Below are positions 1 to 60,735 of a DNA stretch of 60,735 nucleotides, one piece after another. The stretch's first letter is position 1; every line of letters starts with the position of its first letter. Source of the DNA: Desulfitibacter sp. BRH_c19 (lineage in GTDB: Bacteria; Bacillota; DSM-16504; Desulfitibacterales; Desulfitibacteraceae); contig LOER01000030.1 of NCBI GenBank assembly GCA_001515945.1, positions 1 to 60,735 of the forward strand. The letters run 5' to 3'. Under the pieces are notes generated by a model. It did no database searches and was not told where the DNA came from. It worked only from the letters and a program-made list of their open reading frames with translations. Position numbers and translations under genes: made by a program.

Positions 1-584
1 AAGCCTTTTTGTCCTACTGCTATTTCAATCATATCAAATACATTACGCTGTTCCTTTTCAGTTAATATCATCCCAATCATGGGTTTATCTGTATTTTTTA
101 GCAACTCATAGGTCATCTTAAGGTATTTTTCTTTTTCATCAATATCATTAGGCTCAACTGGAATTGCTCCTACACTATTTACAACACTACTTTCTTGGCA
201 CAGCCTTAGTAAATTAATGTAATCATGCATTGTCCCTTTTCTTCTTCCAGCATCTATATCCTGTACATAAACTGGACCCTGGCTTGGGGATATAACCAAT
301 TCATCTTGTCCTGAACCAACACGAACGCTTCGTTTTTTATTTCTTGCTAACCATGTGTAGCTTTTTGGACAAGATGCTAAGGAATCTTCCACCATTTTGG
401 TAGGAATATATACAGTTTCGCCTTCAACTTTTGCACCATGTTTCTTAAAGATTTTCAAAACTTCTTCTGATTGAAATATAACGCCAGTTTCTTCAAGAAT
501 TCTAATTGATGATTCATGAACTTTATATAAATCATTTCTAGAAAGTACTCTAAAAACGGAATCAAGTCTCCTCAAATTATTCAT
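1..584 (-). CDS. MttB-family corrinoid methyltransferase, partial (runs off left edge)
   Basis: Only the N-terminal 194 or so codons are in the window. The reverse strand from the ATG at 584 reads without stops to the edge. It contains an early VHESSIRILEETGV block and later PVYVQDIDAG and KPMIGMILTEKE, which I recognise as the MttB superfamily (trimethylamine/glycine betaine:corrinoid methyltransferases). These move a methyl group from a quaternary or tertiary amine to a corrinoid protein. The catalytic centre, and the site where true MttB carries pyrrolysine, lie outside the window, so the substrate and pyrrolysine status are unknown. The frame stays open upstream of the ATG to about 651, so the start is uncertain. 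The neighbouring BCCT transporter fits uptake of a betaine-like substrate. Confidence 0.8.
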   Translation of the reverse strand, partial: MNNLRRLDSVFRVLSRNDLYKVHESSIRILEETGVIFQSEEVLKIFKKHGAKVEGETVYIPTKMVEDSLASCPKSYTWLARNKKRSVRVGSGQDELVISPSQGPVYVQDIDAGRRKGTMHDYINLLRLCQESSVVNSVGAIPVEPNDIDEKEKYLKMTYELLKNTDKPMIGMILTEKEQRNVFDMIEIAVGQKG

Positions 585-652
585 TCCCTTCTGTAAGCAA
601 TCCTTATAGAATATCCAGCTAAAATCAAATAGCAGCTTTATTTTGATTTTGA

Positions 653-688
653 GGGCACCCTCCTACTTCTAGTCTAGGAGGGATGCCC
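653..688. terminator. Strong GC-rich hairpin upstream of the methyltransferase gene
   Basis: GGGCACCCTCCTA (653-665) pairs with TAGGAGGGATGCCC (675-688), giving 13 pairs with one bulged base and a loop of about 9 nt. The T-rich run follows on the plus strand (CCTTTATTATAA), although the genes on both sides are on the minus strand. It would therefore terminate rightward transcription best. On the minus strand it may act as an intercistronic or 5' structure of the methyltransferase mRNA. Confidence 0.55.
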
Positions 689-708
689 CTTTATTATAAT
701 AGTTCAAT

Positions 709-786
709 CTACTTCTTTTTCTTTTCTGTATATTCTTTTTCAGCATCCTCAACTATTGAACGTAAGGTGGAAAGTACTTCTTGAGG
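709..786 (-). pseudogene. Possible C-terminal remnant of an MttB-like gene
   Basis: About 25 codons end in a TAG at 711-709 and read PQEVLSTLRSIVEDAEK followed by a lysine-rich tail. They are preceded in frame by stops. The composition and charged helical tail resemble the end of MttB-family proteins, and the piece sits exactly where a second such gene would end, between the BCCT gene and the partial mttB. The assignment rests on a short stretch, so it is tentative. It could equally be the tail of another lost gene. Confidence 0.3.
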
Positions 787-812
787 CTAGAGTCAAACCA
801 TTTACAGGAAAT

Positions 813-2432
813 TTAAGATTTTATACTAGTATTTTCATCATAAGCTACTATTGGTTCATCATCTTCTACCTTGTAATCTAATACCAACATTTTATCTTCT
901 GGAGTTCCCCCAAAATCTTCCTTAAGCGACTTTACTAATGAGATTGCCAGAATTATTAGTATGAAAAGTACCGGAACACTAGTTAAGACAGAAGACAACT
1001 GTACAACCTGTAATCCACCTACAAGCATCAATGCCACAGCAACAAATAAAAGCATTCCTGCCCAGAAAAATCTTGACCACTTTGGTGGTTCCTGCTTGCC
1101 TTGAATTCTGTAACATCCTATCATAGCCATTGTATAGGCATTAGAGTCAAAACTAGTAGCCTGGAAAATTAACATTAATACTAAAAAGACTGGTATTACA
1201 ACAACCGATAATGGTAGCCTATTAAGTACTTCAACCACCACAGCTGGTCCTCCCATCTCCGACAAAATCTCGTTCATAGCAACACCTTTATTAAGAGTTA
1301 AGTCAACTATATATGATCCAAAAGTTAAGTAAAAAATTGAACATGCTGCAGTTCCTACTAGCATTACTGCTGAAATCACCTGCCTAATAGTACGACCTTT
1401 AGAAACCCTTGCAATAAACAGCCCCATATAAATAGCCCAAGCAATCCACCATGCCCAGTAAAAAACTGTCCAATCCTGTGGGAAGCCTGACTTAGCAATG
1501 GGATCTGTATACAGATTCATTTTAAATACGTTATTAAATAAATTTCCAAGGTTTTCTGTAAATAATGATAGACTAAAGAATGTGGGTCCTACCAATAAAA
1601 CATAAACAATAAGCAAGAAAATGCCTTTTGCACATATCTCAGATAATTTAGCTATCCCTCCATATAGGCCCCTATAAGCACTATATCCGAATATACTAGT
1701 AAGACCTACTGCAAAAATTATTTTGAGACTCATAGTGTCCGTGACATTCAAGTAGTCGGCAGCAATTGCTGAATACATTGGGATATTAACACCTAGAGCA
1801 GTTCCAACGCCTCCAACCAAACCAACTACAACAAAAATATCTATTGCTTTGCCTACCCAGCCATCAACAGCTTTTCCTAAAACAGCCCTGCAAGCATAAC
1901 TGGGATAGAGATATGGTTTTTTTCTTACATGATATGAGTATGAAAATGCTATCGCAGCTAATGTATAAAGTGCATATGGAGTAAATCCCCAGTGAAATAT
2001 TCCATATGCTAAGGACCATCCGGCAGCTTCTGCAGAAAAAGCTTCTAGCCCAAATGGTGGATACCAAAGATACCAGATGGGTTCAAGGCAAGCCCAGTAA
2101 ACAAGTGAAGAACCTACCCCACCAAAAAACAACATAGCCAACCAAGTAAACATTGAAAATTCAGGTTTATCATCTGTGCCGCCTAGTTTTACATTCCCAT
2201 AGCGGCTAATAGCTAACCACACAATGAAAATAAAAGCTGCAGTACATGTCATTAACCACATCCAATCAAGATTATGAGTAATACCTGACATCAGTTTATT
2301 TACTATAGACTGTGCTTCTGTTTGAAATATGGCCATTGGTACATAAAAGATCAAACATACTATTACACTTCCCCAAAATACTGTTGGATTTATCTTAGCA
2401 ATTTCTGGCTTAAGGTTTTTAGAATTGTCCAT
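813..2432 (-). CDS. BCCT-family betaine/choline/carnitine-type transporter
   Basis: This is a 539-residue membrane protein with about 12 hydrophobic segments. It carries the BCCT signature region rich in tryptophan (YWAWWIAWAIYMGLFIARVS, around residue 325) and the family's glycine-rich stretch GGVGTALGVNIPMYSAI in an early helix. BCCT proteins import trimethylammonium compounds and sometimes taurine or related zwitterions, driven by Na+ or H+ or by exchange. A clear AGGAGG lies upstream of ATG 2432. The gene is co-oriented with the methyltransferase downstream and the BMC operon upstream, and a sigma-54-type site lies at 2605-2620. The substrate cannot be read from sequence. A betaine for the MttB enzyme or a sulfonate for the lyase would both fit. 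Confidence 0.93.
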   Translation of the reverse strand: MDNSKNLKPEIAKINPTVFWGSVIVCLIFYVPMAIFQTEAQSIVNKLMSGITHNLDWMWLMTCTAAFIFIVWLAISRYGNVKLGGTDDKPEFSMFTWLAMLFFGGVGSSLVYWACLEPIWYLWYPPFGLEAFSAEAAGWSLAYGIFHWGFTPYALYTLAAIAFSYSYHVRKKPYLYPSYACRAVLGKAVDGWVGKAIDIFVVVGLVGGVGTALGVNIPMYSAIAADYLNVTDTMSLKIIFAVGLTSIFGYSAYRGLYGGIAKLSEICAKGIFLLIVYVLLVGPTFFSLSLFTENLGNLFNNVFKMNLYTDPIAKSGFPQDWTVFYWAWWIAWAIYMGLFIARVSKGRTIRQVISAVMLVGTAACSIFYLTFGSYIVDLTLNKGVAMNEILSEMGGPAVVVEVLNRLPLSVVVIPVFLVLMLIFQATSFDSNAYTMAMIGCYRIQGKQEPPKWSRFFWAGMLLFVAVALMLVGGLQVVQLSSVLTSVPVLFILIILAISLVKSLKEDFGGTPEDKMLVLDYKVEDDEPIVAYDENTSIKS

Positions 2433-2604
2433 TATTGACCTCCTTAATAGTAGTTTTTATAGTGCGACTATTCTGGAATTTCTAAATATCATTTATGACT
2501 TAATAATTTTTATATCCTATAATAACCACCTCCCACTATTAATCATATTGTTCTGTATTTTTTCGCATTATGAATAAGGCAACAAGCTTGTCAATTTATA
2601 TTTA

Positions 2605-2620
2605 AGCAATATGCATGCCA
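2605..2620 (-). promoter_or_regulatory. Sigma-54 (-24/-12) promoter candidate for the BCCT gene
   Basis: The minus strand reads TGGCATG-CATA-TTGCT, which has the GG-N10-GC spacing and matches TGGCACG-N4-TTGCW at all but one position. Transcription would begin near 2594 and leave a leader of about 160 nt before ATG 2432. The surrounding 2433-2939 interval is AT-rich and holds no gene I can support. Confidence 0.65.
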
Positions 2621-2899
2621 GTTTTATTTAATAAAAAACAATTTTTGCCAATACTTTGCGTTTTCAAGACTTTAAATTCTTTTAAACTTCTGAATAATGA
2701 TAAACTGTGATAAATTACTAGGCCTAAATAGCAAACTGGATTTTTAAAAATGAATTATTCTTTATTAATTGTATTTATACATCAAAAAAATAGTTCAATT
2801 TGACCTTTCAAGGATTATTTAAAATAATTTTTTTAATAATGAATTAACAATTTTCAAAAATGAATTGTATTTAGACGATTACTCCCCCTCACACACATT

Positions 2900-2928
2900 A
2901 AACCTACCTTCAAAAAGTAGGCAGGTTT
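2900..2928 (-). terminator. Possible weak terminator after the BMC-H operon
   Basis: AAACCTACCT (2900-2909) pairs with AGGCAGGTTT (2919-2928) with one mismatch, 11 nt beyond the stop of the last shell gene. There is only a short T run on the minus strand, so it is a weak or processing hairpin. Confidence 0.4.
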
Positions 2929-2939
2929 ACATAATTTTC

Positions 2940-3227
2940 TTAAGATTTATTTCTATTAGATGGAAGAATCATTTCCACGTCTGCATGGGGTCTTGGAATT
3001 ACGTGTACAGAAATAAGTTCTCCCACACGCTGGGCAGCTGCTGCTCCTGCATCTGTTGCAGCTTTAACTGCTCCAACATCTCCTCTTACAGTTACTGTTA
3101 CTAATCCCCCACCTACAAGCTCTTTACCCATTAATTGCACATTCGCAGCCTTTACCATGGCGTCAGCCGCCTCAATAGCTCCTATTAAACCTTTGGTTTC
3201 TATCATCCCTAATGCCTCTTGTTGCAT
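2940..3227 (-). CDS. BMC-H hexameric microcompartment shell protein
   Basis: This 95-residue single BMC domain protein resembles the PduA/EutM/CutN class. It begins [21 protein letters not shown] and contains the facet segment [19 protein letters not shown] and the C-terminal [15 protein letters not shown]. Six copies form a hexagonal shell tile with a central pore. It is about 90% identical by eye to the upstream gene product at 3262-3543, so the pair is a recent duplication. GGGAGG precedes the ATG. It is the last gene of the minus-strand operon amidohydrolase-fold, BMC-H, BMC-H. No pentameric or trimeric shell gene is in the window, so the complete shell must draw on genes elsewhere. Confidence 0.95.
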
Positions 3228-3261
3228 TGATAAAACCTCCCTGAAATTTTATATTCTAGTA

Positions 3262-3543
3262 TTATTCTTCGTTAACCTTTGGAAGTATCATTTCTACATC
3301 ATCGTGTGGTCTAGGTATTACATGAACAGATATCAATTCCCCGACACGTTTGGCAGCTGCTGCACCTGCGTCAGTTGCAGCTTTTACTGCTCCTACATCT
3401 CCCCTTACCATTACTGTTACTAATCCCCCACCTACGAGCACCTTTCCCATAAGTTCTACATTAGCAGCCTTTACCATTGCATCGGATGCTTCAATGGCTC
3501 CTATCAGCCCTTTGGTTTCAATCAGACCTAAAGCGTTATTCAT
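3262..3543 (-). CDS. BMC-H hexameric microcompartment shell protein
   Basis: This is a 93-residue BMC-H protein nearly identical in its core to its downstream neighbour ([54 protein letters not shown]). I start it at ATG 3543, nine bases after an AGGAGG, rather than at the TTG three bases earlier. The start overlaps the end of the amidohydrolase-fold gene by 8 nt, which indicates translational coupling. The small differences from its twin are V for Q and V for E around residues 28-36 and the C-terminal tail KVNEE instead of SNRNKS. They leave open whether the two form mixed hexamers. Confidence 0.95.
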
Positions 3544-4495
3544 CAAACCTAACCTCCTTATACTCCTTTATACCTCTTTTAGCTAGTTCTTTAAGAACAC
3601 TTTCAATAATCATCTTTTCCAAACTCTTAGAAGTAGGTTCTACATCATCACTAAATCTGTCCTCTAGCTTTAGTACTGTTGCAGCATTTTTATACATAAC
3701 CTTTTTGCGTACCTCATCAGTAAATGGAAGATTTTCATACATCTTTAGTGCATCCTTAAAATTAACAAATGGATGGGCACTTGCATACAACACCTTATCG
3801 CTGATAATTGTGTTAGCAGCTTCTATATAAGCTTCGGATTGTGGAAAATGCTCATACTCAGATAATTCAACGTAAACATTGGCATTACGTTGAGCAATAG
3901 TTATCATTTCATTAACCCATGGATAACCTCCATGACTTACAACTATTCTCAATTCCGGAAAATCCTTTGCAACAAAATCAATGTATCTTGGTGCTACATG
4001 GTCTATTATTGCATTGGGTACTAATGTTGCAGGTCCGGTAGTAATAACTATAGGTATATCTAATTCACAACATTTTGAATATATGGGGTAATATTTAGCA
4101 TCATGAACATAAATCTGAGCTAGATATGGATCAATAGCAGCTCCTTTTAAACCAAAAACATTTGCTGCATGCTTAAGCTGTTCAATTGCTTTCATGCCCT
4201 TATGAGGATCAAGACCAAGAAATCCAATGAACTTATTAGGGTATTTATTTACAAATTCAATTACACTATCGTTGTTTGGCTTTGCATGATAAGTAGTTTC
4301 ACAATCTCTACCTGTTATTACTGCAAGATCTACACCATACGTTTCTAAATCATTAACAACTTCCTCTAAGGGTTGTCCCTTCATTTTTTCTGCAAAATTG
4401 ATGCTAGCACACAGTCCCTTAAACATTTTACTACTTGCTATCCCCGAAACTGTTTCAGGAGTATTAGGCCTAAACCTAAAATCAATTATTTTCAC
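3536..4495 (-). CDS. Amidohydrolase_2-fold protein lacking most metal ligands, in a BMC operon
   Basis: This 319-residue protein has the TIM-barrel layout of the amidohydrolase_2 family, which contains decarboxylases and hydrolases. The N-terminal HxH metal motif is replaced by DFRFRP (residues 5-10). The barrel-5 histidine position reads PIVITTGP (148-155), and the barrel-8 aspartate position reads YASAHPF (237-243). Only His188 in VVSHGGYP is kept. The DFRxRP start is shared by a subgroup of clostridial amidohydrolase-like proteins as I recall it. It is the first gene of the shell operon, started by GTG 4495 with AAGGAGG upstream. Its role is unknown: a metal-free enzyme on a sulfonate-derived substrate or a structural cargo are both possible. 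Confidence 0.8.
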
Positions 4496-4568
4496 ATTCT
4501 TTCCTCCTTATGTGACCATAAACATTATAGAAATATTAAGGCCAAGCATTCTCTTCTTAACATCTATT

Positions 4569-4584
4569 TGCAAAACCTATGCCA
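4569..4584 (-). promoter_or_regulatory. Sigma-54 promoter candidate for the shell operon
   Basis: The minus strand reads TGGCATA-GGTT-TTGCA with exact GG-N10-GC spacing. A start near 4558 would give a leader of about 60 nt before GTG 4495. It lies back to back with the site at 4656-4671, so both operons could share upstream activator sites in the 280-bp divergent interval. Confidence 0.6.
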
Positions 4585-4655
4585 AACATACTAAAGCCAT
4601 TTACAAGTATATCTACACAAAAAAGTAGCCGAGTAAGGCAATTTTTTATTAGCTT

Positions 4656-4671
4656 TGGTATCATTTTTGCT
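4656..4671 (+). promoter_or_regulatory. Sigma-54 promoter candidate for the islAB operon
   Basis: The plus strand reads TGGTATC-ATTT-TTGCT with GG-N10-GC spacing. The -12 half is perfect and the -24 half deviates (TGGTA instead of TGGCA). A start near 4682 would leave a leader of about 94 nt before ATG 4776. Confidence 0.5.
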
Positions 4672-4775
4672 AGTAATATACCTAGGAAATCAAAACAGTA
4701 TTTCCTCATAAAAGTGTTAAATAAAATACTAGTTTTAGGTCTAATTACTTACTAAATGAAGGAGGACAAATAATT

Positions 4776-7253
4776 ATGGAATGTTGTACATTATCTCCAC
4801 ATGAGCAAAAGATACAAGAAGAGCTCCATGGAAAGCAGAACTATCACGGTAGAGAAAGGGTTTACGAAATATTAAACTCTTTTAAAAACAAGAAACCAAT
4901 AATTGATATTGAAAGATCAAAGTATTTTACTGAATCCTTCAAACAAACAGAAGGTCAACCACTTATTCTGAGATGGGCAAAAGCTTTAAAGCATATTGCA
5001 GAAAATATTACTGTTTATATCGATGACCATCAATTACTTGTTGGTAGATCTGGAAACCAAGGAAGATATGGAATTTTATATCCCGAATTAGATGGGGATT
5101 TTCTTGATTTAGCTATTGAACAATTGCCAGAAAGAATTCAATCACCCTTTAATATCTCAGCAGAAGATGCAAAAGTAGTTATTGAGGAAATCTCACCCTA
5201 CTGGAAGGGGAAAACCTTCCATGAAGCCTTGGCAAAAGCTTTACCAGAAGAGACTTTAAAGCTTACATATGATCCAAAAGATGTATTAAAGTCAAGGTTT
5301 ATAGTAAATGAAACTGCATCCTTTAGATCCTCGCTTCAGTGGGTAGCTGATTTTGAGAAGGTACTCAAAAAAGGCTTCAAAGGACTTAAGGAAGATGCAT
5401 TAAAACAAATGGAAGTACTTGATGGCCTTAGTCCTGTTGATAATGTAGAAAAAGGTCCTTATTTAGAATCAATAGTTATTTTATGCGATGCTATTGTAGT
5501 TTGGGCAAAAAGACACTCTCAATTAGCGGCTGAAATGGCTACTATAGAAGTTGATGCCAAGAGAAAGCAAGAGCTTGAAGAAATTGCTCAAATATGTGCA
5601 TGGGTTCCTGAAAACCCTGCAAGAAACTTCCGTGAAGCTATTCAAGCACAATGGTTTACCCAGATGTTTTCACGTATTGAGCAAAAAACCGGTACTATTA
5701 TTTCTAATGGTAGAATGGATCAGTACTTCTATCCCTATTACCAAAAGGATATTGAAGAAGGTCGGATTACCGATAAAGAAATTGTAGAATTATTGGAATG
5801 TATGTGGGTGGCAATGGCCCAATTTATTGACCTATATATCTCACCAGCTGGTGGAGCAATAAATGAAGGTTATGCACATTGGGAAGCGGTAACAATTGGT
5901 GGCCAAACGCCAGATGGAAGAGATGCTACTAATGAGCTAACATATTTATTCTTAGAGTCCAAGAAAGAATTTCCATTAAATTATCCTGATTTAGCAGCAA
6001 GAATTCATGCCCGTTCACCAGAAAGATATATTTACGAAGTAGCAGAAACTATTAAAGAAGGCTCAGGATTTCCAAAGCTAATTAATGATGAAGAAACAAT
6101 ACCTCTATTACTAGCAAAAGGTGCAACCTTTGAAGAAGCTTATGATCATGCAATATCAGGATGTTCTGAAGTTAGAATGCCAAACAGGGATACTTATACA
6201 AGTGGTTGTGCTTACATCAACTTTGCTTCAGCTGTTGAAATGACATTATATAACGGTAAGACTAAGGCTACTGGTGATGAGGTAATTGGCCTTGAAACTG
6301 GAGATCCACAATGCTTTAAGACCTGGGAAGAATTTTGGAACGCTTATGTTGCACAGCAAACTAACTTTATCAAGCATGCTTTTATTCAGCAACACATCAT
6401 TATTAATCTAAGATCTAGACATTTTGCAGCACCCCTTTTATCATCACTACATGACCTGTGTATGAAGAATTGTAAGGACCTCCACTATCCTAAGATTGAA
6501 GGTGGAATTGATTTAGGATACTTTGAATTAATAGGTTATGGTACCGTAATAGACTCTTTAGCAGCAATTAAAAAGCTTGTTTTCGAAGAGAAAAGATTAA
6601 CCATGGGAGAACTTATTGACACCCTTGAAAATAACTTTGAAGGTAAAGAAGCGATTAGACAGATGCTGATAAATGCACCTAAGTATGGAAATAACGATGT
6701 GTATGCAGATACAATCGGCAAGGCCATTGATAGAGAAGCCGTCAAATTCACCAGTAAATATTCTAAGGAACTGGGAGTACACCTAGATTTAAGGCTAGTT
6801 CCATTTACATCACATGTTCCGTTTGGTAAAGCAGTAAGTGCTACTCCAAATGGTAGAAAAGCATTCACACCACTTGCTGACGGTTCATCCGCATCCCATG
6901 GTGCTGATGCTAAGGGGCCAACAGCTATATTATTGTCAAACTTCAATACCAAAAACTATGATTATAGAGAAAGAGCAGCAAGACTACTTAATATTAAATT
7001 AAGCCCTGCGACTGTTGCTGGTGACTTGGGAACTAAAAAGCTTGTGTCTTTTATCAAGACCTGGGCAGATCTAAAACTGTGGCATCTGCAGTTTAATATA
7101 ATAAATAGGGAAACATTACTTTCAGCACAAAAGGACCCTGACAAATATCGTGGTTTATTAGTAAGGGTTGCAGGATATAGTGCGTACTTTGTTGATTTAT
7201 CTCCAGATCTCCAAAGTGACATTATAGCTAGAACTGAACATAGTTCACTATGA
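4776..7253 (+). CDS. islA: Glycyl radical enzyme, isethionate sulfite-lyase type
   Basis: This 825-residue glycyl radical enzyme has the thiyl-radical site [11 protein letters not shown] (Cys463, Glu465) and the C-terminal glycyl loop RVAGYSAYF (Gly800). Set against the Bilophila wadsworthia IslA residues I remember (Arg189, Gln193, Trp374, Cys468, Glu470, Arg678, Phe682, Gly805), this protein has Arg184, Gln188, Trp369, Cys463, Glu465, Arg673, Phe677 and Gly800. All eight match at a constant shift of five. IslA cleaves the C-S bond of isethionate to acetaldehyde and sulfite. The choline lyase and diol dehydratase signature GCVEP is absent. AAGGAGG precedes ATG 4776, and the activase follows 82 nt later. 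The adjacent BMC genes fit sequestration of acetaldehyde. The substrate assignment is inference from residues, not proof. Confidence 0.85.
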
Positions 7254-7278
7254 CAAATAGTATAATATGAAACTAAGA

Positions 7279-7305
7279 TAAGTCCTGCAAACTTTACAGG
7301 ACTTA
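7279..7305 (+). other. Intercistronic hairpin between islA and its activase
   Basis: TAAGTCCTG (7279-7287) pairs perfectly with CAGGACTTA (7297-7305), nine base pairs with no T run after it. It is more likely a stability or processing element than a terminator. It would fit the need for much more lyase than activase. Confidence 0.45.
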
Positions 7306-7335
7306 CCTCACTTATTACTTGGAGGCTAGCTATTT

Positions 7336-8283
7336 ATGAATCCTGTAACGAATTTTGATACAAAAAAGTATGGTTATGTCTTTAATATTCAGCATTATTC
7401 GGTTCATGATGGACCAGGTATTAGAACAATTGTCTTTTTAAAGGGTTGTCCATTACGCTGCCAATGGTGCAGTAATCCCGAATCTCACCAATTGACTCCT
7501 ACCCTAGCATACAACAATAATAAATGTATAGGTATAGATGAATGTGGCTATTGCCTTAAAGTGTGTCCTGTGAGTGCCATAGAAAGAAATGAGGAGGATA
7601 ACAAAATCAAGATTAGCTGGCAGGTCTGTGATAATTGTTTAAAATGTTCAGAGGTCTGTCCCTCTAATGCGTTAACTCCATATGGAAAACTAATGAGTGT
7701 AAAAGAAGTAATTGACGCTGTAGAAGCTGATAGTGTATTCTATTCGAGATCTGAGGGTGGAATTACTCTTAGTGGCGGGGAGCCATTTTTTCAAATGAAT
7801 TTTGCTCTAGAGCTTTTAAAAGAAGCAAAAAAAAGAAGAATTAATACCGCAATCGAAACCACAGGTTACACAAATTGGACAAATCTTGAAACTTTATGCC
7901 AATACCTGGATACTATTTTGTATGACATAAAGTGTATTGATTCAGGTAAACACAAAAAATTTACTGGAGTATCTAATGAAAAAGTATTAGACAACTTTAA
8001 GAAAATGTGTGAAGCCTTTCCAAACATTGTAAAGATTGTAAGAACAGCAATAGTTCCAGGCTTTAATGATACTAACGAGGACATAATAGAAATTATTAAC
8101 TTCATAGATGGATTAGCAAATGTACAATATGAGTTGCTACCCTATCACCGATTAGGCCAACCAAAATATGAATATATGGGTAGAAAATATGTGATGGGAA
8201 ATGTAAAATTGGATGATAATAAAATGCAAACATTAATAACCCTTGTGAAAAACCAATTTTTCTTTACAGATAAGCTAAGTTAA
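7336..8283 (+). CDS. islB: Glycyl radical enzyme activase (radical SAM)
   Basis: This 315-residue radical SAM enzyme installs the glycyl radical on its partner. The SAM-cluster motif GCPLRCQWCSNPES has Cys38, Cys42 and Cys45, and GGITLSGGEP (141-150) is the SAM-binding GGE region. Between them lies a two-cluster ferredoxin insert (CIGIDECGYCLKVCP and CDNCLKCSEVCPS), typical of activases for the C-S, C-N and C-O lyase class but absent from the pyruvate formate-lyase activase. TTGGAGG precedes ATG 7336. Its partner by position is the islA product just upstream. A terminator follows at 8305. Confidence 0.93.
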   Translation: MNPVTNFDTKKYGYVFNIQHYSVHDGPGIRTIVFLKGCPLRCQWCSNPESHQLTPTLAYNNNKCIGIDECGYCLKVCPVSAIERNEEDNKIKISWQVCDNCLKCSEVCPSNALTPYGKLMSVKEVIDAVEADSVFYSRSEGGITLSGGEPFFQMNFALELLKEAKKRRINTAIETTGYTNWTNLETLCQYLDTILYDIKCIDSGKHKKFTGVSNEKVLDNFKKMCEAFPNIVKIVRTAIVPGFNDTNEDIIEIINFIDGLANVQYELLPYHRLGQPKYEYMGRKYVMGNVKLDDNKMQTLITLVKNQFFFTDKLS

Positions 8284-8304
8284 TGCCTAATGGTTAGAAT
8301 TAAT

Positions 8305-8350
8305 AATCCCCAATGAGTAGGTAGTGAATAGTTTCTACTTATTGGGGATT
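8305..8350 (+). terminator. Terminator-like hairpin after islAB
   Basis: AATCCCCAATGAGTAG (8305-8320) pairs with CTACTTATTGGGGATT (8335-8350) with about 15 pairs. There is no long T run after it, but its position after islAB, facing the convergent lipoprotein gene, suits a two-way terminator. Confidence 0.65.
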
Positions 8351-8380
8351 GAATTATAGAAAATCATTTTAATCTGAGCC

Positions 8381-9058
8381 TTAATTTGAGATACTTTTGA
8401 TACTTGTCATTATAGGTTGTTGATTTTCATCAAGATAATAGCTTATTAGAACTTCATCACCATCAGAAAAGGTACTAAATTCTTCTCTTGCTTCTTCACT
8501 AATACGAAAAACTTTTATTGCAAAATCATCAGGCTGAACCCCACTAATTCTTACTTCAATTGAATTATTATCGATTTGCCCTATATAAGTCCCAGAGTCC
8601 TGTAAAATTTCTGAAGCTTGATGATTTATAGTCTCTGTAATTCCACCATACCTTAACTGCCTATTATCCCTTTCAATTTTTACAAGAATGTGTGGGTAGG
8701 TTAGTACTTGGGTAACTATACTGTCTCCAGATGGTTGGTTAAGCTCTGCCTTGAGCTCAATCTCATTTTCATAGCCTAATAACTCTAAATTTTCAATACT
8801 ATAACCACCTGTAGGCTTTTCTCCCGCAGATAATAATAAATATCTGTTCTCTCCGATTTCATGTTGATGAAGACCCTCAACTTGATAATTCTCCTCATAC
8901 CATTGTTCTAATTCCTTTGGAATTGCATCAGTAATAACTATTTCATAATCTATCTTTCCCATCTTAGGTTCTTTTTCCTCCTGCTTATTTGCATTACAGC
9001 CTACAGCAAATAATATTAGCATAAAAATAGCAACTACTAATATAGTCCTTTTAGCCAT
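8381..9058 (-). CDS. Lipoprotein with PrcB_C-like domain
   Basis: The 225-residue protein starts with a hydrophobic signal ending in LFAVGC, a plausible lipobox, so it is probably a membrane-anchored lipoprotein. Residues 65-115 (YLLLSAGEKPTGGYSIE ... YPHILVKI) match the PrcB_C type of domain, named after the treponemal protease-complex subunit PrcB. The C-terminal third (SGTYIGQIDNNSIEVRI) looks like a small beta-rich domain. ATG 9058 is preferred over an upstream GTG because GGAGT sits eight bases before it. It is a single gene with no operon partner, and its function is unknown. Confidence 0.7.
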   Translation of the reverse strand: MAKRTILVVAIFMLILFAVGCNANKQEEKEPKMGKIDYEIVITDAIPKELEQWYEENYQVEGLHQHEIGENRYLLLSAGEKPTGGYSIENLELLGYENEIELKAELNQPSGDSIVTQVLTYPHILVKIERDNRQLRYGGITETINHQASEILQDSGTYIGQIDNNSIEVRISGVQPDDFAIKVFRISEEAREEFSTFSDGDEVLISYYLDENQQPIMTSIKSISN

Positions 9059-9151
9059 AAAACTCACTCCTATAAAATTTTGTATTTATCCATATAGACG
9101 ATTAGTTTGCTATTAAGTTCCATATATAAAATTAGTTTGAATTGCTATGTA

Positions 9152-10282
9152 TTATTTACGGAAAAATTGTTTAAGCTTTGCCACAAATCCCAGTGGTTTG
9201 TCTTCTTCGTCAATAAAGCTTTTAGTTGAACCATCCTTTAAATTATGGACTTTAGGATTTAATTTTTCTGAGATGGCATATAAGTTTTTTGATGCAGGAG
9301 ATCCTGGGAAAGCAAGAATAAATGGTTCCATTATTTTTACTGCTTTATTTACATTATTATCTCTCAAAATATATCCTAATGGGTATGGTTTAATTTCAAG
9401 AAAGCGCCCTATAACTTCTAACATCCTCTTAGCTACGTTTCTTGCCTCTTCTAGGTCATCCACCATATTAAAAACCATTTTTACCGGCTTCTTAACTTTC
9501 TTTTCATTTAATACCTTAATAAGTGCGTATGCATCAGTAATTGAACTAGGCTCAGGAGTTACTACTACTACAATTTCATCTGCGGGAAGCAGAAAGTTAA
9601 TTACATTACGAGATATACCAGAACCCGTATCAATAATAATTACATCTGCATCGTTCTCTAAAGGTTCAAATAAATCAAAAACCCTATTGAGTTCAGATTC
9701 AGATAGTTCGGTCAGAGATTGGATTCCCGATCCCCCTGCAATTATTTTAATACCCCCTGGACCATCAACTACCACGTCCATTATATTAGTATTAGTTTTA
9801 TTCACTAAGTGCTCAATGGTATATTTTGCTTTTATTCCTAATAAAACATCAACATTAGCAGTACCAAGATCCGCATCAATAATGTATGTCTTTAATCCTT
9901 GTTGGGCAAAGGCAATTGCTGTATTAATTACATAATTTGTTTTGCCAACTCCACCTTTACCGCTTGTAACAGCTACAATTTTTGGAAGACCAGATTTTCT
10001 CCGTTGGTATTTCATAATAGATGCCTTCAGCTTTTTTCCTGGTCTAAAAACCGGAACTGTAGTAGATGATATTTCCAATATCTCACCAGTTCTAGGATTT
10101 CTTCCTACTCTAGCTGCTCTCTCTTTAGCTTCAAAAGAACCAAACCCCAAAACACGTACCTTGTCTCCATTTGCTAATGTTTCTTCAATATTATCAAATA
10201 TGGACGAAACAACTAACTGTGATTTTTTAATAGGAATTTCTGATTCTGCGGACACCCTTGATACTAATTCATTTTTATTCAT
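9152..10282 (-). CDS. HU DNA-binding domain fused to a MinD/FlhG-type ATPase
   Basis: Residues 1-90 form a complete HU/IHF-type protein (MNKNELVSRVSAESEIPIKK; GFGSFEAKERAARVGRNPRT at 46-65; VPVFRPGKKLK). After a basic linker (KYQRRKSGLPK) comes a ParA/MinD ATPase of about 275 residues with the deviant Walker A GKGGVGKT (108-115), IIDADLGTANVDVLLG and IIDTGSGISRNVINF, closest to the FlhG/YlxH group. The frame is unbroken and there is no start with a ribosome binding site at the junction, so it appears to be one polypeptide of 376 residues. GGAGGG lies upstream of ATG 10282. HU bends DNA and MinD-type ATPases place structures in the cell, so a nucleoid-linked positioning role is an inference. 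No flagellar genes are in view. Confidence 0.85.
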   Translation of the reverse strand: MNKNELVSRVSAESEIPIKKSQLVVSSIFDNIEETLANGDKVRVLGFGSFEAKERAARVGRNPRTGEILEISSTTVPVFRPGKKLKASIMKYQRRKSGLPKIVAVTSGKGGVGKTNYVINTAIAFAQQGLKTYIIDADLGTANVDVLLGIKAKYTIEHLVNKTNTNIMDVVVDGPGGIKIIAGGSGIQSLTELSESELNRVFDLFEPLENDADVIIIDTGSGISRNVINFLLPADEIVVVVTPEPSSITDAYALIKVLNEKKVKKPVKMVFNMVDDLEEARNVAKRMLEVIGRFLEIKPYPLGYILRDNNVNKAVKIMEPFILAFPGSPASKNLYAISEKLNPKVHNLKDGSTKSFIDEEDKPLGFVAKLKQFFRK

Positions 10283-10453
10283 AAAAGTATACCCTCCACT
10301 TATTAGCTTGTTGTTAATTTTGAATATTCCACATAATGTAATGTTTTCCTTCATATTTCAACCTTTTATTTCTCAAATTGCCAAATTTTGCAGGAATTAT
10401 CTAGAATATATAGAAAATAAAAACTAGTACAGCTTTTATGAGGAGGAATATAA

Positions 10454-11215
10454 ATGGCAGGTCTAGGTGAGAAGTTTATAAAAGCAAGGGAGAAAAAAGG
10501 ATTATCTATTATACAAGTTGAAAATGCAACAAGTATCAATAGTAAATACCTATTAGCATTAGAGGAAGAGAGATTTGTTAACCTACCTGATAAAGCCTTT
10601 ATAGAAGAAGTCATAAAAACCTATGGCTCTTATCTTGGGCTAAACTATTCCAAACTGCTAGTAGAATTTAACACCATTTGGATGGATGCAAATACCGCAA
10701 AGGAATATATTAAAGAAACATACACTAAACCACCAGGACGTGGATCCACAAATCCAATTTCGAGAAAAAAAATAGCTATAGCTGGACTTTTAGTTGTTTT
10801 AATTCTTATCTTCTTTGTTGGTTTTCAAAAAGAACAAGTACCAGATCCTAGTCCCCCCATAGTTGCTTTAGAAGAACAGCAAACATCTCCTATTGATAAT
10901 CATGATTTGGGTACTATAGAAACTACTAAGGAAGAAACTCCAGAAGCAATAGAGCCTGAAGTAGTAGAGCCAGAAGCAGATAGTATAGAACTCAAAGTTC
11001 TAGTTGCTAGAAGTGACTGTTGGTTGGAAGTCCAAGTAGATGAAGAAGTGGTAATGTATCGTCTTGTTCCCAAAGGAGAAGATCTCATATTTGAAGCTAA
11101 TAGTGAAATAAACATACTCTTCGGTAATGCAGCTGCTGTGGATGTTACATATAATGGACAATTTCTAGGACCACTAGGAGAAGAAAATCAAGTAATAAGA
11201 AAAACTTTTAATTAA
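10454..11215 (+). CDS. rodZ: RodZ-like cell shape protein (HTH, membrane helix, DUF4115)
   Basis: The 253-residue protein has an N-terminal HTH_25 domain (LGEKFIKAREKKGLSIIQVE; SSKY-type helix-turn-helix to about residue 70), a basic patch and one membrane helix (AIAGLLVVLILIFFVGF, 107-123). An acidic, proline-rich extracellular linker and a C-terminal DUF4115 beta domain (CWLEVQVDEEVVMYRLV ... GQFLGPLG) follow. This is the RodZ layout; RodZ links MreB filaments to the elongation machinery. GGAGGA precedes ATG 10454. It is divergent from the HU-ATPase fusion, with about 170 bp between them. Confidence 0.85.
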   Translation: MAGLGEKFIKAREKKGLSIIQVENATSINSKYLLALEEERFVNLPDKAFIEEVIKTYGSYLGLNYSKLLVEFNTIWMDANTAKEYIKETYTKPPGRGSTNPISRKKIAIAGLLVVLILIFFVGFQKEQVPDPSPPIVALEEQQTSPIDNHDLGTIETTKEETPEAIEPEVVEPEADSIELKVLVARSDCWLEVQVDEEVVMYRLVPKGEDLIFEANSEINILFGNAAAVDVTYNGQFLGPLGEENQVIRKTFN

Positions 11216-11222
11216 AATGCTA

Positions 11223-11243
11223 AAGGCTGTTTATTACAGCCTT
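11223..11243 (+). terminator. Rho-independent terminator after rodZ
   Basis: AAGGCTGT pairs with ACAGCCTT around a 5-nt loop, followed by CTTTTC. Confidence 0.8.
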
Positions 11244-11428
11244 CTTTTCATGTGAACAAAAGTTACCAAATATCATACATTTGGGTGATATTAACTTATT
11301 ATTGCTTTTTATATACTTGAAGTGAGAATCAATATGTATATCTTCCATAATTCGACAAATACTCTGAAGGAATTGTTACCAATAAAGTGGAAATTTTTAA
11401 ATGAATATTTCTGAGGTGGTGTAACTTA

Positions 11429-12583
11429 ATGCCAACTGTAAAGTGGTATAGTTCATTAGGTCTACAAAGGAAATCATGCTCAATAAAAATACAAAAATCT
11501 AAAGGCATGAGTGAACCACAATTAGATAAACAAAGCAATCAAGAAAACCTTATTCTCTCAAAGGCTCTTTTCTCTAAGACTTTTCACAATAATCCTAACT
11601 TGCTATTCATATCCAATATAGATGGTAAGCTTATTGACGTAAATAAAGCCGCTATTAATTCAACAGGTTATACTCGGGATGAATTCTTGAAAATGTCTGA
11701 TATTCAAAAGAATTTTTGTATAGTAAAAGAAGATAGTCACACACAAAGTGTGTCAGATGACGGGAAAACAGGCAATAAATGGGTAACATTTCAAACGAAA
11801 GCAGGTGAAATAAAAAAAGGCATACTAACCGTTGAAAACATAGATATTAATGGGAATATCTATGTTTTACAAGAAATTGTTGATATAACAGGGAAAAACA
11901 AATTTAATCAAGAAATGGAACATTTAGATCGGCTAAGTATAGTTGGTAAAATGGCTGCCAGTATCGCCCATGAGGTTCGAAACCCGTTAACGACTGTGAG
12001 GGGTTTTTTGCAACTTTTACAAAAAAAGGAAGATTGTTCCCCTTATATGGACTATTTTAAAATTATGATAGATGAAATCGATAGAGCTAACTTAATTATT
12101 AGTGAATTCCTATCCTTTGCTGGTAATAAGAACAAACCATCCTCCAAGGGTAATTTAAAAAACATTATTGAAAACCTTTTACCCTTGTTATATGCTAATT
12201 CCACACAGGATGGTAAAGATATTAATTCCAAGTTACTTGATGTACCTAATATCCTCTTGGATCAGAGCGAAGTTCGTCAATTAGTATTAAATCTTGTAAG
12301 AAACGGTTTAGAGGCTATGAATAAAGGAGGCACTTTAACTGTAAATACATATGCTGAAAATAGTTATGTAGTTCTTAGTATTATCGATGAAGGTCCAGGT
12401 TTTTCAAAGGAAGCCTTAGATAATCTGGGTAATCCATTCTTTACTACAAAGGATAAGGGTACTGGTCTTGGACTGTCAATTTGCTATAGTATTGCCCGCA
12501 GACACAATGCCATTATAGAAATAGATTCAATCCCTGGCAAAACAAATATCATGGTAAAATTCCCCATATTAGATCAATTATAA
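11429..12583 (+). CDS. Orphan PAS-domain sensor histidine kinase
   Basis: The 384-residue protein has no clear membrane segment and is probably cytosolic. A PAS domain spans residues 50-155 (NLLFISNIDGKLIDVNKAAI). It is followed by a HisKA domain with the phospho-acceptor His181 in SIAHEVRNPLTTVRGFLQLL, and an HATPase domain with the N box LVRNGLEAMNKGG, DEGPGFS and FFTTKDKGTGLGLSI. The family resembles sporulation kinases KinB to KinE, but that link is only suggestive. No response regulator lies next to it. GAGGTGG precedes the ATG, and a terminator follows directly. Confidence 0.88.
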   Translation: MPTVKWYSSLGLQRKSCSIKIQKSKGMSEPQLDKQSNQENLILSKALFSKTFHNNPNLLFISNIDGKLIDVNKAAINSTGYTRDEFLKMSDIQKNFCIVKEDSHTQSVSDDGKTGNKWVTFQTKAGEIKKGILTVENIDINGNIYVLQEIVDITGKNKFNQEMEHLDRLSIVGKMAASIAHEVRNPLTTVRGFLQLLQKKEDCSPYMDYFKIMIDEIDRANLIISEFLSFAGNKNKPSSKGNLKNIIENLLPLLYANSTQDGKDINSKLLDVPNILLDQSEVRQLVLNLVRNGLEAMNKGGTLTVNTYAENSYVVLSIIDEGPGFSKEALDNLGNPFFTTKDKGTGLGLSICYSIARRHNAIIEIDSIPGKTNIMVKFPILDQL

Positions 12584-12584
12584 A

Positions 12585-12608
12585 ACCAGGTTGCATTAAC
12601 AACCTGGT
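12585..12608. terminator. Convergent terminator between the kinase and garR
   Basis: ACCAGGTT (12585-12592) pairs with AACCTGGT (12601-12608). It can serve both the plus-strand kinase and the minus-strand hyi-garR pair. Confidence 0.65.
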
Positions 12609-12629
12609 CAGTAATACTAGATTTGACCA

Positions 12630-13517
12630 TTATCGTTTAACTTCTATATTTGAAAGCCTTTCAAAATACCTGATTAATGCCCCATGGTCAGCTTCTCCTA
12701 ACCCATCTGTTTTCAATGCCTGCAGCATCTCCATTATGGAGGCCGTCAAAGGCAACGGAACACCAATCTCATGTCCCGTATCAAGAACATTACCAAGATC
12801 CTTTATATGTAGCTTAATCTTAAAACCAGGATCAAACTTCCGATCCATTACTAGCGGAGCCTTAGCATCTAAGACTGTACTGCCTGCCAAACCTCCCCTA
12901 ATGGCTTGATACACCTTGTCTGGGTCTACTCCTGACTTAGTTGCAAGCACAAGCGCTTCACTCATAGCAGCTATATTTCCTGCAACTATAATCTGGTTAG
13001 CAAGCTTTGTCACATTACCTGCTCCTATATCACCACATAATACTGCAGATGCACCTACTTCCTTTAAAATTGGCAAACACTCATCAAAATCAGATTGTAA
13101 TCCACCAACCATAATTGATAGCGTACCATCAATAGCTTTTGGCTCTCCTCCGCTTACTGGAGCATCTAACATTCGTACTTGTTTCTTTGCCAACGCTTGC
13201 TCTATCTCTCTACTTACTAATGGTGCAATTGAACTCATATCTATAACAATAGAGCCATTTTTTGCCCCTTCAATAACTCCACTTTCCCCAAGAATAACTT
13301 CTTTAACTTCGGGAGAATTCGGTAGCATTGTTATAATAACATCTGTCCGTGATGCAACTTCTTTAGGCGAAGAGCCAGCCTCTGCTCCTGCTTTAACAAG
13401 TTCCTCTATTGGTTTAGGAAAAATATCGTAGACAACAAGCTCATATCCTGCCTTTAATAGGTTTAAACTCATTGGCTTGCCCATAATGCCCAACCCTATA
13501 AAACCAACTTTTTTCAT
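12630..13517 (-). CDS. garR: 2-hydroxy-3-oxopropionate (tartronate semialdehyde) reductase-like
   Basis: This 295-residue NAD(P)-dependent beta-hydroxyacid dehydrogenase has an N-terminal Rossmann motif (VGFIGLGIMGKPMSLNLLKAG) and a substrate-binding DAPVSGGEPKAIDGTLSIM. The catalytic lysine is in GNVTKLANQII. Length and motifs suit tartronate semialdehyde reductase, though 3-hydroxyisobutyrate-type enzymes share them. I start at ATG 13517, because MKKVGFIG is the usual family start and the longer upstream reading covers the ribosome binding site. It lies just downstream of hyi, and the pair interconverts hydroxypyruvate, tartronate semialdehyde and glycerate. No glyoxylate carboligase gene is in view. 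Confidence 0.75.
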   Translation of the reverse strand: MKKVGFIGLGIMGKPMSLNLLKAGYELVVYDIFPKPIEELVKAGAEAGSSPKEVASRTDVIITMLPNSPEVKEVILGESGVIEGAKNGSIVIDMSSIAPLVSREIEQALAKKQVRMLDAPVSGGEPKAIDGTLSIMVGGLQSDFDECLPILKEVGASAVLCGDIGAGNVTKLANQIIVAGNIAAMSEALVLATKSGVDPDKVYQAIRGGLAGSTVLDAKAPLVMDRKFDPGFKIKLHIKDLGNVLDTGHEIGVPLPLTASIMEMLQALKTDGLGEADHGALIRYFERLSNIEVKR

Positions 13518-13558
13518 ACTAGGTTTTACCCTCCTTATTATTTTTTGCATCTATAAAT

Positions 13559-14344
13559 TTAAAGCTTGTACCCGTACTCCTTAACCCATCCTAATGATTC
13601 AAATGTATTGGGCTCTGGTTTATACTCCAGACCTATATATCCATTGTATCCTAGCCTTTCTATTTCATCGAATAAGAACGTAAAATCAATATCACCTGTG
13701 CCTGGTTGATGTCTACCTGGGTTATCTGCAATTTGTATATGACCTATTTTATCAAAGTAATTATTTAGAATACTCTTGTGATTTTCAGTTTCACGTTCAG
13801 CGTGATAAATATCATATTGAAGATAAACATTAGGGCGGTTAACCTCTGAAATTAGTTTCAATACTGCATCAGTCGTATTGAGATAAAACCCAGGAATATC
13901 ATAGTGATTGATAGGTTCAACCATTAAATTTATATCATATTTAGCAAACTCATCAGCTGCATAGCAAATATTTTCAACCAAGTTTTCCCAGATACTACTA
14001 TTGGAGCTTTGCTCATCTACCTTTCCTACTAAACAATTTACTCTATTGACACCAAACTTTTGAGCAGCCGCAATACCCTTCTCAACTCCGCCCCTAAATT
14101 CACTTTTTCGTTCTGGGTTAAATGCTATTCCTCGATCACCTTCCTCCCAGTTTCCCGCAGACAAATTAAACAGTACTAGCTTTAGGCTATGTTGTTTAAG
14201 CTGTTTCTCAATTTCATCTAGATTAAAATCATATGGAAACATAAATTCTACATAATTAAATCCTGCCTTTCGAGCTGCCCCAAAACGCTCCATAAAAGGT
14301 AATTCTGTAAACAAAAAAGTTAAGTTTGCAGTAAATCTAAGCAT
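13559..14344 (-). CDS. hyi: Hydroxypyruvate isomerase-like TIM-barrel enzyme
   Basis: The 261-residue xylose-isomerase-like barrel contains LRFTANLTFLFTELPFMERF at the start, FNLSAGNWEEGDRGIA, the metal-binding MVEPINHYDIPGFYL and HIQIADNPGRHQPGTGDID. This pattern is that of hydroxypyruvate isomerase (Hyi), which interconverts hydroxypyruvate and tartronate semialdehyde. ATG 14344 follows AAGGAGG by six bases; the in-frame upstream codons are dropped. It is co-transcribed with garR, 41 nt downstream. Confidence 0.82.
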   Translation of the reverse strand: MLRFTANLTFLFTELPFMERFGAARKAGFNYVEFMFPYDFNLDEIEKQLKQHSLKLVLFNLSAGNWEEGDRGIAFNPERKSEFRGGVEKGIAAAQKFGVNRVNCLVGKVDEQSSNSSIWENLVENICYAADEFAKYDINLMVEPINHYDIPGFYLNTTDAVLKLISEVNRPNVYLQYDIYHAERETENHKSILNNYFDKIGHIQIADNPGRHQPGTGDIDFTFLFDEIERLGYNGYIGLEYKPEPNTFESLGWVKEYGYKL

Positions 14345-14534
14345 TGTATTCCTCCTTTTTGAAAATTTTATTAACACAAATCATACGAAAAGCATTACTT
14401 ATGTATATTCTACAGTATTACTAGTTATATTCAATTATTTCCAGCGAAACAAAGTAGTTGTTTTGGAAAAAATTCTAATTATAAGTTATACTTGTAAAAG
14501 TAGAAATAAATAAAAAAACTTGTTGGAGGTAGCT

Positions 14535-15602
14535 ATGAATAAAGTATGGTATGCTCCTATTCAGGAAGCTAATAATGAAATAATGTCTGATTTGATAATT
14601 AAACTACATAAGGAAGCTAGGTTTCATGAGATATTTTCTGTGGATGATTTTACTGCTCTAAAAATACATTTCGGAGAAAAAAATAATACAGGACATATTA
14701 AACCTGATTGGCTAAAACCCTATATTGATTTACTCAAGGAAACTGGCTGTAAACCCTTTTTGACTGATACAAATACCCTCTATAAAGGCCAAAGAGATAA
14801 TACGATAGACCACCTTATGCAGGCATATATGCATGGATTTTGTATAGAAAACCTTGGTATACCAATTATTATCTCAGATGGACTTCTTTCCAAGAATTAC
14901 TCTGAAGTCAAAATTCCTGGTAACCATTTTGAATCTGTTAAAATAGCAAATGATATTCTACATAGTAATTCTATGGTAGTATTGAGCCACCTAACAGGCC
15001 ACATTTTGAGTGGTTTTGGTGCCGCCATTAAAAACCTTGCTATGGGGACCGCTCCTAGGAGCGGTAAACAAGTCCAGCATGCTGATGTTAAGCCAAAGGT
15101 AAATCCAGAAAAATGCACAGGCTGCAGTATCTGCACACAGTGGTGCCCTAAGAATGCCATTGAAGTATACGATGGTGTAGCTAGGATAGATGTAGAAAGT
15201 TGCTATGGATGTGCTGAATGTATAGCCACATGCCGTCATGACGCCATTGGTCATAGCTTTGGAAATGCTTCAAAACCACTACAGGAGAAAATGGCTGAAT
15301 ATGCTTTAGGTGCTGTATCTAACAAAGAAAACAAAATTTGCTATTTTAATTTCTTAATTCATATAACTAAGGAATGTGACTGTATGGATAAAGCTCAGGA
15401 TAAGATATCCAATGATATTGGAATCTTGGCATCCTATGATCCTGTTGCTATAGATAAAGCCTCAATAGACATGTTAACTAAAAGTGCCAATGAAGATCTG
15501 CTCCATAAACTATGGCCAAACAATGATTACAACGTTCAGCTTGACTATGCAGAGAAAATTGGTCTTGGCAGCAAAAATTATAAACTTATTGAAGTCAGGT
15601 AG
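14535..15602 (+). CDS. DUF362 protein with two [4Fe-4S] ferredoxin motifs
   Basis: The 355-residue protein has the DUF362 fold, with LKIHFGEKNNTGHIKPDWLK near the N terminus, GFGAAIKNLAMG in the middle and ILASYDPVAIDKASIDM near the end. A bacterial ferredoxin insert sits at about residues 190-240 (CTGCSICTQWCPKNAI and CYGCAECIATCRHDAI). Many anaerobes carry this arrangement. It is probably a cytosolic redox protein of unknown partner. TTGGAGG sets ATG 14535 as start rather than the TTG 15 bases upstream. It stands alone between hyi and the tungstate block. Confidence 0.85.
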   Translation: MNKVWYAPIQEANNEIMSDLIIKLHKEARFHEIFSVDDFTALKIHFGEKNNTGHIKPDWLKPYIDLLKETGCKPFLTDTNTLYKGQRDNTIDHLMQAYMHGFCIENLGIPIIISDGLLSKNYSEVKIPGNHFESVKIANDILHSNSMVVLSHLTGHILSGFGAAIKNLAMGTAPRSGKQVQHADVKPKVNPEKCTGCSICTQWCPKNAIEVYDGVARIDVESCYGCAECIATCRHDAIGHSFGNASKPLQEKMAEYALGAVSNKENKICYFNFLIHITKECDCMDKAQDKISNDIGILASYDPVAIDKASIDMLTKSANEDLLHKLWPNNDYNVQLDYAEKIGLGSKNYKLIEVR

Positions 15603-15663
15603 TGTTTTGAGGGGTTATAAAAATGCTAATTATAAGACGTGCCGGCTGCAAAAATAAGCTGCC

Positions 15664-16818
15664 TTATTCTACTTCAAATATTGGCCTTCCATGATCCAAA
15701 CAGCTAAAGCTTTTAATTATTTCCTTACATTCTGCAGTACGAAGCCAATTACTAAAGACCATGGCTTCTTTACAAGCGACCCCTGGAACCTTATCAGGGT
15801 TTACTATCGTTAATGAGAATTGGTTTATTAATTCCTGGGGTGCTCCTTCGTTGCTAGCTCCATAAACTATGGAAACATTCTTGTCAGGTTTAGAAAAAAC
15901 ATAGGTTGCATAATCAATTAGTGTGTATGCATTATTTTCAATTGCATATTTTAATGTGCCAAGATTTCCCACAACCCCTGGGCAAGTGATATACCAGTCT
16001 CGTTCTAGTACAGTTCCTGTACATCTCCAGATTTTTAACTCCTGTAAATGTGTGCCAGAATTATCTCCTCTACTGACGAATAGATTTTTAGACTGTGCGA
16101 TCCTTTCAAAAACCTGTGCCGTGGTGGCATTAGGGCTAAGTCCTTTAATATCTGCCGGGTCATCTTTAGGTCCAACAACTATATAGTTATTAGTCATAAC
16201 AGGTATTTTTGACTTACCCCATCCATCCTCGATAAACCTATCCTCCAGCTCAGGTGCGTGGCTTAACACCATGTCAACTCTCCCAGTTTTTGCAATTTCT
16301 AAGGCACGTCCACTTCCTAAAGGTATATGCCTTACAAGAATGCCTGAATACTTATAGAAAGCTTGCTCAAGAATATCCAAAAGACCTGTTTCAACTGGCT
16401 CAATAGTACTTGCAAGTAGCAGATGTTTATTAAGAAATTCATGGATTTCCATTGTATTATTAGACCTTAAATCAATACTTTTAGAGCTCTCAAGAAATTG
16501 CTGTAAATGACCATCTACCTCATTCTTAAAAGTCTTGTATTTTGAAAGAAGAGCTTTACCCTCTTCTGTGACAATAGCACCTCCGCCAGAATGTCCACCT
16601 ATCTTTTTATCAAGTAGTTTTACACCCATAGATTTTTCAGAAGCCTTAATCAACCCCCAGGCATATCTATATGAAACCTCCATGTGTGAAGCAGCTTTGC
16701 TTATGGAGCCATAAAGCATTATATTTTCTAATAATAGAAATAGATTATTACCTGATAATGATTGGTCTATCCCTAGCTCAACAGACACTCTTATATTAGT
16801 TTCTGTTTTCTTCTTCAA
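15664..16818 (-). CDS. ModE-type HTH fused to a TupA-like oxyanion sensor (tungstate regulator)
   Basis: The 384-residue protein begins with a ModE/LysR-type winged helix (SISKAASHMEVSYRYAWGLI, about 35-60). From about residue 115 it has a periplasmic-binding-protein-like domain without a signal peptide. That domain mirrors the neighbouring TupA: IPLGSGRALEIAKTGRVDMV and FVSRGDNSGTHLQELKIW here, against AVGTGQALEMGKMGEADVLL and FVSRGDDSGTHKKELAIW in TupA. The cytosolic sensor therefore likely binds tungstate or molybdate and controls the adjacent tup operon. It is separated from tupC by a terminator and a long hairpin. Confidence 0.85.
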   Translation of the reverse strand: MKKKTETNIRVSVELGIDQSLSGNNLFLLLENIMLYGSISKAASHMEVSYRYAWGLIKASEKSMGVKLLDKKIGGHSGGGAIVTEEGKALLSKYKTFKNEVDGHLQQFLESSKSIDLRSNNTMEIHEFLNKHLLLASTIEPVETGLLDILEQAFYKYSGILVRHIPLGSGRALEIAKTGRVDMVLSHAPELEDRFIEDGWGKSKIPVMTNNYIVVGPKDDPADIKGLSPNATTAQVFERIAQSKNLFVSRGDNSGTHLQELKIWRCTGTVLERDWYITCPGVVGNLGTLKYAIENNAYTLIDYATYVFSKPDKNVSIVYGASNEGAPQELINQFSLTIVNPDKVPGVACKEAMVFSNWLRTAECKEIIKSFSCLDHGRPIFEVE

Positions 16819-16890
16819 ATATACCCTCTCCTAACAAGAAGTTCTAAGGATATTATAGCAATAAACAGTCTTTATTGAAAATAAAACAAA

Positions 16891-16963
16891 ACTTGGCTTG
16901 CGCCAGTAGTTCTAGCATTGGGAATCCGATGCGTAGAAATACCAGTACTATAGTGCGCCAAGT
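16891..16963 (-). ncRNA. Candidate structured leader of the tungstate regulator gene
   Basis: A long imperfect hairpin lies 73 bp upstream of the regulator start. ACTTGGC (16891-16897) pairs with GCCAAGT (16957-16963), and an inner GCATTGG-GAAT-CCGATGC stem caps it. On the minus strand the outer stem is followed by TTTTGTTTTATTTTC, so it could act as an attenuator or terminator. It does not match any riboswitch I recognise. The tup operon already has its own terminator at 17045-17066, so this looks like a separate element. Confidence 0.4.
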
Positions 16964-17044
16964 CCTTAGACGTAGGTGGAAGCCTTAGTCTTTGTGAATA
17001 CTATCTACCTTGTTGAAGTTATATTTTCTGATAGTATAAAAAGA

Positions 17045-17066
17045 AGGCAACAAATAAATGCTGCCT
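17045..17066 (-). terminator. Terminator of the tup operon
   Basis: On the minus strand AGGCA and TGCCT form the stem around an AT-rich loop, followed by TCTTTTTAT. It lies 55 nt after the tupC stop. Confidence 0.7.
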
Positions 17067-17121
17067 CTAAGAGTATTTGATTTAGCTGGCTATGCCAACT
17101 TATTTAAAGCAAATTTTTACC

Positions 17122-18201
17122 CTACATATCCTTACTTTCGATAAGGTGAATTCTATTTGGTTTAATATTAATAGATATTCTATCCTTGGTTTTTGGATTA
17201 ATTTCCAAGAATTGCTGTTTGCTTATAATTAAACTGATTTCAATTCCTGCATCTAAAGTTAACTTATAGTGCAATCCAAAGGGCATTATCCTTTTAATAT
17301 AACCCTGAAAACTATTAACATCACCAGATCCAAGTTCAACATCTTCTGACCGGATAAGTGCTTTAACCCTTGGTCCTGGAAGTAAGATGGTGTTTTTAAT
17401 ACTAACCCTTATCTTAAGTAAGCTGTTTTTTTCCATCACTATATAATTGTCTTGGGATACTTTTTCTGCAATCTCCACTTCATACTGATTATCTGCCCCC
17501 ACTAGATCTGCTACTTCTTCATTGATAGGACGATAAAAAATATCCTCCAAGGATCCCTGCTGAACAATTCTGCCTTTTGACATGGCATACACCTTGTCTG
17601 CCAAGAAAGGAATTTCAGAAAATTCATGAGTTATAAAAAGACTGGTCATGCTTGTCTGCTTGATGAGGATATTCATTTCTTCTAAAAGCTGTGCTTTAGT
17701 AGGAGCATCCAAAGCAGTAAAAGGCTCATCCAAAAACAAGATTTTGGGCTTTAATGCCATCGCCCTTGCGATGCTCACCCTTTGAGCCTCTCCCCCTGAG
17801 AGATTTTTGGGATAGCGGCTTTTAAGATGTAAAATCTTTAACCTTTCAAGCCAATTCTCAACCTCACCCTTAATATTCTTCACTTTACGCAATTTTAAAC
17901 CATAAGCAACATTATCATAAACTGTCATGTTTAGGAGAAGGGGTTCTTGAAATACAACTGCCATTTCTCTTCTTTTATCAATCAATGATTTGTTCCGGCT
18001 AAGGGCATTAAAATTAATTTCACCTTTTGTAGGCTTTTGAAGATAAGCAAGCAGCTTAAATAAACTACTTTTACCTGAACCATTAGGACCAATTAATGCA
18101 GCATGCTCTCCCTCGTGTATCCTAAAGCTTTCAACATCAATTATGGTATTTCCCTTTATTTCCCATATCAAGTTCTTTGCTTGAATCAATGGTATAGTCA
18201 T
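17122..18201 (-). CDS. tupC: Tungstate ABC transporter ATPase
   Basis: The 359-residue ABC ATPase has Walker A GPNGSGKSS, the Q-loop VFQEPLLLNMTVYDN, signature LSGGEAQRVSIARAMAL and Walker B KILFLDEPF. A C-terminal extension of about 120 residues resembles the TOBE-type regulatory domain of Mo/W importers. It drives import through TupB. Its ATG overlaps the tupB stop by one base (TAATG), so translation is coupled. It is the last gene of tupABC. Confidence 0.9.
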   Translation of the reverse strand: MTIPLIQAKNLIWEIKGNTIIDVESFRIHEGEHAALIGPNGSGKSSLFKLLAYLQKPTKGEINFNALSRNKSLIDKRREMAVVFQEPLLLNMTVYDNVAYGLKLRKVKNIKGEVENWLERLKILHLKSRYPKNLSGGEAQRVSIARAMALKPKILFLDEPFTALDAPTKAQLLEEMNILIKQTSMTSLFITHEFSEIPFLADKVYAMSKGRIVQQGSLEDIFYRPINEEVADLVGADNQYEVEIAEKVSQDNYIVMEKNSLLKIRVSIKNTILLPGPRVKALIRSEDVELGSGDVNSFQGYIKRIMPFGLHYKLTLDAGIEISLIISKQQFLEINPKTKDRISINIKPNRIHLIESKDM

Positions 18202-18896
18202 TATCTTCTCTCCTGCTGCTGTATTAGTGTTAAGGCTAGTGTCACCAAAAATGCTAACGTCATTAGGATAATAGTCAATGCTATTGCCTTCCCAAAATTA
18301 CCTTTAGCAACTTCCAGCATGGTTGCGGTAGTGAGAACTCGTGTTGAACCCTGAATATTTCCACCTACCATCATGGATGCCCCTACCTCTGAAATAGCTG
18401 CCCCAAAACCAGCAATAACTGCTGCTAATAGTGGAAGGCGTGTCTCCCGCAAAATCGCCCACAGATACTGAAGCTTTGATGCACCCAAGGCCCAAATCTG
18501 TAAATGTAACTTTGGGTTTAACTGCTGAACTCCAGCAATTGTAAAACCTGTAACCATAGGAAAGGCAATTACAAACTGGGCAATTATCAGAGCTTGAGGT
18601 GTGTAGATTAGTTTCAAATGTCCAAGGGGACCAATACGCCATATAAATATGGCAACCCAAAGACCAACTGCCACAGGTGGAAGAGCCATTCCTGTATTAA
18701 CTAAACTTATTAAAAGTCTTCTGCCGGGAAAATTAGATAATGCTAAAAGAAGCCCTATGGGTAAACCAAACAGTAGAGCAAGTAGTGTTGCAATAGTTGA
18801 AACCTGGAGCGTTCTAAATGTTATTCCCAAAACTTCTACATCAAGGTTCAAGAACAACCAAACTGCTTCTTTTATGCCATCTAAAATTAATTCCAA
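18201..18896 (-). CDS. tupB: Tungstate ABC transporter permease
   Basis: The 231-residue inner-membrane permease has about five helices and the EAA-type loop LGASKLQYLWAILRETRLPL, which contacts the ATPase. GLWVAIFIWRIGPLG and GFGAAISEVGASMMVGGNIQ are typical of the TupB/WtpB group. It lies 25 nt after tupA and overlaps tupC by one base. Confidence 0.9.
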   Translation of the reverse strand: MELILDGIKEAVWLFLNLDVEVLGITFRTLQVSTIATLLALLFGLPIGLLLALSNFPGRRLLISLVNTGMALPPVAVGLWVAIFIWRIGPLGHLKLIYTPQALIIAQFVIAFPMVTGFTIAGVQQLNPKLHLQIWALGASKLQYLWAILRETRLPLLAAVIAGFGAAISEVGASMMVGGNIQGSTRVLTTATMLEVAKGNFGKAIALTIILMTLAFLVTLALTLIQQQERR

Positions 18897-18921
18897 TTAA
18901 GAAACCACCTTGTACAATATA

Positions 18922-19764
18922 TTAATAATTCAAACCATACTCACTTGGATCTTTATGTGCATCTGGGAAAAATAAAGGCGAACCAAACTTGTCCACTCCA
19001 AATTCACCAATGATTGCTTGTGTATCCTCTGCTATCATAAATTCCACAAAGGCTGCTGCTCCTTCAGGATTAATTAAGTCTGATTTATCAGGATTAACCT
19101 GGGCCACATGATAAATATTTAATAAATCTGGTTCTCCCTCAAATAAAATTTCTATATGCATATTATGCTTTAATGCTAGATAAGTACCCCTGTCAGTTAG
19201 ACAATAACCGTCTTTCTCTGAAGCTACATTAAGGGCTTGCCCCATTCCACTACCTGTTTCTATATACCAATCTCCACCTGGCTCCACGTCACTTTTTTGC
19301 CAGATAGCTAGTTCCTTTTTATGAGTTCCTGAATCGTCACCTCTTGAAACGAACAAAAGCTGTTCTTCTGCTATATTTCTGAATGCTTCAGCAGCCGTGG
19401 TGAGTTCATTTACACCAGCGGGATCATCTTGAGGACCGACTATAACAAAATCATTATGCATAACCATTTTATAATTAAGTATATCTCCTGCTTCTAACAG
19501 CTCCAGTTCAGAGGCTGGTGCATGTGTTAGTAGAACGTCAGCCTCTCCCATCTTACCCATTTCTAGTGCTTGTCCTGTTCCTACTGCAATTGTTTTAACA
19601 ATATAACCATACTTCTTTTCAAAAATAGGAACTAATACATCCAAGAGACCGCTATCCTGTGTGCTGGTTGTAGTAGCTACTATTATTTCTTCAGCTTGTT
19701 GATTACAGCCTATTATAGACACCATTAATAAAACTATCAATAAACATATCACAAATTTTTTCAT
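18922..19764 (-). CDS. tupA: Tungstate-binding lipoprotein
   Basis: The 280-residue binding protein has a signal ending in SIIGC (lipobox) and the TupA hallmark IIVATTTSTQDSGLLDVL, where the TTTS run binds the oxyanion. It also has FVSRGDDSGTHKKELAIW and a late FVEFMIAEDTQAIIGEFG. It captures tungstate outside the membrane and delivers it to TupB/TupC. It is the first gene of the operon, controlled by the cofactor riboswitch in its leader. Confidence 0.92.
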   Translation of the reverse strand: MKKFVICLLIVLLMVSIIGCNQQAEEIIVATTTSTQDSGLLDVLVPIFEKKYGYIVKTIAVGTGQALEMGKMGEADVLLTHAPASELELLEAGDILNYKMVMHNDFVIVGPQDDPAGVNELTTAAEAFRNIAEEQLLFVSRGDDSGTHKKELAIWQKSDVEPGGDWYIETGSGMGQALNVASEKDGYCLTDRGTYLALKHNMHIEILFEGEPDLLNIYHVAQVNPDKSDLINPEGAAAFVEFMIAEDTQAIIGEFGVDKFGSPLFFPDAHKDPSEYGLNY

Positions 19765-19833
19765 GTTTCATATAACCTCCATTAATTTAACTTCTACCTT
19801 GTGTATATCAGGTTATAACAAAAAAATAAAAAA

Positions 19834-19865
19834 CCCCCTTTCATAGTATTCTTAGATGAAAGGAG
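19834..19865 (-). terminator. Riboswitch expression-platform terminator of tupABC
   Basis: On the minus strand CTCCTTTCAT pairs with ATGAAAGGGGG around an 11-nt loop and is followed by TTTTTTATTTTTTTG. The left arm (CTCCTTT) can instead pair with AAAGGAG at the 3' end of the aptamer. That provides the switch between termination and read-through. Confidence 0.8.
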
Positions 19866-19888
19866 TCCTACACAAAATAAAGTAACTC

Positions 19889-19991
19889 ATCTCCTTTCCA
19901 CCATGGGAGGCAAGCAGGTTTCCCCACTTACCCTACGATCGGTAATCCAGTGCCAGATGGTTTAGAATGACCGATTCGGAGACCTCTATGC
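19889..19991 (-). ncRNA. Moco/Tuco-type riboswitch aptamer upstream of tupA
   Basis: The minus strand contains GCCTCCCATGGTGGAAAGG, close to the conserved GCCTCCC...TGGAAAGG block I remember from the Escherichia coli moaA leader. It also has the upstream paired elements CCGAATCGGTCATTC and GGATTACCGATCG and a T-loop-like GGGGAAACC. With the terminator downstream this is the layout of a molybdenum (or tungsten) cofactor riboswitch. A -10-like TATAAT lies at 20035-20030 on the minus strand. The rest of 19765-20083 holds no gene. Confidence 0.8.
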
Positions 19992-20083
19992 TTTTTTTTA
20001 TACCGTTATGCAAGTTAATGCCGTTATGCATTATAATACATATTCGGCAAGGATTTTAAATTTCCTTCTTTTTTATAAAAAAT

Positions 20084-21514
20084 TTATCTCGATTTCAATG
20101 AGCCACGGACCAGGGAGGTTAAAACCGCAATTAAAGCCAACCCCGCTGCTACAAGAAATGTTGCATTCATTGCACCTGCGTACGCTTGTACCATTCCTTG
20201 CTCCTCCATCAAAAGATTGAGTCGACTGCTAAATATTGCACCAGCAATTGCTACTCCTAAAACCATTCCTATATTACGCATTATCGCCAGCATGCTTGAT
20301 GCAATTCCTCTCCTATTAGGTGGAACGGACCCCAAGACCGCACTATTATTTGGAGTCTGAAACATTCCAGTACCTAACCCTATGACGGCAAATGCAGTTC
20401 CTATAAATAAAAGACTGGAGTTTACATCTAGGGTACTTAAAAGCCATAACCCAAAGGCTGTTACTGCCATACCTGTAGAGCTAACATATCTAGTATCAAC
20501 CTTATCAGAAATTGTACCGCTAATAGGTGCCACAACCATGGTAACCAAAGGCATTGGAATTAACATTAGTCCTGCTTGAGATGGAGACATCTCCAATAAT
20601 TGCTGCAAATAAAAGGGCATAATCAAAATTACCGAATACATGGCCATATAGTTAATCATAGCTGACAAGTTACCCATAGAATACAATTTGTTTTTAAATA
20701 AAGACAAGTCAAGCATTGGGTAAGCTATACGCTTTTCCAAAATTAAAAATGCTATCAGCAACAATATTCCAGTAATTATTAAAGTAGATATTAGAGGGTT
20801 TCCCCAGCCGATTTTTTCCGCATAACTTAACGGGAACAAAATGCTAATAAGAGCAAAGAATAATATAAATGACCCAATTATATCAAAAGGTTGCCTTTCT
20901 TGGGACTCTATAGTAGGTATTAGTTTAACTGCCATTATTATCGCTATAATAGCAATGGGAATATTAATAAAAAATACACTTTGCCAGCCAAAGTGACTCG
21001 TTAAAAAACCGCCAAGTATTGGACCGGTAGTTAGGGCTATGGATACTGATATAGCAATCATACCTAATGATTTGCCTCGCTCTTTAGGATGAGTAATATG
21101 TGTGATAATTGCTGGACCCATGGACATCATCATGCCAGCACCTATTGCTTGTACCGCCCTAAAAACAATAAGCAAGAAAATAGTAGGTGATAGTCCACAA
21201 AGCAGGGAGCCAATCGCAAAAATTATAAACCCTAAAATATATATTTTTTTATAACCATACAAATCTCCCATTCGTCCATATGTCAATAAAAGACTGCTGA
21301 TCACTAATAAATAGGACATTACAACCCATTCTACGATTGCCAGAGATACATCATAATGCCCACTTATACTTGGCAATGCAATATTTACAACACTACCATC
21401 CAAGGGCCCCATAAAAGTACCTATCCCAATAGCCAGTAATATAAGCCTTCTTTGTCTAGCAGATAGCCTTTCACATAGAAGGCCAGGCTTTCCATTTACC
21501 ATATCTGTGCCCAT
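20084..21514 (-). CDS. MFS multidrug exporter, DHA2 (EmrB/QacA) type
   Basis: The 476-residue protein has about 14 hydrophobic helices. It shows the DHA2 N-terminal pattern GPLDGSVVNIALPSISGHYD, motif A (YGRMGDLYGYKKIYILG) and motif C (TGPILGGFLTSHFGWQSVFF). These are proton-coupled drug exporters of the cytoplasmic membrane. GGAGG is seven bases before ATG 21514. No TetR or MarR regulator is adjacent, and the substrate is unknown. Confidence 0.9.
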   Translation of the reverse strand: MGTDMVNGKPGLLCERLSARQRRLILLAIGIGTFMGPLDGSVVNIALPSISGHYDVSLAIVEWVVMSYLLVISSLLLTYGRMGDLYGYKKIYILGFIIFAIGSLLCGLSPTIFLLIVFRAVQAIGAGMMMSMGPAIITHITHPKERGKSLGMIAISVSIALTTGPILGGFLTSHFGWQSVFFINIPIAIIAIIMAVKLIPTIESQERQPFDIIGSFILFFALISILFPLSYAEKIGWGNPLISTLIITGILLLIAFLILEKRIAYPMLDLSLFKNKLYSMGNLSAMINYMAMYSVILIMPFYLQQLLEMSPSQAGLMLIPMPLVTMVVAPISGTISDKVDTRYVSSTGMAVTAFGLWLLSTLDVNSSLLFIGTAFAVIGLGTGMFQTPNNSAVLGSVPPNRRGIASSMLAIMRNIGMVLGVAIAGAIFSSRLNLLMEEQGMVQAYAGAMNATFLVAAGLALIAVLTSLVRGSLKSR

Positions 21515-21600
21515 ATTTAATCCTCCAAAATAAGTCCATCAACTTGGCTTTTCATTTCGCCATAGGTAAGCACAAATCCTGCATAAAAAGGTGAGTTCCT

Positions 21601-22659
21601 TTACTTGAAATACTTTTCAAATAATCTTTTTTGTTCTTTATTTATCCATGTCAATTCATAAATTACAATGCTTACTTCCATTAACGCTCTCACATGATAA
21701 TTATCCCCTTGATGAAGTTGATGCCACTTTTCTAGCCGTGAATGTAATGGTTCCCTCAAGGAAATAACAGGCTTTAAACCTTCAATACTTTCTCCATCAA
21801 TAATAGCCTTTTGTAGAAGAATAGAATTTTCTTTTATCACATTATTAGCATTTTGTATGCGTGTTACTATCTCTTGAAACTCAGGGGTGTACGGTAAATT
21901 CCCTCTTTTTGCTCTTCTTCTTAATCTATTGGGATGAATGTCCTCCAAGATACCAACCTTACTTAAAATTTGACTGTTTAGGTGATGAAGGTCATGTATC
22001 ATATTATACTTTCTTTTGACTTGACCTGTTTTATTTTGCACCTCATGCTGTAATACATCAAGATCATCATCTAGCTCTAATGCTTGTTTTTGCACATCAT
22101 CTAATTTATTAAGTTTATTGTCTATGCCTATGTTCTCGATAAAATTAGTGACTTCAACTTCAAAAATTGCCATAGTTTCATTATGGATTTCTTTTAACTT
22201 CATTTGCACTTGGTTAAAATACTTTGGAGGAAAAATAAGGTTATTTATTACTAACGCAGTAACTAATCCTACCCCTATTAATTGGACACGTATAAAAGCT
22301 TGGTTTAAAAAATCAGCAGAAGAAGCATCTAATACAAAAATTGTAGATATCACACCTATATTAATAAATTCATTCATTTTAAGCTTTAGAGTAAAATATA
22401 TGACAATTATACTAGCGATACCAATCACTACTGCACCGCTACCAAAAACTAGCCCAAAGAAAATTCCAACCACTATCCCAATTCCAGTTACAAATACCTG
22501 ATCTACTGCATTTTTAGTTGATTGATATACTGATGGTTGCATATTAACCATTGCTGCAATAGCAGCAAGAATAGTAGGACCTATCGCAAGTAAGTTACAA
22601 ATCCCTATGGAAACCATAATAGCAATACCAGTCTTTGCAGTTCTAGCACCAATGATCAA
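21601..22659 (-). CDS. ArAE_1/DUF939-type aromatic acid exporter family protein
   Basis: The 352-residue protein has six N-terminal hydrophobic segments (GARTAKTGIAIMVSIGICNL; QPSVYQSTKNAVDQVFVTGI) and a long charged, helical cytosolic C-terminal half (about 170-350). This is the FUSC/ArAE_1 layout seen in Bacillus YgaE/YqjA-type proteins. The start is TTG 22659, placed by AGGAGG six bases upstream. Substrate unknown. Confidence 0.8.
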   Translation of the reverse strand: MIIGARTAKTGIAIMVSIGICNLLAIGPTILAAIAAMVNMQPSVYQSTKNAVDQVFVTGIGIVVGIFFGLVFGSGAVVIGIASIIVIYFTLKLKMNEFINIGVISTIFVLDASSADFLNQAFIRVQLIGVGLVTALVINNLIFPPKYFNQVQMKLKEIHNETMAIFEVEVTNFIENIGIDNKLNKLDDVQKQALELDDDLDVLQHEVQNKTGQVKRKYNMIHDLHHLNSQILSKVGILEDIHPNRLRRRAKRGNLPYTPEFQEIVTRIQNANNVIKENSILLQKAIIDGESIEGLKPVISLREPLHSRLEKWHQLHQGDNYHVRALMEVSIVIYELTWINKEQKRLFEKYFK

Positions 22660-22699
22660 TTAAATCCTCCTGACATCCTTGATTTCCTTTTTTATACCA

Positions 22700-22729
22700 A
22701 AAAGGCCTCCCGTAACGAGAAGACCTTTT
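22700..22729 (-). terminator. Terminator after folD
   Basis: On the minus strand AAAAGGTCT and AGGCCTTTT pair (one G-U) around a 12-nt loop, and the downstream arm runs into TTTTTGG. Confidence 0.7.
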
Positions 22730-22745
22730 AAGTATAAAGTTAGGA

Positions 22746-23609
22746 CTACGCAAGCCCGTTTAGCATTTCACAAGCCATAATAGTTTGTTTGCACAAAACT
22801 GCTGTAGTTACAGAACCAACTCCACGGGGCACCGGAGTTATTTTATCTACTATTGGTTCAACTGAATCAAAATCAACGTCTCCGCAATATTTACCTGGAT
22901 TATCTGGATCTTCATTAATACCAACATCAATAACAATTTGTCCAGCTTTTACATAATCTGCCTTAACCATTTTTGCTCTTCCAACAGCAGCTATTAATAT
23001 ATCTGCACCAGCACATACCTCGGGTAGATTTTCTGTTCTAGAGTGACATATTGTAACAGTAGCATGCTGACGAAGTAATAGCATTGCCAAAGGCTTACCT
23101 ACCACCAAAGAGCGACCAAGCACTACTGCTTTCTTACCTTTTAATGGAATGTCGAAGAACTCTAACATATCCATACAAGCAGTAGGGGTACAAGGTGGAA
23201 ACCCTGTAAGATCGTCTGCAAACACTTTTGCTGCACTTCCTAGAGTCATGCAATCTACATCTTTCTCAACAGGAATAAATGTTCTGATTTTCTTTTCATT
23301 CAAGTGCTTTGGTAGAGGCGCAAACATAAGGATTCCGTGCACTTCTTTATTATCACCCACCTGGGCAACAGCCTTTTCAAATGAATCTTGTCCAATATCC
23401 TCTGGGTATTCAAATACTTCATATGCCATTCCAACGGCTTCACAATTTCTCTTTGCGCCGCCTTCATAAAACAGATCATCTGGACGAGCCCCTACTCTAA
23501 TAATTCCCAATTTAGGAGTAATGCCTTTGCTTTTTAGCTCTTCAACCTTTTTAGTTAGATCAGCTTTCATAGCATCTGCAACTGGTTTTCCCAATAATAA
23601 TTCTGCCAT
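22746..23609 (-). CDS. folD: Methylene-THF dehydrogenase / methenyl-THF cyclohydrolase
   Basis: The 287-residue FolD interconverts 5,10-methylene-, methenyl- and 10-formyl-tetrahydrofolate in the cytosol. Visible motifs are [14 protein letters not shown], the catalytic-region [16 protein letters not shown], the NADP-binding [18 protein letters not shown] and the C-terminal [14 protein letters not shown]. The usual catalytic YxxxK appears as [11 protein letters not shown], with phenylalanine before the tyrosine. It follows fchA by 16 nt, so both form a one-carbon module that could serve the methyl branch of acetogenesis or accept methyl groups from MttB-type enzymes. Confidence 0.93.
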
Positions 23610-23625
23610 TTAACTTACCTCCTGT

Positions 23626-24258
23626 TTACTTCTTTATTTTATTAATTACTAGTTCTAGTGTTTCATCTGCTATTCTACTTCCATCTGCTAACAGTTGGTT
23701 CATTTCTTCTGCTGTTGCCTTAACATATTCCTGATCCCTTATGGAGTTGATATTAATAATTACATTTAGCGAGCCGCTGATTAAGGCTGCTTTAAGAAAT
23801 GCAACACCACAACCAACATCAGAAATTGCAATCATAGTCCCTATTTGTCCCATTCTTTCATGAATCTTAATACCCTCGTAAGACTTACGCATGATTTCCA
23901 TTGGTACAGAGCAAGCAACTTTTGAGCATTCCTCTAAAGTTTCTTCCTTAATTTTAACTTGTTCAGGTGTGTCCTTGGGTAAACCATATGCCTTTGACAA
24001 TGGCTCGAAAACCTCTGCATCCTTATCTACTAGAGCCTTTAACTCCTCAATTACTTTGCCACCTTTTTCTATTAGATTAATTACTTCTTCTTGTACATCT
24101 GCATATTTCTTTTTGCCAACTGTTAGATTCCCAACCATATTAGATAATGCCATCCCAATGGCCCCACCACAGGCTGCTGCACCGCCACCGCCTGGTACGG
24201 CAGCTTTAGAAGCTAATTCTTCCAAAAACTCATTACAACTTTTTTCTAGCATAGACAT
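23626..24258 (-). CDS. fchA: Formimidoyl-THF cyclodeaminase / methenyl-THF cyclohydrolase-like
   Basis: The 210-residue all-helical protein carries the family start FLEELASKAAVPGGGGAAACGGAIG (split here: FLEELASKAAVPGGGG, then AAACGGAIG). It also has NLTVGKKKY and VGCGVAFLKAALISGSLNV. FchA proteins act as formimino-THF cyclodeaminase or as methenyl-THF cyclohydrolase in clostridia. AAGGAGG precedes ATG 24258. It is the first gene of the fchA-folD pair, which suggests that cyclohydrolase and dehydrogenase activity are supplied together. Confidence 0.87.
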   Translation of the reverse strand: MSMLEKSCNEFLEELASKAAVPGGGGAAACGGAIGMALSNMVGNLTVGKKKYADVQEEVINLIEKGGKVIEELKALVDKDAEVFEPLSKAYGLPKDTPEQVKIKEETLEECSKVACSVPMEIMRKSYEGIKIHERMGQIGTMIAISDVGCGVAFLKAALISGSLNVIININSIRDQEYVKATAEEMNQLLADGSRIADETLELVINKIKK

Positions 24259-24316
24259 GAAAATATCCTCCTTTAAAATAATTATTTATATGTTCTTAAT
24301 TGCTTACATAACCCTG

Positions 24317-25759
24317 TTATACTCTAAACTCAGCTATTGGTAATGAGAAGTAGAAAACACTCCCCTTACCTAAAGTACTCTCTGCCCATATCTGCCCACC
24401 ATGGGCTTCAATAATGTATTTGCATATAGCTAGGCCAAGCCCTGAGCCTCCATATTCTCTAGAACGGGATTTTTCACCACGATAAAACCGATCAAAAATA
24501 TATGGAAGGTTTTCGCTAGATATACCTGTACCATTGTCTCTTATTGCCACTATTATATTGTTTTCTTTTTCCTCTATCTTAACCTTTATATACCCATCAT
24601 CTACTGGTATGTATCTTTTAGCATTTTCAATGAGGTTATTCAATACCTGTTCTATCCTAAGTTTATCAGCCATAATTGCTGCAGATGGAATTTGATTTTC
24701 ACTATAAAATACTCCAGGAGAGTTTTCAAAATCCACCCTATAAATACTCAAGAGACTTTCAAAAAACTCCTGGCTATCTACTTGAACAGCATTGATATCA
24801 AGATTATCTAATTCAAGCTTGGAAAACTGAGCTAGGTCATCTATTAGTCGATCTAGTTGATCTGTCTTGTTCTTAATTACTGATAAATAACGCTTAAACA
24901 TTTCTTCATCATTAGCAACTCCATCTAGAAGTCCTTCAACATAACCCTTAACAGAGGAAATAGGAGTACGAAGATCATGGGAAATGCTTGCTATCATTTC
25001 CTGTCGAGATTTTTCATGGGCGGTTTGTCTAATTAAAGATTCTTTAAGCTTTTTTCGCATTAAATCAAATGTACTACAGAACTTACCTAATTCATCTTCA
25101 CTCATATGTTTAATTTCATAATCCAAATTTCCCTTTGCAATATTCTCAGTTGCTAAGTTCAACTCTCTTAAAGGTTTGAGAATGCTTCCCGCTATGTACC
25201 AGGTGGACAAAATAACAATACCTATAAATGATAGTATCCCTAAAACTATACTAATAATGATTATTTGAATAACTTTTGAGAGGTTATTAAATGGTGGTTG
25301 ATCTGGGTCACCCCTTATTATAGCATCTGCAACTTTTTCATTGTTATAAAAAATTGGCGTATTTAAGATAAAAAGTTGGCTACTAAGATATTGGATATCT
25401 TTTATTTCATCTATCTCTACCCTCTTTAGCGAAGATGCCCTATCTGTAGAATCATAAAGTAGCTTCCCCGAAAGATCCACAACTTGAAGGTTTAAATTGT
25501 ACTTTTCCAAGGAAGGTTGAATTTCCTTGTGGAAAGTATCATAATAATTTATTTCTGCAAAACTTTCTTGAATTTCATTCTTAATTATTTCATTAGCCTC
25601 TATCAGATTATCCACAGCACTCATTTCTATTTGTGTAGAATAATACTTTAATGCAAGCCCAAGTCCTCCCAAGGTAATTACTATAGGAAGAACTGTAATA
25701 AGTATAAAAGTAATTAGCAATCTAGAACGAATACCTAGTTTCATAGTTTTTTTACCCAT
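24317..25759 (-). CDS. Membrane sensor histidine kinase of the BcrAB-type cluster
   Basis: The 480-residue kinase has two membrane helices (about 13-36 and 165-189) flanking an extracytoplasmic sensor of 130 residues. A HAMP segment, HisKA with His261 in [20 protein letters not shown], and HATPase motifs ([37 protein letters not shown]) follow. It overlaps the response regulator gene by 8 nt. An alternative start at the methionine five codons later is possible. With its regulator and the upstream ABC transporter it forms a likely antibiotic- or peptide-sensing unit. Confidence 0.9.
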
Positions 25760-26441
25760 TAAACTTATAACCTACTCCCCATACTGTTTTAAGATATTGA
25801 GGTTCTGATGGGTCTTTCTCGATTTTTTCTCTTATTTTTCTAATATGAACTGTAACTGTATTTATATCTCCATAAGAGTTAAAGCCCCATATACGATCAA
25901 AGATTTGCTCTCTTGTAAGAACTTGTTGAGGATTGACAGCTAGATAATGTAAAACTTCAAATTCCTTAGCAGATAATTCAACTTTGCTACCTTTTAAATA
26001 GACATTATAACCACCGCTGTCTATTTCTAAATCATCATATTTAATGATTTTTTTATTCTCTGCAGGTGAGGATAATAATGTGTATCGCCGTATATGAGCC
26101 TTAACCCTTGCAACTAATTCACCAGGACTAAATGGTTTAGTTACATAATCGTCAGCTCCCAATCCTAATCCGAGGATCTTATCAATATCAGTTTTCTTGG
26201 CACTTAAGATTAAAATAGGTATACTAGACTCATTCCTAATCAGCCTGCATAATTCTAGTCCATCCATTTTGGGAAGCATTATATCTAAGATGGCCAAAGT
26301 GGGCTTAGTATTTTTATATACTTCTAGCCCTTGCTTTCCATCATAAGCAAGGGCTACTTCAAAACCTTCTTGTTTTAGATAATCTCTGATTAACTCAGCA
26401 ATTTCCTTTTCATCTTCAACTACTAAAATTTTCTCTTGCAC
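25752..26441 (-). CDS. OmpR/PhoB-type response regulator
   Basis: The 229-residue regulator has a receiver domain with the acidic pocket VVEDE, the phospho-accepting Asp53 in [13 protein letters not shown] and the conserved LSAKK lysine. A C-terminal winged helix follows ([41 protein letters not shown]). It pairs with the overlapping kinase and probably controls the ABC genes upstream. Confidence 0.93.
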
Positions 26442-26532
26442 ATTTATACCTCATAATTAGCATTTTTTAAATTATAGCAAATATGCTCTAATTATTCATT
26501 AAACTCTTTTGATTATATTAAATATTACTGAA

Positions 26533-27333
26533 TTAATATGTTAAGTCCTTTTTATTGAAAATATAAACACTAGCTAAGAAAAACGCAATAGCATAAACGG
26601 CCGTTACAATAGAAGTTGCAATAAACTCACCCATATCCCGGGAGATATATAGAATTTTAAACAAACTAAAACCATTAGTAATTAGGTAGGGCATCAACCT
26701 TTCTACCGCTGACCCAAGGATACTTAAAAATATTAGTAAACCTATTGATATACCTACCGTTACTCCACTACTGTTAAAGTGTAATGCTAATAACATTATC
26801 ATCATTCCAAAGGCTAATAGTGGAAAAATAGATAGCATATATGAAGCAAAGGTAACTATTATTCCTTCTTGGGTCGAGTAAACTACTGCTGATTGAAGTG
26901 GCTGATCTACTTCTTGAAAAATAAACTGGTCTCCCCAACCAAATATTGCTGTTCCCAAGGCATATGACAACACTAGAGAAAATAGCAGCAAAATTGCTAA
27001 TGGTATAAACAATGCTATTATTTTTGCTGTCAGTAATTTTATTCTAGACACAGAATGTGTTAAAGGCAAAATTAAAGTTCCATTTACATATTCACCTGTG
27101 ATCATGTCTGAGATAGATACTATAATAAAAATTGGCATGATATTTGTTATCATAAAGTTTAACATATAAAAAGCAATATTTTGACCATTTATCACTACAT
27201 CTGCTTCCTCTATAGCTCCTGTAACTTGTTCTAATACAGGAAGGAAATTATAGATAAAAATCACCAGCATAAACACATAGATTTTCTTTGTCTTAAATAT
27301 CTTATAGATCTCATTTTTAATTAAATTAAACAT
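26533..27333 (-). CDS. ABC-2 type permease of the BcrAB-type exporter
   Basis: The 266-residue membrane protein has six predicted helices. It starts with the typical cytosolic MFNLIKNEIYKIFKTKKIYV and has MITGEYVNGTLILPLTHSVSRI, a pattern of ABC-2 permeases that work with BcrA-like ATPases. It overlaps the ATPase gene by 8 nt. It probably exports or removes a peptide or lipid-active compound. Confidence 0.85.
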   Translation of the reverse strand: MFNLIKNEIYKIFKTKKIYVFMLVIFIYNFLPVLEQVTGAIEEADVVINGQNIAFYMLNFMITNIMPIFIIVSISDMITGEYVNGTLILPLTHSVSRIKLLTAKIIALFIPLAILLLFSLVLSYALGTAIFGWGDQFIFQEVDQPLQSAVVYSTQEGIIVTFASYMLSIFPLLAFGMMIMLLALHFNSSGVTVGISIGLLIFLSILGSAVERLMPYLITNGFSLFKILYISRDMGEFIATSIVTAVYAIAFFLASVYIFNKKDLTY

Positions 27334-28249
27334 GGCTCTTACCTCCTGTAACTTCTATAAACAGTTGTTCTAAGGTTTGCTTTTGAGGAATTAGATACTG
27401 GACTGCGATATTATTCTCAATTAATAGTTTGTTAAGTTCAGTAGAGAAGCCTTTATCTACCTCTACATTTAATCCAAAAGGAGCATTATCAATTCTATTT
27501 ATAAAACTAACCTGTTTTAAAACCAGTAAGGCTTTATCTATCTCCTTAGTGTGAATTTGCAGATATTCAGTATCTTTGCTTAATAATTCCTTAACCGAAC
27601 TCTCTGTAATTAACTTGCCTTTTTGTAAAATGGCTACCTTGTTACAAATTTGTTCAACTTCATGAAGCATATGAGTAGTTATAAAAAATGTAATTCCTTG
27701 CTCTATAGCTAATTGACTAATCATGTTTCTAATTTCTATCATTCCTTGAGGGTCTAACCCATTTGTTGGCTCATCTAGAAAGACTAATTTGGGATTGTTA
27801 ATTAAAGCCCTGGCAAGTCCTAAGCGCTGCTTCATACCTAAGGAAAAAGTCTTTACTTTATCCTTGGACCTTTCCTTTAAACCAACAATCTCAAGCACCT
27901 GAGTAATTCTTTTATTAGATATTTCAGAGTGTAAATTAGCGATTTGCACTAGGTTATCATATGCCGAAAGGTAATCATAAAACCTAGGTGTTTCTACAAC
28001 CGCTCCTATACTCTTGTATGCATTCTTAAAATCCTTTTTAATGTCATATCCATTAATTTTTACATATCCCCTATCCAAATGTATCAAGCTAAGTATCATT
28101 CTAATAGTGGTTGTTTTTCCAGCTCCATTAGGTCCCAGAAAACCATAAATATCCCCTGTTTCTACTTTAAAACTAAGATCATCAATTACCCTTTTTCCAC
28201 TAAAGGACTTGCAAAGGTTAGAGACCTCAAGCACAAATTTTTGTTTCAT
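27326..28249 (-). CDS. BcrA-type ABC transporter ATPase
   Basis: The 307-residue ATPase has Walker A GPNGAGKTTTIRMIL, signature FSLGMKQRLGLARALINNP, Walker B LVFLDEPTNGLDPQG and the switch histidine in FFITTHMLHEVEQ. The C-terminal 90 residues resemble the bacitracin and lantibiotic immunity group. It heads the minus-strand operon ATPase, permease, response regulator, kinase, a usual layout for cell-envelope antibiotic resistance in Firmicutes. Confidence 0.9.
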   Translation of the reverse strand: MKQKFVLEVSNLCKSFSGKRVIDDLSFKVETGDIYGFLGPNGAGKTTTIRMILSLIHLDRGYVKINGYDIKKDFKNAYKSIGAVVETPRFYDYLSAYDNLVQIANLHSEISNKRITQVLEIVGLKERSKDKVKTFSLGMKQRLGLARALINNPKLVFLDEPTNGLDPQGMIEIRNMISQLAIEQGITFFITTHMLHEVEQICNKVAILQKGKLITESSVKELLSKDTEYLQIHTKEIDKALLVLKQVSFINRIDNAPFGLNVEVDKGFSTELNKLLIENNIAVQYLIPQKQTLEQLFIEVTGGKSHV

Positions 28250-28347
28250 TCTATTTTCCTCCTAAGAACTTAATTACTAATATCATTTTCGCCTGAAAAC
28301 ATTAAATGACACTTAGTAATATATTAAGAAATTATTAAATAATAAAA

Positions 28348-28370
28348 GGCATCCATGTTATATGGACACC
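28348..28370 (-). terminator. Terminator after the YetF-like gene
   Basis: On the minus strand GGTGTCCAT pairs with ATGGATGCC (two G-U pairs), followed by TTTTATTATTT. Confidence 0.75.
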
Positions 28371-28404
28371 AAATTTATATGTACCTTATAGAATTACGCC
28401 ATCC

Positions 28405-29145
28405 TTATAGTGAACTACTATCTATGTATTCCTCATTTTTTTTGCTCACGTACAGTCTCCCAAGTGTATCTAGCATTGCTACCATAACATCATTAGGGTT
28501 ATGTATGTCTTGTTTTTCTAATTCAGCAATTAACCAATTTTCATCTAAATTTTTTCTTTTTAGGTTATCTTGAATTATATTTCCATCTTCAATGAGGACA
28601 GTAGCCATTCCTTCATAGCTTGTAGGAATACCAAGATCTCTAGGTTGTAAAGGTCTAATCTGAGATTTAGGAATAACACTTAATTGACCATTTGATTCTA
28701 ATATAGCAAATTCTACATCATGAAGATTATGCATATTCTTCTCTCGAAGGGCAAACAAAACATCATCTAAGTTGAATCGAGCTTTATACATCTTTTCTCT
28801 AATCAAACGACCATTCTGGATAAGAACAATTGGTTCATCTTGAACCACACGACGAATTTTAGAATTCTTTAGCGCTAAATATGCTGTTAAGACATGGAAT
28901 ACTCCAAGAAAAGTCATTGTTAGAATTGGACCAATTAAACCGCTTTGGGAATCACTCAACGGACCTGCAGCAACACTACCTATTGTAATAGCTATTATAA
29001 AATCAAATAAGTTTAATCTACCTATTAACCTCTGACCCATGACCTTTACAATTAAAAGTAACCACAAGGAGATAACTCCTGCCCTTAGTATCCATTGCAA
29101 TAGTGATAAAATTTCTTGTCCTTCCCAAAAAAACATATTAAGCAC
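28405..29145 (-). CDS. DUF421/YetF-like membrane protein
   Basis: The 246-residue protein has three N-terminal membrane helices and then the DUF421 domain, with VKVMGQRLIGRLNLFDFIIA, IGSVAAGPLSD, the cytosolic EPIVLIQNGRLIREKMYKAR and ALREKNMHNLHDVEFAILES. YetF-like proteins are widespread in spore-formers and their biochemical role is unclear. It is a single gene with its own terminator. Confidence 0.87.
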   Translation of the reverse strand: MLNMFFWEGQEILSLLQWILRAGVISLWLLLIVKVMGQRLIGRLNLFDFIIAITIGSVAAGPLSDSQSGLIGPILTMTFLGVFHVLTAYLALKNSKIRRVVQDEPIVLIQNGRLIREKMYKARFNLDDVLFALREKNMHNLHDVEFAILESNGQLSVIPKSQIRPLQPRDLGIPTSYEGMATVLIEDGNIIQDNLKRKNLDENWLIAELEKQDIHNPNDVMVAMLDTLGRLYVSKKNEEYIDSSSL

Positions 29146-29348
29146 TTCCTTATGGAAATATCTTTCTTCTTAAATAGTTGGTAATTTACATCTCTCTTCT
29201 TGTTATATATCTTTCCCTAAAGATAGGCTTTTTAAAGTAAATAAATAAAATTCCTATTTAAACTATATAAAAAAGGAATTGTTTGATAAAATTAAATCCA
29301 TAATATATTATTGCCAAATATAGCATTTAAGAAGGGGTGTTTTTTAAG

Positions 29349-29963
29349 GTGGGATACTATCCAGGTGTTTTTGGTGGGAATGTTTCTATAGATCATTTAA
29401 AAAAGAATGCACCTGTAACATTGATTATCATTGGGATTAATCTAACTATATTTGTCTTAAGCTTTATTTTAAGATTTGAAAACCAGTTAATAATATTTGG
29501 AGGTATGCCTCCAATTGCATATATTTTAGCAACAGGTGAATACTGGCGCCTTTTGACATCTATGTTTATTCATAGTGGAATAATGCATGTTATCTTTAAT
29601 ATGGTTATTCTTCTCCATGCTGGGGGATATCTAGAACAATTACTGGGACAAAGAACCTTTGTACTGTTTTACTTTCTCTCGGGTCTATTGGTTTCAGTCT
29701 CTTCTGGATTATTTACCAATACCCTCTCAGTTGGGGCTTCTGGAGCTATTTTTGCTCTACTAGGGTTTATACTGTATTTTGATCTAATGGCCCGAAAACA
29801 GGGTCGACAGACAAACAGCTTAATTTTGCCCTTAGTATTAATGAATATGGTATTTACGGTTCTAGTTCCCCAAATTAGTTTTGTAGGTCATTTTTCAGGT
29901 CTTGTAATTGGATACATTTTTGCATCATATCAACATAAGTTAAGAACAAATAAAACCAACTAA
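29349..29963 (+). CDS. Rhomboid family intramembrane serine protease
   Basis: The protein of about 204 residues has six membrane helices. The catalytic serine is in LSVGASGAIFALLG, the histidine partner in SFVGHFSGLVIGYI, and a fingerprint FIHSGIMHVIFNMVILLHAG marks the region before them. Rhomboids cut membrane-anchored substrates inside the bilayer. I prefer GTG 29349 over GTG 29337, since the AAGGGG would abut the earlier codon. The gene is single, and its substrates are unknown. Confidence 0.88.
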   Translation: MGYYPGVFGGNVSIDHLKKNAPVTLIIIGINLTIFVLSFILRFENQLIIFGGMPPIAYILATGEYWRLLTSMFIHSGIMHVIFNMVILLHAGGYLEQLLGQRTFVLFYFLSGLLVSVSSGLFTNTLSVGASGAIFALLGFILYFDLMARKQGRQTNSLILPLVLMNMVFTVLVPQISFVGHFSGLVIGYIFASYQHKLRTNKTN

Positions 29964-29994
29964 AGTGAACTCATTCAGCCAAAAATAAATGGGT

Positions 29995-31164
29995 TTAATT
30001 TTGTTTAAACGTAATCTCTATATGAACAAGCTCAGGTTTATTTCCTACTCTAATGGGAGGCCCCCAGGTACCATACCCACTTGATACTATTACTTGCAGG
30101 TCGTCCTTTTTCAAATATCCCCAATCATTTTCAAAAAGCTTTCGTGTTATAAGATGGTTAGGAAATAATTGGCCTCGATGGGTATGTCCTGACACCTGTA
30201 GATCTACTCCTGCTTCCCTTGCTTCCTCTAGATTAAAAGGCTGGTGGTCTAGAAGTATTATGGGCTTTGATTTATCTATTCCTTCTAAAATATCGGAAAG
30301 ATCCTTACGCCCCTGACCTGTAAATCTTGCACCTGCTCTGTCGTCTCTGCCTACGATGTATAAACTTCCATCTAACTCAATGTAGCTATCCCTAAGCACA
30401 ACTATGCCAGCCTCTTGAATATAGCGAACGGCATCCTCAGCATTACCGCCAATATACTCATGGTTGCCTAATACGGCATATGTACCAAGACTAGAATTGA
30501 GTCTGCAAAACGTCTCAACCATCTGTTGCTCCACAAAAACTTCCACATCCTCATCTATAATATCTCCTGGCAGCAGTATAAGGTCAGGCTCCAACTCATT
30601 TACCATTTTAATCATCTTTTGCAACCTGCTATTGTCAACTATAGTTCCTAAATGAATGTCTGAGATTAATACAGCACTTAAACTATTATACCTCCCAGCT
30701 TCTTTGGATATTGTAATATCATACTTTACAATCCGTGGATTACGAGCATTCCAAGAACCATATAACACTATACCAGATACTAGAAACAGAATAATGATCC
30801 CACCAACTATCGGGGGTAAGCTACCTAAATAAGGCATCTGAATAGAAATCTTTAGCCACCCACTCAAAATACGTAGCACATCAATAATTAAGAACACTAT
30901 TAGAAAATAAAACATGGCAGCCAACCAATAGGAGCCAATGATTTTTAATACCTTCGAACTATGGACAGGCAAAAAGGAATCACCTAGTCTACCTACAAAA
31001 TATGACATTGCTATTATCCAAAAGATAGACCAATAGAATTTACCACTTATAAAATTTATATGCCTGCCTAAAAACTGCCATCCCCTTAGTCCTATATAAT
31101 AATTCAAAAATATATAAAATAGCATCAATATGCTAATTATTAGCGCAATAATTCCGGACCTCAT
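29995..31164 (-). CDS. Membrane-anchored metallophosphoesterase
   Basis: The 389-residue protein has about four N-terminal membrane helices (to residue 140) and then a calcineurin-like phosphoesterase domain. That domain shows all metal-binding motifs: LISDIHLGTIVD, LLPGDIIDED, VLGNHEYIGG, ILLDHQPF and QVSGHTHRGQLFP. The arrangement resembles the YkuE/YaeI group thought to act on lipids or cell-envelope phosphodiesters. It ends convergently with the rhomboid gene, 31 nt away. Confidence 0.88.
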   Translation of the reverse strand: MRSGIIALIISILMLFYIFLNYYIGLRGWQFLGRHINFISGKFYWSIFWIIAMSYFVGRLGDSFLPVHSSKVLKIIGSYWLAAMFYFLIVFLIIDVLRILSGWLKISIQMPYLGSLPPIVGGIIILFLVSGIVLYGSWNARNPRIVKYDITISKEAGRYNSLSAVLISDIHLGTIVDNSRLQKMIKMVNELEPDLILLPGDIIDEDVEVFVEQQMVETFCRLNSSLGTYAVLGNHEYIGGNAEDAVRYIQEAGIVVLRDSYIELDGSLYIVGRDDRAGARFTGQGRKDLSDILEGIDKSKPIILLDHQPFNLEEAREAGVDLQVSGHTHRGQLFPNHLITRKLFENDWGYLKKDDLQVIVSSGYGTWGPPIRVGNKPELVHIEITFKQN

Positions 31165-31350
31165 TTTGAATCCCCCTAGGGTAAATTTTCCAGATTAATT
31201 TATATCCCCTATTATACCAAATAGAAGCACCCTTCAATCCAATTCTTATCAAAAATTTTGTTATAAATTACGCTGGAACAATCACCAACTAATGGTCGTC
31301 TAATGAAGTAACTAACTTTGGTAAAAAAATAAAAAATCGGGGTGTTACTT

Positions 31351-33714
31351 ATGAAAAATAAGAATATTTGCTTTATTGCCATTCTATCATTCATCTTAGC
31401 CTTTTTCTTGATACCAACTGTTTTTACAGGTACTGGAAAGGCTTCGGGAGAAGAAATTAATGTTTACTTAGATGGTAAGCAGTTAGCCTTCAAGAATTCA
31501 CCAGAAATTATTGACGAGAGAACCCTTGTTCCACTAAGAGAAATCTTTGAGTCAATGGATGCAGTTGTAGTATGGGATGAAAAGCAACAAGTAGTTACAG
31601 CAACTAGAGGTGATGATATAGTAACTCTGCACATTGGTACAAAATCTGCTAGTAAAAATGGTAAAGCTATTAACCTTGATGTGGCATCCCAAATTGTTGG
31701 AAGCAGTACCCTTGTCCCCTTAAGGTTCATAGGTGAAGCCTTTGGAGCAGATGTGAAGTGGCAAAAGGAAAGCTCCTCTGTCTACATTAACATGCAAATA
31801 AGTGACCTCCCTGTACTAGGGTCTAAAGAAATGCTAGAGGAGCTTCTAAAGCAGGTAGAGGTAAACAATGGGATATACTCTGGACTTCGCATAGCATTGA
31901 CTGGATCTGCTCCAATGGAGGAAGCACAAGCAATGAAAACAGCAGATGGTGCTGAATCAGCTATGGATAATGCTGACTACTCTGCAACTAACGTCCAGGT
32001 TCAAGGTGTGGATGAAGGAGATATGGTAAAAACTGACGGAGAATATATTTACCAGGTAAACAATCAGCGTATTGTCATTGCTAAAGCCTTTCCTGCGCAG
32101 GACATGAAGCTTGTACATACTATAGACTTGACTAGTCAGCCCTTTACCCCAATGGAACTGTACCTTGATGAAAGATTTTTGGTGGTTATCGGGGCGTCTG
32201 ACCATTATTATCCAATGCCCAGGGCCACCATGGAGAAAAGAATCGCACCAGATATTATGCCAGGCCATGGTTACCGAAATACTGTAAAGGCCATGATTTA
32301 TAATATTTCAGATAAAAAAGACATTAAGCTTGTTAGAGAGGTTGAATTAGATGGGCAGTACGTATCTTCTAGAAAAATTGGCACAGCTCTTTATTTAGTT
32401 GCTAATAAACATATTAACTATTATATACTTGAACAGGGTCAAGAGCTTGAAAAGCCAATGTATAGAGATACAGCTAAAAATGATGAATATATAGATATTG
32501 ATTATGAAAATATCCGCTATTTTCCCGGTTCAGTTGAGCCCAATTATTTGTTAGTTGCGGGCCTTGATCTAGATCAACCTAATAAGCAGGCTGAAGTTTC
32601 AACTTTCTTAGGCTCGGGGCAAAACATTTACGCATCACTACGTAACCTCTATGTGGCAGTCACTCAGTATGGCTTCGATAATAAAACTCGAATAGATAAC
32701 AGAAGCACTCTGGTTTATAACTTTGCATTAAATCAAGGTAGTGTTGATTATAATGGAAAAGGTAAGGTACCAGGTTCCCTTTTGAATCAGTTTTCCATGG
32801 ATGAGCATAATGGTTACTTCCGTATGGCTACAACAGTAGGGGATATATGGCGTACAGATGAGCAGACCTCAAAAAATAACATATATATATTGGATGATGC
32901 TCTAAATGTAGTAGGCCAAGTTGAAGATATAGCTCCAGGAGAAACCATCTATTCCGTTCGTTTCATGGGTGACAGGGGTTATATGGTTACCTTTAAAACT
33001 GTTGACCCGTTATTTGTGATAGATTTAAAGGATCCTGAGAAACCATCAATATTAGGTGCCTTAAAAATCCCTGGCTATAGTGACTACTTGCATCCCTACG
33101 ATGAAAACCACATAATTGGTTTTGGCAAAGACGCCGTAGAAGTAGACAATATGGCCTATTATCTGGGTATGAAAATGGCAATATTTGATGTAACTGATGT
33201 TAATAATCCTAAAGAAAAGTTTGTAGAAATGATTGGAGACAGGGGAACTGAATCAGAACTTCTTAGAAACCATAAGGCATTGCTTTTCTCTAGAGACAAA
33301 AACCTCCTTGCCTTTCCTGTCACGGTTATGGAAGTAACCCAAAGCAAAGATACTAGCTATAAAGAGGTACCGCCATATGGAGAGTTTGCTTTCCAGGGAG
33401 CCTATGTGTACCACATTGATACTGAAACAGGATTTAAGCTTAAGGGTAAAGTTACTCATTTATCTAATGACGATTATCTAAAAGCAGGTCGATATTGGTA
33501 TGACAGCAACAAGAATATTGCCAGAATTCTCTATATAGGCGATACTTTATACACTCTCTCAAACAAATTATGGAAGGCCCATGGGTTAGATAAAATAGAT
33601 CATAAAAACACTCTGGAAATTCCAGAAGTAGCTCCCATTAGAGACACTACCTATCCTATAGATGAGCTTGAACAGATGAACCCTGACAGCAAAGTAGAAA
33701 CACCAACAGAATAG
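31351..33714 (+). CDS. Secreted copper-amine-oxidase-N plus beta-propeller protein
   Basis: The protein of about 787 residues begins with a signal peptide (CFIAILSFILAFFLIP, cleavage near GKASGEE). Residues 35-150 are a copper amine oxidase N-terminal-like domain (NVYLDGKQLAFKNSPEIIDE; RTLVPLREIFESMDAVVVW; STLVPLRFIGEAFGADVKW). These occur in many clostridial surface proteins and imply no oxidase activity. From about 210 comes the beta-propeller domain first seen in PF09826-type proteins (NVQVQGVDEGDMVKTDGEYI). ATG 31351 is preferred over GTG 31342. It is probably an envelope or extracellular protein of unknown function. Confidence 0.8.
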   Translation: MKNKNICFIAILSFILAFFLIPTVFTGTGKASGEEINVYLDGKQLAFKNSPEIIDERTLVPLREIFESMDAVVVWDEKQQVVTATRGDDIVTLHIGTKSASKNGKAINLDVASQIVGSSTLVPLRFIGEAFGADVKWQKESSSVYINMQISDLPVLGSKEMLEELLKQVEVNNGIYSGLRIALTGSAPMEEAQAMKTADGAESAMDNADYSATNVQVQGVDEGDMVKTDGEYIYQVNNQRIVIAKAFPAQDMKLVHTIDLTSQPFTPMELYLDERFLVVIGASDHYYPMPRATMEKRIAPDIMPGHGYRNTVKAMIYNISDKKDIKLVREVELDGQYVSSRKIGTALYLVANKHINYYILEQGQELEKPMYRDTAKNDEYIDIDYENIRYFPGSVEPNYLLVAGLDLDQPNKQAEVSTFLGSGQNIYASLRNLYVAVTQYGFDNKTRIDNRSTLVYNFALNQGSVDYNGKGKVPGSLLNQFSMDEHNGYFRMATTVGDIWRTDEQTSKNNIYILDDALNVVGQVEDIAPGETIYSVRFMGDRGYMVTFKTVDPLFVIDLKDPEKPSILGALKIPGYSDYLHPYDENHIIGFGKDAVEVDNMAYYLGMKMAIFDVTDVNNPKEKFVEMIGDRGTESELLRNHKALLFSRDKNLLAFPVTVMEVTQSKDTSYKEVPPYGEFAFQGAYVYHIDTETGFKLKGKVTHLSNDDYLKAGRYWYDSNKNIARILYIGDTLYTLSNKLWKAHGLDKIDHKNTLEIPEVAPIRDTTYPIDELEQMNPDSKVETPTE

Positions 33715-33732
33715 GTGCCGTACATCATCTCA

Positions 33733-33763
33733 AACCCTTTATCCTAGAAATGGATAAAGGGTT
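33733..33763. terminator. Rho-independent terminator after the beta-propeller gene
   Basis: AACCCTTTATCC pairs perfectly with GGATAAAGGGTT (12 bp), followed by ATTTATTTAT. Confidence 0.8.
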
Positions 33764-33840
33764 ATTTATTTATAGATTCTCTTCTTTGGAGAATACTATT
33801 CTGTTGGGATTGCCATGTAGATGTGAGGAATTAAGAAAGA

Positions 33841-33860
33841 CCCCTGTAATTTCACAAGGG
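33841..33860 (-). terminator. Terminator of the padR-ftsW-like operon
   Basis: On the minus strand CCCTTGT pairs with ACAGGGG around a 6-nt loop, followed by TCTTTCTT, 11 nt after the FtsW-like stop codon. Confidence 0.6.
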
Positions 33861-33870
33861 TTCAAAATAG

Positions 33871-35160
33871 TTAATTAGGGACTTTGGATAAGTTTCTTCT
33901 TCTATATATGCTAAGAATTGCACCAACTGCTAATGCATTAATGATTAACTGTGAGCCCCCATAGCTTATTAAAGGTAGACTGACGTCAGTTATTGGAGCA
34001 AGTCCTAGATTCATGGATATATACCATAAAAACTGCATAGAAAAGATTGCAATAAATCCACTTACTAATAGCTTAGCATAACTATATTTAACAATAGTTG
34101 CTATACGAGCGATTCTTACTAGAAACGCTACAATCATAGCTACAATTACTATCGCAACAATCCAACCAAAAGTGAAAGTCATATAAGCAAAAATAAAATC
34201 TGTATGCAGCTCAGGTATAATTCTCGGCTCTAATGTGAATCCCTGTCCATAAAAACCCGCAGAATCAATTAAATTGCTCAACTGTATATTCAAATAACCA
34301 CTTCCATGTGGATCTGCATGAGGGTTGATAAATGCAAACAGTCTTTGAAACATATATGGATTGTTTATGATGGGCAAGGCAATTATAGCTATCATAGCGC
34401 TAAACAGGAATATAGTGACCCTATATCCAACTCCAGAAACAATTAAGAGTACAATGCATGCTAAGGAATAAATGGCTGCAGAAACTAATGATGATCCATT
34501 AAACACTATCAAAACCAATGGTATTGCACATAATAATATTCCGTGTATGAACTTCTTGTAGTCTCGCCAATTCCTATTATTTAAAAGCCCTGCTAAAGCT
34601 ATTACAAATATTACTGGCATTATACTTACGACGTCTAGACTTATTCCTCCTATAATAAACCAACGATTGCCGTTAATTAGTGGATTTGTAAAAAATGTGA
34701 AGAGTAACAGTAGAGTAGCACCTATATAAATATGCTTAGAATAGTTCTCTAGCTTTCTATAGTCGAAGAAATAAATACCCACTACTATAACTGTTCCAAG
34801 TATAGTGTAGCTTAAAGTCCTTTCAAATAGGGAAAAACCAGATAACCCCTGCCTATCCATAAAATACATTACCATTAACCCTAAGGATACAAACAAGCTG
34901 CTCAATATTAGAACACTCCATTCTGGCTTAGGCTTATGTACCTCATCTAGTTGTTGTCCTACAATAGATGAATCCCCCATAACAGCAATTGCCTTGTTAA
35001 CTGCATCATCTTTAGACAAGCCTTGAGAAATATACTCTTCAACTACTTCTTGAATATGGCATAAAAGCTCTAGTCTTATTTCCTCATGCGCCTCACGGAG
35101 CCTTATTTCTGAGCATACACTATTGAGATATGATTGAACCTTTTCATTATCCTTTAGCAT
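33871..35160 (-). CDS. FtsW/RodA/SpoVE-like protein with N-terminal permease-prefix domain
   Basis: The 429-residue protein starts with an 80-residue helical cytosolic domain (SYLNSVCSEIRLREAHEEIR; GLSKDDAVNKAIAVMGD) of the permease-prefix or DUF1700-like kind. About ten membrane helices of the SEDS family follow. The SEDS hallmark near the C terminus is PITDVSLPLISYGGSQLIIN, and DFIFAYMTFTFGW precedes it. SEDS proteins polymerise or flip peptidoglycan precursors. The PadR gene upstream overlaps by 7 nt, so expression is probably controlled by PadR. It lacks an adjacent class B penicillin-binding protein. Confidence 0.88.
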   Translation of the reverse strand: MLKDNEKVQSYLNSVCSEIRLREAHEEIRLELLCHIQEVVEEYISQGLSKDDAVNKAIAVMGDSSIVGQQLDEVHKPKPEWSVLILSSLFVSLGLMVMYFMDRQGLSGFSLFERTLSYTILGTVIVVGIYFFDYRKLENYSKHIYIGATLLLLFTFFTNPLINGNRWFIIGGISLDVVSIMPVIFVIALAGLLNNRNWRDYKKFIHGILLCAIPLVLIVFNGSSLVSAAIYSLACIVLLIVSGVGYRVTIFLFSAMIAIIALPIINNPYMFQRLFAFINPHADPHGSGYLNIQLSNLIDSAGFYGQGFTLEPRIIPELHTDFIFAYMTFTFGWIVAIVIVAMIVAFLVRIARIATIVKYSYAKLLVSGFIAIFSMQFLWYISMNLGLAPITDVSLPLISYGGSQLIINALAVGAILSIYRRRNLSKVPN

Positions 35161-35498
35161 AATACATAAGCCTCCCCAGTTATAACCTTATCAACTGCTG
35201 AACGAAAAGTTACCCATTCCTTCTGTTTTTCTTTAAGATGCTTTTTTCCTGTACTAGTAATCTGATAATATTTCCTTTGACGACTGCCTTCACTTCCTGA
35301 CCAATAAGACTCAATGATACCATCTGCTTCTAGTGAGTGTAAAATAGGATAAAGAGTTCCTTCTTTAAAGGTAAATACTCCACTAGATTTCTTTTCAATT
35401 TCCTTTGTCATCTGATACCCGTACATAGCTTCTTGCTCTAATAAGCTTAGCACTAATATTACGGTGCTTCCTTTTAACATTTCCTTGCTGACTTTCAC
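35154..35498 (-). CDS. PadR-family transcriptional regulator
   Basis: The 114-residue winged-helix protein has GSTVILVLSLLEQEAMYGYQ, TKEIEKKSSGVFTFKEGTLY, PILHSLEADGIIESYW and REKYYQIT-like QRKYYQITSTGKKHLKE. PadR repressors of this small class usually control the membrane protein gene next to them. Here that is the FtsW-like gene, which it overlaps by 7 nt. The start is GTG 35498 with GAGGGGG upstream; the methionine six codons later is an alternative. Confidence 0.9.
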   Translation of the reverse strand: MKVSKEMLKGSTVILVLSLLEQEAMYGYQMTKEIEKKSSGVFTFKEGTLYPILHSLEADGIIESYWSGSEGSRQRKYYQITSTGKKHLKEKQKEWVTFRSAVDKVITGEAYVLC

Positions 35499-35670
35499 CT
35501 TATAACCCCCTCAAGTTTAATATATGCATTGTTAATCTATATATTGTTACCCTATGCATAGATAATCTATGTATCCATTTTAATTCATATTTAACCTTTT
35601 TACAATACCTTTTGTATAAAAAAACCTCCTTATTAGGAAGTCTTTGAAGTAATTGTTGGCTAACTAAAAT

Positions 35671-35704
35671 CAGAACAGCCTAAAAGTCTATCAAAGCTGT
35701 TCTG
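35671..35704 (-). terminator. Terminator after the LTA synthase-like gene
   Basis: On the minus strand CAGAACAGC pairs with GCTGTTCTG (9 bp), followed by ATTTTAGTT. Confidence 0.75.
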
Positions 35705-35719
35705 ACTGAGGTATAAAGG

Positions 35720-37609
35720 TTACTCTTTATTCTGGTTACGATTATCAATAATATATTCTAAACCTTTTTCTTTTACCATAGATATTAAATTATTTTCCAA
35801 GATATACTCTGATAAGTTAACCTCTGCTAAAGCTCTTTCATATCCTGCTCTACATTCTTCTATGTCAACAGCTTCGCGCGTTTGTATATTCCATGCTATG
35901 CTATTTTCAAAAATACCATCATTGGACATAATAAATATTTTTTCATCATCAATAAAAGAACCTCTCGCTACATGTACCTGCTTTGCTACAAAGCCCTGCT
36001 CTATATTTAATAAATCTTTACCTAATATTTTATCCGGTTCTATCTTTACTCCCAACAAATTCCCTATGGTTGGGGTAAAGTCAATTTGCCCGCCAGCAGT
36101 ACTTATCTCTTTTGGCAGAGTACTATTCTCCATATGGATAATTAATGGTACACGAAACATTTCATCTTCTTGATAGCTTTTTCCTAAGAAAGAAGACAAA
36201 AGATCATTAATTTCTTCATTTCGCATGTCTAATCCTTGATGGTCCCCATAGATAACAATAATTGAATCTTCATACAGGCCTTCCTCTTTTAACATTTCAA
36301 TGAAATTACCTATTTCTTTGTCTAAATAATGTATTGTCTGTAAATAGTCCTCTAATACTGTATCTTTATAGGGTCCACTTATATTTAAACCTTTATATTG
36401 CTCTTCCATAGTAAATGGATGGTGAGAAGTTAAAGTTATATAAAATGCATAGAATGGATTTGTAAGCTCTTGTAAATAGTGAATAGATTGTCTAAAAAGT
36501 GATCCATCGCTTAAACCAATACCGATCAATTCATCTTGTTCAAAGTCTTCCAAACTAATGAACTTATCTAAGCCTTGTGATGGATATATAGTGCTCCGAT
36601 TCCAAAAATCTGGCACATTACCATGAAAAGCTATAGTGCTATAGTCCCTTTCTTTTAATAACATTGGTAATGTGATAAAATCATTTTCCTCATACAATTT
36701 ATAGCTAAAGTTTTTGGTGGATGGATAAAATCCATTATGTGATACAAATTCAGCATCAGAGGTGTTGCCCCAACCTGCCTGCTCATAAAATCGGCTAAAA
36801 TACGTACTATCATTCTTAATAAGCTCATTTAACACAGGCGTTATCATTTGCCCGTCGATTTCTCGATTAATCACAAAGCTCTGCACCGATTCTGCTTGAA
36901 TTACTATAACGTTTTTATCTTCTGCTATTCTAAATCCTGTTTTAGGTACACTATCACTTGTAATTACTTCAGCTAGTGCCTCTGCATTATCATTATCTAA
37001 AGTACTTTTGGTAAATAGGTTTACAATATCATATAAATGATAATTTATAACCCCTAAATTATGTGGGGTGTAGTTACCTTCAGTATCCTTAGCTGTTTTG
37101 TAATTCAATCCTAGTGTTGAGAGGGTCAATATGAAAAATACCAATACAATTATTAGTTTTGCCTTTTGATTAGGAATAATTACCTCTTTACCTTTTTCCT
37201 TACTGTAGCTTTTGTAATATCTCCACAATAAGATAGTATCTGTAAAAAACAATAAATACTGTAGTCGTAGTTGGGAAAAAATACTTGCAGACACAGTTCC
37301 CAACTGCCCTACCTGAAATACACTATGTGCAGGTGCTAATGTAAAGAAATAATTATAATATATAATATCAATGCAAATTATAGAAGATAAAATCATATTT
37401 ATTGCTAAAAACATACGCATTCTATTACTAGCTAAACTTGCTAAACAATAGATTGCAATTACTGCCAAGAAGTTTTTAGCATTAATTAACCAAAAACCAT
37501 CACTAATGCCCATTAAATTGTGTATTATTAAAAGCTTAATGAATATGCCTATAGAAAACAATCCTATATCCCTGTACATATTTCTCCAGGAAAATAATTG
37601 ATTTAGCAT
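35720..37609 (-). CDS. LTA synthase family sulfatase-fold membrane enzyme
   Basis: The protein of about 629 residues has five N-terminal membrane helices and an extracellular sulfatase/alkaline-phosphatase-fold domain from about residue 220. The domain shows VIQAESVQSFVINREIDGQ, the likely nucleophile threonine in GWGNTSDAEFVSHNGFYPS, TLTSHHPFTMEEQYKGL and IVIYGDHQGLDMRN. Such enzymes transfer glycerol phosphate from phosphatidylglycerol to build lipoteichoic acid or related polymers. ATG 37609 follows GGAGGGGGG by six bases, which sets the start. It is a single gene with its own terminator. Confidence 0.88.
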   Translation of the reverse strand: MLNQLFSWRNMYRDIGLFSIGIFIKLLIIHNLMGISDGFWLINAKNFLAVIAIYCLASLASNRMRMFLAINMILSSIICIDIIYYNYFFTLAPAHSVFQVGQLGTVSASIFSQLRLQYLLFFTDTILLWRYYKSYSKEKGKEVIIPNQKAKLIIVLVFFILTLSTLGLNYKTAKDTEGNYTPHNLGVINYHLYDIVNLFTKSTLDNDNAEALAEVITSDSVPKTGFRIAEDKNVIVIQAESVQSFVINREIDGQMITPVLNELIKNDSTYFSRFYEQAGWGNTSDAEFVSHNGFYPSTKNFSYKLYEENDFITLPMLLKERDYSTIAFHGNVPDFWNRSTIYPSQGLDKFISLEDFEQDELIGIGLSDGSLFRQSIHYLQELTNPFYAFYITLTSHHPFTMEEQYKGLNISGPYKDTVLEDYLQTIHYLDKEIGNFIEMLKEEGLYEDSIIVIYGDHQGLDMRNEEINDLLSSFLGKSYQEDEMFRVPLIIHMENSTLPKEISTAGGQIDFTPTIGNLLGVKIEPDKILGKDLLNIEQGFVAKQVHVARGSFIDDEKIFIMSNDGIFENSIAWNIQTREAVDIEECRAGYERALAEVNLSEYILENNLISMVKEKGLEYIIDNRNQNKE

Positions 37610-37725
37610 CGTCTCCCCCCTCCTCGATGTCTTATTAAAATACAACATTAAGCCATATTATTATATCATAGATATACAAATAAGTTCCATATGACACAAA
37701 TCAAACTGTTGAGCAGGTAAGTGCC

Positions 37726-38628
37726 TTAAGGTTTAGTGGCAACTCTGGAACCAAAAACAATTTGCAAATCTACAGTTATTTTATTTATTTCATTGAAGGC
37801 TTTTAAAATCCTTTCCTTTGTGACCCCCCATGATAACGGGGTCATTTTAATAATACTTTCTAGTTCCTCTTCTTTGTTAATTTCAAACTCATATGATACA
37901 TCATGAATGTCTAAAATGTTAAAGTTATTAGCAAGGTGGTTTATGACTTCCTCATTTGAATATGCTTTTTTATCATCCTCGTAAAAAATGTTTCGTAATT
38001 CTTTAAGATAACTGCTTCCAGGTACTACTTTAACGAGTATACCATCATCACGCAAAATCCTATTAAACTCTTTATAATTAGCAGGAGAAAGAATATTTAG
38101 AACAATGTTAAATTGTCTATCCCTAACAGGAATTCTAGCTAAATCTGCAACACACCAGATAATTTCATGATAGTTCTTAGCAGCAATCTGTATCCCTTCT
38201 TTGGAAATATCAAGACCAATACCTTGTAAATTAACACAGGTTCGCTTCTTAAGGTTTTTTAAGACTTGCGCCAAATGAGTTCCTTCTCCGCATCCAGCAT
38301 CTAAGATCTTGACATCGGTAAAAAGCATTTTAGATATTTCTTCCGCAAGCATATTACTTACCCTATCAATCATGGTATCAAAGAATCCCTTATCAGATAC
38401 CACTTTTCTTGATTCAAACATCTGCTTGCCATATTCCGTTTTAACAGAATTTAATAACAGGTTTACATATCCTTTTTTTGCCAAATCAAAGGAATGGTTG
38501 TCTATACAGGTTAATGTGTTATAATTATGAAACTTCATTTCCTGTCCACATACTGGGCACTTAAATAGATCAATATTATCCATAAACTTTAATTTTCGTA
38601 TCGAGGCAAGCTTCACATCAATTGTCAT
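37726..38628 (-). CDS. rlmA: RlmA-type 23S rRNA guanine-N1 methyltransferase
   Basis: The protein of about 300 residues has an N-terminal zinc motif (FKCPVCGQEMKF ... LTCIDNHSFDLAKKGYVNLL), characteristic of RlmA enzymes. A Rossmann methyltransferase follows with the SAM loop KILDAGCGEGTHLAQVL and the LNILSPANYKEFNRILRD segment. RlmA methylates G745 (RlmAI) or G748 (RlmAII) of 23S rRNA, and the Gram-positive form can give tylosin-type macrolide resistance. ATG 38628 is placed by AAGGAGG ten bases before. It is a single gene. Confidence 0.82.
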   Translation of the reverse strand: MTIDVKLASIRKLKFMDNIDLFKCPVCGQEMKFHNYNTLTCIDNHSFDLAKKGYVNLLLNSVKTEYGKQMFESRKVVSDKGFFDTMIDRVSNMLAEEISKMLFTDVKILDAGCGEGTHLAQVLKNLKKRTCVNLQGIGLDISKEGIQIAAKNYHEIIWCVADLARIPVRDRQFNIVLNILSPANYKEFNRILRDDGILVKVVPGSSYLKELRNIFYEDDKKAYSNEEVINHLANNFNILDIHDVSYEFEINKEEELESIIKMTPLSWGVTKERILKAFNEINKITVDLQIVFGSRVATKP

Positions 38629-38774
38629 TAGCAATCTACCTCCTTACAAAAATACTGAAATTATAGCAAAATAATTATATCATAACGCAATGTATTTCAC
38701 ATTGCTTGCAGTAGGGTCTTAGCTGATCATAATCTATTTTATATTATAATGGTTTTAGAGGGGGGGTGCTTAAA

Positions 38775-39269
38775 TTGATTAACCTAAAAATAAGAAATGC
38801 TTTGCCAGAGGATCTGGATTCAATTGCCCATATAGAAGCCACTTGTTTTCCAGCTACAGAAGCAGCACCAAGGAGCGTATTAAAAAAAAGAATTGCAATT
38901 TTTCCAAAAGGCTTTTTTGTAGCTGAATTAGATAATGAAGTCATAGGGTTTATTAATGGGGGATTAACCAATAGCAACCATGTAGAGGATGACTTTTTCA
39001 AGACCATGGATCTTCATATGCCTACCGGTAAAAAATTAGTTATCTTTGGCCTGGATGTACATCCCAAATATCAAAGGAAAGGTTACGCTAAAGAATTAAT
39101 GAAGCATTTTATCGAAGTAGCAAGAAAGGATCGTAGAAATACTATTTTGCTTACCTGCAAGGAACCATTAAGAAAATATTATGAGCAATTTGGGTTTATA
39201 GATAAGGGAATATCCATATCTCAACACGGGGGTTCTGTATGGTATGAAATGTACCTTGAACTAGAATAA
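38775..39269 (+). CDS. GNAT N-acetyltransferase
   Basis: The protein of about 164 residues has the GNAT fold, with IRNALPEDLDSIAHIEATCF at the start and the acetyl-CoA binding loop LDVHPKYQRKGYAKELM (about 96-112). It resembles the arylalkylamine-type acetyltransferase group (FPATEAAP). The GAGGGGGG directly abuts GTG 38766, so TTG 38775 is the better-spaced start. The substrate is unknown. The start lies about 140 bp from the divergent rlmA. Confidence 0.85.
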   Translation: MINLKIRNALPEDLDSIAHIEATCFPATEAAPRSVLKKRIAIFPKGFFVAELDNEVIGFINGGLTNSNHVEDDFFKTMDLHMPTGKKLVIFGLDVHPKYQRKGYAKELMKHFIEVARKDRRNTILLTCKEPLRKYYEQFGFIDKGISISQHGGSVWYEMYLELE

Positions 39270-39280
39270 AAAACAGGAAT

Positions 39281-39436
39281 TTATATTTCAGTACCATACA
39301 GCTTTACCTGGTTTTTTCCTGCAGATTTTGCGAAATATAAGGCTTTATCTGCCGCCAGAATTAAGTCTTTTGGCAAGGAGTTTTTATTAGAGATAATGCT
39401 TGTTACACCAAGGCTAACAGTAACATAAGTGCTGGT
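39281..39436 (-). pseudogene. C-terminal remnant of a GGDEF (diguanylate cyclase) gene
   Basis: The minus strand reads VTVSLGVTSI, LPKDLILAADKALYFA and KSAGKNQVKLYGTEI to a TAA at 39281. This is the end of a GGDEF domain, which normally closes with ADxALYxAKxxGxNxV. The catalytic GGDEF half is missing, and in-frame stops lie just upstream. It is a decayed fragment, perhaps related to the intact cyclase at 45666. Confidence 0.75.
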
Positions 39437-39503
39437 TTAAAGTAGTCAATATTCTACATTTTCCTTCATTCTCCATATTTGTAGCTGTTTAGTTAAATTT
39501 ACA

Positions 39504-40109
39504 TTATATGAAAAATAATCCAAAGATATATCCAATGATTGCCCCTATTATGCCACTCCAGATCCATGCACCTAATCTCGCTGTCCATTTGTTCTCAAGT
39601 TCTTGTTGCTTACGCAGTCTTTCAATCTCAATGGTTTGTTTAGAAACTGCTTCAGCCAATGTTTCAAGTATTGTCATCAATTCTTCTTGGGGTAAACCTT
39701 TTAGTGAAAGCAATGATATTATTCTTTCCTTATCAGCTGGCTGAATTTGTGAACCAACACGCTTTAATGCTGCTCCTTTTATTAAGACAGGACCTTGGAC
39801 AGTTGGTTTAACAAAGAGTTCAGATATCCTTTTACCATCATAATATATCTCAGTAAGTTCTAGGGGAGGAACAGGTGATAAGAGCCTTTTCGCTCCTTCA
39901 ACAACTTTTCCTACACTACCATTGGGAGTGTCATATATGTGCCCATTTTCACCCACTCCAAATAATATAACACCACCTTGTGTATTAGCAAAGGCAGCAA
40001 CAGTTCGCGCTAACTCTTCAATAGGAGGCACCTTAGTTTTTAACTCAACTTCAATTGACCTGCCATCTTTTATTATAGATTGTAGTTCTATTTCATTTTT
40101 TATGAACAC
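39504..40109 (-). CDS. AlbA_2 (Schlafen-type) domain protein with a C-terminal membrane anchor
   Basis: The protein of about 201 residues has an AlbA_2 domain (SIEVELKTKVPPIEELARTV, AAFANTQGGVILFGVGENGH), the N-terminal nucleic-acid or nucleotide-binding fold of Schlafen-like and ATP-binding HTH proteins. A helical linker follows (LETLAEAVSKQTIEIERLRK, probably coiled coil), then a single C-terminal membrane helix (WSGIIGAIIGYIFGLFFI). No HATPase-like C-terminal domain is present. GTG 40109 follows GGGGG by seven bases. Function unknown; the membrane tether is unusual for this domain in my experience. Confidence 0.75.
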   Translation of the reverse strand: MFIKNEIELQSIIKDGRSIEVELKTKVPPIEELARTVAAFANTQGGVILFGVGENGHIYDTPNGSVGKVVEGAKRLLSPVPPLELTEIYYDGKRISELFVKPTVQGPVLIKGAALKRVGSQIQPADKERIISLLSLKGLPQEELMTILETLAEAVSKQTIEIERLRKQQELENKWTARLGAWIWSGIIGAIIGYIFGLFFI

Positions 40110-40323
40110 GTATTTACCCCCATATATCAATGTTTCAAAATTCTATGTTTGTCTAGCAATCATCCTTACCTGGATTTTCTTATATTTGTCTAATTAGAAT
40201 TATTTCTTAATAAATATGTATATGCCTCTGGAGCTAAAAAAGTAAATATCTATTCTGATAGGTCGTTAGGAATTCAAAACTGAAAATAGCACACCTGATA
40301 ATGTTGCTATGATAAAAAAAATA

Positions 40324-40344
40324 GGCAGGTATACTCTACCTGCC
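40324..40344 (-). terminator. Terminator of the arsenic operon
   Basis: On the minus strand GGCAGGTA and TACCTGCC form the stem, followed by TATTTTTTTTATC, 30 nt after the DUF2703 stop. Confidence 0.85.
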
Positions 40345-40374
40345 CAATTTAATCATTACCCTATTTATTTTGCA

Positions 40375-40809
40375 TTAACAACAACCCTTGTTACACCCGC
40401 AACCAGAATTTTCTACTGGTGCCTTTACTTCTTCTAAATTTAATACCTTAAGTACCGCCTCACGGATAGCCTTTGCAGGGATATCTTCATATTCATTACC
40501 ATCATACTTTACTGTTCGACAGTAGGTTTCACTTCCAAGCAGAGTTGTACAGGAATCACAGTAATTTTCTGATACCTCTATATCCAAAATATCTTCTATG
40601 GGAACTCCATTCAAGAGGATAGTATTTGATTGAGTAATTAGGGTATCATCAAGTTTGGTCTCGAACCATTCTACCTCAATACCCTGTGGTTGCAAGGATC
40701 TGTTTAATCTTTTTACTTCCTGATTAAGATTTTCACCCGTATCATAACAACGGTTGCAAGTCTCCCCTTCCATATCAAGGTGCTTCCATTCAATTTTAAG
40801 TGTTTTCAT
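40375..40809 (-). CDS. DUF2703 family protein, cysteine-rich, in the arsenic operon
   Basis: The 144-residue protein reads TLKIEWKHLDMEGETCNRCY at the start, with a CxxC, then a thioredoxin-like region and YCDSCTTLLGSETYCRTV. It ends in a cysteine cluster NSGCGCNKGCC, a plausible metalloid-binding tail. DUF2703 proteins often travel with arsenic genes. ATG 40809 is chosen because GGGGG abuts the earlier ATG. It is the last gene before the operon terminator. Confidence 0.78.
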   Translation of the reverse strand: MKTLKIEWKHLDMEGETCNRCYDTGENLNQEVKRLNRSLQPQGIEVEWFETKLDDTLITQSNTILLNGVPIEDILDIEVSENYCDSCTTLLGSETYCRTVKYDGNEYEDIPAKAIREAVLKVLNLEEVKAPVENSGCGCNKGCC

Positions 40810-40888
40810 TTTCATACCCCCATATTTATATTATTTAAAAGTGTTTCTATATAGTAAGACGGAGGCTTTAGCAAAAGGACTCACTTTT

Positions 40889-41455
40889 TTAACATTTTAT
40901 ACATGAAAATTCAGTTTTGACATTGTCTTTATTATGAAACTCTATTATATTTCCTGCATTGTCTGATTTTACTTCACAGCAACTAAGAAGCACAGCTTTT
41001 AAATTCTTTCGGGCTCGCTGAACTCTAGCTTTACTTCCCGAATTGCTTAAACCCCATTTTTGACCTAATATGCTTTGCTTCTTACCCTTATAGTCGCATT
41101 CTATTATTGCTTCTTTATATATTGCAGGTAAATATTCAACAAGCTTTAGCAAGCAATCTGCAGTTTCTTTATTGTAATTCTCGTGTTCTAAGGCAACTGG
41201 GATAAATACTTCATCAACATTCTCAATCAATGAGTACTTATTTGCTCCCCTAAAATGGTCTATTATAAGATTTTTTGTTATTCGATATAACCAGGCTTCG
41301 ATATTCGTTATATTCTTAATTTTACTTGCATTTTTTTGTACGCGAATGCCTACTTCCTGAAGTATATCTTCTGCTTCATAATTATCTGAAATATGTCTCA
41401 TTATATAGGCCTTAAGCTTTGAACTATAAGTGTTCCATAATTCTTCTGGGCACAT
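40889..41455 (-). CDS. sigZ: SigZ-type ECF sigma factor with a cysteine-rich C terminus
   Basis: The protein of about 188 residues has the ECF layout. Region 2 is LKAYIMRHISDNYEAEDILQ, followed by EAWLYRITKNLIIDHFRG, and region 4 is YLPAIYKEAIIECDYKGKKQ with the helix-turn-helix LGQKWGLSNSGSKARVQRAR. The tail has CC and a final FSCIKC. SigZ factors have been noted in arsenic and metal contexts. AGAAGG precedes ATG 41455. No anti-sigma gene is adjacent, so the cysteine tail may itself sense metalloid; that is inference. Confidence 0.82.
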   Translation of the reverse strand: MCPEELWNTYSSKLKAYIMRHISDNYEAEDILQEVGIRVQKNASKIKNITNIEAWLYRITKNLIIDHFRGANKYSLIENVDEVFIPVALEHENYNKETADCLLKLVEYLPAIYKEAIIECDYKGKKQSILGQKWGLSNSGSKARVQRARKNLKAVLLSCCEVKSDNAGNIIEFHNKDNVKTEFSCIKC

Positions 41456-41508
41456 ATATATCACCTTCTGAAATATTATTATTTAGGTATGCACCAAAAC
41501 CGCTAAAT

Positions 41509-41652
41509 CTATTCATTAGATATCCCAAGCCCGTTATATTTCTTCTTTAAATAATCTATATTCTCTTTTAATTTTACAAGAGTCTCATCTACACTAGGAC
41601 CACAAATACCTGTGGAACAGCACATTGGTGGTTCAAAAAATTCTAGTTTCAT
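41509..41652 (-). pseudogene. arsD: Truncated arsD (arsenic metallochaperone) gene
   Basis: The 47-codon frame has the ArsD N terminus (KLEFFEPPMCCSTGICGPSV, with the arsenite-binding CC pair and third cysteine) and ends after KKKYNGLGISNE, where ArsD normally has about 120 residues. In another frame just downstream, NRFSGFGAYLNNNIS resembles the next ArsD segment (RYNL...AFVEN). The gene therefore looks frameshifted and then deleted up to sigZ. GGAGG precedes ATG 41652. The short peptide may still bind arsenite. Confidence 0.65.
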
Positions 41653-41768
41653 TATCTTTAATTCCTCCATTTTAAACAAGTAATTTCTACTCATGAAAGG
41701 GTCAATTAGAGTCATTTTTTTATTTTTTATTATCTGTTATGTTATATATATATTTATGAAGTTTCATT

Positions 41769-42146
41769 TTATTGAGTAGCACTCTTTGAACACATCATTT
41801 CTTTAATGCTTTCACAGTTTAAGCCACTTTTTTTGTAGTCTTTAAGCTTTTCATTGTCTTTTATGAATTGCACTTCTTTATTAAAGTCCTTGCCTAATAT
41901 TTCCTTAATAAAAGCATGTTTTTTTAATATGTCTTGATTTATCTTGTAATACACCCATTGGGCTTTTTTTTCATTGGTTATGAGCTTTAACATCCATAGT
42001 TTATTCAAATGTCTTGAGGCATTTGATTGATTTATTTCTAGAAGGTACTCTATCTCACATACACATAGTTTCTCTTGATTTAATAGATTTAATATTCTTA
42101 GCCTTGTTTCATCAGCTAATGCCTTTATTATTTGTACCAGTTCCAA
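41769..42146 (-). CDS. arsR: ArsR-family arsenic-responsive repressor
   Basis: The 125-residue winged-helix repressor has ADETRLRILNLLNQEKLCVC with the CVC arsenite-binding motif in helix 3, followed by EIEYLLEINQSNASRHLNKL as the recognition region. It releases the operator when arsenite binds. It lies between acr3 and the truncated arsD and probably regulates the whole minus-strand cluster. The acr3 stop lies 25 nt from its start. Confidence 0.92.
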   Translation of the reverse strand: MELVQIIKALADETRLRILNLLNQEKLCVCEIEYLLEINQSNASRHLNKLWMLKLITNEKKAQWVYYKINQDILKKHAFIKEILGKDFNKEVQFIKDNEKLKDYKKSGLNCESIKEMMCSKSATQ

Positions 42147-42170
42147 GATAATCCACCTCCACTTACCTTT

Positions 42171-43241
42171 TTACTTTGCCCATTTTCTTGGGAACCAATG
42201 CTTTGTCCTTAAGCAAATTCTAACTAGGATAAGCATAACAGGGACCTCAATCAATACACCTACAACTGTCGCCAAGGATGCACCAGATGCAATTCCAAAG
42301 AGAGTTGCTGCTGTTGCAATAGCTACTTCAAAGTGATTGCTGGCACCAATCATTGCGGATGGTGCTGCATCTTCATAGGTTAGCTTTAATGCTTTAGCTG
42401 CTCCGTAGGTTATAAAAAATATAAAGAAGGTTTGAATTGTAAGTGGGACAGCAATCATTAATATAACTAGGGGTTGGCTCAATATTACAGAACCTTGCAA
42501 CATAAATAAGGTGACCAATGTAAGAAGTAAAGCTGTCATAGATATCTTTCCAGTATATTTTAGAAATACACTTTCATACCATTCTATACCTCTAGATTTT
42601 ATTAATTGAGTCCTTGTAAAATATCCTGCTACTAACGCAATACCTACATAAAATAGGATAGATAATGCTAACGTCGCAAATGGAATTACAATATCACTTA
42701 TACCTAATAAGAAGCTTCCAAGGGGAGCAAATAGAAATAACATTGCTAATGAATTTACTGCCACCATAACAAGGGTATGCCCCATATTAGCCCGAGCTAA
42801 GTAACTCCAAACTAGAACCATTGCAGTACATGGTGCAATACCAAGCAAAATCATCCCTGCCATATATTCATCGGCCATATTTTCAGGAATAAATGGTGCA
42901 AAGATAACCCTCATGAATAGCCACGCAAAAAACACCATCGTAAATGGTTTGATTGCCCAGTTAACTATTAAAGTTAATGCGACAGGTTTAGGAGTTTTCC
43001 CAGCCTCTACAACCTGTCTAAAATCAATTTGTACCATAATTGGGTACATCATAAAAAATAAAAGTATTGCAATTGGTATGTTAACCTGTTCTATTGCTAA
43101 GCTATTAATAACTTCAGCTGCTTCTGGAAATAGAGCACCTAAACCTATTCCTATGCCCATGCACAGCAAGACCCAGACTGTTAAATACCTTTCAAAAAAC
43201 CCTAAATCCCTAGCTTTTTCTGCCGCTGATTCAGTACTCAT
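42171..43241 (-). CDS. acr3: Acr3-family arsenite efflux permease
   Basis: The 356-residue membrane protein has about ten helices and the Acr3 hallmarks [39 protein letters not shown] (conserved cysteine in helix 4) and [20 protein letters not shown]. It expels arsenite using the proton gradient, without an ATPase. GGGAGG precedes ATG 43241, so the twelve upstream codons are dropped. The co-oriented CC-motif gene lies just upstream. Confidence 0.93.
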
Positions 43242-43269
43242 AGTCTTTATCCTCCCTATACCATATTTT

Positions 43270-43557
43270 TTATTCAATTCCTATTATTGATAATTTCTTA
43301 AGCCCTAAAAATGATTCCAAATTAATTCTTAGTTCTTTTAAAGCTTTTATGTCATTACTGTAATATACTGATATATCAAAGATACATTTAATTTCATAAT
43401 GGCTTGGCTCTCCCTTGGGAATTCCTAAAAAAATATCCGGAATTAAAATACCCTTGCCACCGCAGCATCCACCCCCGGCAGTACGATACGCTAAATAAAC
43501 AGCACCTCCATTTTTCTTAATATACTCCATTGCTGCAGGCTCAATAGAAATTTTCAT
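43270..43557 (-). CDS. Small CC-motif (HesB-like, 'CC/Se motif') protein
   Basis: The 95-residue protein reads [20 protein letters not shown] and then [20 protein letters not shown], with a vicinal cysteine pair in a glycine-rich loop. This is the pattern of the 'CC/Se motif family (seleno)protein' group, in which one cysteine can be selenocysteine. Here both are ordinary cysteines. It looks like an iron-sulfur-carrier or metalloid-binding relative. AAGGTGG sets ATG 43557. Its place between arsC and acr3 suggests an arsenic role. Confidence 0.7.
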
Positions 43558-43661
43558 CTTTACCACCTTAAGTGAACATGTATATATTCGTTTATACTCA
43601 TATATAGTATGATATTATGCTATACGCCTTTTGTCAACCAAGAAATCTATGATTATTAGGA

Positions 43662-44060
43662 CTATAAAATATCTTTTTCTATTCGTTCTAATAAATACTT
43701 AACCTTTTCCTCAATAATATCTCGAGTGTTTCTATAATCTTCAATTGGGCCACCAGAAGGGTCAGTTAAACCCCAGTCTTCTCTGTACCTACAAGGTATA
43801 TACGGACATTCAACGTTACAGCCCATCGTTATTAGAACATCAATTTTTTTTGGAATGTCAGCTAATAGTTTGGGATAATGTCCACTCATATCAACTCCGG
43901 CTTCTTCCATAACCTCCACAGCAAGAGGCTTTACTTCAGGATAGTTTTCAGTACCAGCAGAATATGCTTCTATCAATCCTTCTCCCAACTTCTTGCCCCA
44001 TCCTTCAGCCATTTGAGAACGACAAGAATTGTGAATACACACAAAAGCTACTTTTTTCAT
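43662..44060 (-). CDS. arsC: Arsenate reductase (low-molecular-weight phosphatase fold)
   Basis: The 132-residue protein has the P-loop VCIHNSCRSQMAEGWGKKLG (Cys8, with Cys13 in the loop) and the later cysteines in MGCNVECPYIPCR used for thioredoxin-coupled reduction. It ends with the acidic DWGLTDPSGGP motif. It reduces arsenate to arsenite for Acr3 export. It heads the minus-strand arsenic cluster, although 104 nt separate it from the CC-motif gene. Confidence 0.93.
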   Translation of the reverse strand: MKKVAFVCIHNSCRSQMAEGWGKKLGEGLIEAYSAGTENYPEVKPLAVEVMEEAGVDMSGHYPKLLADIPKKIDVLITMGCNVECPYIPCRYREDWGLTDPSGGPIEDYRNTRDIIEEKVKYLLERIEKDIL

Positions 44061-44138
44061 AATTAACTCACCTCTTTAGTAGTATTGTTGGTCTGATCAA
44101 CAATATTTGATATTCAATTTCCCTATAAATACAAGATC

Positions 44139-44657
44139 TTAATATTTATCATAATGAATTTTATGACTTGGTAAAGTATCCATATAGTGGGATTCTTTAT
44201 CTTCCCCAATATAGCCAATGCCAATAATACACTCCACGCTGTATTTTTCTGGTATTTCTAAAACCTCCTTGATAAAATCTTCGGCTTTTTTAATTTCAGA
44301 ATGCATTCTTTCTCTAACCTGTATCCAACAAGAACCAAGGCCAATTGAGTGGGAGGTAAGCTGAATGATAATGGCCGCAATGGAAGTATCCTCAATCCAA
44401 ACATCACATTCTGTAGGATCAGCTACAACAACTATCCCCAGGGGAGCCCCTGCTAAGAAACGAGAACTATGCTCTCTGCATTGAGATAATTTGCCTAAGA
44501 CCTCGGGGTTACTTACCACAATAAACTCCCAAGGTTTCCTTCCTCTAGAAGATGGGGATAATAGAGCACTTTTTAATATGATATCAAGCTTTTCTCTTTC
44601 AACCTCTCTCTTTTGATATTTTCTTATGCTTCTTCGTGTTTTTAATAATTCAAGCAT
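44139..44657 (-). CDS. Nitroreductase family flavoprotein
   Basis: The 172-residue FMN-dependent fold shows LELLKTRRSIRKYQKREVER at the start, LLSPSSRGRKPWEFIVV, SIAAIIIQLTSHSIGLGSCW and CIIGIGYIGEDKESHYM. It probably reduces quinone or nitro compounds with NAD(P)H. The substrate is unknown. It sits 79 nt upstream of arsC on the same strand and could be co-transcribed. Confidence 0.88.
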   Translation of the reverse strand: MLELLKTRRSIRKYQKREVEREKLDIILKSALLSPSSRGRKPWEFIVVSNPEVLGKLSQCREHSSRFLAGAPLGIVVVADPTECDVWIEDTSIAAIIIQLTSHSIGLGSCWIQVRERMHSEIKKAEDFIKEVLEIPEKYSVECIIGIGYIGEDKESHYMDTLPSHKIHYDKY

Positions 44658-44928
44658 TTATACCATTCCTTTCTCAGTATTATAAATATTTGACTTATAC
44701 TCGAAATTGTGCAACTATAGTTATCATCCCCCTGTCCATTATTTTTTTAACAATAATTTTTATTTCGTTTTTTGCTATCTAATACCTTCATTTTTATTCC
44801 TAGAATAAAAGATTACGCCTTTAACTATAGATATAAACCATAATATTATCGAATACTAATAATCCAGTATTTACTATCGCTACGGATAGGTTAAAATATA
44901 TTAAAGTAGAGAAATCAAGGAGGTAACG

Positions 44929-45648
44929 ATGAAAATTACAGTTGGTGTTTCAGCCAGACACATACATTTATCAATAGAGGATATGGAGCTCTTATTTGGC
45001 GTAGGGTACGAATTGACTCCTGTGCGCTACTTGTCCATTGCTACCCAGTATATTTGTAAAGAACGCATAACGGTGGAGGGCCCAAAGGGAAAGGTGGAAA
45101 ATATAGCAATCATTGGCCCTCCTAGGGAGCATACCCAGGTAGAGCTGTCGAAAACAGATGCCATTAAACTTGGGTTAAACCCACCCACCAGATTGTCGGG
45201 GGATTTAGAAGGTTCTGGAAGTGCAACCTTAATAGGTCCTAACGGAAGTGTGATATTAAAAGATGGATTAATAGTAGCTCAAAGGCATATACATATGACC
45301 GAGAGAGATGCTGAGGAGTTTGGGTTTAAGCATAAAGACTATGCAATGGTTGTTGTTCAAGGTAAACGCAGCTTGGTTTTTGACTTTGTTGTGGTTAGAA
45401 TAGCTCCTGAAAATACCCATACAGAAATTCACCTGGACACAGATGAAGCTAATACCGCAGACATAAAAACTGGTGATGAAGTAACCCTTTTCCATGTAAA
45501 TGATAAAAAGCTAAGGCTTGAACAAATAATTAACGCCTTTGACGAACGCCAATTAAGAGTACTAGAGCAATCTGTCGCAACAATCATTGAAGATGAAAAG
45601 CAAAGGATATCATTGATGGAGGAAATGCTTAAGGGGTTAAAGGGCTAA
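44929..45648 (+). CDS. pduL: PduL-type phosphate propanoyltransferase (phosphotransacylase)
   Basis: The 239-residue protein shows both zinc-binding repeats of PduL, VGVSARHIHLSIEDMELLFG at the N terminus and LIVAQRHIHMTERDAEEFGF in the middle, with GPPREHTQVELSKTDAIKLG and HTEIHLDTDEANTA. PduL converts acyl-CoA to acyl phosphate inside microcompartments, but here the protein starts directly with the catalytic domain and lacks the N-terminal encapsulation peptide. A C-terminal helical extension (about 205-239) is extra. AAGGAGG precedes the ATG. It is the only gene of its transcript and lies 37 kb from the shell genes. Confidence 0.92.
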   Translation: MKITVGVSARHIHLSIEDMELLFGVGYELTPVRYLSIATQYICKERITVEGPKGKVENIAIIGPPREHTQVELSKTDAIKLGLNPPTRLSGDLEGSGSATLIGPNGSVILKDGLIVAQRHIHMTERDAEEFGFKHKDYAMVVVQGKRSLVFDFVVVRIAPENTHTEIHLDTDEANTADIKTGDEVTLFHVNDKKLRLEQIINAFDERQLRVLEQSVATIIEDEKQRISLMEEMLKGLKG

Positions 45649-45664
45649 TTTTTTCTTTAGCCCT
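45640..45664. terminator. Convergent terminator between pduL and the diguanylate cyclase
   Basis: AAGGGCTAA pairs with TTTAGCCCT around a T-rich loop. It overlaps the last codons of pduL and ends just before the opposing stop codon at 45666. Confidence 0.7.
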
Positions 45665-45665
45665 T

Positions 45666-47186
45666 CTATTCAATCTCGTTGGTATAAACCATGTAATCAA
45701 GACCCTGATTCTTAGCCTGATACATTGCTAGGTCAGCTTTTTGCATTAGTATTTCAGGTTTGCTACTGTCATCTGGGTAAATACTAACTCCAATGCTTGA
45801 TTTTATATTAAGTTCATGCCCATCTACATATATTGGACCACTAAAAAAATCACTAACTTTTTGGACAACTCTTAAAGCATCATCTGAGGTTTGTATACCT
45901 GATAACAAAATAGTAAATTCATCTCCGCCTAACCTTGAAATGATATCCGATTCTCTTAAATTGTTTTTGAGACCACGAGCAACTTCTTGAAGTAATTTAT
46001 CCCCAACATTGTGACCATGTTGATCATTTATTTTTTTAAAGTTATTAAGATCAAGATATAGAACCACTAATTTTGTCTTGCTTCTTTTTGTATCCAATAC
46101 CTTTTGCTTAATATACTCTTCAAATAGCTTTCTGTTTGGTAAGTTTGTGAGATGATCGTAATAAGCCATATATTCCAACTTATAAATCAAATATAATACA
46201 GTAAAGGCAAGTACAAAATAAACTATTGAAATTGCCCATATACTTCGCAAAAAGAAGTTCCTCTCCTTGCTAATATAGTTAAGCATTATGCCACCATTGT
46301 ATTTAATTTCAATTACATGAGAATTCCACCAACTAGATTTTCCATCCTGCTGATGATTAATATAAGGTATATATTTTTCAGTATATTTTATTTCTGAACC
46401 TTCACTTGAAAGAGTATTCTTCTGAATTTCTCTAGAATCCAATGCTTTTTGAATAAGGATCTCTTTCTGCTCATCTCTAACAGTACTATAAAATGGCTTG
46501 TTTTTTGATATTTTTAAGATACCATTCCCAGAAACATTCATTTTGAAGATAGATACTTCCTCTACAGATGGATACTGATTCTGCAAACCATTTGCGACAG
46601 AAAAAATATCAACATCATTCATTACAGGAAACCTTCTATTTATATTTACGCTCAACTGTAAAAGGTATTTATGATCAGGAGTGGGCATGTAGCTATACTT
46701 CATTAATTCCCCAGTATTTGTAGATATATCTAGTCCATCTGCTATAAAAGAATTACCCTGCAAGCGATTATCAAGTAATCTACTAAAACTAGGAAACTCT
46801 TTAAAATCAAGTCCAAGGTCTACCTCAAAAGTTGTCTTAACTACTGTCAGGTCCTGATTAATAATGTATATTTCAAAACCATTAAACTGGTTTTTTAATT
46901 CTTTTAAATCCCAGTTTAATATGTCTGTGTCTTGGTTGTATTTATCCAGCATTATCAAGGAATAACCCTTCATTTGCTCATTTAATGCGTCATCTATAAT
47001 TTGACCAACCATGTCCGCATGTTTAATAGTATTATAAATACTTTCTTCAACTAAAGTGTGTTTTGAATCATATTCAGATTCAATTATTTTTATAGTATTC
47101 CGGTAATTACCATAAAAAACAGATACCAGAATAATGAAAACTACCATTAGTATACTTGCTATTAGTAGGCCACGACTTCTTTTCAT
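45666..47186 (-). CDS. Membrane diguanylate cyclase with extracytoplasmic sensor
   Basis: The protein of about 506 residues has one membrane helix near residue 10-28 and another near 325-345, with a 300-residue extracellular sensor between them of a CACHE-like type (my inference from layout). The C-terminal GGDEF domain contains YDHLTNLPNRKLFEEYIKQK, the active-site SRLGGDEFTILLSG and, five residues before it, the product-inhibition RxxD site (RESD). It makes c-di-GMP from two GTP. ATG 47186 follows AGGTG by seven bases. Confidence 0.9.
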   Translation of the reverse strand: MKRSRGLLIASILMVVFIILVSVFYGNYRNTIKIIESEYDSKHTLVEESIYNTIKHADMVGQIIDDALNEQMKGYSLIMLDKYNQDTDILNWDLKELKNQFNGFEIYIINQDLTVVKTTFEVDLGLDFKEFPSFSRLLDNRLQGNSFIADGLDISTNTGELMKYSYMPTPDHKYLLQLSVNINRRFPVMNDVDIFSVANGLQNQYPSVEEVSIFKMNVSGNGILKISKNKPFYSTVRDEQKEILIQKALDSREIQKNTLSSEGSEIKYTEKYIPYINHQQDGKSSWWNSHVIEIKYNGGIMLNYISKERNFFLRSIWAISIVYFVLAFTVLYLIYKLEYMAYYDHLTNLPNRKLFEEYIKQKVLDTKRSKTKLVVLYLDLNNFKKINDQHGHNVGDKLLQEVARGLKNNLRESDIISRLGGDEFTILLSGIQTSDDALRVVQKVSDFFSGPIYVDGHELNIKSSIGVSIYPDDSSKPEILMQKADLAMYQAKNQGLDYMVYTNEIE

Positions 47187-47314
47187 GAATCTCACCTTTG
47201 TTTTAAAGACTTTTTCAACGAAAAACCTTTCGACATTTAGTACTCATATTCCTGTATTAGTGCACCACTTGTTGCCAACTGTAAAATCAGCGAGTGCTTA
47301 ATATATTTTTAACT

Positions 47315-47426
47315 GACTAACTTGGCGTAAGTCTCCCATCTTCTAGCGTTGCACTGGTATAAGTAAAATTCCATTCCAAGAATTAACTTATACTGGCGTA
47401 AGTGGGAGTACAACGCCAACTAAGTC
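47315..47426. repeat. Imperfect long inverted repeat, MITE-like
   Basis: GACTAACTTGGCG at the left mirrors CGCCAACTAAGTC at the right, and an inner TATAAGT / ACTTATA pair closes around the centre. Each arm is about 45 bp and carries CTCCCA / TGGGAG in matching places. It lies in the 385-bp gene-free gap between the cyclase and the GntR gene. It may be a small mobile element remnant or an RNA structure. Confidence 0.45.
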
Positions 47427-47444
47427 ATTCATTCGTAGCTCTAA

Positions 47445-47476
47445 AATTCAGGGGGAGTATAATCTCCCCCTGAATT
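47445..47476. terminator. Perfect 13-bp hairpin upstream of the GntR operon
   Basis: AATTCAGGGGGAG (47445-47457) pairs without mismatch to CTCCCCCTGAATT (47464-47476) around TATAAT. It has no strong T run on the plus strand and a short one on the minus strand. It could insulate the GntR operon from leftward or rightward transcription. Confidence 0.55.
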
Positions 47477-47571
47477 AAGATCTTACTTCAATAATAGGTC
47501 TTGCTTTATAACTTAATCTGTTGTATAGTTAATTACATAAGTAACTAACCAATGACGTCAGGGGTGAGAAA

Positions 47572-47946
47572 GTGCTCTTATCAAATGAAAATCCAAAACC
47601 GATATATTTGCAGATAGCAGAAGGTATTGAAGATGATATCCTGACAGGTAGACTTGCAGAGGGTGATCAGGCTTACTCTACAAATCAGATTGCAAAAATA
47701 TACCACATCAACCCAGCAACAGCTGGTAAAGGAATCAATCTTTTGGTTGATGAAGGAATACTATTTAAGCGTAGAGGGCTTGGAATGTTTGTTGCCGAAG
47801 GTGCTGTGCAAAGCATACGGCAAAAACGAAGAGAATCATTTTTTAATGACTACGTTATAAAAACTTTACTGGAGGCAAAAAAGTTGAGTATCTCGCCTGA
47901 TGATGTAATATTGATGATCGAAAATTACGAAAGGAGTAAGTTATAA
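47572..47946 (+). CDS. GntR-family regulator, YtrA subgroup
   Basis: The 124-residue protein has the GntR winged helix (PIYLQIAEGIEDDILTGRLA; QIAKIYHINPATAGKGINLL; DEGILFKRRGLGMFVAEGA) and only a short helical C-terminal tail, as in YtrA-type regulators that control ABC exporters. GTG 47572 has AGGGGTG upstream. Its stop overlaps the ATPase start by one base (TAATG). It likely represses this operon. Confidence 0.9.
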   Translation: MLLSNENPKPIYLQIAEGIEDDILTGRLAEGDQAYSTNQIAKIYHINPATAGKGINLLVDEGILFKRRGLGMFVAEGAVQSIRQKRRESFFNDYVIKTLLEAKKLSISPDDVILMIENYERSKL

Positions 47947-48830
47947 TGAAATCAGCAATAGAGGTAAATAATTTAACAAAAAAATTTGGTACAACAACTG
48001 CTTTAGCAAATATTAATTTATCCTTTGACGGAAATAAGATTTATGGTCTTTTGGGGCGTAATGGTGCTGGCAAAACAACCCTGTTGCACCTACTAGCTGC
48101 TCAGTTACTTCCTTCAAATGGTTCTATAAGTATAAGGGGAGAAAGTTTATATGAAAACAACAATGCTTTAAGTCAAATATGCTATATCGGCCTATTTCTA
48201 AACAATAACAAGTATATTAAAACCTTTAAGGTTAAGGATTTTCTAAAATCTGCAGCAATGTTTTTTCCTAACTGGGACGAGAAACTTGCAAAGCAGCTTA
48301 CAGAGCTTTTTTCTTTAGACATAAAAAAACCTTATAGAAATCTATCTACAGGTATGCTGTCCATGGTTTCTATAATCATTAGTCTGGCAAGTCGCGCACC
48401 TATCACCTTGCTTGATGAGCCTTATAGTGGTTTAGATGCTTCAGCTAGGCAGGAATTTTATGATGTTCTTGCTGAGGATTTCGGCCGTCATCCTAGGACA
48501 ATTGTCTTTTCAACTCATCTAATAGATGAAGCGAGCAACCTCTTTGAAGATGTGATTATACTACATCAAGGTAAAATTGTATTACACGAACCTATGGAAA
48601 CCTTAGAGGAATCATCTCTAATAGTATTCGGTGATAAAGATGAACTGGAATCAAGGTTGGGAAATAAACGGGTTATTCATAGAGAGTTATTTGGCCACAG
48701 AGCATCATATGCTCTATTTGATAAGATTTCAGAGCAAGAAAAAACAGCATGGACTCATGCTGGTCTTGAGTTGCGTAGTCTCACTTTACAACAGCTGTTC
48801 GTTCATCTAACAGCTAATTCAGGGAGGTAA
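47946..48830 (+). CDS. YtrB-like ABC transporter ATPase
   Basis: The 294-residue ATPase has Walker A GLLGRNGAGKTTLLHLLA, the Q-loop region LSQICYIGLF, the signature NLSTGMLSMVSIIISLAS (a departure from LSGGQ, as in the Ytr group), Walker B ITLLDEPYSGLDASAR and the switch FSTHLIDEASNLFED. It pairs with the membrane gene that starts 6 nt later. Confidence 0.9.
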   Translation: MKSAIEVNNLTKKFGTTTALANINLSFDGNKIYGLLGRNGAGKTTLLHLLAAQLLPSNGSISIRGESLYENNNALSQICYIGLFLNNNKYIKTFKVKDFLKSAAMFFPNWDEKLAKQLTELFSLDIKKPYRNLSTGMLSMVSIIISLASRAPITLLDEPYSGLDASARQEFYDVLAEDFGRHPRTIVFSTHLIDEASNLFEDVIILHQGKIVLHEPMETLEESSLIVFGDKDELESRLGNKRVIHRELFGHRASYALFDKISEQEKTAWTHAGLELRSLTLQQLFVHLTANSGR

Positions 48831-48835
48831 CCCCA

Positions 48836-49924
48836 ATGATAAATACTAACTTATATAAATCTCATTTCTGGGTGTATTGGAAAACCCAACGTATCCTTTT
48901 CCTTTTTTTCTTTACTATACTATTTGTTAACCTAACGATCCAACTCGGGGTCTCTATTTTTGTAAACGGCTCCATTGAGTTTGTCTCCATTATTTCTATA
49001 TTACCGCCAATAGTTGGTTTTTTATTAGGAATGCTCATTGCTATTCCTGCTATGGGTATAAGCTCTTTTCCATATTTGTTGACCTTTGGTAGTAGAAGAA
49101 AAGACATTGTATATACAGCTACAGCAAATAATATTTTATATGTCATATTTCTTTCAATCATATTTTCTTTTCTAATTGGCATCACAGGAATTATAAGTAA
49201 AGAGCTGCCCCAAGTTTACATGGGAACAATTATAACTTCCTGGGGTAGTTTAGTTCCAATCACCGTTTTGAACCTGTTTTTACTCTTAATGATTTCTAGT
49301 ATTACTTTTTTAATAAGTGCTGTTTTCTATCGATGGGGTGTATTATGGGGTTTGGGATTCATTTCTCTAGTTATTTCTGTTCCAATCTTATTGATAAATG
49401 AAATCTACCACTTTTATATATGGGGTGGATCATACACTTTTATTAATATTCTAATGATGACAATTATTGTTACCTCAACATTCTTAAGCATCAAGATATT
49501 ATCAAAAGCAGAAATACACCATTCTCGACCTATTCTGCATTTTAAAGGTTTTGTATTCTTGGTCTGCTGCCTGACCATTTTGTCATTGGCTTTTTATACT
49601 GGCATTAATAGGCTAACTAATGCTTCAGATATCATTAGAGTTAATGACCATGGACGCTTTGCTTATTTTGAAGATGGAGAAAAGGAGAAAAATATTATAA
49701 GTAAGGGAAATCAGGATTTGGTTTTGCTGTGGCGATCTCAAGTCAGCGAAGGTGACCTAACATTTACATTAACATCCCCCTCTGGGGAGATTGTGTATGC
49801 AGCATCTGGCACGACCAACGACCTAGTTACCATTCCATTAACCCCAGGTATGTGGAGCTACTCCCTCACCTTTGATGATGCCACTAATAGCAATTATTCA
49901 CTACTCGCTTATGTACGTGACTAA
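48836..49924 (+). CDS. ABC transporter permease with C-terminal extracytoplasmic domain
   Basis: The 362-residue protein has about seven membrane helices (FLFFFTILFVNLTIQLGVSI through VFLVCCLTILSLAFYTGI, to residue about 255). A soluble beta-rich tail of about 100 residues follows (VSEGDLTFTLTSPSGEIVYA; ATNSNYSLLAYVRD), probably outside the membrane. GGGAGG lies before ATG 48836. It forms the exporter with the ATPase, and the substrate is unknown. Confidence 0.82.
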   Translation: MINTNLYKSHFWVYWKTQRILFLFFFTILFVNLTIQLGVSIFVNGSIEFVSIISILPPIVGFLLGMLIAIPAMGISSFPYLLTFGSRRKDIVYTATANNILYVIFLSIIFSFLIGITGIISKELPQVYMGTIITSWGSLVPITVLNLFLLLMISSITFLISAVFYRWGVLWGLGFISLVISVPILLINEIYHFYIWGGSYTFINILMMTIIVTSTFLSIKILSKAEIHHSRPILHFKGFVFLVCCLTILSLAFYTGINRLTNASDIIRVNDHGRFAYFEDGEKEKNIISKGNQDLVLLWRSQVSEGDLTFTLTSPSGEIVYAASGTTNDLVTIPLTPGMWSYSLTFDDATNSNYSLLAYVRD

Positions 49925-49947
49925 ATGAATTCACTCTAAAAAATATA

Positions 49948-49979
49948 ACCAAGTAGCCTATTATTACAGGCTACTTGGT
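49948..49979. terminator. Hairpin terminator after the GntR-ABC operon
   Basis: ACCAAGTAGCCT pairs perfectly with AGGCTACTTGGT (12 bp). The plus strand lacks a long T run, while the minus strand has TATATTTTTT after it. It can therefore also serve the convergent trkH. Confidence 0.7.
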
Positions 49980-50050
49980 CCATCTCAGGTAATCGAAGCC
50001 TGGTTTTTGACTATTAAAGATATCAGTAGTGGTGGATATACTTCATAATA

Positions 50051-51496
50051 TTAAGACCAGTTCCTAGGATAGAATAAAACTAGTACTGTAAATATTTCCA
50101 GACGACCCACTAGCATCAGAAATGTAAGAAAGTATTTACCTAGAATAGGTATCTCAGCATAATTCGTGGCTGGACCAACAAATCCAAATCCTGGTCCAAT
50201 TACCCCTATACAGGCTAATACAGAGGTGCTGGCACTTTCAATATCCAAATCGAAGCTCGACATTATTATGGTACTAATGCCTACGATACTAAGATATACA
50301 AAAAAGAAAATAAAAGTATTAATTACGATTTTATCGTCAACTGAGACCCCATTTATTTTTATACTTCTCACCAACCTGGGATGAATAGAACGTACTAGCT
50401 CTGATATTGTATACTTGATCAATATTAGAAAACGACCTATTTTTATCCCGCCTCCGGTTGACCCTAGACTACCTCCAATGAATAACAGAATAAACATTAC
50501 ATTTCTGGCAAAGTTTGGCCAGGTATCATAATTTACTGTTGCGAATCCCGTTGTAGTTAAAATAGATACGACCTGAAACAAGGCTGTAATTGGGAGTATC
50601 CCATGCTCCCCAGGCCTTGCTAGATACAGACTAATAGTTACAAGCAATGTGGCTATAATTACAATCTTACAATATAGCCTGAATTCCTCATTCCTCACGA
50701 AAATCTTGAGAGTTTTATTTTTCCATACTAGATAATATAGAGCAAAGTTTGCACCTCCTAAAAACATAAACACAGTAATTATAAGCTGGATTAGTGCATT
50801 ATCTAAATAAAACCCAATACTAGCATTTTTGGTAGAAAAACCACCAGTAGCAATGGTAGTAAATGTGTGGGCCATTGAATCAAAAAAGGTCATCCCTGCT
50901 AGTACTAATAGTATTATTTGTATTAACGTAAAAATCATATAAAACTTCCAAAGGTTCTTGGCAGTATCACTTATCCTCGGTGTTAGCTTTTCCACCACAG
51001 GTCCCGGAGCCTCAGCAACAAAAATTTTGTTTGCACCTTGTCCAAAGTGGGCTACCAAAGCAACAAACAAGACTATTATTCCCATGCCACCCAACCACTG
51101 AGTTAAAGAACGCCACATAAGTATCCCTTCGGGCATAGATTCAATGTCAGTTAGAATACTAGCTCCAGTAGTTGTAAAGCCAGACATTGTTTCAAAAATT
51201 GCATTAGTGAAATTCATGGTTCCTGAAAGTAGATAGGGTAACGTTCCAAATAGCACTACTGCTAACCACCCGCATGTTACAATTAAATAGCCTTCTATGT
51301 ATCGTAAACGTATATCCTCTAGTGGGAATAAAACATATACAATAAGTCCGCTTCCAATGGTAATAACCATTGAATATATAATGGACATCCATGCTCCATC
51401 ATTAAAATATATCGACCAGATTAGTGGAATTGTCATTGACAGGCCAACAACTATCAAGAGCCTAGACAATGAAGCTAAAACTACTTTCCATCTCAT
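50051..51496 (-). CDS. trkH: TrkH-family potassium channel subunit
   Basis: The 481-residue membrane protein has the four pore repeats of Trk/Ktr channels, visible as TMSGFTTTGASILTDIES, TTIATGGFSTKNASIG, ILTTTGFATVNYDTW and CIGVIGPGFGFVGPA. LTQWLGGMGIIVLFVALV marks the first repeat. The gene is co-oriented with trkA and a second channel gene, and it ends the operon. The gating TrkA partner lies 19 nt upstream. Confidence 0.92.
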   Translation of the reverse strand: MRWKVVLASLSRLLIVVGLSMTIPLIWSIYFNDGAWMSIIYSMVITIGSGLIVYVLFPLEDIRLRYIEGYLIVTCGWLAVVLFGTLPYLLSGTMNFTNAIFETMSGFTTTGASILTDIESMPEGILMWRSLTQWLGGMGIIVLFVALVAHFGQGANKIFVAEAPGPVVEKLTPRISDTAKNLWKFYMIFTLIQIILLVLAGMTFFDSMAHTFTTIATGGFSTKNASIGFYLDNALIQLIITVFMFLGGANFALYYLVWKNKTLKIFVRNEEFRLYCKIVIIATLLVTISLYLARPGEHGILPITALFQVVSILTTTGFATVNYDTWPNFARNVMFILLFIGGSLGSTGGGIKIGRFLILIKYTISELVRSIHPRLVRSIKINGVSVDDKIVINTFIFFFVYLSIVGISTIIMSSFDLDIESASTSVLACIGVIGPGFGFVGPATNYAEIPILGKYFLTFLMLVGRLEIFTVLVLFYPRNWS

Positions 51497-51515
51497 TTAA
51501 TTCAACTCCTAATGT

Positions 51516-52160
51516 TTATCCAATATATACATCAATATCTTCATTACAACCTAGAATAACTAGCAAGTCATTCTCTTCTATTAAGTTACCGGCCCCGGGA
51601 GACACAATTATTTTGTCACCTTTCTTGATGGCCAGAACACTTATGCCATGTTTTGCCCTTAAATCTAAAGCTCCAAGGCTTTTTCCAATAAAGTTAATTG
51701 GAGCAGTACACTCAGCTATGGAATGCTTGGAAGAAAGCTCTATAAAGTCCAGTATATTTCCAGATACTATACTATGTGCTACTTTTTGCCCCATGTCCTT
51801 TTCAGGGAAGACAACCTTATTTGCACCCACTCTTTTAAGTACCTCTCCATGAATATCAGATTGAGCTTTAGCAATAATATTTTTGGTGCCCAGTTGACTT
51901 ACAATAATAGTAGTTAGTATATTTGCTTCTATGTTCTGTCCAATCGCAATTACAACTCCATCAAAGTTTCTTATACCTAATTTTTTCAGTACATCTTCAT
52001 GCCTTGTATCAGCAATTACTACTTGTGTTAAATGTTCAGACAATTCCTGAACTTTTTCCTCAGCTATATCTATCCCAAGAACCTCATGTCCAAGAGAAAC
52101 TAGTGTTTTTGCAACACTCTCTCCGAATCTACCCAATCCTATAACTGCAAAACTTCCCAT
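51516..52160 (-). CDS. trkA: TrkA/KtrA-type potassium gating subunit
   Basis: The 214-residue RCK protein has an N-terminal Rossmann fold (GSFAVIGLGRFGESVAKTLV; GIDIAEEKVQELSEH; VVIADTRHEDVLKKLGI) and a C-terminal TrkA_C domain (SLGALDLRAKHGISVLAIKK). It binds ATP or NAD(H), and the C-terminal domain of Firmicute relatives binds c-di-AMP. It sits between two channel genes, so it may gate either or both. Confidence 0.92.
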   Translation of the reverse strand: MGSFAVIGLGRFGESVAKTLVSLGHEVLGIDIAEEKVQELSEHLTQVVIADTRHEDVLKKLGIRNFDGVVIAIGQNIEANILTTIIVSQLGTKNIIAKAQSDIHGEVLKRVGANKVVFPEKDMGQKVAHSIVSGNILDFIELSSKHSIAECTAPINFIGKSLGALDLRAKHGISVLAIKKGDKIIVSPGAGNLIEENDLLVILGCNEDIDVYIG

Positions 52161-52170
52161 GTTTACCCCC

Positions 52171-53508
52171 CTAACCTATCATTATATTACCAGTAGGATA
52201 TTTCACCAGTTCCTTAGAGTTTCTGCTCAAAACATAAAACAGAGCTAACGGTCCAATTCTTCCAGTATACATTGTAAAAATAATAACCAATTTTCCCTGA
52301 AGCGACAATTCGGGTGTAAGCCCCGTCGACAGTCCTACAGTACCAAAGGCGGATACTACTTCAAATAAGATTTCCATAAATGGATTTGATTCATAAATAC
52401 TCATGATGAAAGTAGCAAGAAATATCAGAAAGACTGATAGAAAAATTATTGTTTGCGACTTAACAATAATTTCATTAGAGATGGCTCTATGAAACAGTAT
52501 TGATTGTTTTTTGTTAGAGATACCGGCCAAGGTTGATGACACTATTACACCAAAAGTAGTTGTTTTTACACCACCACCAGTTGAACCAGGAGATGCACCA
52601 ATAAACATTAATAATAGAATTAATAGTAGACTAGCCTGATTTAAAGCTGCAATATCAAGGGTACTAAAGCCTGCTGTTCTAGTTGTGGTTGAGGTGAATA
52701 ATGCTACCATCACCTTTTCGCCTATACTAAGAGCACCTAAAGTATCAGGGTTATTATATTCTAATAGAAAAATAATTAAAAAACCAGTAATTATTAGAAC
52801 ACCAGAAAATATAATTGCTAACTTACTATGGTACGATATCTTTTTTAAAGATCGTTGAGTATATAAATCTGATATAACAAAAAATCCTAATCCTCCAAAA
52901 ATAAACAGGACCATTATTATACTGTTTGTCATGAAATCAGTTTTAAACCCTGCCAAGCTATTTCCAAATAAATCAAAACCAGCATTATTGAATGCTGATA
53001 TAGTATGAAACAAGCCATAATAGAAAGCCTTTTGTCCCATCTCAGGATACCAATGAAAAGCCAGCAGTAATGTTCCAAGTAATTCCATTATGAATGTTAT
53101 GACTAACACATGCTTTAACAGATTTACAACACCTTGAACTGAATTGCGGCTAAATGTCTCCTGTAAAATTAACCTTTGTGTAAAGGATATTCTCAAGCCG
53201 AGTACCATGGCAACAAGTATTGCAAATGTCATTAATCCAAGTCCGCCTATTTGTATTAAAACCATAATAACAACCTGTCCAAATATAGAAAATGCATCTG
53301 CAGTATCTACAACAACAAGACCTGTTACACATATTGCAGAAGTAGCTGTGAATAATGCATCTATATAAGGGATGCCAGCTAAATCCTTTGTGGAAATGGG
53401 TAAGGCTAATAAAACCGACCCTATAATAATTATACCAATAAAGCTTAGTGCTAAAACTTTCGCTGGATTAAATTGTATATAATTTGAACCTAAATGAGTG
53501 GTTTTCAT
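52171..53508 (-). CDS. ktrB: KtrB/TrkH-type potassium channel subunit
   Basis: The 445-residue membrane protein has the pore repeats ATSAICVTGLVVVDTAD, TISAFNNAGFDLFGNS, TSTTTRTAGFSTLDIA and VSAFGTVGLSTGLTPE. The short length and the PGSTGGGVKTTTFGV motif fit KtrB. It is the first gene of the operon ktrB-trkA-trkH. The two channel genes are clearly different (445 against 481 residues), not copies. No c-di-AMP riboswitch is visible before it. Confidence 0.9.
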   Translation of the reverse strand: MKTTHLGSNYIQFNPAKVLALSFIGIIIIGSVLLALPISTKDLAGIPYIDALFTATSAICVTGLVVVDTADAFSIFGQVVIMVLIQIGGLGLMTFAILVAMVLGLRISFTQRLILQETFSRNSVQGVVNLLKHVLVITFIMELLGTLLLAFHWYPEMGQKAFYYGLFHTISAFNNAGFDLFGNSLAGFKTDFMTNSIIMVLFIFGGLGFFVISDLYTQRSLKKISYHSKLAIIFSGVLIITGFLIIFLLEYNNPDTLGALSIGEKVMVALFTSTTTRTAGFSTLDIAALNQASLLLILLLMFIGASPGSTGGGVKTTTFGVIVSSTLAGISNKKQSILFHRAISNEIIVKSQTIIFLSVFLIFLATFIMSIYESNPFMEILFEVVSAFGTVGLSTGLTPELSLQGKLVIIFTMYTGRIGPLALFYVLSRNSKELVKYPTGNIMIG

Positions 53509-53603
53509 ATCTACAGCATATCCTTGATAAAAGTATTATTCCTAGATTATCATATTACCTTTAAAATGGAAATGTTTACTTTTTATCTATTGAAGAACTT
53601 TCT

Positions 53604-53769
53604 TTATGTAAATCTTTCAATATCCTTTTCTACACCAAGATTTCTTGCTCCATCATCGTAATGGATTAGCGTTACATATACCCTTTTCCATAAATTCAAG
53701 TGCTGCTAACTGCTCTTTAACTGCAATAAATGGTACAACCGGCAGATTATCTGGTATGTCAATACTCAT
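53604..53769 (-). pseudogene. Frameshifted short gene remnant, unidentified
   Basis: From an ATG at 53769 the minus strand reads MSIDIPDNLPVVPFIAVKEQ and LAALEFMEKGICNANPLR, then stops. In another frame it continues as YDDGARNLGVEKDIERFT to a TAA at 53604. The two pieces look like one protein broken by a frameshift. I do not recognise the family. The rest of 53509-53977 holds only the terminator at 53896. Confidence 0.35.
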
Positions 53770-53895
53770 TTCTCAACTTGCATTATACCATAGCATGTAG
53801 AATTCAGCCCACGCCCCATATAGGAGCAACGTCTGTTTACTAACTTAGCAGTTTACAGAGAATATGCAGTACTGGTTATATAAAAAAAATAAAAT

Positions 53896-53924
53896 GAGTC
53901 AAAAAGAACTGTCCCTTTTGACTC
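53896..53924 (-). terminator. Terminator after the peroxiredoxin gene
   Basis: On the minus strand GAGTCAAAAGG pairs with TTTTTGACTC and is followed by ATTTTATTTTTTTT. Confidence 0.85.
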
Positions 53925-53977
53925 AAGAAGGAAAAAGACGCACAACACTTGATGTCATAAGTGCAAGGGATCTGTGA

Positions 53978-54439
53978 TCAACCACTAGATAAAACTTGTA
54001 GGACTTCATTGATATTTGGTAGCTGTCCCGATGGATAAACTTTGACCCATTTCACCTTTCCATTTTCATCTATGATGATATTAGCCCGTTCAGATACTCC
54101 TTTAGTCTCGTTAAATATCCCATAGTCCCTGGCTACTTTGCCGTGGGGCCAAAAATCAGCAGGAAGACTAACATTTTTAATCAGAAGTACTGTTGCCCAT
54201 ACTTCCTTACATGGTTGGGAATCTACACTAAATCCCAGGGGAACGGTGTTAAGATTTTGGAAATTTTGCCAATTATTTTCTAAGGCTCTCATTTGATCAG
54301 TACAAACTGCCGTCCATGCCAGAGGATGCCAGGAAAGAAGTATTTTTTTCCCTTTAAATGCAGACAAAGTAATGTTTTGCTTTTTATTATCTTTTACAGT
54401 AAAGTCCGGTGCGTCAACTCCTACTGCAATTGGATTCAC
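53978..54439 (-). CDS. Peroxiredoxin (AhpC/TSA family)
   Basis: The 153-residue thioredoxin-fold protein starts IAVGVDAPDFTVKDNKKQNI and has the peroxidatic site WHPLAWTAVCTDQMRALENN (PxxxTxxC, Cys47 or so) and a further cysteine in SVDSQPCKEVW. RANIIIDENGKVKWVKVYP is the usual C-terminal strand. It reduces peroxides with thiol donors. It carries its own terminator and no partner genes. Confidence 0.88.
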   Translation of the reverse strand: MNPIAVGVDAPDFTVKDNKKQNITLSAFKGKKILLSWHPLAWTAVCTDQMRALENNWQNFQNLNTVPLGFSVDSQPCKEVWATVLLIKNVSLPADFWPHGKVARDYGIFNETKGVSERANIIIDENGKVKWVKVYPSGQLPNINEVLQVLSSG

Positions 54440-54574
54440 AGAAGTCCTCCCTCATTTCTTCTTTTTGAATTTATTTAGATCCCTATTTATTCTAATATTA
54501 TAAGTATATCTGTTAGCCTATATACTTAAAGTCAGAAATTAATAATAACAGTTATATTACCATCCAAATAAAAA

Positions 54575-54594
54575 AATCCTCCATTTTGAGGATT
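54575..54594 (-). terminator. Terminator after the small membrane protein gene
   Basis: On the minus strand AATCCTC pairs with GAGGATT, followed by TTTTTATTTGG. Confidence 0.75.
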
Positions 54595-54656
54595 CATTAC
54601 AAGTATTTAAAATAGCATCACTTTAGTGAACGCTGTCTCTATTCATTTCAACTGAG

Positions 54657-55088
54657 TTACATATACTTTGTTTGTAAAATAATTTTTTGTAACTTTTGTG
54701 TATTACTGATACTATATCCTGTTCCAGTATCAGTACTATTCATCCACATACCCTTCCCATCACTATCGTCTAACCAGAGATATGAGGTCTTTACAGTTCC
54801 ATTCTTGTACACAACATTGACAATATAATCAGGAAATCTTACATCCATTTGCCCTTGCATTTTACCTGCTGCGTTAATTGATGATGTTACAGTTTTTATT
54901 GATTTACCTTTTAAAGACACTACTAAATTATTATCATTAATATTATCAATTTCAAAACTTGTTGCCTTGTATATATCTATTTGTTTTATATTATAAGGTA
55001 ATATATGCCACTGACTTGTTAAATAAAGTAAGTATAGCATCGAAATTACTAGGATATAAAAAAATAATTTTTTCTTTCGTTTATTCAA
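54657..55088 (-). CDS. Small membrane-anchored protein of unknown function
   Basis: The 143-residue protein has a basic N terminus and one membrane helix (LFFYILVISMLYLLYLTSQW, 9-28). A soluble domain of about 110 residues, probably outside, follows, rich in polar and beta-forming residues (GKSIKTVTSSINAAGKMQGQ; SYLWLDDSDGKGMWMNSTDT). No family is recognised. It stands alone with a clear terminator, and an N-terminal anchor with no cysteine lipobox is all that is certain. Confidence 0.7.
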   Translation of the reverse strand: MNKRKKKLFFYILVISMLYLLYLTSQWHILPYNIKQIDIYKATSFEIDNINDNNLVVSLKGKSIKTVTSSINAAGKMQGQMDVRFPDYIVNVVYKNGTVKTSYLWLDDSDGKGMWMNSTDTGTGYSISNTQKLQKIILQTKYM

Positions 55089-55188
55089 GTTGTCCTCTCC
55101 CTAACATATGGAGCATTGATTTATGGTTATATAGACGTTAATCTAATCAATAAAGTTTCTTATAGATACTGCAGATCAGCTCAGAAAT

Positions 55189-55506
55189 TCAGTTCAAAAG
55201 ATAACGAGCTAACAATCCAATAATTGCTCCAATCACAACAGAAGGAAGAAAGATTTTTACTTTCTTAATTACTATTGCTGTGGCAAGGCAGCCTATAAGA
55301 ACTGGAATTGAAATAACTAGTTGTCCATCCGTTGGAACTAAGATTTGTTTGATAATAAGTGCCGCTATTATTCCAATTGGCACGTAATTAAAATATAAGC
55401 GCAAGGTAGGGCTCATCTCTCGTCCTGCCATTACTTCGACACCGATGATGCGTGATATATAAGTAGTAACGGAAAGTAATCCTATTAGAATCCAATGATT
55501 AAGCAT
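55189..55506 (-). CDS. azlD: AzlD-type branched-chain amino acid exporter small subunit
   Basis: The 105-residue membrane protein has about four helices (WILIGLLSVTTYISRIIGVE; LYFNYVPIGIIAALIIKQIL; VVIGAIIGLLARYLL). This matches the AzlD/YgaH small subunit. It overlaps azlC by 8 nt, the usual arrangement, and the two exclude branched-chain amino acids or analogues from the cell. Confidence 0.88.
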   Translation of the reverse strand: MLNHWILIGLLSVTTYISRIIGVEVMAGREMSPTLRLYFNYVPIGIIAALIIKQILVPTDGQLVISIPVLIGCLATAIVIKKVKIFLPSVVIGAIIGLLARYLLN

Positions 55507-56188
55507 CTTGAGCCCCCCTCTTTAAATAAAGACCTACAAGCGGTGCTAAAACACCAGTAATAATGATCGTAAATTCATTACCAGGCATTAAATATTCGAG
55601 CGAGATTGCTATCATCGCACCAGCGAACGCGGTTGCAATTATTGGTTTTCCTTTAAGACTAGGGATAAGAAGGGCTACAAAAGTAATTGGAAATGCTAGG
55701 TCTAAACCCCATTTTTGCGGATCAACTTGGTTTCCAATTAGGGCTCCAATGAACGAAGAACAAGCCCAAGCAATATAGAAAGTACCAATAACTATTCCAA
55801 AATAAAGAGGATCTGGTCCATGTTTTTTAAACCTTGAACTGCCCAAAACAAAAGGCTCATCTGACACACCAAAAGATAACAACCATCTCCACTTTTTAGC
55901 AGGAGCAAGACCTTCGGCAAGGGCAGCTCCGTATAACAAATTACGTAAATTTAATAAAACAGAGGTAAAAAGAACACTTGCCACACTTGCCCCCGTAGTC
56001 AACATTGCGACGGCTACCATTTGTACAGACCCGGAAAACACCAACAAAGACATTGCCACTACACCCACTAAGCTAAAATTGGCTTGATTCGCGAGTACGC
56101 CATAGGATAAACCATATGTCGCAATAGCGATTGCTAGTGGCAAAGCTTCCATAAATCCAGTTTTTATAGTTTCTATATTTTCATCCAC
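55499..56188 (-). CDS. azlC: AzlC-type branched-chain amino acid exporter large subunit
   Basis: The 229-residue protein has the AzlC pattern LPLAIAIATYGLSYGVLANQ, SGSVQMVAVAMLTTGASVAS, LLNLRNLLYGAALAEGL and SFGVSDEPFVLGSSRFKKHG, with about seven helices. It partners AzlD. AAGGTGG lies before the ATG. It is the first gene of the pair, with no Lrp-type regulator next to it. Confidence 0.9.
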   Translation of the reverse strand: MDENIETIKTGFMEALPLAIAIATYGLSYGVLANQANFSLVGVVAMSLLVFSGSVQMVAVAMLTTGASVASVLFTSVLLNLRNLLYGAALAEGLAPAKKWRWLLSFGVSDEPFVLGSSRFKKHGPDPLYFGIVIGTFYIAWACSSFIGALIGNQVDPQKWGLDLAFPITFVALLIPSLKGKPIIATAFAGAMIAISLEYLMPGNEFTIIITGVLAPLVGLYLKRGAQDA

Positions 56189-56516
56189 CTTAAAAACAAC
56201 CCCTTATTTCATTTGATAACTAACCACCGCTATTTTCTGAGGCCCGAAAGTGAATTTAGAAAAATTCCACTCGACGCTAAAAAATCTGTCTATGTCGCAA
56301 AACATCAATAGCCTAAACAATATAAACCATACCGATAACATGTTCTGATAGAAACCCTAAAAAGTTAATCTGTGGAATGTAAAATAAGCATAATATGGAG
56401 TATAATTTATAGTTTATTATAATATAAAAATCATCACATTAGCATATTTAAATTAACTTTTGTACACTATACTATCCAAAAGGTGTAGTCAGATTTTTAA
56501 ATCGAAGTAGGAAAAA
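56189..56516. other. AT-rich gap with no gene seen
   Basis: This 328-bp stretch between azlC and the gene remnant is AT-rich and has no supported coding frame. No T-box is visible ahead of azlC: the conserved GGGTGGNACCGCG block is absent. Confidence 0.5.
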
Positions 56517-56777
56517 ATGAACATAGAAAAAATCTTGGAAAGAGGGAGATGTGGGGAAAACATATTGGCACCAACCTGAGGCAAATCTGTATTAATAAAA
56601 AAATCAGCATGTAGACGTTGTGGCCAAACAAATCAAGCTCAGCAAATGAACATTGATTAAAACGAACACGAGGAAGCTAATCGTACATTGTCCTACCTAC
56701 AACCTAGCATGGAATATTGCTCGGAATTACACCAGTCAGGGAGGATGGAAGGAAGTGTAACATTTACCCAAACTTAG
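56517..56777 (+). pseudogene. Decayed gene remnant beside the CRISPR array
   Basis: One frame of 87 codons runs from ATG 56517 to TAG 56775, with two internal stops (TGA at 56577, TAA at 56658). It reads MNIEKILERGRCGENILAPT, KSACRRCGQTNQAQQMNID and NEHEEANRTLSYLQPSMEYC, with a CxxC pair. The GC content is higher than in the neighbouring gap, which supports coding origin. I do not recognise the family; a transposase or a phage gene would be guesses. Confidence 0.35.
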
Positions 56778-56829
56778 CACATTCTCTTCTCGGATAGTAC
56801 TCACAAGCAAAGATTGATAGACTTGTAGT

Positions 56830-60735
<3,906 letters not shown>

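Follow-up and report, generated by a model that had tools for sequence, protein, structure and literature searches.

An HU domain fused to an FlhG-type ATPase in Desulfitibacter, with a possible role between DNA and membrane

We describe a gene of Desulfitibacter sp. BRH_c19 that joins a complete HU/IHF domain to a MinD/FlhG-type ATPase in one protein. It lies on a stretch of 60,735 nucleotides (contig LOER01000030.1, positions 1 to 60,735), hereafter termed the window. The fusion, observed in one genus of spore formers, is real, conserved and unusual, and is a new form of the MinD/FlhG kind. Moreover, its ATPase belongs to an uncharacterised family of FlhG paralogues that lack the DQAxxLR helix and normally carry an N-terminal PilZN domain of the YcgR type.

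Anatomy and conservation of the fusion gene

The gene occupies positions 9152-10282 on the minus strand, where an ATG at 10282 opens a single uninterrupted frame of 376 codons that ends at the stop codon 9152-9154. The initial annotation had proposed this unbroken frame, leaving the strand unstated, and had read it as a complete HU domain fused to a complete MinD/FlhG-type ATPase with a deviant Walker A motif. Pfam matches, the motif SGKGGVGKTN (residues 107-116) and an orthologous fusion in a second genome of the same genus (G002) bear this out. Absent from that annotation were an amphipathic C-terminal helix, a sigma-H-type promoter and the standing of the ATPase as an FlhG paralogue with PilZN-bearing relatives. 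The ATG has a good ribosome-binding site (GGAGG); an alternative in-frame ATG upstream would give a protein of 400 aa and overlaps the predicted promoter. In an AlphaFold2 model of the fusion protein (mean pLDDT 84.5), the HU fold is complete and a short linker leads from it to a MinD-type fold, with the C-terminal helix (residues 366-373) standing apart.

The HU/IHF domain (residues 1-90; 10013-10282, minus strand) is matched by PF00216 over residues 1-89 (profile of 90 positions; E 4e-28; 98 bits against a gathering cut-off of 22.4). Full-length coverage above this cut-off is accompanied by an intact DNA arm with its RNP turn, arginines and P63, as in the HU/IHF nucleoid proteins. The two fusions agree at the arm residues R55, R58, R61, N62 and P63. 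However, the window HU is fused and has diverged from housekeeping HU: an ordinary HU gene is also present in the genome, and the fused HU domains form their own branch of the tree (support 100/98). Between the window gene and G002 the HU part is 59% identical, with a dN of 0.26 against a dS of 1.58 (dN/dS about 0.16), and therefore it is under purifying selection. It nevertheless evolves faster than the ATPase, which is 80% identical. The linker between them (residues 91-100; 9983-10012, minus strand), a low-confidence hinge in the AlphaFold2 model, is identical at 7 of its 10 residues (70%).

From residue 101 onwards the protein is matched by the MinD/ParA-type ATPase models of Pfam (AAA_31, E 2e-16; CbiA, E 1e-13). 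In addition to its Walker A, this domain (residues 101-345; 9248-9982, minus strand) contains a catalytic Asp motif (D136-A-D138) and a Walker B (IIIDTG, 215-220). The nearest solved structures are FleN 5j1j (E 2e-52) and FlhG 4rz2 (top Foldseek match), and these matches place the domain in the FlhG/FleN class of MinD-type ATPases.

The last 12 residues, GFVAKLKQFFRK (residues 365-376; 9155-9190, minus strand), form an amphipathic cationic helix in sequence and model (hydrophobic moment 0.68, net charge +4), a predicted membrane-targeting sequence (MTS) of the MinD/FlhG type. The last helix is 67% identical between the two fusion proteins whilst the preceding tail shows only 21% identity, and a similar C-terminal helix was found in nearly all of the FlhG paralogues compared. 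FlhG dimers bind the membrane via their C-terminal MTS (PMC12826062).

Suspicion had been raised over the junction at 9980-10020. This region is sound: the G002 fusion has no gaps and no stops and is 72% identical to the window protein over residues 1-374. As the same fusion occurs at full length in a same-genus genome, we reject a sequencing or junction error. The second fusion is independent and shows purifying selection, and in a relative that lacks HU (G082) the ATPase begins right after its own promoter. Taken together, these data make a frameshift, a misassembly or two separate products hardly credible, and we found no point in favour of such an artefact.

Among 398 genomes of the phylum, a match from residue 1 was found only in the window genome (G000) and G002, although few genomes represent each class (four for that of G000 and three for that of G082). 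A third genome of the same genus, 85% complete, contained no detectable copy. Scans of genome contigs and viral contigs with short peptide patterns identified no further HU-ATPase fusions, and no match among phage records covered 80% of the fusion query. The plasmid records gave one match above 80% coverage (query 30-345, 24% identity). We found no description of an HU-ParA/MinD fusion in the literature searched, most subscription papers being outside its reach; a survey that Burroughs and others devoted to the HU/IHF superfamily in 2017 could already mention HU-ATPase architectures.

Placement among FlhG paralogues

Better known identities for the ATPase were considered and rejected. It has its superfamily and a membrane helix in common with MinD, but scores far below the curated models of canonical MinD (104.4 against the bacterial cut-off of 212.9 for TIGR01968; 129.9 against 201.75 for TIGR01969), and no min genes occur among the annotated neighbours of the fusion gene. 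A ParA partition ATPase was dismissed likewise (NF041546, 49.8 against a cut-off of 180), with no ParB among the annotated neighbours. The closest likeness is to FlhG/FleN (YlxH), the MinD-family ATPase of flagellar number and position, with which the window protein has ATPase sequence, fold, motifs and C-terminal membrane helix in common. However, flagellar FlhG is defined by the DQAxxLR enhancer helix (PMC12826062), which is absent from the window protein, its N-terminus being HU. The gene also differs from flhG in its sigma-H-type promoter and in lying outside a flagellar operon, beside RodZ-like and metabolic genes. The genome's own FlhG (MLDQASRLREL...) is encoded on another contig, next to FlhF-/FlhA-type genes and a YcgR-type PilZN-PilZ gene. 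In the flagellar operon (L067:7932-9498) the true flhG and a YcgR-type PilZN-PilZ gene overlap, and the latter is a possible source of PilZN for the paralogues.

Within the ATPase subfamily of the window protein, 8 of 11 aligned members carry PilZN (PF12945) at the N-terminus. The tree places the pair of HU fusions (100/97) as sister to the domain-less copy of G082 (100/99). The next sister is the PilZN copy of G003, a member of the same order (100/96), and all of these fall inside a PilZN clade (99/96). N-terminal PilZN is absent from the window protein and, since the HU pair nests inside the PilZN clade, HU occupies the former place of PilZN. HU may either have been lost in G082 or have been gained after the loss of PilZN.

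The G082 copy, the closest relative (63% identity), retains the ATPase, the membrane helix, the promoter and the RodZ-like neighbour, and has no HU; its genome also carries a PilZN copy and an ordinary FlhG. Since this relative keeps everything else, neither HU nor DNA binding is required for the conserved core function. The PilZN-FlhG paralogues resemble the window protein in clade, promoter class and C-terminal helix, and differ from it in that the latter has HU for PilZN and a divergent RodZ-like gene. Paralogues of this kind without DQAxxLR, many with a sigma-H-type promoter just upstream, are found at L005, L007, L008, L034-L038, L069, L143, L150, L151 and L155. L046 and L050 contain FlhG with both DQAxxLR and an inserted PilZN and are possible intermediates between flagellar FlhG and the paralogues. 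No description of a PilZN-MinD family was found in the literature searched, which left most subscription papers out of reach.

Promoter and gene neighbourhood

The sigma-H consensus of B. subtilis is RnAGGAWWW-N11-RnnGAATWW, and promoters were called by this consensus only. A C. difficile sigma-H promoter has been printed in the same form (PMC7438776). A predicted promoter of the fusion gene, GAAGGAAAA-N11-GTGGAATAT (10324-10352, read from 10352 on the minus strand), matches with 0 mismatches and lies 41 bp from the ATG. The three genomes in which the ATPase gene adjoins a RodZ-like gene (the window genome, G002 and G082) all have an exact site here. Among 67 homologues, a site with at most one mismatch was found within 120 bp in 16 of the 25 without DQA against none of the 42 with DQA, an association (Fisher p = 1.8e-9) that is overstated as related sequences are not independent. 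The chance rate of such a match is about 0.8% per 120 bp.

Across the genome the pattern gave 42 matches, against 8 for a reversed control, and one of the 42 precedes a gene that we take to be spoVS. In C. difficile spoVS is a sigma-H gene (PMC7438776). Spo0A is present in the window genome; co-occurrence with sporulation did not discriminate, Spo0A being found in 345 of the 398 genomes. A second exact sigma-H-type site in the window (20040-20068, minus strand) lies 275 bp upstream of a gene for an ABC-transporter substrate-binding lipoprotein.

Divergent from the fusion gene is a RodZ-like gene (10454-11215, plus strand), recognised by Pfam (HTH_25, RodZ_C) and synteny. It is preceded by a sigma-H-like promoter with one mismatch (10390-10418, plus strand), the counterpart of which is exact with N12 spacing in G002 and has one mismatch in G082. 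There are two RodZ_C genes apiece in G000, G002 and G082, so the one beside the ATPase is an extra paralogue. This extra gene adjoins the HU-fused or domain-less ATPase, and none of the PilZN copies examined has it as a neighbour.

Immediately downstream, the fusion gene is followed by a lipoprotein-like PrcB_C gene (8381-9067, minus strand), in place of which G002 has a different gene. Other genes of the window include a (2S)-3-sulfopropanediol dehydratase, a glycyl radical enzyme of sulfonate degradation, with its activase (4776-8283, both above curated cut-offs), and a gene of the FtsW/RodA/SpoVE family (33871-35160, minus strand).

Possible functions of the fusion protein

The initial annotation held that a built-in HU would tie ATPase cycling to the nucleoid. 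This is the natural reading, given a DNA arm that is intact and identical in both fusions, but it is incomplete. Because the protein also has, in sequence and model, the C-terminal membrane helix of MinD and FlhG, it probably connects the membrane with DNA as well as tying the ATPase to DNA. We tentatively propose, at a little short of an even chance, an ATP-regulated DNA-membrane tether that is produced as cells enter stationary phase or sporulation. The N-terminal HU would bind and bend nucleoid DNA without much sequence preference and would keep the protein dimeric. The FlhG-like ATPase would form a closed sandwich dimer with ATP and open on hydrolysis. HU dimer and ATP sandwich would bring together the two C-terminal amphipathic helices, which may bind the membrane jointly, and best in the ATP-closed dimer. 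Sigma-H would activate the gene as growth gives way to stationary phase or sporulation, at which point the chromosome needs to be anchored or repositioned, and the second RodZ-like membrane protein would be co-expressed and may be a partner. Such a protein would have arisen when HU took the place of PilZN in the paralogue family.

We favour this tether because the helix resembles the MinD/FlhG MTS and because precedents exist in RacA and RocS. RacA of Bacillus subtilis belongs to a different protein family and has neither an ATPase nor an HU domain. It is a DNA-membrane tether in sporulation, as proposed here for the window protein (PMC6593407). RocS of Streptococcus pneumoniae, which acts in chromosome segregation, combines an N-terminal DNA-binding domain with a C-terminal 'MinD-like' amphipathic helix that needs oligomerisation for membrane binding (PMC11500499). 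However, RocS lacks an ATPase, contains an HTH and a coiled coil instead, and is not homologous to the window protein by its described domains. The retention of the membrane helix behind a poorly conserved tail also argues for a tether, as do the complete HU with its intact arm in both species, the intact ATPase motifs, the exact promoter in three genomes and the position of the HU pair inside the PilZN clade. Against it, only two species carry the fusion and a third genome of the genus showed no copy, the HU-less relative in G082 retains the other features, HU evolves faster than the ATPase, and the PilZN relatives presumably have some role that needs no HU.

The reading of the initial annotation can be extended to a ParA-like positioner, in which HU would be a permanent foothold on the nucleoid, ATP cycling with an activator would move or space cargo along DNA (perhaps the RodZ-like protein), and the C-terminal helix would be a leftover or bind a partner. 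In its favour, the nucleoid is the matrix for ParA-type ATPases, known HU proteins are non-specific, and the neighbouring membrane protein is conserved. We nevertheless consider this unlikely: the nearest ATPases are not ParA but FlhG/FleN and MinD, whose site of action is the membrane; the membrane helix is conserved and not decaying; and a fused HU would stay on DNA whatever the nucleotide, so that the ATP-gated release on which ParA gradients depend would be lost.

The membrane helix would be superfluous to a transition-phase regulator of transcription, in which the ATPase, like FleN, would contact RNA polymerase or a transcription factor whilst HU shaped promoters such as those of genes for flagella or sporulation. 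FleN acts on FleQ, FleN antiactivators are the nearest solved structures, HU/IHF proteins are architectural factors, and sigma-H timing fits. No FleQ-like gene was found among the annotated neighbours, however, and relatives have PilZN or nothing where HU stands, so that we regard such a regulator as quite improbable. HU domains are obligate dimers, and HU might serve as a dimerisation module only, so that the ATPase would depend less on ATP to dimerise and to bind the membrane, with DNA binding incidental or lost. The G082 relative does manage without HU, but the five DNA-arm residues, unneeded for dimerisation, are identical in both fusions despite the modest identity of the domain as a whole, and we give this reading very little credence.

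Returning to the tether, we put forward as a possibility, and one we would sooner doubt than assert, that the N-terminal domain of sigma-H-controlled FlhG paralogues is an exchangeable adaptor. With PilZN swapped for HU, the ATPase would have gained the nucleoid as its new target when stationary phase or sporulation begins, as a nucleotide-switched tether between chromosome and membrane.

ATPases of the MinD/ParA family are grouped according to whether the surface on which they work is the membrane or the nucleoid. If the tether model is true, both surfaces are joined in one molecule, which could be a single-gene, ATP-controlled chromosome anchor. Moreover, the family is a natural domain-swap experiment in which the same ATPase occurs with PilZN, with HU and with nothing. 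The wider family of PilZN-FlhG paralogues with sigma-H-type promoters is found in many Firmicute-type genomes and is apparently undescribed in the literature searched; it may be a more general result than the HU fusion itself.
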